From: a virus
Virus record (IMG/VR): IMGVR_UViG_3300025010_000224
Coordinates: 1-25,028 of that record
DNA length: 25,028 bases
Reading direction: 5' to 3' (one strand)
Shown: in pieces, positions 1 to 25,028 of the stretch
Numbering within the stretch: position 1 is the first letter of the stretch
How the letters are laid out: every line of letters begins with the position of its first letter
Program-made: the position numbers and the translations under genes
Notes under the pieces: model-generated
Database searches by the model: none
The model's input: only the letters and a program-made list of their open reading frames with translations
Told to the model about the DNA's origin: nothing

Positions 1-2
1 AG

Positions 3-140
3 AAATCCCTAGAATCATTGCCCATAGTAGGAGATATTAACGATGCTACCGCAATTGTTTCTTTTGGCCCATATATGATACAGGCTGAAGAAATGACACA
101 AGAGGAATATGATAGTTTGCCTGAATTTGATGGGTATTGA
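3..140 (+). CDS. hypothetical protein, C-terminal fragment
   Basis: The frame is open from the window edge to a TGA at 138-140 and gives about 45 residues, ending EEYDSLPEFDGY. The start lies outside the window. The tail is acidic (EEMTQEEYDSLPEFD), as is common at the C-terminus of small soluble phage proteins. No domain is recognisable. It is followed 36 nt later by another plus-strand gene with a good ribosome binding site, so it is probably the upstream member of the same small operon. Confidence 0.55.
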   Translation, partial: KSLESLPIVGDINDATAIVSFGPYMIQAEEMTQEEYDSLPEFDGY

Positions 141-176
141 TTATTAAGGAACTAAGCGAAGGAGGAAGAAGTAGGG

Positions 177-374
177 ATGGATAAAGAAAATCACATGGAA
201 ATATGCAAGATATTCAACGAGGTCCTTAATGACCTAGAGGGAGAATACAGAGGTGGAAACTTCGAGTACGGAACTCGTAATCTAGTCAAAGGGAGAGGTA
301 TTACGGTAAAAGAAAAAGAGCATCTCCATGAGTATAGGGCTAGGTTGAATAATTTATTGAGATCAATACTGTAG
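177..374 (+). CDS. small hypothetical protein (65 aa)
   Basis: The ATG at 177 follows a clear AAGGAGGAAG ribosome binding site at about 159-168. The product is a 65-residue charged soluble protein (MDKENHMEICKIF at the start, RARLNNLLRSIL at the end), probably helical, with no signal peptide or membrane segment. It sits between an incomplete gene and a 48-codon gene that begins 8 nt after its stop, which suggests one transcript. I do not recognise the family. Confidence 0.6.
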   Translation: MDKENHMEICKIFNEVLNDLEGEYRGGNFEYGTRNLVKGRGITVKEKEHLHEYRARLNNLLRSIL

Positions 375-382
375 GTGAAAGA

Positions 383-529
383 ATGAGACTTCGCAAAATA
401 TCCATCGGCATAGGCAGGCAAATGTGCGGTAAGAGAAAAGTGAAAATAAACATAGTGATAGCATTTCCGTTTAGGGGAGATAGGGAATGGTATATGGATG
501 ATTGGTGGTTCGTGAAGTTGCCATTTTAG
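383..529 (+). CDS. very small hypothetical protein (48 aa)
   Basis: ATG at 383 is preceded by AGGTGAAAGA (373-382), and the frame runs 48 codons to TAG at 527-529. The product is very basic at the N-terminus (MRLRKISIGIGRQMCGKRK) and ends with an aromatic stretch (WYMDDWWFVKLPF). It lies directly behind the 65-aa gene and in the same orientation. No family is recognised. The ribosome binding site and the tight spacing are the main support. Confidence 0.45.
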   Translation: MRLRKISIGIGRQMCGKRKVKINIVIAFPFRGDREWYMDDWWFVKLPF

Positions 530-560
530 GGTTAAGTAATATTGTAGGATGTGAATAAAG

Positions 561-896
561 ATGAGTAATTACTATAAAAACCATTGTCTCGAAGGAATTA
601 ATCATTTGAAGAAAATATTCCCTGATGGGGATGCTAACGATTTAAATTGGTGCGTGCTATCAACAAGCGGAGTTCATGGCACTTATGGAACACTGGATGA
701 TCTTGAGAAATATTTTTCTAGTGGCGAACTAAAATACCTAAGCATAACAGCATTGGTTATTATGCCAAGAGTTGTTTCTATGCTTTGGGGTCATATAGAT
801 ATTACACTAGAGGATATACCATATTTGCGAAAACTAGTTACAAGCTCGTTGAGGTTTATGAGTGAATCCCAAACTGGAAACACATCCACTGAATAA
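561..896 (+). CDS. hypothetical protein (111 aa)
   Basis: ATG at 561 lies behind an AGGATGTG site. The product is a soluble protein of 111 residues with no signal peptide and no recognised domain. It has a central hydrophobic helix (LSITALVIMPRVVSMLWG, about residues 60-77) that could be buried or weakly membrane associated. It is the last gene of the left plus-strand group and ends 14 nt before a hairpin terminator shared with the convergent minus-strand operon. Confidence 0.6.
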   Translation: MSNYYKNHCLEGINHLKKIFPDGDANDLNWCVLSTSGVHGTYGTLDDLEKYFSSGELKYLSITALVIMPRVVSMLWGHIDITLEDIPYLRKLVTSSLRFMSESQTGNTSTE

Positions 897-910
897 ATAG
901 CACAAACAAA

Positions 911-942
911 TACCATCCAATTCGGATGGTATTCTCTATTTT
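911..942. terminator. bidirectional terminator between convergent genes
   Basis: An 8-bp perfect stem pairs TACCATCC (911-918) with GGATGGTA (924-931) around a 5-nt loop. TTCTCTATTTTA follows on the plus side and a T-rich stretch on the minus side. It separates the gene ending at 896 (plus) from the gene ending at 936 (minus). Confidence 0.7.
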
Positions 943-1193
943 AGGGGAATAAACTGATTCATTATGCCTAACGTAGTAACTTCGCCATCCCCAAACTTAG
1001 TCCGATAAATAGTAGCGAACAATAAATTATGCTCAGTCGTTGTCCTATCAATTAGCGGATCGGCAAAGAATGAAACCAGGCCGGACGTAGTGTGCCCGGT
1101 TATCCTATGCTTTGTATATTCGATATAGTTACCCTTAGGTGGGTTTGTATATGCCAACGCTACGAGAACTAAAACTAAGATTAATTTCCTCAT
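936..1193 (-). CDS. DUF4359-like secreted or membrane-anchored protein
   Basis: The 85-aa product has a short hydrophobic N-terminal segment (KLILVLVLVALAYTNP, residues 3-18) that serves as signal peptide or anchor. The mature part ends in LLFATIYRTKF and TLGIMNQFIPL. That layout, an N-terminal hydrophobic stretch followed by TNP and a C-terminal FSIY/LGI..FIPL pattern, matches what I know of the DUF4359 family in Firmicutes; its function is unknown. The ribosome binding site AAGGAG is well placed before the ATG at 1193. It is separated from the operon upstream by a terminator at 1247-1284, so it may have its own promoter or live on read-through. Confidence 0.65.
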   Translation of the reverse strand: MRKLILVLVLVALAYTNPPKGNYIEYTKHRITGHTTSGLVSFFADPLIDRTTTEHNLLFATIYRTKFGDGEVTTLGIMNQFIPLK

Positions 1194-1246
1194 TCTTTTA
1201 CTCCTTCTTGTTTGCCTGAAGTTATATTACCCTGATTTATTGAGAA

Positions 1247-1284
1247 TATACAAAAACCTCCATCAAATTAATGACGGAGGTTTT
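1247..1284 (-). terminator. Rho-independent terminator of the transfer-like operon
   Basis: On the minus strand, AAAACCTCCGTCA pairs with TGATGGAGGTTTT (13 bp including one G-U pair) around a short TTAATT loop and is followed by a T run. It lies directly after the stop codon at 1288. The extra pair forms only in the minus-strand RNA, which supports that direction. Confidence 0.75.
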
Positions 1285-1287
1285 ATT

Positions 1288-1956
1288 TTAAAGACAGAGG
1301 ATCAGGATCTTCCCGAACATATATAGACCTGTTAATAACGAAGCTCCTCCAAGTATTTGTATTTTGGCAGCCTGGCTTTCCTTTGTATCCTTAGTCGGTT
1401 CAGGCGCAACCACAATATCCTTTATGTCCTTAGTCTCCCCTGCGTCAGTCGTTAGATGCTTCCTGACATTGCCAATCAACTTCTCAAGATTATCATTATC
1501 CTTAAAATGCTTTCCAATTTCAACCTCAACCTCATCTGTAACCCCTTCTGCCGTTACCGTCCGACGATACTTGAAAATATCCTTATCGTATCTTCCGTTG
1601 TATGACCTTCCCATTAGTTTTCCTTGAACATACTTACCAATCCTGTCCAGTCCTCCAAGGCTTGCCAATTGTATATCCGGTTTAGCCGCAACGATCATTT
1701 CGCCATCCGGTAGCACACTACTCCATTCTTCTAATGTCGCATAGCCCGACTTTGGACTTGATTCTAGCCAAAACATTCCGTTGATGTGTGGATACAGGTA
1801 GAAGATGAACGCAGATGGCTTGAGGTAGGCCTGTGGGGTTGTTGCTTGAGCTTTGAAGGGGTTTATAAGGGATAAGCCGACCAAGATCATTATAAGGGAT
1901 AAGACGAGAGTTCTGCGGATTGAGGATTTACAGAGGATGATAATGCTTTTAGTCAT
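1288..1956 (-). CDS. exported membrane protein of unknown function
   Basis: The start is taken as ATG at 1956, because AAAGGAG lies 8 nt upstream. The product has 222 residues. A basic start and a hydrophobic segment (TLVLSLIMILVGLSLINPF) ending in KAQA look like a signal peptide with an Ala-X-Ala cleavage site. A second hydrophobic helix lies at the extreme C-terminus (ASLLTGLYMFGKILILCL). The extracellular part of about 150 residues is charged, and no family is recognised. It is the last gene before the terminator and overlaps the upstream gene by 8 bp. The two membrane segments and its place beside the M23 peptidase and FtsK-type genes suggest an envelope-located role in the same machinery (inference). 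Confidence 0.65.
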   Translation of the reverse strand: MTKSIIILCKSSIRRTLVLSLIMILVGLSLINPFKAQATTPQAYLKPSAFIFYLYPHINGMFWLESSPKSGYATLEEWSSVLPDGEMIVAAKPDIQLASLGGLDRIGKYVQGKLMGRSYNGRYDKDIFKYRRTVTAEGVTDEVEVEIGKHFKDNDNLEKLIGNVRKHLTTDAGETKDIKDIVVAPEPTKDTKESQAAKIQILGGASLLTGLYMFGKILILCL

Positions 1957-2179
1957 CCAATTCACTCCTTTTTAGAAAAAACTCAAGAGTCTCAATGATG
2001 GCCTCAATGTCGTTAATCATTCGCTGAACATACCGGTTATCAATTTGATTGAGCCTAATGAATCCAATTCTATTATTAATTTCATATAGCAGATAGTCAA
2101 CTTCGCGTCCCGGTACAGCATCGCTGATAATGCTAGTGAATTTAGAATAATTAATCGAAACAGCAGTTGGCTTATTCAA
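1949..2179 (-). CDS. small hypothetical protein (76 aa)
   Basis: The likely start is TTG at 2179, overlapping the TGA of the upstream gene (TTGA overlap), with GAAGGGTG upstream. The 76-residue product is soluble and mostly helical (YVQRMINDIEAIIETLEFFL near the C-terminus, amphipathic). It has no signal peptide and no recognised domain. Overlaps on both sides indicate translational coupling with its neighbours. Confidence 0.55.
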   Translation of the reverse strand: MNKPTAVSINYSKFTSIISDAVPGREVDYLLYEINNRIGFIRLNQIDNRYVQRMINDIEAIIETLEFFLKRSELDD

Positions 2180-2346
2180 TCTATAATCACACCCTTCTCT
2201 CTTAAGTAAATATCCTCTGCATCCAGAACAGTAGCTATAATAATGGGGCTTATTCCAGTTTGCTTTTCGATGAAATAAATTAATTCAGACATGCTTATAT
2301 CAATAGGTAAATACTCTTTTGGCTTAAATAATGTCATGTATTTCAT
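2176..2346 (-). CDS. small hypothetical protein (56 aa)
   Basis: A longer frame reaches back to 2400, but that would run into the upstream M23 gene. The ATG at 2346 lies behind a GGGAGGG site about 11 nt away and gives 56 residues: MKYMTLFKPKEYLPIDISM and onward. The protein is soluble and no family is recognised. It sits between the M23 peptidase and the 76-aa gene. Confidence 0.5.
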   Translation of the reverse strand: MKYMTLFKPKEYLPIDISMSELIYFIEKQTGISPIIIATVLDAEDIYLREKGVIID

Positions 2347-2362
2347 AGCATAACATCCCTCC

Positions 2363-3025
2363 CTATTTAAAATATTCAGCAGGATTAATTGCTTTCCCAT
2401 TAACTCTAAGCTCTAAGTGTAAATGTGGTCCTGTGGAATTAGTTCCCGTGTTGCCTACTTCTGCAATCTTATCACTACTAAACACCGTTTCCCCCTCCGT
2501 AACCACAATCTTTGAGCAATGAGCATAAATCGTTTCGTATCCGTTGCCGTGGTCAACGATAACATATAGGCCGTAAATGGGATCATCTTGAATAATCTTT
2601 TTAACCTTGCCTGGTCTACTAGTTTTGATTTTATCCCCAACTCTTCCGGCAATGTCTATACCGTGGTGATCCTCGCCTTTGAATTCCTGTGTAACCTTAC
2701 CTTTTAGGGGCCAATCAAACTTTGCGCTGCCTGTCATTCTTTCCCATGGTCCTTGGTATCCGACTCCCATCTTCTGCCCTTGATCAACTCCTAGTACACC
2801 ATCTAAGGACTCCCTTCCTCTAGTGTAGGTAATCGCTACCTCATGCAAGTCTGTGGTCACTTGTTTAATTTGTGGGCCTATGGCGGTAACTATTGTAAGT
2901 GCTACACCTGACCAGAAAAGATACTTAACAATTAGCCTTGAGTTTGGCATAGCTATTTCAACAAATACTCTGACTAAAACGTAAAGGGCTGATAGTCTAA
3001 TTAAGTCGGCAATCATTTGGGCCAT
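2363..3025 (-). CDS. membrane-anchored M23 family peptidase (LytM-like)
   Basis: 220 residues. Hydrophobic segments lie near residues 7-25 and 33-50. The C-terminal half is an M23/LytM domain with the zinc motifs HxxxD (H120, D124 in DHHGIDIA) and HxH (H201, H203 in PHLHLE), and with YAH (H169). M23 enzymes cut peptide cross-links of peptidoglycan. All four usual metal/catalytic residues are present, so it is probably active. Its place in an operon with an FtsK-type translocase and small membrane proteins suggests local wall opening for DNA transfer or particle exit, rather than general autolysis (inference). The start overlaps the upstream gene by 13 bp; ATG at 3016 is an alternative start. 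Confidence 0.85.
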   Translation of the reverse strand: MAQMIADLIRLSALYVLVRVFVEIAMPNSRLIVKYLFWSGVALTIVTAIGPQIKQVTTDLHEVAITYTRGRESLDGVLGVDQGQKMGVGYQGPWERMTGSAKFDWPLKGKVTQEFKGEDHHGIDIAGRVGDKIKTSRPGKVKKIIQDDPIYGLYVIVDHGNGYETIYAHCSKIVVTEGETVFSSDKIAEVGNTGTNSTGPHLHLELRVNGKAINPAEYFK

Positions 3026-3234
3026 GTTCCATTGCTTACCGATTCGGCGGCTCCCATGAATCCAGACAAAGCACTTATAACCATTACTGCGAGTGCTGCT
3101 ATAGCAAATATGTTGACGTATATTTTAAAGCGACTATAGCCAAAGATATCCAGCCCGATTCCGAACACAAATAATGCGGCTGCGATCTTCAAAACTAGGT
3201 GCATGTTTTTGAGGGCTATTTCAGCAGGATTCAT
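3013..3234 (-). CDS. small two-helix membrane protein
   Basis: The start is ATG at 3234 with AAAGGAG 8 nt upstream; it overlaps the stop of the preceding gene (ATGA). The 73-residue product has two hydrophobic helices (about residues 15-32 and 39-60) joined by a short loop, and a polar tail. Size and topology resemble VirB2/TrbC-type pilin subunits or small holin-like proteins. I see no signature that decides between them. The position between the replication-relaxation-like gene and the M23 peptidase makes a channel or pilus component of a transfer machine plausible (inference). Confidence 0.6.
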   Translation of the reverse strand: MNPAEIALKNMHLVLKIAAALFVFGIGLDIFGYSRFKIYVNIFAIAALAVMVISALSGFMGAAESVSNGTWPK

Positions 3235-3932
3235 TCCGTCAACTCCTTTCTTCTTACTTCCTCCCTTTTGATGAGTACGATTCTCCAACATAAATCCCTT
3301 AATTTATCGATGGTGTAAAATTCTAGCCTGACATTCTTGGTGCCTGAAAATTCCTTGTATACCTGCTCTTTAATCGCGTCATATGATCCGGTTGTGACTA
3401 CAATTAAGGAGAGGTATTGGTCTGACGCGAGAGTATCAAATAATGCTCGATAGTTCTTATTCCATGAGTTACTAGATTCATTTACCTGGAACTCCCCAAA
3501 ACTAAAGATGTCACCATATACCTTGTGATTAATAACTCCATAGCAGTCCGGGATGGGAAATGATTTGTCTTGCTCATAAAACTTCCTATTCTCTGACTTG
3601 AAATAGTTGAGAGATTGGATACCATAAGAGTCTAATACTTTCATGTGCCAGGCGACATAAATCCAAGACTTTCCTAGTCTGTGCTGAATTTGGTCCGGCC
3701 TTTTCTCGTCATAAAGATAGAACCAGTCAGGCATATCGCTCCACGATATCCTGATTCTGCGGATCAGCTTATCCCTTTCCAATCTTTTTGTACAGCGATG
3801 AGACATTTCTCGGCTGACATTCCAAAATTCAAGCAAATGGATTTGCTCCTGAGACAAGACGCTGCAAGCTCTTAGATGCGCTAGGACTCGTTGATCGCGT
3901 ACTCTGCCTTGGACGTGGGTAGTTTGGTTCAT
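3231..3932 (-). CDS. replication-relaxation-like winged-helix protein
   Basis: 233 residues. The N-terminal part (about 10-75) looks like a winged helix: LAHLRACSVLSQEQIHLLEF, then the recognition-type stretch SHRCTKRLERDKLIRRI. The C-terminal part is mixed alpha/beta, with FGEFQVNES and YLSLIVVTTGSYDAIKEQV. This is the layout of the 'replication-relaxation' family found in Gram-positive plasmids and mobile elements, often next to FtsK-type translocases, as here. Its biochemical role is not well defined; DNA binding at an origin or transfer site is likely. The start at 3932 has a strong GAAGGAGAGG site. This places 104 nt of the gene inside the 3' end of the translocase gene. Confidence 0.65.
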   Translation of the reverse strand: MNQTTHVQGRVRDQRVLAHLRACSVLSQEQIHLLEFWNVSREMSHRCTKRLERDKLIRRIRISWSDMPDWFYLYDEKRPDQIQHRLGKSWIYVAWHMKVLDSYGIQSLNYFKSENRKFYEQDKSFPIPDCYGVINHKVYGDIFSFGEFQVNESSNSWNKNYRALFDTLASDQYLSLIVVTTGSYDAIKEQVYKEFSGTKNVRLEFYTIDKLRDLCWRIVLIKREEVRRKELTE

Positions 3933-5190
3933 GATTATATACCTCTCCTTCTATGTCGTGATATGGTAGGGGTATTTGTGGGAGTTGGGACATTAGTTGG
4001 TGGAATTGCTCTTCATCCTTGATTCTACTAGGAAAATAAGGTGCTTGGATTTCAACCTCCCTGTCGTATTTATAAATTGCCCTGCCTGGTATCTTTGGCA
4101 AATGCGCTGCGCTTCCGGTTTCGATAACCATACGACTATTAAGCTCATCGGTCATCCGGTAACACATTCTTGCTTCAAATTGAGACTTGAACTTTGAAAA
4201 TGAGTTTCCTTTACCAAAAGATGTGGCATCCGGCCTTTGTGTCGATGCGATTAAATATATCCCCTGCGAACGATATTTCTGCACAGATTCTATGAGTATT
4301 TTGGCGCAATCATTGTCCGAACCAACCATGTCAACCTCATCCACAAACAGCATAATATAGGGTATGGGGTCATTGGCTACCGAATTGTACTCAATGATAT
4401 TATTAGCCTTGGTTCCGATGATGTTCTTTCGTTGCTTATTTGCTTCTTGGATTAATTTGAGCAATTGAATGGACTCCTCCGGTTCATGCGTCCATACCGC
4501 TCCATAATCCTCGAAGTATTGAAGCTCTTTAAGTTTTGGGTCAATTATAGCGACTTGGATGTAGTTTCCTTTCATGATCCGATCGATGTTTAGGCAAGTA
4601 TAGATAGCTTGATGGAATGTGACTGTTTTGCCCGTATCCCTTAATCCTGCAACGAACAGGGATACTATCTTGGTAAAGTCTTCAACGATGATCCCATTGG
4701 CCGTTTTTCCAAGATAGATGGGGATCGCCATCTTTTTTAAGTATGGTCGCGGATCAAATTCATAGGTGTACTTACTGGATAGGTGAATATTTGAGATGGT
4801 CATATAAATCGCTTCGCCATTGCGTTCTATCTGACAAGAACCTCCTACGGCACTAGAAAAGTAATGTTTCTTGCTGATAAATTCCTCATAACTACATCCT
4901 GGTGGCAGATAAACAACCAACAACCATGTTTGCTTTAGTTTCGGCTTGTGTATTACCCAACGGACTATTTCTTGAGGATTGAGTTTATTGGGAAGACTCG
5001 GATTCATGCCTTGTTTTTCTTTTGGGGAAAGTAGGGTGCGCTTGAATATGAAGGGTTTCATGGGGGCTTTCTGATAGAGAATTTCTATACAATCCCACAC
5101 CAACGAAGGGATCTCTTCCGATGGACCACGATAAATGGCTCGCATAACGCTTTCCTTTATTTCCTTTGCAAAATTGTTATCTTTCTTCAT
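3829..5190 (-). CDS. FtsK/SpoIIIE-type DNA translocase
   Basis: 453 residues, with no transmembrane segment visible. Residues about 160-400 form the FtsK/SpoIIIE motor domain: Walker A GLRDTGKT (182-189), Walker B IMLFVDE (279-285), and the IASTQRP motif (314-320) typical of this family. Full-length FtsK has N-terminal membrane helices and a gamma domain; both seem absent here. This makes it closer to the plasmid TraB/TcpA-like translocases of mobile elements. It probably pumps double-stranded or single-stranded DNA for transfer, or for loading into an export channel. It is first in the minus-strand operon. The ATG at 5190 is directly preceded by an in-frame stop; the nearest ribosome site, AAGGGATGG, is 13 nt away, a little far. 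The C-terminal tail is rich in Ser, Arg and Pro and is disordered-like. Confidence 0.85.
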   Translation of the reverse strand: MKKDNNFAKEIKESVMRAIYRGPSEEIPSLVWDCIEILYQKAPMKPFIFKRTLLSPKEKQGMNPSLPNKLNPQEIVRWVIHKPKLKQTWLLVVYLPPGCSYEEFISKKHYFSSAVGGSCQIERNGEAIYMTISNIHLSSKYTYEFDPRPYLKKMAIPIYLGKTANGIIVEDFTKIVSLFVAGLRDTGKTVTFHQAIYTCLNIDRIMKGNYIQVAIIDPKLKELQYFEDYGAVWTHEPEESIQLLKLIQEANKQRKNIIGTKANNIIEYNSVANDPIPYIMLFVDEVDMVGSDNDCAKILIESVQKYRSQGIYLIASTQRPDATSFGKGNSFSKFKSQFEARMCYRMTDELNSRMVIETGSAAHLPKIPGRAIYKYDREVEIQAPYFPSRIKDEEQFHQLMSQLPQIPLPYHDIEGEVYNHEPNYPRPRQSTRSTSPSASKSLQRLVSGANPFA

Positions 5191-5192
5191 TC

Positions 5193-5234
5193 AACGTTTA
5201 ACACCATCCCTTCAACGTCTCAATAAACGTTTAA
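5193..5234 (-). promoter_or_regulatory. repeated AACGTTTAA motifs upstream of the translocase
   Basis: Three copies of AACGT(T/C)T(A/C)A on the plus strand start at 5193, 5214 and 5226; the last lies within the 10-bp palindrome TAAACGTTTA. The copy at 5193 almost touches the start codon at 5190. Spacings of 21 and 12 bp put them near the same DNA face. They look like an operator for the operon; which protein binds is unknown. Confidence 0.4.
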
Positions 5235-5285
5235 TGATTATCAATACTCCTTACTATTTGTCCGTTATTCCTGTTAAATTTATGC

Positions 5286-5316
5286 AAAAAAGAAACCAGA
5301 CATATCATGTCCGGTT
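5286..5316 (-). terminator. Rho-independent terminator of the MerR-like gene
   Basis: On the minus strand a 10-bp stem (AACCGGACAT with ATGTCTGGTT, one G-U pair) with a 3-nt loop is followed by TTTCTTTTTT. It overlaps the stop codon at 5305, so the MerR-like gene is transcribed separately from the translocase operon downstream. Confidence 0.75.
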
Positions 5317-5850
5317 GAATATCCTCCTCCATAGCGGCTTATTGCGTTGTTGTTGTATCACTTTAATATCATTGAGTCGTTGTAATACCTCAATGTCCCT
5401 ACTCTCTACGTCCCTATGTCCATCCTCGACCTTCTTATTGACCCCTGCAAACCCTTCATTAAACTCTGCCCTCATATCATCGAGTTCCTCTTGTAGTTGG
5501 AGGATAATTCTATTCTGCTTAGTAAGTTCTTCGAGGAGGACGTGACGGATAGTATGCGCTAAATCTTCTTGTTGGGCTACTTTTGTATTACTGTTCCCTG
5601 CTAATTCAGTTGAATTCGGCACGGAGTATCCATACTTATTATCAAGGTTCTGCTTTATTTGGTCGTAGTCTAAACCTTCTTTGTAATGTCGAGCGACAAG
5701 CATAAATAGTTCGATATTTGACTCATCGTACTTACGATTCCGTCCTTCACCCGATACTTTTAGATATTCTCCAAATCGATCACGGTAGAAGGCGGCAAGG
5801 CTGGCTCCAATTCCAGCTCTCTCTGCTATCTGCTTTAGCGTTAAATACAT
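5305..5850 (-). CDS. MerR-type HTH protein with long coiled coil
   Basis: 181 residues. Residues 1-60 are a MerR-like helix-turn-helix (LTLKQIAERAGIGASLAAFY, then the wing GEGRNRKYDESNIE). From about 95 to 165 the sequence is heptad-like and charged (EELTKQNRIILQLQEELDDM, then further heptads), i.e. a coiled coil, and the C-terminus is basic (KPLWRRIFNRT). There is no effector domain. This is the architecture of RacA-like DNA-anchoring proteins and of small plasmid maintenance regulators rather than of drug or metal sensors. The start at 5850 has a GGGGAG site. The dyad repeats at 5935-6002 lie just upstream and are natural candidates for its binding site. Partition or replication control is the likely role (inference). 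Confidence 0.7.
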   Translation of the reverse strand: MYLTLKQIAERAGIGASLAAFYRDRFGEYLKVSGEGRNRKYDESNIELFMLVARHYKEGLDYDQIKQNLDNKYGYSVPNSTELAGNSNTKVAQQEDLAHTIRHVLLEELTKQNRIILQLQEELDDMRAEFNEGFAGVNKKVEDGHRDVESRDIEVLQRLNDIKVIQQQRNKPLWRRIFNRT

Positions 5851-5866
5851 AATATTTCATCTCCCC

Positions 5867-6023
5867 TGTGGATAACTCATTGTTAAGATAATATGTATAA
5901 GTTATTTATGCGTAGTTATTTATGTATTAGTAGATCTGTTCATTTTGATCAGACGCGTCTGTTCATTTTGATCAGGCACCGTCTGTTCATTTTGATCAGA
6001 CGACCACTATCACCTGTGGATAA
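5867..6023. other. candidate plasmid replication origin
   Basis: Two perfect DnaA boxes (TTATCCACA on the minus strand) lie at 5867-5875 and 6015-6023 in the same orientation. Between them are an AT-rich stretch (5880-5934) with two 10-bp copies of GTTATTTATG (5901-5910 and 5915-5924), and three iteron-like dyad repeats (5935-5999). DnaA boxes, AT-rich direct repeats and iterons together are the standard composition of an iteron-type origin. A Rep-like gene lies immediately beside it (6036-6416). Confidence 0.75.
5935..5999. repeat. three iteron-like dyad repeats
   Basis: The 18-bp unit TCTGTTCATTTTGATCAG occurs perfectly at 5935-5952, 5958-5975 and 5982-5999 (spacing 23 and 24 bp). Each unit is itself an inverted repeat, CTGTTCA-TTT-TGATCAG with one mismatch. 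The third copy extends to a 23-bp dyad at 5980-6002. They may bind the Rep protein as iterons or the MerR-like protein as operator or centromere. Confidence 0.85.
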
Positions 6024-6035
6024 GTCCTGCAACCC

Positions 6036-6416
6036 CTATAAATGCTCACTATTCTTCTCTAAATAGTCTTCCCATAACTTGTTTAACTTGCCATAATCAA
6101 TGGTGTACCACTTGGTATGATCTCCCTTATCTCCGTTTAATTCAACGCTAACAACTACCCCTAACCCCTCAAGGTCCTTAACCATTCTCCTTATTGTCAT
6201 GGCTGACCACCAGGGAGATTGTTTGCGCCATTGTTCATAGGTGTTATACACCCATCTCCTGCGGTCTATAACGACCCCCGATTCAGTGTTGAGCCAATAG
6301 TGTAGCTTTTGTACGAACACGGCTTTATCGAGTCCTAGAACCTTAACTAGCCTCTCCTGAATGACGACCAGGTGCCCGTCATGTATGAGTAAATCAGACT
6401 TGTACTCGGATGACAT
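6036..6416 (-). CDS. Rep-like winged-helix replication protein
   Basis: About 126 residues from ATG at 6416; a GTG at 6437 with GGGG upstream is an alternative start. The sequence SDLLIHDGHLVVIQERLVKV leads into WLNTESGVVIDRRRWVYNTY and WSAMTIRRMVKDLEGLGVVV, and ends KWYTIDYGKLNKLW. This is the winged-helix N-terminal module common in replication proteins of Firmicutes plasmids and phages: 'HYWL..Y...EQW...FPFWS..TIRR....LE..GL'. It is shorter than the usual 250-300 aa proteins and lacks a DnaD-like C-terminal part. It lies directly beside the DnaA boxes and iterons, which supports an initiator role. Confidence 0.65.
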   Translation of the reverse strand: MSSEYKSDLLIHDGHLVVIQERLVKVLGLDKAVFVQKLHYWLNTESGVVIDRRRWVYNTYEQWRKQSPWWSAMTIRRMVKDLEGLGVVVSVELNGDKGDHTKWYTIDYGKLNKLWEDYLEKNSEHL

Positions 6417-6536
6417 TTTAGGAATATCTTTTTGCACAATAAAAAACCCCAATCAAATCCATTTAGGATAGACAAGGGTTGACCTTATGCCTTATAATGT
6501 AATCACAACATAAAGCACAGGTTACCCCTGTCTAGT

Positions 6537-6580
6537 AAGCCCCTTGAGAATCACTTTGGCGGTGGAGTCTCAGGGGGTTT
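6537..6580 (+). promoter_or_regulatory. strong hairpin in the leader upstream of the Rep-like gene
   Basis: AAGCCCCTTGAGA (6537-6549) pairs with TCTCAGGGGGTTT (6568-6580), 13 bp. The wobble pairs form only in the plus-strand RNA. An inner CAC/GTG pairing extends it, and TTTCCCTTAT follows. It may be a plus-strand terminator or part of a small RNA antisense to the Rep leader. Imperfect direct repeats (CCTTATGCCT and ACAGGTTAnCC) flank it at 6483-6527 and 6582-6608. Confidence 0.45.
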
Positions 6581-6625
6581 CCCTTATGCCTAATTCGACA
6601 GGTTAACCTTTCAATCCTTCAAATT

Positions 6626-6838
6626 TCAAAGAATAATGTGAATCACTACGCCAACGACATAAACACAGACCAATGCTTTAAGGGCAATACACAACATAGG
6701 CCTTCTCTTGCGGAACGGTAATTTCTCGACCTGATGCTTTTCTAAATACTCCTGCATGTACGATGGATCAACCAGAACTAAATCCTTATCAACTACCACA
6801 TAATGAAAGTATCCCCCCAAATCCTTTGCAACTACCAC
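6626..6838 (-). CDS. small single-pass membrane protein (70 aa)
   Basis: GTG start at 6838 with AAAGGAAG 9 nt upstream. The N-terminal 45 residues are soluble (GGYFHYVVVDKDLVLVDPSY), followed by a basic FRKRR and a C-terminal membrane helix (LCIALKALVCVYVVGVVIHI). By the positive-inside rule the N-terminal part is cytoplasmic. No family is recognised. It is transcribed towards the Rep-like gene, with the structured leader in between. Confidence 0.5.
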   Translation of the reverse strand: MVVAKDLGGYFHYVVVDKDLVLVDPSYMQEYLEKHQVEKLPFRKRRPMLCIALKALVCVYVVGVVIHIIL

Positions 6839-6968
6839 ACAGCAAAACTTCCTTTCTTGTCAGAATAATTACCACTATTACCATTATGATACAATATAAC
6901 TAAATTCTTTTAGGGGGTCATCGAAACAATAATTCTGATTTGATATTACATTTTATCTATTAATACTC

Positions 6969-7017
6969 AAAAAAAATAGAATATACCTTATATTCCGACT
7001 GAGGAATCAGTATATTC
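6969..7017 (-). terminator. terminator of the repressor gene
   Basis: On the minus strand GAATATAC (7017-7010) pairs with GTATATTC (6986-6979), with an inner TTCC/GGAA pairing, and is followed by TATTTTTTTT. It starts about 15 nt after the repressor stop codon at 7032. Confidence 0.65.
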
Positions 7018-7031
7018 GTAATAAATATATG

Positions 7032-7412
7032 CTATTTAGATTTCATTTTCTTGATTGACTCTAGGAGTTCGCGGAGGAAAATTGGGTCTATTTTTTCATC
7101 ATGAAATTCGCGGGCAAGTATAGCGTAAGGTAGACTTTCGCGCGTAGCGAAGAATTCAACAATATCCTCCGGCGGTTCATAATCTGATAGCTTTATCATC
7201 TCCTCAAAGCTTAACGCATTGTCATCCATAAAGAACCACGTGTTGGCATTGAGGGTTTTGGCTATTTTTGTTAACGCTTTATTCGAGGGAGTCTTCTTGT
7301 GGTTCTCAATTTCGCTTAAATAAGGAAGCGAGACATCGCTTAACTCAGAAAGCTTGGTCAGTGAGTATCCGCGTATCTCTCGTAAATACCTAACCTTTTC
7401 CCCGATGTTTAT
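7032..7412 (-). CDS. CI-like phage repressor (XRE family), probable ATA start
   Basis: The N-terminal 60 residues are an XRE/Cro-CI helix-turn-helix: IGEKVRYLREIRGYSLTKLS, then SLPYLSEIENHKKTPSNKAL. The C-terminal 60 residues are acidic and do not show an S24 peptidase domain, so SOS-type self-cleavage is unlikely. Divergent transcription from the Cro-like gene marks the lysogeny switch. The start is unusual. A perfect AAGGAGGTGAT site (7416-7426, minus strand) is followed 8 nt after GGAGG by ATA at 7412-7410, giving an N-terminus of M-NIGEKVRYLRE typical for the family. The only upstream ATG (7481) has no ribosome site, adds 23 atypical residues and lies before the SD; a GTG at 7421 overlaps the SD itself. 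If ATA is used, translation should be weak. Confidence 0.7.
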   Translation of the reverse strand: MNIGEKVRYLREIRGYSLTKLSELSDVSLPYLSEIENHKKTPSNKALTKIAKTLNANTWFFMDDNALSFEEMIKLSDYEPPEDIVEFFATRESLPYAILAREFHDEKIDPIFLRELLESIKKMKSK

Positions 7413-7511
7413 TTTAATCACCTCCTTATCAATTATTACAGTAGTAGTATGCCCAATAAATTTCCTTAAACAAAACGTCATAAATAATCTTTATCTATAG
7501 TAGAATATCTG

Positions 7512-7540
7512 TTGACTAATTATCCATTAGCGAATATAAT
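7512..7540 (+). promoter_or_regulatory. near-consensus sigma-A promoter for the early operon
   Basis: TTGACT (7512-7517), a 17-bp spacer, and TATAAT (7535-7540). It drives the Cro-like gene and probably the genes behind it. TTAGCGAA just upstream of the -10 shares AGCGAA with the inverted repeat at 7554-7589, suggesting an operator inside the promoter. Confidence 0.85.
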
Positions 7541-7553
7541 ATAACTATGGACA

Positions 7554-7589
7554 AGCGAACGTCCCATATTTTTTAACAGGACGTTCGCT
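7554..7589. promoter_or_regulatory. 11-bp inverted repeat in the Cro leader (operator or hairpin)
   Basis: AGCGAACGTCC (7554-7564) and GGACGTTCGCT (7579-7589) form a perfect inverted repeat around 14 nt. It lies right after the predicted transcription start and ahead of the Cro ribosome site. It can act as operator for the CI- or Cro-like protein or as an RNA hairpin. Confidence 0.6.
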
Positions 7590-7621
7590 AATAGAGAATA
7601 GATAGGTGGTGAATTATAAAA

Positions 7622-7837
7622 ATGCAAACATTAGAGACTTCTGTGGTCGGAAAGAACGTAAAGAAGTATATGGATCAAAGGGGCCTGAAGCAGTTTGAGT
7701 TAGCAAGACTAGCAGGAGTGTCTAACCCTCCAATTAGCGACACGATCAGAGGAAAGAAGATGCCAACTGTTAAGTTCTTGGGTAAGTTGGCTAAGGTCCT
7801 CGGATGCAGTATGGCAGATTTGTTTAAGGAGGAATAA
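7622..7837 (+). CDS. Cro-like XRE family regulator
   Basis: 71 residues, essentially a single helix-turn-helix domain (VKKYMDQRGLKQFELARLAG, then SNPPISDTIRGKKMPTVKFL, ending SMADLFKEE). ATG at 7622 follows AGGTGGTG. It is the first gene rightward of the divergent repressor and has its own near-consensus promoter, the classic Cro position. It is expected to repress the repressor gene and tune early transcription. Its stop overlaps the next start (TAATG). Confidence 0.85.
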   Translation: MQTLETSVVGKNVKKYMDQRGLKQFELARLAGVSNPPISDTIRGKKMPTVKFLGKLAKVLGCSMADLFKEE

Positions 7838-8355
7838 TGAAAAACTGTTTTGTTATTGCAGGAGATATCACGGTTGTATTCCTAAAGACGTGTGATGATG
7901 TTAGCTATGAAGCAATCATTGATACGGATGACTTGCCACGAGTTATGGAGCTTACGGCTTCATGGAGGGCGTATAAGCACCCATATCGCCGAGTACGCGT
8001 TACTGGAGGTAAAAAAGGACTCCAAGGGTGGCTAATTGATGCCCCTGTCGGTATGCAGATAGACCACATAAACCGAAACGCATTGGATAACCGGAGAAGC
8101 AATTTAAGAATTTGTACACCTACTGAAAACTATAGAAACAGGAGTACCCATTCTAATAACACATCAGGAACAACGGGAGTTATTAAAAATCAAGGAAAAT
8201 GGGTGGTTATGATAGGGACAGGGGGGAAGAATAAATATTTGGGAACATTTAGAAATATCGAAGATGCCATAGCTGTCCGAAAGGAAGCTGAGATCAAATA
8301 CTTCGGAGACTTCAGACCAATGGACAAGGATGACCTAACGAGTATCAAGTGTTAG
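7837..8355 (+). CDS. HNH homing endonuclease with AP2 domain
   Basis: 172 residues. The HNH core lies at about residues 70-102 (MQIDHINRNALDNRRSNLRI, then CTPTENYRNR), with the catalytic His in DHINR and the following Asn residues. It is followed by an AP2/ERF-type DNA-binding domain (SGTTGV...W.V.I...GK.KYLGTF..IEDAI, about 109-160). This HNH-AP2 pairing is typical of free-standing phage homing endonucleases, which spread by cutting related genomes lacking the gene. The start overlaps the Cro stop by one base. The gene is probably an invader of the switch operon rather than a regulator. Confidence 0.85.
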   Translation: MKNCFVIAGDITVVFLKTCDDVSYEAIIDTDDLPRVMELTASWRAYKHPYRRVRVTGGKKGLQGWLIDAPVGMQIDHINRNALDNRRSNLRICTPTENYRNRSTHSNNTSGTTGVIKNQGKWVVMIGTGGKNKYLGTFRNIEDAIAVRKEAEIKYFGDFRPMDKDDLTSIKC

Positions 8356-8363
8356 CCAATGAA

Positions 8364-8395
8364 GCTAGGATATCAAGCCTAGCGCATTATTTTAT
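8364..8395 (+). terminator. weak terminator behind the homing endonuclease
   Basis: A six-bp stem GCTAGG (8364-8369) / CCTAGC (8378-8383) is followed by GCATTATTTTATTCTT. The stem is short and the T tract interrupted, so termination may be partial. Confidence 0.4.
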
Positions 8396-8612
8396 TCTTA
8401 CTTTCGTAAATCTTTTCAACCACAATCATCCCCTTAATGCTTACCAGGCAAAAAGAGGAAGATTGATCGCATTCAGATTTGTTTACCAGTTTGGCACATT
8501 CCCATCCTAACAATGCTACCAACATTGTGAGAACGAGAATATGCCTAGTGAGCCTAAGCTCTAAATAATTTGTCCGTCCCAACGAACGATTCAGGTATTG
8601 AAGTACCTGCAT
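8379..8612 (-). CDS. possible small membrane protein
   Basis: An open frame of up to 77 codons with one hydrophobic helix (ILVLTMLVALLGWECAKLV) followed by a polar tail with two Cys. No convincing ribosome site precedes the ATG at 8612 (only GGTAGTG), and the true start may be further in. It is the only coding candidate in the stretch between 8356 and 8785. The opposite orientation to its surroundings and the lack of a good start keep confidence low. Confidence 0.35.
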   Translation of the reverse strand: MQVLQYLNRSLGRTNYLELRLTRHILVLTMLVALLGWECAKLVNKSECDQSSSFCLVSIKGMIVVEKIYESKNKIMR

Positions 8613-8785
8613 TAAACACTACCGTAACCCAAGGGGCTTGTTTGCTACGCTCTTGTTTAACTGTGTCTAATATACATCATTTGAACTAGCTTTACAAGAG
8701 GTTTTTCAATTAATTTATTACAAATTTGCAAAAAAGTATTAGAAAATGAATGTTTTGGAATCGTTTCGTCAAGGAGGTGAAGACA

Positions 8786-9049
8786 ACGGAGAAAACACTA
8801 GTGGATGAGTTCAAACGACTGACGGGTTTTAATGGCGGCGATGTTGCCGAAAGGTACGGGGTTAGTCGCCAGTATGTTCATCAGACATTTAATAATAACT
8901 CGTTGACACATAAGGCAAGTTCAGCATTTCTTATTAATTCGATGATCGGCGAAAAGATTTCGTCGCTGAAAAAGCAGGTGCGAGACTTGGAGTTTTTGCA
9001 ACTCAGTATCGAGGGTAGTGTAGCGAATGGGGAGGACAGGCATGAGTAA
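8786..9049 (+). CDS. small HTH DNA-binding protein, probable ACG start
   Basis: 87 residues: EKTLVDEFKRLTGFNGGDVA followed by ERYGVSRQYVHQTFNNNSLT, a clear helix-turn-helix, then a coiled-coil-like C-terminus (IGEKISSLKKQVRDLEFLQ). The frame is open from ATG at 8750, but that ATG has no ribosome site. A perfect AAGGAGGTGA lies at 8771-8780, inside that frame. The codon 8 nt after its GGAGG is ACG (8786-8788), giving M-EKTLVDEF. GTG at 8777 is part of the SD and the next GTG (8801) is too far, so ACG, one base from ATG, is the best start. The stop overlaps the antirepressor start by 8 bp. Confidence 0.6.
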   Translation, partial: TEKTLVDEFKRLTGFNGGDVAERYGVSRQYVHQTFNNNSLTHKASSAFLINSMIGEKISSLKKQVRDLEFLQLSIEGSVANGEDRHE

Positions 9050-9845
9050 TTTAATTCCAATCGAATATCAAGGACAAAGAATTCTAACCACGTCTCAATT
9101 AGCGGAATCATACGAGTCTGACGCTCAACTTATAGTAAACAACTTTAATCGCAACAAAGAACGGTATACCGAAGGAAAGCATTATATTTTACTCGAAGGC
9201 GCAGCACTAAAGGATTTTAGGGCAAAAAATCAAATTGATTTGCCGCCGAATATTAACAAGCTCTATCTATGGCCCGAAAAAGGAGCGTGGCTTCATGCAA
9301 AATCCTTGAACACTGACAAAGCGTGGGAAGCATACGAAATGCTGGTTGACGATTATTACGCAGTAAAACTATTACGTGCAAACGACTCCTACATGATTGA
9401 AGACCCAATAGAAAGAGCAAAGGCGTGGATTATTGAGGCAGAGCAAACCAAATCACTTACCCTTCAACTTGAAGCCCAACGTCCGAAGGTTATCTTTGCT
9501 GAAGCCCTGGAAGTATCGAATAACACGATCCTCATCGGTGAACTTGCTAAAATACTCAGGCAAAACGGAATTGAAGTTGGGCAGAATCGTTTGTTTGAAA
9601 AACTTCGCGAAGAAGGATACCTCATCAAAAAGAAAGGTGAGAGTTTCAACCAACCAACTCAATACAGTATGGAACTTGGACTGTTCGAGATCAAAAAGCG
9701 AACTATCAATAATCCAGACGGAAGCGTTAGGGCTACGACGACCACAAAAGTTACAGGAAAAGGGATGGTCTACTTTATTAATAAATTCAAGGGAGGATCA
9801 GCCCAATGCTCAGAACAATCCTCGAATCTCGTACAGGTCCGCTAA
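9042..9845 (+). CDS. phage antirepressor (ORF6N + KilAC domains)
   Basis: 267 residues from ATG at 9042 (GGGGAGG 7 nt upstream; an in-frame TTG/ATG-like extension to 9027 is not needed). N-terminal ORF6N-type domain: IEYQGQRILTTSQLAESYES, then RYTEGKHYILLEGAALKDF, LYLWPEKGAWLHAKSLNTDK and AWEAYEMLVDDYY. The C-terminal KilAC domain lies at about 150-255: IGELAKILRQNGIEVGQNRL, FEKLREEGYLI, TKVTGKGMVYFINKF. Such proteins counteract repressors and promote lytic growth. It sits early in the rightward operon, as in many Firmicutes prophages. The 3' end overlaps a small downstream gene by 40 bp. Confidence 0.85.
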   Translation: MSNLIPIEYQGQRILTTSQLAESYESDAQLIVNNFNRNKERYTEGKHYILLEGAALKDFRAKNQIDLPPNINKLYLWPEKGAWLHAKSLNTDKAWEAYEMLVDDYYAVKLLRANDSYMIEDPIERAKAWIIEAEQTKSLTLQLEAQRPKVIFAEALEVSNNTILIGELAKILRQNGIEVGQNRLFEKLREEGYLIKKKGESFNQPTQYSMELGLFEIKKRTINNPDGSVRATTTTKVTGKGMVYFINKFKGGSAQCSEQSSNLVQVR

Positions 9846-9985
9846 CCACAACCCAATTCGCACACCTCATGGACCTAACCACGACTGACATTATGGTCAA
9901 CAACATTAGTTTTAAGCGTAGGACAAGTCTATCGGATGTTATCCGAGTGGCAGAGATTAGTCATGGGATTTTAACGAGGTATTAA
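9806..9985 (+). CDS. small HTH-like protein (59 aa)
   Basis: ATG at 9806 with GGGAGG 9 nt upstream, inside the 3' end of the antirepressor gene in another frame. The 59 residues include GPLTTTQFAHLMDLTTTDIM and SLSDVIRVAEISHGIL, which look like a short helical DNA-binding domain, although the fold is not certain. The good ribosome site and the tidy junction support a real gene. Confidence 0.55.
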   Translation: MLRTILESRTGPLTTTQFAHLMDLTTTDIMVNNISFKRRTSLSDVIRVAEISHGILTRY

Positions 9986-10007
9986 TTAAGAGAAAGAAGG
10001 AATTTGA

Positions 10008-10139
10008 ATGAGTAAATCACTAGCGTCAATGACTAAGGCTGAGGAATTAAAAGCAATAGAGCGTAGATTACGCGAGAACAAGGGAGGGCTTGGCTACTGG
10101 GCGGCGGTTGATGCCAAATCTAAGAAGTTAGCAAAGTAG
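10008..10139 (+). CDS. very small hypothetical protein (43 aa)
   Basis: ATG at 10008 preceded by AAGAAGGAATTTGA. The 43-residue product is helical and basic (KAEELKAIERRLRENKGG, ending DAKSKKLAK). It lies in the same operon 22 nt after the previous stop. No family is recognised. Confidence 0.5.
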   Translation: MSKSLASMTKAEELKAIERRLRENKGGLGYWAAVDAKSKKLAK

Positions 10140-10176
10140 GGTACAGGTCTAAATTAAATGAAAGAAAGTGAATTAA

Positions 10177-10869
10177 ATGCAAAAGAAATTTGAATTAACA
10201 AGTGAGTTCGTGACCTTTTTAGGCAGAAAACTTTTTAGGATTAAGGCCCTCATCAAATTCGGCAACGTGGAACTTGGAGAACTAGGTGGATATGTCGAGA
10301 AGGAAGAAAATGTTGATCAGTCTGGCGATGCTTGGGTGTCTGGCGATGCTTGGGTGTCTGGCGATGCTCAGGTTTTTGGCAATGCTCGGGTGTCTGGCGA
10401 TGCTCAGGTTTCTGGCAATGCTCGGGTGTTTGGCAATGCTCAGGTTTCTGGCGATGCTCAGGTTTTTGGCAATGCTCGGGTGTCTGGCGATGCTCAGGTT
10501 TCTGGCAATGCTCGGGTGTTTGGCAATGCTCAGGTTTCTGGCAATGCTCGGGTGTTTGGCAATGCTCGGGTGTTTGGCGATGCTCAGGTTTCTGGCAATG
10601 CTCGGGTGTCTAAGGTAAACCACCTATTTCAACTCGGGGCTATCGGATCACGAAATGGATTCACAACATTTTTTCGAGTCAAGACAAACCATATTCACGT
10701 TGTTTGTGGCTGCTTCCTTGGGAGCATAGATGATTTTGAAAAATCTGTTATCGATACCCACGCAGGAACAAGGCACGAAAGAGTGTATAAACTTGCTATT
10801 CAATTAGCTAAAGAGCAGATCGACTTGAGCGATGTTATTACAAATGGGGAAAGCGAGGAATCAAATTGA
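10177..10869 (+). CDS. hexapeptide-repeat beta-helix protein
   Basis: 230 residues in three parts. The N-terminus (1-48) ends in GGYVEKEENVDQ. Residues 49-144 are 16 perfect hexapeptide units [S/F]-G-[D/N]-A-[W/Q/R]-V. The C-terminus (about 145-230) has the conserved-looking IGSRNGFTTFFRV and VVCGCFLGSIDDFEKSV. Periodic small and hydrophobic residues of this type form left-handed parallel beta-helices, as in acyltransferase-like hexapeptide proteins and phage 'GDAxVxGNAxV' proteins. The function in phages is unknown. The start ATG at 10177 has a GAAAGTGA site. The repeat DNA is nearly identical between units and probably changes length readily. The stop overlaps the next gene by 4 bp. Confidence 0.75.
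   Translation: MQKKFELTSEFVTFLGRKLFRIKALIKFGNVELGELGGYVEKEENVDQSGDAWVSGDAWVSGDAQVFGNARVSGDAQVSGNARVFGNAQVSGDAQVFGNARVSGDAQVSGNARVFGNAQVSGNARVFGNARVFGDAQVSGNARVSKVNHLFQLGAIGSRNGFTTFFRVKTNHIHVVCGCFLGSIDDFEKSVIDTHAGTRHERVYKLAIQLAKEQIDLSDVITNGESEESN
10321..10608 (+). repeat. 16 x 18-bp coding tandem repeat with a 90-bp tandem duplication
   Basis: The unit is T(C/T)T-GGC-(G/A)AT-GCT-(TGG/CAG/CGG)-GT(G/T). Units 3-7 (10357-10446) are repeated exactly as units 8-12 (10447-10536). In all 16 units CAG is followed by GTT, while CGG and TGG are followed by GTG. This shows copying of unit types by slippage or recombination rather than independent codon drift. Confidence 0.95.
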
Positions 10870-11114
10870 AATCTAACAATCCATCCAACCAAATCAGTCA
10901 AGCAGCCAAATCACGTGGCCTATCCTATTGGGAGTACATCGAGTCAGTTCAACCCCGTTTTGTGCAAAAGTTCGTTTGGGGTGGCAAGAAGGAAACGCGC
11001 AAGGAGAAGCGAGAGACAACGGACAAGGTTATCTCTCATCTCGGTAGCTCAGGTAATCCAATGGCGAAGTTGTTTGCTCAAATGCGTAGTTTGATCGGGA
11101 GAAACGCATATTAA
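10866..11114 (+). CDS. hypothetical protein (82 aa), TTG start
   Basis: The TTG at 10866 follows GCGAGGAATCAAA and overlaps the preceding TGA (TTGA). The 82-residue product is basic (KETRKEKRETTDK) and soluble, with no recognised domain. It is part of the same tight operon as the repeat protein. Confidence 0.6.
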   Translation: MKSNNPSNQISQAAKSRGLSYWEYIESVQPRFVQKFVWGGKKETRKEKRETTDKVISHLGSSGNPMAKLFAQMRSLIGRNAY

Positions 11115-11126
11115 GGAGTGATCACA

Positions 11127-11300
11127 TTGCATCACCATAAAGGGGCGAAGTTATTGCGTAAAGACACAGCTCGTAGGTTGAAGTATCAGGAGGAACAACG
11201 CATCAACTCGAAGTCCATTCCAAGCTTTAAGGATGTTCTGAAGTCGGTGCAGTTAACTGATGGTCAAGTGAAAGTTTTTACATCTAAACTGATTAAATAA
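11127..11300 (+). CDS. small basic protein (57 aa), TTG start
   Basis: AAGGAG (11113-11118) is followed by an 8-nt spacer and TTG at 11127, giving MHHHKGAKLLRKDTARRLKY. A GTG at 11118 overlaps the ribosome site and is not used. The protein is basic and helical, with no recognised family; it could bind nucleic acid (inference only). Confidence 0.55.
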   Translation: MHHHKGAKLLRKDTARRLKYQEEQRINSKSIPSFKDVLKSVQLTDGQVKVFTSKLIK

Positions 11301-11319
11301 ATTTTAGGAGGAAAAGGAA

Positions 11320-11601
11320 ATGAATTTATTACCAGCTAAAAAGGTAAGTGGTTCAATCGAGAAGGTTTTATTAAAAGGTACACAATCCAGGACTCGAAAA
11401 ACTAATCTTCTCTCAGGACTCCAAAACACACTGACCGGACTAAGGGAAGAGGAAGCTGTCCTGAAGGATGTTCGATCAGAAATGGGAGCAATCATGGATA
11501 ATCTCAAGGCGGAGGATGAAGAATTCGCGAAGGAATTAGCCGCTATCTTTGCGGTGAGGTTGAATATCGAGAAGTTGCTTGGTAGCGATTCTACTCTTTA
11601 A
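11320..11601 (+). CDS. coiled-coil hypothetical protein (93 aa)
   Basis: ATG at 11320 behind a strong TTAGGAGGAAAAGGAA. The 93-residue product has a long heptad region (GLQNTLTGLREEEAVLKDVR, then MGAIMDNLKAEDEEFAKELA). It is soluble, acidic in the middle and probably dimeric. It is a typical small structural or scaffolding-like early phage protein without a known function. Confidence 0.6.
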   Translation: MNLLPAKKVSGSIEKVLLKGTQSRTRKTNLLSGLQNTLTGLREEEAVLKDVRSEMGAIMDNLKAEDEEFAKELAAIFAVRLNIEKLLGSDSTL

Positions 11602-11623
11602 TAAAACTAAGGAGGGATGCCAA

Positions 11624-11860
11624 ATGGTACAACCACAACCAACTCAAACCTGCCTATGTGGTCGCACAATGAACTTTCCAGACGGAGAAATTAAGACAGT
11701 CTGCCAATGCTCTCGCGTATGGGAGATTAGCACAGAGGGGATATGGTTCACTAATTTAATGTTTCCATTTTGTCAGGGAGAATGTTCTAGACAGACGATT
11801 GTGCCAAAAGTGGCGAGGGTGAGGAATAAGCGGAAGAGGAAGGCGGGTTCAAGATGTTAG
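11624..11860 (+). CDS. small Cys-rich (zinc-ribbon-like) protein
   Basis: ATG at 11624 lies 7 nt behind GGAGGG; the frame extends upstream but without a ribosome site. 78 residues. Cys pairs in TCLCGRTMNF and VCQCSRVW are spaced as in a zinc ribbon, with further Cys in FCQGECS. The C-terminus is very basic (ARVRNKRKRKAGSR). Zinc and nucleic-acid binding are likely. The stop overlaps the next start by 7 bp. Confidence 0.6.
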   Translation: MVQPQPTQTCLCGRTMNFPDGEIKTVCQCSRVWEISTEGIWFTNLMFPFCQGECSRQTIVPKVARVRNKRKRKAGSRC

Positions 11861-12174
11861 AACGATTCGCCAAGGCTATCGGATACCAAGCATCAAAAAT
11901 AGGCTGGATTAATCGCGAAATCCAAGCCTACAAAATCGAGCAGGGGAAGAAGGTTATCGAGGAACGCATTAAGCGAAATAAGGCTGATTTTACAGAGCTA
12001 ATGCGGTGCGGTAATACGGTTCGGGGTGAGGATAAGGATGAGGGCAGGATGAAGGCTGTAGTGATGGATTATGTTGGCAGGGGGAGAGTTGGGGAGCCGT
12101 TCAATCCGATGTTCTCAAGGATTGACTGTGTTAATTGGGCGGAGAAGTCTAAGAAGGTTGGGGATAGGTATTGA
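11854..12174 (+). CDS. hypothetical protein (106 aa)
   Basis: ATG at 11854 with AAGGCGGG upstream. The product is helical and basic at the N-terminus (INREIQAYKIEQGKKVIEER) and has no membrane segment or recognised domain. Its TGA (12172-12174) overlaps the TTG start of the methyltransferase 5' fragment, which shows that the methyltransferase was originally translationally coupled to this gene. Confidence 0.6.
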   Translation: MLERFAKAIGYQASKIGWINREIQAYKIEQGKKVIEERIKRNKADFTELMRCGNTVRGEDKDEGRMKAVVMDYVGRGRVGEPFNPMFSRIDCVNWAEKSKKVGDRY

Positions 12175-12296
12175 GCAACTTAACACACTTTAGTTTGTTT
12201 TCGGGAATTGGTGGCATAGATTTAGCGCAAAGAAAAGGACTACTTGACAAAGTAGCCCAGCTCGGAATCAAAACCAACTATTCCATTATCAAATAA
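12171..12296 (+). pseudogene. 5' remnant of a cytosine-C5 DNA methyltransferase
   Basis: TTG at 12171 opens a frame reading SNLTHFSLFSGIGGIDLA, the N-terminus of a C5 methyltransferase with motif I (FSGIGG, SAM binding). Homology stops exactly after GATTTAGCG at 12227. The frame then runs into the antisense of the HNH gene and ends at TAA 12294. Nineteen codons of methyltransferase therefore remain. The same N-terminus is present again at 12889, with only synonymous differences. Confidence 0.8.
12239..12260 (-). terminator. terminator of the HNH endonuclease gene
   Basis: On the minus strand GGGCTACT pairs with AGTAGTCC (one G-U) around a short loop, followed by TTTTCTTT. It overlaps the HNH stop codon and lies exactly between the methyltransferase remnant and the HNH gene. 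Confidence 0.6.
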
Positions 12297-12806
12297 CTCT
12301 CCGATGACGTTCTCCAGTTTTCCGTGATACTCCCTATGCTTTTCCTTAGAGATTACACAGAGATTTTCAGGTCGGTTATCAGTTTTAATAAAATTTATGT
12401 GGTGGACGCATTCCGATGCCTCTAACCTATCTCTACCAACATACTTCAACGAAGTGGCAATATGCTCAAAGACATAACCGTTTTTACCAGCGTTTGGATG
12501 GATAGGATCTCTGACCATGTAGTAACCCTTAGTAACATTTCTATCAGAAAGATACTTATGACCATCAGGTGTTTTGTAATTAACTAATGTTCTTCCTCCT
12601 TTCCAAGATGAATTATTTTCTCCTAGTTGATTACGCTTGACGGCTGTCCTTGAATTGATGCCCATACGCTTAAGGTCGCGCCATACCTTATGTTGACTAA
12701 ACCCAAACATTTCCCCTATTTCAGCCTGAGACATTGATTTAGTTATGTATAAGTCAAATAGTTGTTCCTCGGTGTATGGAGCGGTGTAAGTATACTTGTT
12801 TGACAA
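12240..12806 (-). CDS. HNH homing endonuclease inserted in the methyltransferase locus
   Basis: 188 residues from TTG at 12806 (AAGGAG 8 nt upstream). N-terminal helix-turn-helix (YTEEQLFDLYITKSMSQAEI, then FGFSQHKVWRDLKRMG), as in many HNH homing enzymes. The HNH nuclease core is in the C-terminal half (ASECVHHINFIKTDNRPENL, then KEKHREYH). Free-standing enzymes of this class cut related phage genomes at the site where the gene itself is inserted. The gene is antisense to all neighbours and is flanked by two copies of the methyltransferase 5' end, so it is almost certainly a recent invader here. Confidence 0.85.
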   Translation of the reverse strand: MSNKYTYTAPYTEEQLFDLYITKSMSQAEIGEMFGFSQHKVWRDLKRMGINSRTAVKRNQLGENNSSWKGGRTLVNYKTPDGHKYLSDRNVTKGYYMVRDPIHPNAGKNGYVFEHIATSLKYVGRDRLEASECVHHINFIKTDNRPENLCVISKEKHREYHGKLENVIGELFDNGIVGFDSELGYFVK

Positions 12807-12888
12807 TATAATCACTCCTTAAATTAGTGGAATACCATAAATTAATATACCACCAATACCAGTATAAAACAAGAGGGGGTGGTCTTAT

Positions 12889-13697
12889 ATGCCAATAGAG
12901 AAAAAGCTAACACATTTTAGTTTGTTCTCAGGCATTTGACCGGAGGAATTGATTTAGCGGCAGAATGGGCAGGATTTGAGTCAGTTGGTCAATGCGAGTT
13001 TGCAGATTATCCAACCAAAGTATTAGAAAAGCATTGGCCGGATGTGCCAAGATGGAGGGATGTTCGAGATGTCACAGGAGAGTCTATTCGAGAACGAGGT
13101 ATCAAGGAAATTACACTCCTATCGGGGGGATTCCCTTGCCAGCCGCATAGCGTTGCAGGAAAACGTAAAGCGTCTGACGATGAGCGTGACCTCTGGCCTG
13201 AATACCGGCGTGTTATTAGCGAAGTTACACCAAGATGGGTTTTGGGAGAAAACGTACCAGGGCTACTCACAAGCGAGTTTGGACAATTCTTTAGAGGAAT
13301 TCTCAGAGATTTGTCCGAGTTGGGGTACTCTGTCGGATGGGCTACTTACGGGGCTAACGCAGTCGGAGCCTTTCATCAAAGATCTAGGTTATTTATTGTG
13401 GCCCACGCCAACGACCGTAGATCACAAGGAATGCTTCAAGAGCATCGAGACACTTCAAAGGCAGATGAAAAATCATCAATCAAAATGGCCTCACATGGTT
13501 TTGATGGAGCGCTTTACAAAGGGAGAATTTGGCCACGCCAAACCAGAATTCGGAGAGTGGCTCATGGGATACCCCATAGGATGGAGCGATTTAAATGTAT
13601 AGGAAATTCAGTTCCACCGCAACAATATTACCCAATACTCCAAGCTATAGCAGACATAGAAAGGAGCAATCACCATGAGAAAATTAACCAAAGATGA
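12889..13697 (+). pseudogene. cytosine-C5 DNA methyltransferase, frameshifted near its start
   Basis: ATG at 12889, with GAGGGGGTGG upstream, opens a frame reading KKLTHFSLFSGI and then stops (TGA 12937-12939). The remainder continues in another frame from about 12940: GGIDLAAEWAGFESV. All later C5 motifs are present: motif IV PCQPHSVAGKR (catalytic Cys), VI ENVPGLL, VIII QRSRLFIVAH, and IX/X RVAHGIPHRMERFKCIGNSV. The target-recognition region is short (about 40 residues). Compared with the intact copy of the same segment at 12204-12227, five extra bases (TGACC) interrupt motif I. A TTG at 12936 could start a shortened protein but would lose part of the SAM-binding loop. Probably inactive, unless the shift is a sequence error or is bypassed. 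The 3' end overlaps the next gene by 23 bp. Confidence 0.8.
13069..13602 (+). CDS. phage protein of the WPTPT/'EWLMG(F/Y)PIGW' family, overlapping the methyltransferase in +1 frame
   Basis: ATG at 13069 has an ideal GGAGGG site 9 nt upstream (13054-13059). The 177-residue product reads SYRGDSLASRIALQENVKRL, then FSEICPSWGTLSDGLL, YLLWPTPTT, and ends EFGEWLMGYPIGWSDL. These are the hallmarks of a phage protein family often found beside C5 methyltransferase genes, function unknown. The whole gene lies inside the methyltransferase coding region, one frame over. The bases 13398-13413 read VAHAN in the methyltransferase and WPTPT here; 13561-13590 read AHGIPHRMER there and LMGYPIGWSD here. Both frames therefore carry recognisable conserved motifs. 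Expression is not proven; a conserved spurious frame is the alternative. Confidence 0.6.
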   Translation: MSQESLFENEVSRKLHSYRGDSLASRIALQENVKRLTMSVTSGLNTGVLLAKLHQDGFWEKTYQGYSQASLDNSLEEFSEICPSWGTLSDGLLTGLTQSEPFIKDLGYLLWPTPTTVDHKECFKSIETLQRQMKNHQSKWPHMVLMERFTKGEFGHAKPEFGEWLMGYPIGWSDLNV

Positions 13698-14088
13698 ACT
13701 CTCTGCCATCCAAGACTTGGGAGACAGCCCACTCATCGAACATTGGGCCATCGATGGTCACTCCAACGCACTGAGACGCGTCACGATAATATCCAAGGTC
13801 AATGCAGATTGGGACGAGATAGATGTCTTACTGAATGCAATATTTCCTGAGATGGAATACCGTGGCAAGGCAGGGATTAGCGTAGAGGATGGAGTTATTT
13901 CGGAGTATTTTTCGATAGACGTGGATGGAGAAACGCTGATTAATTTAGTGATTAAGAAGACGATTGGGCAAAAAGAGGGGACTCCTGCGCTAACAGAGGC
14001 CCCGGATGGAAAAATTACTACTCAAAACTATTCTACCATATTGGGTAATGCTTTAGAACTACGTGGGCCATGTGAATCTTCTGTTTAA
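13675..14088 (+). CDS. hypothetical protein (137 aa)
   Basis: ATG at 13675 with AAAGGAG 8 nt upstream, inside the last 23 bp of the methyltransferase frame. The soluble, acidic product starts RKLTKDELSAIQDLGDSPLI. No domain is recognised. It is the first gene after the methyltransferase locus and leads into the nucleotidyltransferase/HD genes. Confidence 0.6.
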   Translation: MRKLTKDELSAIQDLGDSPLIEHWAIDGHSNALRRVTIISKVNADWDEIDVLLNAIFPEMEYRGKAGISVEDGVISEYFSIDVDGETLINLVIKKTIGQKEGTPALTEAPDGKITTQNYSTILGNALELRGPCESSV

Positions 14089-14114
14089 TGGAAATGAAGG
14101 GCGGTAATTAAAGA

Positions 14115-15023
14115 ATGAAAGCTAAGACAACCAAGGCGGTTCTAACTAAAAAGCACAAGGACTTTATTGCCACTATCCAAGATGAGGAAGTACGTAAGCT
14201 GGTTGATAAAAACTCCATTATAACAGGCGGTTCGATCGTTTCTATGTTACTCGGTGAAGAAGTTAATGATTTCGATTATTACTTCACCGATAAGAACACT
14301 TGTGAAAAGGTTGCTCATTATTTCGCCAAACAATTCAACCAACTAACCGGAAAATCGGTTGAGGTTCAGACTATGGAAAATGGTAGGGTGAGAGTATTTA
14401 TCAAAAGCGTTGGAATCGCAGAAGACGATGATATTCAGGATGAGGATGGAACAAATTCAGTTGAGCCAACTACTGAGTTTGACGATAACGGGCTAGAGGA
14501 TTTAAGCCTAAAGGAATTACAAAAGGTTAAAGCGGACGAAAAACCCGAATACAGACCGATTTTCCTATCATCAAACGCAATCACCTTAACAAATAAAGTC
14601 CAGCTAATCATTCGTTTCTATGGCGAAGCAGAGGAAATTCACAGCAACTATGATTTTGTCCATGCCACTTGCTATTGGGAATCGAAGAACGGAAACCTTG
14701 TTCTTCCCGCTAAAGCGCTAGAGGCTATGTTGACTAAGGAGTTAATTTATCAGGGCAGTAAGTACCCGTTAGCATCAATAATGCGAACTAGGAAGTTTAT
14801 TCAGAGGGGTTGGTCGATAAATGCAGGTCAATTCCTGAAGATGGCGTTGCAGCTCAATATCATGGATTTACTAGATGTAAATATTTTAGAGGAACAGCTA
14901 ACCGGAGTGGACAGCGCTTACTTTTCAATGGCAATAGATGCCATAAAGAAAAAAACCGAAGGAGAACATGAGTTCAAGGTTGACAATAATTACCTGTTTG
15001 AAGTTATTAATCGGATATTTTAA
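14115..15023 (+). CDS. phage nucleotidyltransferase-fold protein
   Basis: 302 residues. The signature ITGGSIVSMLLGEEVNDFDYYF (GGS at 38-40; D52 and D54) is the helix-loop and DxD active site of the DNA polymerase beta/nucleotidyltransferase superfamily. An acidic insertion follows (about 100-140: EDDDIQDEDGTN and on). The C-terminal half contains KELIYQGSKYPLASIMRTRK and RGWSINAGQFLKMALQL, which is conserved in the phage members as I know them. The substrate is unknown; tRNA-end, antibiotic and protein-modifying activities all occur in this fold. It is followed 11 nt later by an HD phosphohydrolase, so the two may act on the same nucleotide or RNA chemistry (inference). Confidence 0.75.
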   Translation: MKAKTTKAVLTKKHKDFIATIQDEEVRKLVDKNSIITGGSIVSMLLGEEVNDFDYYFTDKNTCEKVAHYFAKQFNQLTGKSVEVQTMENGRVRVFIKSVGIAEDDDIQDEDGTNSVEPTTEFDDNGLEDLSLKELQKVKADEKPEYRPIFLSSNAITLTNKVQLIIRFYGEAEEIHSNYDFVHATCYWESKNGNLVLPAKALEAMLTKELIYQGSKYPLASIMRTRKFIQRGWSINAGQFLKMALQLNIMDLLDVNILEEQLTGVDSAYFSMAIDAIKKKTEGEHEFKVDNNYLFEVINRIF

Positions 15024-15034
15024 GGAGGAAGGAC

Positions 15035-15577
15035 ATGGATAAGACGTCAGAGGTTAGGGAACAGGAGTTTACTTCGGCAATGTCGGGGATAGTACGCAAT
15101 TCACTTGGAATAATGATTTCCCTGAAAAATAACGGTTTTTTTATCTCTCCTGCGTCAAAAAAGTATCACGGAAATTACGAGGGTGGATTATTCGACCACT
15201 CATTGCAAACCATGGATGAACTCGTTGATCTCTCCTTGCGAAACAGACTCGCATGGACTCGGCCCGAAAGTCCTTATATTGTCGGTATGTTCCATGATTT
15301 ATGCAAAATGGACGCTTATAAAGTAAATCCCGAAAAGCCATTTGGTTGGGATTATAACGATGACTTATTAATAAAGGGGCATGGCGATAAGTCGGTTATG
15401 ATCTTGTCAACACTTATGCAGCTTACAGAGGAAGAAGTGCTGTGTATTCGTTACCACATGGGAGCATTTACGGATAAGGAAGAGTGGAATTATTACACTC
15501 GGGCTATTCGTAAATATCCGAACGTGTTATGGACGCATCATGCAGATATGTTAGCTTCTAATGTTGCAGGAGTATAA
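15035..15577 (+). CDS. HD-domain phosphohydrolase
   Basis: 180 residues; ATG behind AAGGAGGAAGGAC. The HD motif residues are complete: H55 (FDHSL), H87-D88 (FHDLCK), H116 (GHGDKS), H141 and D171 (HHADML). Such enzymes hydrolyse phosphomono- or diesters of nucleotides, using two metals. The phage members are usually found in recombination and replication clusters with unknown substrate. It lies between the nucleotidyltransferase and the Gam-like gene; the spacing suggests one transcript and perhaps a functional pair with the former. Confidence 0.8.
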   Translation: MDKTSEVREQEFTSAMSGIVRNSLGIMISLKNNGFFISPASKKYHGNYEGGLFDHSLQTMDELVDLSLRNRLAWTRPESPYIVGMFHDLCKMDAYKVNPEKPFGWDYNDDLLIKGHGDKSVMILSTLMQLTEEEVLCIRYHMGAFTDKEEWNYYTRAIRKYPNVLWTHHADMLASNVAGV

Positions 15578-15591
15578 AAGGGGGAATTTTT

Positions 15592-16149
15592 ATCAACTGG
15601 CTACAAGATGAAGAACTCGAAGAACTAAATGAACACCTAACACCTACCGCAGACGGAGAAACAAAAGAACGGTTCAGTATCACGGATTTATCCTCTCTCA
15701 ATTGGGCATTACGGAAACTATCCTCACTAGACAAAAAACGTCTGGAAGAAGTAAATCTAGCGAATTCCGAACTCGAACGAATCAACGCATGGTTTGCCAA
15801 GCAGGACGTTACTTATCAAGAGAGCAAGCAATACCTAGAAGGGCTTATAAGGGAGTACGCAACAGCGCAGAGGGTAATTGACCCAAAGGCAAGATTCAGG
15901 ACACCATACGGCCTTGTGAGCTTCCGTAAGGGGAAGAAATACGACTATGGAGATGAGGAAAAGCTCGTCAAATATCTGTCTGATAATGGTATGGGCGAGT
16001 TTGTCAAGGTTGTGAAAACTCCTATTAAGACGGAGTTAAAAAAGGCATTAACCATAGTTGATGGTAAGGCAATATTTACGAGTACGGGTGAGGTGTTGCC
16101 GATTACTGTCGAGGAAACCGAAGATGTCACTATCAAATTGGAGGGGTAA
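15592..16149 (+). CDS. Gam-like host-nuclease inhibitor, probable ATC start
   Basis: 185 residues: NWLQDEELEELNEHL, ITDLSSLNWALRKLSSL, a long helix with ERINAWFAKQ, then ARFRTPYGLVSFRKGKKYDY and a C-terminal beta-rich part ending ITVEETEDVTIKLEG. This is the layout of the phage Gam-like family, which binds DNA ends and protects them from host exonucleases. The frame is open from 15562 but holds no ATG, GTG or TTG before a GTG at 15916, which would remove the whole conserved helical half. A GGGGG ribosome site (15580-15584) is followed after 7 nt by ATC (15592-15594), giving M-NWLQDEE. ATT at 15586 is too close. Its neighbours, Sak4-like and SSB, fit a recombination role. Confidence 0.75.
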   Translation: MNWLQDEELEELNEHLTPTADGETKERFSITDLSSLNWALRKLSSLDKKRLEEVNLANSELERINAWFAKQDVTYQESKQYLEGLIREYATAQRVIDPKARFRTPYGLVSFRKGKKYDYGDEEKLVKYLSDNGMGEFVKVVKTPIKTELKKALTIVDGKAIFTSTGEVLPITVEETEDVTIKLEG

Positions 16150-16152
16150 ATA

Positions 16153-17052
16153 ATGGCAAGACGAACAGCACAACGCAGTAAAGCTAAATTAAGACTAGGT
16201 ATTAGCGGTCCGGCGGGTAGCGGAAAAAGCATGAGTTCTCTTTTAATGGCTTATGGAATTACGGGGGACTGGTCCAAGATTAGCGTTATTGACACGGAGA
16301 ACAACAGCGCGGATCTATACGCAGATTACCGCCACAATGGTATCGAAATAGGAGTATTCAACGTCTGCCCTATATCAACGCCATATACTCCTGAAAAATA
16401 CATTGCAGCCATCAAGGAGTGCGAGGATGCAGGGGATTCGGTAATAATCATTGACAGCCTGACTCATGCGTGGGCTGGGGAGGGTGGTTTACTTGACAAG
16501 AAGGGTCAAATAGAGAAATCCGGCAGACCTGGTGTTAACTCATGGACAGCGTGGAGAGATATAACCCCAATGCACAATCGACTTGTTGAATCTATCCTGA
16601 CAAGCAAGTGTCACGTTGTCGCAACTCTTAGGGCGAAGATGGAACACGTTCAGGAAAAAGATCCTACCGGAAAAACTGTTGTAAAAAAGATAGGCATGAA
16701 CCCGATACAGCGCGATGGCATGGAATACGAGTTTACAGTGTTCATTGACGTAGATCAGGACCACAATGCAACGTCGTCCAAGGACCGTACATCACTCGTA
16801 GACGGGTTAGTATTCCGTCCTGGGGTAGATACGGGCAAGAACTTCTTAGCGTGGCTAGAAACAGGCGCAGATAAAGCACCTAATGATGGACCTAAAATAA
16901 ATTGGCAAGCGTTTTGGGGTGAAATTGCGAAACTTGGCATATCTGAAGAAGAAGTTCACAAAGCGGCAGGTATTGACAGTATCAAGGATTGGGACAAGCC
17001 ATCTGTTGATAAATTATACCTCGAACTAAAGGCATCGAAGGCAGCGCAGTAA
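16153..17052 (+). CDS. Sak4-like RecA-fold ATPase (single-strand annealing)
   Basis: 299 residues. Walker A GPAGSGKS (19-26), Walker B VIIIDS (97-102) followed by LTHAW, and the AAA_24-type core LRLGISGPAGSGKSMSSLLM, plus ATLRAKMEHVQEKD and GMEYEFTVFIDVD. The family includes phage Sak4 proteins, which anneal single strands with the help of the phage SSB. The ATG follows GGAGGGGTAAATA, 3 nt after the Gam-like stop. The C-terminus adds about 50 residues without a known domain. Together with the Gam-like protein and the SSB at 24255 it makes a complete annealing recombination set. Confidence 0.8.
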   Translation: MARRTAQRSKAKLRLGISGPAGSGKSMSSLLMAYGITGDWSKISVIDTENNSADLYADYRHNGIEIGVFNVCPISTPYTPEKYIAAIKECEDAGDSVIIIDSLTHAWAGEGGLLDKKGQIEKSGRPGVNSWTAWRDITPMHNRLVESILTSKCHVVATLRAKMEHVQEKDPTGKTVVKKIGMNPIQRDGMEYEFTVFIDVDQDHNATSSKDRTSLVDGLVFRPGVDTGKNFLAWLETGADKAPNDGPKINWQAFWGEIAKLGISEEEVHKAAGIDSIKDWDKPSVDKLYLELKASKAAQ

Positions 17053-17095
17053 AAATAAAGGGCAGCTAACCACTGCCCACCAAAAGGAGGATAAA

Positions 17096-17317
17096 ATGCA
17101 AAGCACAGCAACAGAAATAGACCCCATCCTATTCTCAGAACTCTACATGTCCGGCCTAACAGACATAGAAGTTGGAAAAATAATCGGCTGTGGCAAGTCT
17201 AAGATATGGAAAGAGCGAAATGAGCTGGATTTACCACCTAATAAGGACATTTTCGCATGGCAGAAGGGCTTGAAGGAATCGGAATTGGCGAAGATACCGC
17301 CTAAATATCGGAGGTAG
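17096..17317 (+). CDS. small HTH protein (73 aa)
   Basis: ATG after AAAAGGAGGATAAA. The sequence DPILFSELYMSGLTDIEVGK followed by IGCGKSKIWKERNELDLP is a helix-turn-helix of the type found in small phage DNA-binding proteins. The product is soluble. A similar HTH style (YNSGKNDTKIGKAVGIKPNT) occurs in the gene at 23115, suggesting related modules. Confidence 0.65.
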   Translation: MQSTATEIDPILFSELYMSGLTDIEVGKIIGCGKSKIWKERNELDLPPNKDIFAWQKGLKESELAKIPPKYRR

Positions 17318-17319
17318 GC

Positions 17320-17658
17320 ATGGCTTATCAATATTATATCTCTCCCGACAATTACCAAGAAGCAGAGAAAAACGGCATCAAAAAAGCAACTCTTGAGTAT
17401 CGAGTACGTAACCTTGCATGGGATATGGAGAGAGCGATAACCGAACCACCTCAAAAGGGAAAAACAACAGATATAAAGTGGAGAAAATTAGCAAAGAAAA
17501 ACGGCATCCCGTATCGAGCATTTCAGAAGCGAGTAAATATTTACGGATGGGAACAGGAAAGTGCTGCAACTGAACCATTGCAGAATAGGCACGAAATCAT
17601 CATAGGTGTGATGAAGGCCAGAGATAAGGCTATCGAGAGAAGGAAGGTTTGTTTATGA
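17320..17658 (+). CDS. phage protein with duplicated NGI...RV...W...TEP motif
   Basis: 112 residues with two copies of a roughly 30-residue module: AEKNGIKKATLEYRVRNLAW ending AITEPPQ, and AKKNGIPYRAFQKRVNIYGW ending AATEPLQ. This motif is common in small Firmicutes phage proteins and resembles a short helix-turn-helix repeat (AT-hook-like or homeodomain-like binding is plausible). ATG after GGAGGTAGGC, 2 nt after the previous stop; its own stop overlaps the ThyX-like start (ATGA). Confidence 0.65.
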   Translation: MAYQYYISPDNYQEAEKNGIKKATLEYRVRNLAWDMERAITEPPQKGKTTDIKWRKLAKKNGIPYRAFQKRVNIYGWEQESAATEPLQNRHEIIIGVMKARDKAIERRKVCL

Positions 17659-18260
17659 GAGTAACATTAATTGATCATAACGCTAACGGGGTAAATACGA
17701 TGCTACAAGCCCTTGGAATATGCAGGGGTAAGGAATGTACACCGGCTACACTGGATAAGGCGTTAGAGGCCAAGCCTGTGCCCCATGCGAGCGTTCTTGA
17801 GTTTGGGTGGGTGTGCCTGTTGATTGAAGGGGTATCAGTTAAGGCGAGGTTGCAGGTATTGCGGAGTAGATTGTTTAGTACGATGGAGAGGTCAACCAGA
17901 AGTATTGATATGAGTGAGGCTAAATGCATTGTCCCCGAAACTTCAAAAAGCCCCAACGCTATGAAGCGAGAGTTAGGGAGAACGATGCATATATATGACC
18001 GCTTTAACGAAGCAGACGAAACACTCGAAGATTCATCATATGTTCTTCCGCTTGGCATTGAAACCTCCTTCTTTATGGCTGGAAATATCCGAATATGGTT
18101 TGAATACTTTCAAAAGCGACTCTGCAAAAATCACGTTCAAGACGAGCATTATCGCATGGCATTGGACATGTGGCATGTGATAACCGAGCTATTTCCAATT
18201 GTGTTAAAGGCACATCCTTGTAAGAAGTGTGGTGAATGCAAGCCGGAGGTAAATCAATGA
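17655..18260 (+). CDS. thyX: ThyX-like flavin-dependent thymidylate synthase, divergent
   Basis: 201 residues from ATG at 17655 (AAGGAAGG upstream; ATGA overlap with the previous gene). The core HASVLEFGWVCLLIEGVSVK leading to QVLRSRLFSTMERSTRSID aligns with the ThyX signature RHRx7S, here R70-S71-R72 with S80. The C-terminal part, LPLGIETSFFMAGNIRIWFE, followed by YFQKRLCKNHVQDEHYRMAL, fits the ThyX FAD/dUMP-binding region. ThyX converts dUMP to dTMP using FAD and methylene-tetrahydrofolate. Odd points: the His of RHR is Ser, and the usual 'LEH' is LEF, so two conserved His are missing. A pair of Cys at the C-terminus (HPCKKCGEC) could bind a metal. It may be a divergent active enzyme or a derived non-catalytic one. 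With the dCMP deaminase it suggests phage dTMP supply. Confidence 0.75.
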   Translation: MRVTLIDHNANGVNTMLQALGICRGKECTPATLDKALEAKPVPHASVLEFGWVCLLIEGVSVKARLQVLRSRLFSTMERSTRSIDMSEAKCIVPETSKSPNAMKRELGRTMHIYDRFNEADETLEDSSYVLPLGIETSFFMAGNIRIWFEYFQKRLCKNHVQDEHYRMALDMWHVITELFPIVLKAHPCKKCGECKPEVNQ

Positions 18261-18523
18261 AACCAATAGGTATCTCATTAACAATGGACTCTTTTGGAAG
18301 GATTACAGTCCCTAAATCGCTTAGAATTTCTATGGGATACGAGCCAACTACACCCCTGGAAATGTTGGCTGACGGAAAAGGATTACGTATCCAGAAGCAC
18401 TTGTTAGGCTGCATGTTTTGCGGATCAGACGATAAGGTTGTGGCGTGGCATGGGTCAGTCGTTTGCAGGGCATGCGCTGCTGATATTTTAGCGAAGAGTG
18501 TTAAGGATGGTGTTGATGGGTGA
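18257..18523 (+). CDS. AbrB-like swapped-hairpin protein with zinc knuckle
   Basis: 88 residues from ATG at 18257 (GCCGGAGG upstream; ATGA overlap with thyX). The N-terminal SpoVT/AbrB fold reads DSFGRITVPKSLRISMGYEP, then TPLEMLADGKGLRIQKH. Then comes a CxxC...CxxC zinc motif (CMFCGSDD, VVCRACAADI). AbrB-fold proteins bind DNA as dimers and often act as transition regulators. A zinc tail is also seen in Firmicutes phage and chromosomal AbrB-like proteins. Likely a DNA-binding regulator within the early region. Confidence 0.75.
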   Translation: MKPIGISLTMDSFGRITVPKSLRISMGYEPTTPLEMLADGKGLRIQKHLLGCMFCGSDDKVVAWHGSVVCRACAADILAKSVKDGVDG

Positions 18524-18834
18524 TATTAAAGACATGGGAAGTATTCAAGATTGCATTAGGAAATCCTAACGCTAAGTTCAAGAGAGTGAAAGATAATACC
18601 ATTGTCTTAGTTGATAAAGACGGGCAACTAAAAGCTGAGGGTAATACTTATTCTTATCCATTACCAAAGGCTAATGATGATTGGGAACTAGTTCGCGAGG
18701 AAGTCGATTTTATGACCGCAGTAAATAGCGGTAAGAAGATACATCCCGTTTGTCATACTATTGACGGTTTCCTTAAATTTAACCAATGGGACCTCAACCT
18801 TGAAATGATCAACGGAAAATGGATAATCGAGTAG
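18520..18834 (+). CDS. hypothetical phage protein (104 aa), GTG start
   Basis: GTG at 18520 overlaps the AbrB-like stop (GTGA); AAGGATGG lies 9 nt upstream. The product contains NPNAKFKRVKDNTIVLVDKD, and near the end VDFMTAVNSGKKIHP and EMINGKWIIE. This last pattern (FMxAxNxGKKI.P ... INGKW.IE) recurs in small phage proteins as I know them, with no assigned function. Soluble, mixed beta. Confidence 0.65.
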   Translation: MILKTWEVFKIALGNPNAKFKRVKDNTIVLVDKDGQLKAEGNTYSYPLPKANDDWELVREEVDFMTAVNSGKKIHPVCHTIDGFLKFNQWDLNLEMINGKWIIE

Positions 18835-18897
18835 GCCGTGCAAGAAAATAGATGCCTAATAATAAAGTGCATTTTTAACTACTAAGGGAGGTAAGCA

Positions 18898-19179
18898 ATG
18901 GCCAACCATATCGACTTCTCGGTCAGTAATGATTGCGTAAATATCCAAGATTCCTACGGTGAAATATGCGTAAAATGTAATTGTTGCGGAATATTCGATG
19001 AGAAAACGAAGTATGAGGATAGAATTAAGACCTATAAACGACAACTTGAGGAAAATAACTCCTTTGACGATTGGTGGGAAGGGGCGGAGGAATTACAAAC
19101 GGCTAACGTTAAGGCTAATGCAGAGTATTTGGGCGGGCTTATAGCTGAGGCTGAAAAGGAACTGATAAAACAGGGGTAA
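18898..19179 (+). CDS. hypothetical phage protein with CxxCC motif (93 aa)
   Basis: ATG after AAGGGAGGTAAGCA. The N-terminal half is beta-like with three clustered Cys (VNIQDSYGEICVKCNCCGIF); the second half is a helical, acidic stretch (YKRQLEENNSFDDWWEGAEE and on). This layout is common in phage early regions and has no known role; metal binding by the Cys cluster is likely. Last gene before the bidirectional terminator at 19185. Confidence 0.65.
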   Translation: MANHIDFSVSNDCVNIQDSYGEICVKCNCCGIFDEKTKYEDRIKTYKRQLEENNSFDDWWEGAEELQTANVKANAEYLGGLIAEAEKELIKQG

Positions 19180-19184
19180 AAAAT

Positions 19185-19210
19185 AAGCAAGGGCTTATTA
19201 TCCCTTGCTT
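19185..19210. terminator. bidirectional terminator between convergent genes
   Basis: AAGCAAGGG (19185-19193) pairs perfectly with CCCTTGCTT (19202-19210) around an 8-nt loop. TCCTT follows on one side and TATTTTT on the other. It ends the operon from 7622/8786 on the left and the minus-strand RHH gene on the right. Confidence 0.8.
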
Positions 19211-19371
19211 TCCTTCTCCTTATTCTTATGAGCCTCATATCCCAACTTGATCATTTCCCTTATCGTGTTAGTCCGATCCGGTATCCCTGGAACACCCTTT
19301 CTGTAATCATCTACCATATCCAATATTTCCTTAGAAAAGATTATCCCTATACGCTTTGAATCCTTTTCCAT
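19198..19371 (-). CDS. ribbon-helix-helix regulator (57 aa)
   Basis: Start at ATG 19371, with AAGGAG upstream at good distance. The product, KDSKRIGIIFSKEILDMVDD, then RTNTIREMIKLGYEAHK, has the beta-strand/two-helix shape of Arc/CopG/MetJ-type repressors. It is the only minus-strand gene in this part of the early region and is transcribed divergently from the next plus-strand operon, so it probably controls the shared intergenic region (19372-19585). Confidence 0.75.
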   Translation of the reverse strand: MEKDSKRIGIIFSKEILDMVDDYRKGVPGIPDRTNTIREMIKLGYEAHKNKEKESKG

Positions 19372-19392
19372 ATCGTCAACTCCTTTTATACA

Positions 19393-19422
19393 AATATACC
19401 ATATTAGACGTAGTATACGCAA
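19393..19422 (-). promoter_or_regulatory. promoter for the RHH gene
   Basis: On the minus strand TTGCGT (19422-19417) and TATATT (19398-19393) are separated by 18 bp, about 20 bp ahead of the RHH ribosome site. Confidence 0.45.
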
Positions 19423-19449
19423 TAAGCCCTTAAGGTATTCGCGTGCCTA

Positions 19450-19478
19450 TTGTGCTTAAGGCTCAGAAATGGTATAAT
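19450..19478 (+). promoter_or_regulatory. promoter for the replication operon
   Basis: TTGTGC (19450-19455), a 17-bp spacer, and TATAAT (19473-19478). It faces away from the RHH promoter and precedes a leader of about 100 nt before the first coding frame at 19586. Confidence 0.75.
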
Positions 19479-19585
19479 ATTAATATAGGAAGGAACGAGG
19501 TGAAAACGAGCAATTGGGGAACATAAGGAGTCCTTGCCACCTTAATTAAAGCAATCTAAATAATAAAAAATAAGGAGTGAGGAAA

Positions 19586-19967
19586 TTGTCAAAAACTATA
19601 GAAAAAAGCGTTCTTGAAATGGCAAAGGGTGCATTAATCGAGCAATTTAATACTGAATTCGTAAAGATCGGCTCCAATATCCTCGACCCGAATACCGATG
19701 CCACCAAGGCCCGTAAAATCACCCTGACGTTAACCTTTAAACCTGATGAGAACCGTGAATTTATTGGGTGGGAAGCTCAAGCCAACCCTTGCACCCGTCA
19801 CGCCGATTGCAACAAGGTTCTTTTTGGGCACAGATAAAGACGGAATTCCTGTCGCCACGGAGATTGTTCGCGATGATCCGAACCAAGTCCGCATCTTCGA
19901 TGAACCGGAAGACGGTCAACCTGAAGCCCAGGAATCGAAAGTATTAAAATTTGGGAGTGTTAAATAA
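19586..19967 (+). pseudogene. 'replication terminator'-like phage protein, frameshifted
   Basis: TTG at 19586, 8 nt behind AAGGAG, opens SKTIEKSVLEMAKGALIEQF, then KARKITLTLTFKPDENREFI. This frame ends at 19837 with an unrelated tail. The missing half continues in the next frame: KPTLAPVTPIATRFFLGTDK to KVLKFGSVK, ending at 19967. Intact members of this family, known in Clostridia and Bacilli phages and sometimes named 'replication terminator protein', have both halves in one frame. The change of frame lies near 19770-19795, with a net shift of +1. Either a mutation, a sequence error or a recoding event explains it; no obvious slippery site is seen, and a mutation is the simplest reading. Confidence 0.7.
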
Positions 19968-20681
19968 ATGATTGAAGCAGCTTTAAGATATATTAATAGT
20001 TTCCGTGATATTCAAGTCGTCCCTCACAATGGGTTCAGTTTTACAAACGACAAACTTTTTCAACTTCCCGAAGATGAGCCAAGCGTTTTCTCCACCAAAA
20101 CCCTCGCAAGCCTTGTTGAGTTAATACTCAAGGAACACTCTCACGACTACCTGAATGACCTTATCGTCCACGTTGACAGCCCAACTAAGGTAAATGTCCA
20201 TACAACTCTTCGCGGACACCTTGACCGCTTTAATCTTTATACCGCAACGGCTGAATTGCCGAGGATCACACTTGACAGTTATATCGACCTTGAGTCCATG
20301 AATATATTGCTAAAAAGTGCATTTGTGCAAAACGGGACACGGGACGAACTTATTAAAGTGCTTGGGCAAGTTGTCGAGGATGCGATAAAAACCAGCGTTG
20401 ATGATGGCATGTCGCAGACCGTAACCGTTAATACCGGGGTTCGATCACTTGCTAAGATGGAAATGCCTACGATTGTGAAGTTGGCACCTTATCGGACGTT
20501 TATCGAAGTTCCTCAACCTGAAGGAGAGTTCTTACTTCGTTTAAGAAAAGGACCAGAGGCCGCGCTATTTGAGGCAGACGGTGGAGCATGGAAGATGGCT
20601 GCACGACAGAATATTAAACAGTATTTCGATGTTGCGCTTGCCGGATTAATTGAGGCCGGAAGGGTTATCGTTACTGAGTAG
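19968..20681 (+). CDS. conserved phage protein, DUF2303-like
   Basis: 237 residues; ATG immediately after the preceding stop, with GGGAGTG upstream. Features include the C-terminal YRTFIEVPQPEGEFLLRLRK and ALFEADGGAWKMAARQNIKQ, typical of the YfdQ/DUF2303-like phage proteins as I know them. No catalytic motif, signal or membrane segment. It usually travels with the 'replication terminator'-like gene, as here. Function unknown. Confidence 0.65.
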   Translation: MIEAALRYINSFRDIQVVPHNGFSFTNDKLFQLPEDEPSVFSTKTLASLVELILKEHSHDYLNDLIVHVDSPTKVNVHTTLRGHLDRFNLYTATAELPRITLDSYIDLESMNILLKSAFVQNGTRDELIKVLGQVVEDAIKTSVDDGMSQTVTVNTGVRSLAKMEMPTIVKLAPYRTFIEVPQPEGEFLLRLRKGPEAALFEADGGAWKMAARQNIKQYFDVALAGLIEAGRVIVTE

Positions 20682-20690
20682 AAGCAATAA

Positions 20691-20715
20691 GGGGTGGTTA
20701 CGGCTGCCCCGTTTT
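20691..20715 (+). terminator. weak intergenic terminator or attenuator
   Basis: GGGGTGG (20691-20697) pairs with GCTGCCCC (20703-20710) including wobble pairs, followed by GTTTT. It may lower expression of the replisome genes downstream. Confidence 0.4.
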
Positions 20716-20735
20716 ACTGAAGAGGGTGTTTATAA

Positions 20736-21458
20736 TTGAAGTACACCATAGTAATTAATCAGTACGCCATTACAAAGTTAGGATTAGATAAAAAGACAGA
20801 CTTGATAGATTGGGCCATATTGGACTATCTGAAAGACTGGATATTTACTACTAAAAAGAAAACATTGACGCTTGATGGCAAGGAATACATCTGGATCAAC
20901 TACAATCATATGCTTGAGCAAATGCCCTTACTGGGATTTAAGGATAAGCATTCAATAGGTGATCGAATTAAGAAATTCAAGTCACTAAGTCTGATTGAAA
21001 CATTCCAGAGTAAGGATAATACGTTGTATTTTAGATTCACTCATAACATTGAAAATCTGTTCTTCGATAAGGCTGTGAGCGCAGACAACATAGGCTATGT
21101 AGCTGAGACAACACAGGGGCTATGTAGTCAAGACAACACAGCACAAGTAGTATATCAATCCAAGGAGAATATCAATCAGTATCTTGTCGATTTCTTTGAA
21201 TTACTATGGAAACCGTATCCGAGAAAAGAGGGCAAGGGTGGAGTTAGTAAATCTCAAAAGGAAAAGCTGCACAAGATCGGTATTGAAGAAATGACTAGGG
21301 CTATTGACAGGTACACAAAAGCTAAGAGCGGAGAAGAAAAAAGGTATCTGCAAATGGGGAGTACATTTTTTAATAGTGGGTATATAGATTACTTGGATAA
21401 AAACTATCAAGCTGACATGGTAAAGCAAAATGATGACGGACCATTGAAAGCGTGGTGA
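20736..21458 (+). CDS. phage replisome organiser / replication initiator
   Basis: 240 residues; TTG start behind GAGGGTG. The N-terminal winged helix reads INQYAITKLGLDKKTDLIDW, then WINYNHMLEQMPLLGFKDKH and IKKFKSLSLIETF. A middle linker (about 110-150) follows, then a C-terminal domain: FELLWKPYPRKEGKGGVSKS, then RYLQMGSTFFNSGYIDYLD. This is the usual shape of Firmicutes phage initiators that bind origin repeats and help load DnaB. The DnaB gene follows directly (5 nt). Three tandem DNA repeats lie in the linker-coding part (21071-21141), as in initiators that carry their origin inside the gene. Confidence 0.75.
   Translation: MKYTIVINQYAITKLGLDKKTDLIDWAILDYLKDWIFTTKKKTLTLDGKEYIWINYNHMLEQMPLLGFKDKHSIGDRIKKFKSLSLIETFQSKDNTLYFRFTHNIENLFFDKAVSADNIGYVAETTQGLCSQDNTAQVVYQSKENINQYLVDFFELLWKPYPRKEGKGGVSKSQKEKLHKIGIEEMTRAIDRYTKAKSGEEKRYLQMGSTFFNSGYIDYLDKNYQADMVKQNDDGPLKAW
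21071..21141 (+). repeat. three iterons inside the initiator gene (candidate phage origin)
   Basis: The 24-bp unit GGCTATGTAG-nnnn-GACAACACAG lies at 21093-21116 and 21118-21141 (3 mismatches); a more diverged copy, GGCTGTGAGCGCAGACAACA, begins at 21071. The period is 25 bp, not a multiple of 3, so each copy is read in another frame. The conservation is therefore at the DNA level. Confidence 0.75.
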
Positions 21459-21462
21459 TGAA

Positions 21463-22758
21463 ATGAACCAATACTATGACGTAGACAGCGAGAGATGTAT
21501 TATTGCCGCCATGTTAGCGAGTGAGGAATCCATGATCGAAACATGTGCCACAATGCAAACTAACGATTTCTACGAACCACGACATCAAGCAATGTACGAC
21601 ATACTAAATGGACTGCTTATAAAAGCAGTTAAACCGACTTACTTGGAGATGCTCAAGGAGGGAGTTAAGAGAGGAACCTTATCAAGCGTCGATGATCGGG
21701 AATACGCCAAGCAGACCATCGGATTCCATGTCTCGACCGTATCCCTTCCTTATTGGTTTAAAAACGTAAAAGACAAGGCCAGGCTTCGGAGTCTGAGAAT
21801 GACACTAAAGAAACTAGCTGAAGAAATCAAGGAACCAGTTATTGACGTGGACAAGCTTATTCAAAACGCAGGAAGAGACATTGCCGAACTAATCACAAAT
21901 AATACTGAGCAGATAGACACTGGTAAGGACCTCGTTAGAATAGGCAGGGATACCATAGAGTACCGTATGAGTCACAAGGGAGAGCTTTTAGGTATAAGTA
22001 CAGGCATAGGAAAATTGAACCGCTTAACGGGTGGATGGAAGGGCGGAGATTTCGCCATAGTTGCTGCCGAGAGTGGCAAGGGGAAAACCGCATTTGCTCA
22101 AAACTTTATATCTAGTGGTTGTTTCTTTCATGAAGCCGGGACCTTATACGCTAATTCTGAAATGAGTAAGCAGCAGGTTATACTCCGTTTCGCCTCTATG
22201 CTTTCTGGCGTTGAGGCTGATCTAGTTAAGTTTGGCGAAATAACTGAGTTACAAAAGTTAAGTATTTTTTCTCATATGGAAGTTATCGAGGAAGCACCAT
22301 TTTACCATTATCCGTGCCCATCTCTGAATATAGCAAAATTGGTAAGTATGATCCGTAAGCTACATGTGCAAAAAGGGATAAAGATGGCATTCGTGGACTA
22401 CATCGGGCGAATGGATAGGACAGACAAGGACGCAACCGAGTGGCAGGAGTTTTTCCTGATATGTAAAACCCTAAAAACGATTGCATCAGAATTAGGAATA
22501 GCAATAATAGTTTTGGCCCAGTTGAATGAAGACGGAAGCTTGCAAGTTGCAAAGAAGATGCGTAATGAGTGCGACATACTCATTAAACTTTTGCCGATGT
22601 CGGAAGATGAGAAGGTTGAGGCACTTAGTAAGGGGTACAGAATCCCTCCTGATTATTGGGTATATCTTGATAAGAATAGGGACGGGCAAGGAGAAGTCAT
22701 GATTCCTGTTAAGTTCGACAAGCCAAAAATGCAGGTATTAGACGTGGCTAATCTATAA
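21463..22758 (+). CDS. dnaB: DnaB-type replicative helicase
   Basis: 431 residues, the usual length for phage DnaB. The N-terminal domain is about 1-110. The RecA-like C-terminal domain has Walker A AESGKGKT (202-209), a LYANSEMSKQQV block, Walker B MAFVDYIGRMD, the IIVLAQLNED motif and KNRDGQGEVMIPVKF near the end. It unwinds the fork 5' to 3' as a hexamer. The ATG follows GGTGATGAA, 5 nt after the initiator gene, which presumably loads it. Confidence 0.9.
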   Translation: MNQYYDVDSERCIIAAMLASEESMIETCATMQTNDFYEPRHQAMYDILNGLLIKAVKPTYLEMLKEGVKRGTLSSVDDREYAKQTIGFHVSTVSLPYWFKNVKDKARLRSLRMTLKKLAEEIKEPVIDVDKLIQNAGRDIAELITNNTEQIDTGKDLVRIGRDTIEYRMSHKGELLGISTGIGKLNRLTGGWKGGDFAIVAAESGKGKTAFAQNFISSGCFFHEAGTLYANSEMSKQQVILRFASMLSGVEADLVKFGEITELQKLSIFSHMEVIEEAPFYHYPCPSLNIAKLVSMIRKLHVQKGIKMAFVDYIGRMDRTDKDATEWQEFFLICKTLKTIASELGIAIIVLAQLNEDGSLQVAKKMRNECDILIKLLPMSEDEKVEALSKGYRIPPDYWVYLDKNRDGQGEVMIPVKFDKPKMQVLDVANL

Positions 22759-22771
22759 GGGGGAATTGTTG

Positions 22772-23008
22772 TTGCCGATTGCTGAAGCGATAACTAGATT
22801 CCAGGCAACAATCTTTGAAATGAATATAGGCGGATTAATCACAGATAGACAGTTCGAGATACTAGAATCATTGACCGACAATATGACAAAAGATAGCGAT
22901 GCTCTGGAATTGACGGTAATACTTACAATGACAGACCTTGAAAATGAGGACATAGTGGATTGCATTATTGCGAGGAAATTTGATACTTGTTTGATGATTT
23001 TATGGTAA
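22772..23008 (+). CDS. small hypothetical protein (78 aa)
   Basis: Three TTG codons in a row (22766, 22769, 22772) follow GGGGG at 22759-22763. The third has the 8-nt spacing used by neighbouring genes and gives MPIAEAITRFQATIFEMNIG. The product is acidic and helical, and no family is recognised. Operon position between DnaB and small regulators. Confidence 0.55.
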   Translation: MPIAEAITRFQATIFEMNIGGLITDRQFEILESLTDNMTKDSDALELTVILTMTDLENEDIVDCIIARKFDTCLMILW

Positions 23009-23021
23009 GGGGTGGTAAATC

Positions 23022-23102
23022 GTGAAGGATAAGGAATTCGAGGAGATCATGAAGGACATAGCCCGGTTGGTCGGCGTGTTGAAGAAAACTGATGGGAGAT
23101 AA
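23022..23102 (+). CDS. very small acidic/basic peptide gene (26 aa)
   Basis: GTG at 23022 with AAGGGGTGG upstream opens 26 codons to TAA at 23100-23102. The product KDKEFEEIMKDIARLVGVLK is an amphipathic helix. It lies 13 nt after the previous stop and 12 nt before the next start. Size makes it uncertain. Confidence 0.4.
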   Translation: MKDKEFEEIMKDIARLVGVLKKTDGR

Positions 23103-23114
23103 GGGGGAACCAAA

Positions 23115-23492
23115 ATGCGAAAGCTAAAATTAAACGAACAAAAAATATTGCAGCTCTACAACTCCGGAAAAAACGATACCAAAATTGGAAAAGCTGTCGG
23201 AATAAAACCAAACACCATAGCGTGTTGGAGGTACAGGAATAATCTCCCGGCCAACATCGGAAACCTAGCGAATGGAACATATCTTACCGGAGTGAATTAT
23301 AGGGACGTGTTGAAACCTGAGCAAATTGACGCAATGAGTGAGTTTCTTGTCAACTTTCTCAAAGCAGGAAAACAAGCTGTAAGGGCAGGAGTTAAACCGG
23401 ACGTTATGGGGTTCATGGATGCTTATGCCGGAAGAACTAATAAGTGGTCAGAGGAAAGACGGAGCGAGATGAGGGGTAAGGTGGCGAGATGA
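23115..23492 (+). CDS. HTH-containing phage protein (125 aa)
   Basis: ATG behind AAGGGGGAACC. N-terminal helix-turn-helix (NEQKILQLYNSGKNDTKIGK, then GIKPNTIACWRYRNNLP) and a helical C-terminus (EQIDAMSEFLVNFLKAGKQA, then basic WSEERRSEMRGK). Likely DNA binding. Its stop overlaps the next start (ATGA). Confidence 0.65.
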   Translation: MRKLKLNEQKILQLYNSGKNDTKIGKAVGIKPNTIACWRYRNNLPANIGNLANGTYLTGVNYRDVLKPEQIDAMSEFLVNFLKAGKQAVRAGVKPDVMGFMDAYAGRTNKWSEERRSEMRGKVAR

Positions 23493-24253
23493 ACTACTTC
23501 GACATATCAAGAACCCTCCTACCTCTTAGTAATTGCTTAAAACGTCAATACGCCTGTGTAATCGTATCGGATGGTAGGATTATAGCGACAGGTCGTAATG
23601 AAAGCCTAGAAGCTTGTACTACGTGCGCTAGGATTGATGTCGATCATAACACAGGTGACTATGCGGATTGTGGGTCGGTGCATGCCGAGGCTATGGCCTT
23701 AATTAACGCTCGTAAAAAATTATTGCAAGGTGCCGAGCTATACCTAGTCTGCTCGGATGAGGTTGATCCTATACCATGTCCGACCTGCCAGAAGTTGTTG
23801 GACTTCGCAGGGGTTAAACAGGTGAGGGAGGTGATAAATAGGCTAGCAGAGGGCACAGAAGCATCATTAGAGGAGAGTAAAGCGGATGAGGGTGGGATTG
23901 TTAGGGAAGGAGGCGATAAGGGGGTGGAAACGGAAGAACTCAATAAGGAGTGCGAAGTTACTTATCATTGCTTCGGAACGTATGAGAATAATGAGAATAC
24001 TTTTTGTGGAACATGCAGGGAATCGGAAATATGTCAGTATGTTACAAAAAACCATCCTGAAGAAACTAAGGATGATCTCGGAGGATTGGCTGAACAGGAA
24101 CCGGAGTGGAATTCTGAGTACGTAAGGACTGAAACACCTGACCAGATGTGGTTACACGTTGCTTATTACATTGGGGCAATTAAACAACAGGGGATAAGGC
24201 AGGTTGAGGAAGATATTCAGGCGAGGTTAGATCAAATTTTAGGAGGAAGATAG
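23489..24253 (+). CDS. dCMP deaminase-like protein with Cys-rich acidic extension
   Basis: 254 residues. Residues 1-112 are a cytidine/dCMP deaminase fold: ACTTCARIDVDHNTGDYADC, then HAE (H65, E67) and PCPTC (C97, C100) for zinc. The C...C...HAE spacing resembles dCMP deaminase (ComEB type). It would make dUMP for the ThyX-like protein. The rest is unusual. An acidic linker is followed by a Cys-rich segment (HCFGTY, FCGTCRESEICQYV), probably a second zinc site, and a helical tail (MWLHVAYYIGAIKQQGIRQV). Normal enzymes are about 150-190 aa. The ATGA overlap upstream and the SSB start 2 nt downstream show one transcript. Confidence 0.75.
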   Translation: MNYFDISRTLLPLSNCLKRQYACVIVSDGRIIATGRNESLEACTTCARIDVDHNTGDYADCGSVHAEAMALINARKKLLQGAELYLVCSDEVDPIPCPTCQKLLDFAGVKQVREVINRLAEGTEASLEESKADEGGIVREGGDKGVETEELNKECEVTYHCFGTYENNENTFCGTCRESEICQYVTKNHPEETKDDLGGLAEQEPEWNSEYVRTETPDQMWLHVAYYIGAIKQQGIRQVEEDIQARLDQILGGR

Positions 24254-24254
24254 T

Positions 24255-24656
24255 ATGAATAAAATTACATTAATAGGAAATTTAGTAAGAGATTGTGAAT
24301 TACGCTATGCAACTTCAGGGACCGCAATTGCGACATTTACATTAGCGGTTGGTCGGAGATTTAAAAACTCCCAAGGTGAAAAGGAAACCGATTTTATCCA
24401 AATAAAGTGCTTTAAGCAACTCGCGGAGCTATGTGCAAACGCATTGGCGAAAGGAAATAAGGCCGCAGTAAGTGGATCGCTCCAAGTTAGCTCGTACACC
24501 GACAAAGATGGAAATAAGAAGTATTCTAGCGATGTGATTGCTGACGAAGTTGAATTTTTGAGTCCTAAGAATGCAGAACAAGGAAATAACAACGCAACAA
24601 GCGGAAATCCTTCGTATGGAACAGAGGTCAGTATAGACTCGGAAATTCCTTTTTAG
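24255..24656 (+). CDS. ssb: single-stranded DNA-binding protein
   Basis: 133 residues. OB fold NKITLIGNLVRDCELRYATS and FIQIKCFKQLAELCANALAK, then GKSVAVSGSLQ-like GNKAAVSGSLQVSSY, a short Gly/Asn-rich linker and the acidic tip DSEIPF that binds partner proteins. Ribosome site TTAGGAGGAAGATAGT. A phage-size SSB that supports both DnaB replication and Sak4 annealing. Confidence 0.95.
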   Translation: MNKITLIGNLVRDCELRYATSGTAIATFTLAVGRRFKNSQGEKETDFIQIKCFKQLAELCANALAKGNKAAVSGSLQVSSYTDKDGNKKYSSDVIADEVEFLSPKNAEQGNNNATSGNPSYGTEVSIDSEIPF

Positions 24657-24685
24657 AATTGTTCTAAATTATACACAAAGAAGAA

Positions 24686-24712
24686 GGGAAACCCTTACTT
24701 ATCGGGCTTCCC
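24686..24712 (+). terminator. hairpin behind ssb
   Basis: GGGAAACCC (24686-24694) pairs with GGGCTTCCC (24704-24712) with one mismatch; outer AAGAAG/CTTCTT can add pairs. There is no T run, so it is probably an attenuator or RNA-processing hairpin. Confidence 0.4.
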
Positions 24713-24751
24713 ATACTTCTTGATTATATTCTAAAACAGAGGAGGCCGACA

Positions 24752-25028
24752 TTGAAAAACACAAAAACAAACAGACTAAAAACCCTCTACTCCACGCTCA
24801 CGGATCTCGAAAAGGAAATAGAAAAGTTTGGCAACGTATCAAGACTTGCTTATCATTTGGGCATAAGTCGGACAACCATTGCGGACTACAGGATGACTTT
24901 GGGAGGAAAGGGTAATATTCGGAGCGGTAGGAGGTACATGAAGGATTGCGAACTGGATGAGAATATTCGGAAGGTTGTTGAGAGTGCAGGGGTAGTTGGG
25001 GTTGGAAAATGCCATCAGTGGATGGGGA
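24752..25028 (+). CDS. HTH protein, 5' part (runs off the window)
   Basis: TTG at 24752, with GAGGAGG 6 nt upstream, opens a frame to the window end: KNTKTNRLKTLYSTLTDLEK, then KFGNVSRLAYHLGISRTTIA, a clear helix-turn-helix. 92 codons are visible and no stop. It is similar in style to phage sigma-like or ArpU-type late regulators, but not enough is visible to decide. Confidence 0.6.
   Translation, partial: MKNTKTNRLKTLYSTLTDLEKEIEKFGNVSRLAYHLGISRTTIADYRMTLGGKGNIRSGRRYMKDCELDENIRKVVESAGVVGVGKCHQWMG

Follow-up and report, generated by a model that had tools for sequence, protein, structure and literature searches.

Our data indicate that the viral DNA analysed here very probably encodes a cytosine-C5 DNA methyltransferase of the M.EcoHK31I kind, made as two chains from nested genes. 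As judged by sequence comparison, one chain, alpha (frame 0), would be catalytic and the other, beta (+1 frame), would carry target recognition and motif IX. In the proposed mechanism, alpha would form the SAM-binding catalytic domain (motifs I–VIII) and also motif X, the closing helix. Translation of beta would start internally, in the +1 frame, from a Shine-Dalgarno sequence (SD) of its own within alpha. Beta would supply the target-recognition region, with its PTP repeats, and motif IX, two elements that ordinary enzymes have on the same chain as the rest, placed between motifs VIII and X. Alpha and beta, whose binding to each other we infer, would assemble as one enzyme, and both frames would therefore be under selection. 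Beta would presumably set the specificity, and methylation by the phage might protect its DNA or regulate.

Organization of the locus

The window, that is, the whole stretch of DNA analysed, is a 25,028-nt IMG/VR viral contig. Alpha was identified as a C5 methyltransferase by profile searches (PF00145, E = 5e-39; phrog_363, 9e-71). Its open frame covers positions 12936–13697 of the plus strand, which also carries the leader, the insert, beta and all motifs described below. The TTG at 12936 is merely the earliest start codon of this frame. Motifs I, IV, VI, VIII and X of C5 methyltransferases are present in it, motif I by its second half only. The frame begins in the middle of motif I because the N-terminus of alpha, which an earlier sequence-only reading of this DNA had missed, is severed by a 5-nt insert. 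This start-bearing N-terminus is a leader, MPIEKKLTHFSLFSGI, which begins at ATG 12889, contains the first half of motif I and ends in TGA (12889–12939). The insert, TGACC (12937–12941), was recognised by comparison with intact relatives; it lies between FSGI and GGIDL of motif I and contains the stop. Past it, alpha resumes in the −1 frame with GGIDLAAEW. Motif IV of alpha, SGGFPCQPHSVAG, which includes the catalytic Cys and corresponds to invariant columns in the alignment, is at 13122–13160, where the beta frame reads DSLASRIALQENV.

Beta is a nested +1-frame gene of 177 codons (13069–13602), predicted to be the subunit with the recognition region and motif IX. It starts at ATG 13069, 9 nt downstream of its SD, GGAGGG (13054–13059), and stops at TAG 13600–13602; alternative ATGs lie upstream at 13042 and 13060. 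The WPTPT motif of beta, part of the alignment consensus, is at 13399–13413, over VAHAN of alpha (13398–13412), and LMGYPIGWSD of beta (13561–13590) has common bases with AHGIPHRMER of alpha (13560–13589). The sequence-only reading had described the 177-codon gene, its start 9 nt behind GGAGGG and the shared bases at both places, and these were confirmed.

Conservation and selection of the nested frame

The set of 165 viral loci combines the hits of a beta-profile scan of IMG/VR, those of a separate scan with peptides from the alpha N-terminus, the relatives found first and two records of phages; for three of them (L001, L002 and L089) the sequence is that of the window itself or an identical one. 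The nested +1 pair, with both frames, was present in all 165, 80 of which had been fetched solely via alpha N-terminal peptides, and in all 80 bacterial-genome loci. The bacterial genomes are from Bacillota, Bacteroidota, Pseudomonadota, Acidobacteria, Anaerolineales, Parcubacteria, Treponema, Coriobacteriia and others. Beta was found outside alpha in none of the 165 viral and 80 bacterial-genome loci, and the suggestion of a separate, free-standing phage WPTPT family was thus not borne out. The beta of the window matches phrog_1008 (3.8e-16), the nearest profile for beta, as do all 15 betas scanned; neither Pfam nor NCBIfam has a model for beta. Phrog_1008 and the record of Paenibacillus phage Lily, whose 'g62 internal gene' (AJK27787.1) is a beta, are labelled only 'DNA methyltransferase' or hypothetical, with no subunit role given. 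The Lily pair (37796–38560) is intact. Beta is unannotated in many of the records examined, and we found nothing in the literature on the alpha/beta overlap or its origin. In the annotated Microcystis phage Mae-JY24 (L008, 2471–3664) the overlap is very long, with a beta of 322 codons nested in an alpha of 397 codons; this beta has several WPTxxA repeats, and the middle of this alpha is of low complexity.

The +1 frame might be open and look conserved only through conservation of the alpha protein. As a null, the synonymous codons of alpha were permuted 100 times per locus in 120 non-redundant loci (12,000 shuffles). The longest open +1 frame was 216 codons as observed and 95 codons on average in the shuffles. 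The beta profile still gave shuffled alphas roughly 20–80 bits, and some of the resemblance is therefore forced by alpha, as expected of a by-product; however, only one of the 12,000 shuffles matched the observed beta-profile score. The C-terminal part of beta scored above all 100 nulls in 116 of the 120 loci, and the N-terminal part, which lies over motifs IV–VIII, did so in 76 of 120. Contrary to a by-product, the C-terminal part of beta is conserved where alpha varies.

The third codon position of alpha is the second of beta, and the first of alpha is the third of beta. Change per site at alpha third positions was 0.438 before the overlap, 0.292 within it and 0.401 after it, and the slowing of silent sites is thus confined to the overlap. 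Change at alpha first positions rose from 0.183 before the overlap to 0.256 inside it. Among 13 close pairs, the silent rate of alpha was 0.206 before the overlap and 0.072 inside, an approximately threefold drop (Fisher p = 6e-24). An SD at the right spacing together with a start in the beta frame was found in 43 of 100 loci, compared with 3.2 expected from synonymous resampling (13-fold). A by-product of alpha conservation is therefore extremely improbable, and beta is a gene under selection itself rather than a shadow cast by alpha. This upholds the earlier proposal of a second product of the locus, since the nested pair occurs in all loci, the shuffle null is exceeded and silent change is lowered. 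The proposed examination of the +1 frame in relatives gave the same answer: start, SD and length are kept, and silent change in alpha is reduced. Because of the shuffle null, the slowing of silent sites and the excess of SD and start, neither normal synonymous variation in alpha nor a frequently broken +1 frame, the pattern named beforehand as pointing to a by-product, describes these loci.

Distribution of motifs between alpha and beta

Ordinary C5 methyltransferases are single chains with motifs I–VIII, a target-recognition domain, motif IX and motif X. Of 164 nested loci, 151 have a motif IX-like sequence in beta and 6 have one in alpha, and 147 have motif X in alpha. The match of the alpha profile to solved C5 methyltransferases, including M.HhaI, almost always ends at motif VIII. 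In the AF2 model of alpha from a relative (L005), motifs I–VIII and X are confident and positions 173–261 between them are disordered; the disordered stretch is the region over the recognition/IX part of beta. A Foldseek search with this model found M.HhaI (9.7e-17, 176 columns). Motif X of the window's alpha, FKCIGNSVPPQQYYPILQAI, is at 13590–13649, past the end of beta, and motif X of the L005 model has a pLDDT of about 95.

The predicted motif IX of the window's beta, PEFGEWLMGYPIGWSDL, is at 13543–13593, over AHGIPHRMER of alpha. The pattern LNPx[WF]VEWLMG[FY]PxGWT, near the end of beta, fits 58 of 64 aligned betas, and the motif is spaced like the motif IX of E. coli Dcm (LTPRECARLMGF) and that of a Klebsiella phage enzyme (LSPRECFRLQGFPDSF). 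A match of the alpha profile in a Faecalibacterium genome (L393) contains, in the same frame, LTETESERLMGLPEGWT, which is intermediate between the beta motif and canonical motif IX. The best profile–profile alignments of beta with canonical methyltransferases fall on motif IX; they are short, with E about 0.1, and not significant alone. Searches of PDB sequences with beta, as a single sequence and as a profile, gave no credible match. AF2 modelled beta alone poorly (mean pLDDT 60), too poorly for a fold search that could bear independently on its assignment.

The sequence-only reading had listed motifs IV, VI, VIII and IX/X in the methyltransferase frame. IV, VI, VIII and X are indeed in alpha, but motif IX is located in beta instead. 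Because motif IX sits in beta in most loci, AHGIPHRMER of alpha is not motif IX, and it is largely forced by the motif IX codons of beta. From a reading of the genetic code, the codons for MGFPIGWTDL of beta, taken one base earlier, largely force [DH]G(I/V)P(N/D/H)RVDRL.

Single-chain and frame-swapped relatives

The strongest link between beta and the recognition/IX region of C5 methyltransferases is mycobacteriophage Florinda gp80 (L171). This single ORF contains an alpha domain, LLPTPxAxDxKG repeats, PEWMMGWPAGWVT and motif X, IGNGVCPQQ. The alpha profile matches it at 85–269, followed by beta profile positions 97–178 (E = 9e-8). Because Florinda has this block in frame between motifs VIII and X, the C-terminal half of beta is the equivalent of the recognition region and motif IX of a single-chain enzyme. 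The N-terminal half of beta has no counterpart in it.

Beta could instead be a separate regulatory or anti-restriction protein that arose by overprinting and acts alone or inhibits host enzymes. Its N-terminal half is under selection yet absent from the single-chain relative, and it could for that reason have a function of its own. However, beta was never found outside alpha in the 165 viral and 80 bacterial-genome loci, its C-terminal half corresponds, in the single-chain relative, to the recognition/IX region of a C5 methyltransferase, and alpha is without motif IX; we regard a separate protein as very improbable. Of the two functions guessed for it earlier, methyltransferase partner fits these data, whereas anti-restriction is not supported.

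Beta is joined to motif X in one frame in L042, L112, L177, L180 and mycobacteriophage Twister gp79/gp78 (in gp78). In frame-swapped variants (L093, L107/L108, L110, L115 and L118) the alpha frame ends in a beta-type VEWLMGFPxGW segment. Recognition/IX blocks can therefore move between frames.

A single chain could also result if ribosomes shifted frame, leaving alpha for the beta frame past motif VIII and returning to alpha ahead of motif X. Single-chain relatives show exactly that order, and in L093, L107, L110, L115 and L118 alpha runs into the C-terminal segment of beta in one frame. Such a route would need two shifts, and no shift site was identified; moreover, the SD and start codon that beta has for itself lie a long way upstream, ahead of motif IV, and its N-terminal half is under selection. 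Frameshifting is thus a very improbable account, and two separately initiated chains is the reading we prefer.

The sequence-only reading had proposed that beta arose by overprinting of the methyltransferase. A simple one-way origin of beta on alpha is unlikely, because the C-terminal half of beta is a methyltransferase recognition/IX region that is in frame in single-chain relatives. Only the N-terminal half of beta (over motifs IV–VIII) and the middle of alpha (over the recognition/IX region) look overprinted. In a simple history, the recognition/IX block of a single-chain gene would have come into the +1 frame; the N-terminal half of beta would then have grown over motifs IV–VIII, and alpha would have extended through the block to motif X. 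The order of these events is a proposal.

Interruption of motif I

Motif I of the window's alpha is interrupted by TGACC, and the insert puts the activity of the window's enzyme in question. IMG/VR was searched with a pattern allowing any 1–9 nt between FSGI and GGxD, and the matches were pooled with the known insert-bearing loci. This gave at least 23 distinct insert-bearing methyltransferases (at least 18 with 5 nt, at least 3 with 6 nt and at least 2 with 4 nt). The loci listed for the 5-nt insert are, besides the window (12937–12941), L090/L179, L119/L178, L172, L173, L175, L176, L177, L180, L181, L184–L189, L204, L280 and L281. Among the matches listed, 16 of 18 inserts of 5 nt start with a stop codon (TGACC, TGACT, TGATG, TAACC, TAACT, TAAGC, TAGTC and TAGTT), a share that is biased upwards because some of the 16 came from earlier patterns requiring a stop. 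Free of this bias, four alphas among the 165 first loci are interrupted, all at the same place, three by TGACC and one by TAAC. A 5-nt insert, usually beginning with a stop, is thus seen at the same codon boundary, FSGI^GGxDL, in many diverged phage C5 methyltransferases. In L240 a 6-nt insert, TAGGTT, keeps the frame but has TAG inside, perhaps because TAG is decoded as an amino acid in this phage. The C5 methyltransferase of L175, which has the insert, itself encodes motifs IX and X without a change of frame, and the insert is therefore independent of beta.

The locus may be decaying in the phage of the window, with alpha inactivated by the insert and both frames remnants. Motif I and the frame are broken by TGACC, and an HNH endonuclease gene (12240–12815, minus strand) lies just upstream of alpha, as would suit decay. 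However, both frames stay open up to their ends, inserts of this type recur, and the insert-bearing genes usually retain the leader, with its SD and start. Their downstream frame is under purifying selection: over 66 codons downstream of the insert, the window and L090 differ 9 times at the first, 3 times at the second and 35 times at the third codon position. Given this strong constraint at the protein level, we consider decay unlikely. Alpha may still be produced through a mechanism yet to be recognised; otherwise, the inserts would have to be recent and to have arisen many times over. It is possible, but doubtful, that two decoding events are layered at the locus, internal +1 initiation of beta and recoding, or termination–reinitiation, of alpha at the motif I insert.

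Three simple routes were rejected. Reinitiation at a TTG overlapping TGA fails for the TAA and TAG variants, −1 slippage at the insert lacks a slippery sequence, and an RF2-like +1 shift gives the wrong frame. When the motif I insert and the HNH insertion of L003 were searched for introns with Rfam, nothing was found at E ≤ 0.1. In L003 (2378–2851) the HNH gene starts inside the N-terminus of alpha (MSNEKNLTHFSLF), with a second copy of the leader behind it, and in L176, as judged by eye, an HNH gene is embedded in the alpha frame itself, with motif I before it and motif IV after it. HNH genes cluster at these methyltransferases, possibly through homing at motif I.

Comparison with known enzymes

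M.EcoHK31I, from a bacterial restriction-modification system, recognises YGGCCR, and M.AquI recognises CYCGRG. The small-chain gene of M.EcoHK31I lies inside the large-chain gene in another frame. In M.EcoHK31I, motifs I–VIII and X are in the large chain and motif IX is in the small chain, and the predicted target-recognition domain is placed in the larger chain (PMC3404938). M.AquI also has two subunits, split between motifs VIII and IX, with IX and X in the small chain (PMC3404938). By this description of M.EcoHK31I (PMC3404938), alpha is similar to its large chain in having motifs I–VIII and X without IX, with motif I interrupted in the window, and beta is similar to its small chain in carrying motif IX. 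Unlike in M.EcoHK31I, the recognition-like region is in beta, and the middle of alpha is short and disordered. Because the assignment of the recognition domain differs, we file the locus as the same kind as M.EcoHK31I and not as its orthologue. L042, L112, L177, L180 and Twister gp79/gp78 resemble M.AquI in that beta runs on into motif X. The window and most relatives differ from M.AquI, since their motif X remains in alpha.

If this reading is correct, the arrangement cited as a rare exception in M.EcoHK31I is frequent throughout a large branch of the C5 methyltransferases of phages and prophages, and the single-chain and AquI-like forms alongside it are a natural series for asking how a single enzyme came to be divided between two frames of the same DNA. 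Since beta has no domain model in Pfam or NCBIfam and often goes unannotated, such enzymes will probably tend to be cloned with the recognition half missing and then called inactive. The single-chain enzymes M.HhaI, E. coli Dcm and Florinda gp80 have the same catalytic domain as alpha, and Florinda gp80 also has the same PTP-type region and an MMGWPxGW motif IX, in frame there. Unlike the locus described here, these three are each one chain without a nested gene.
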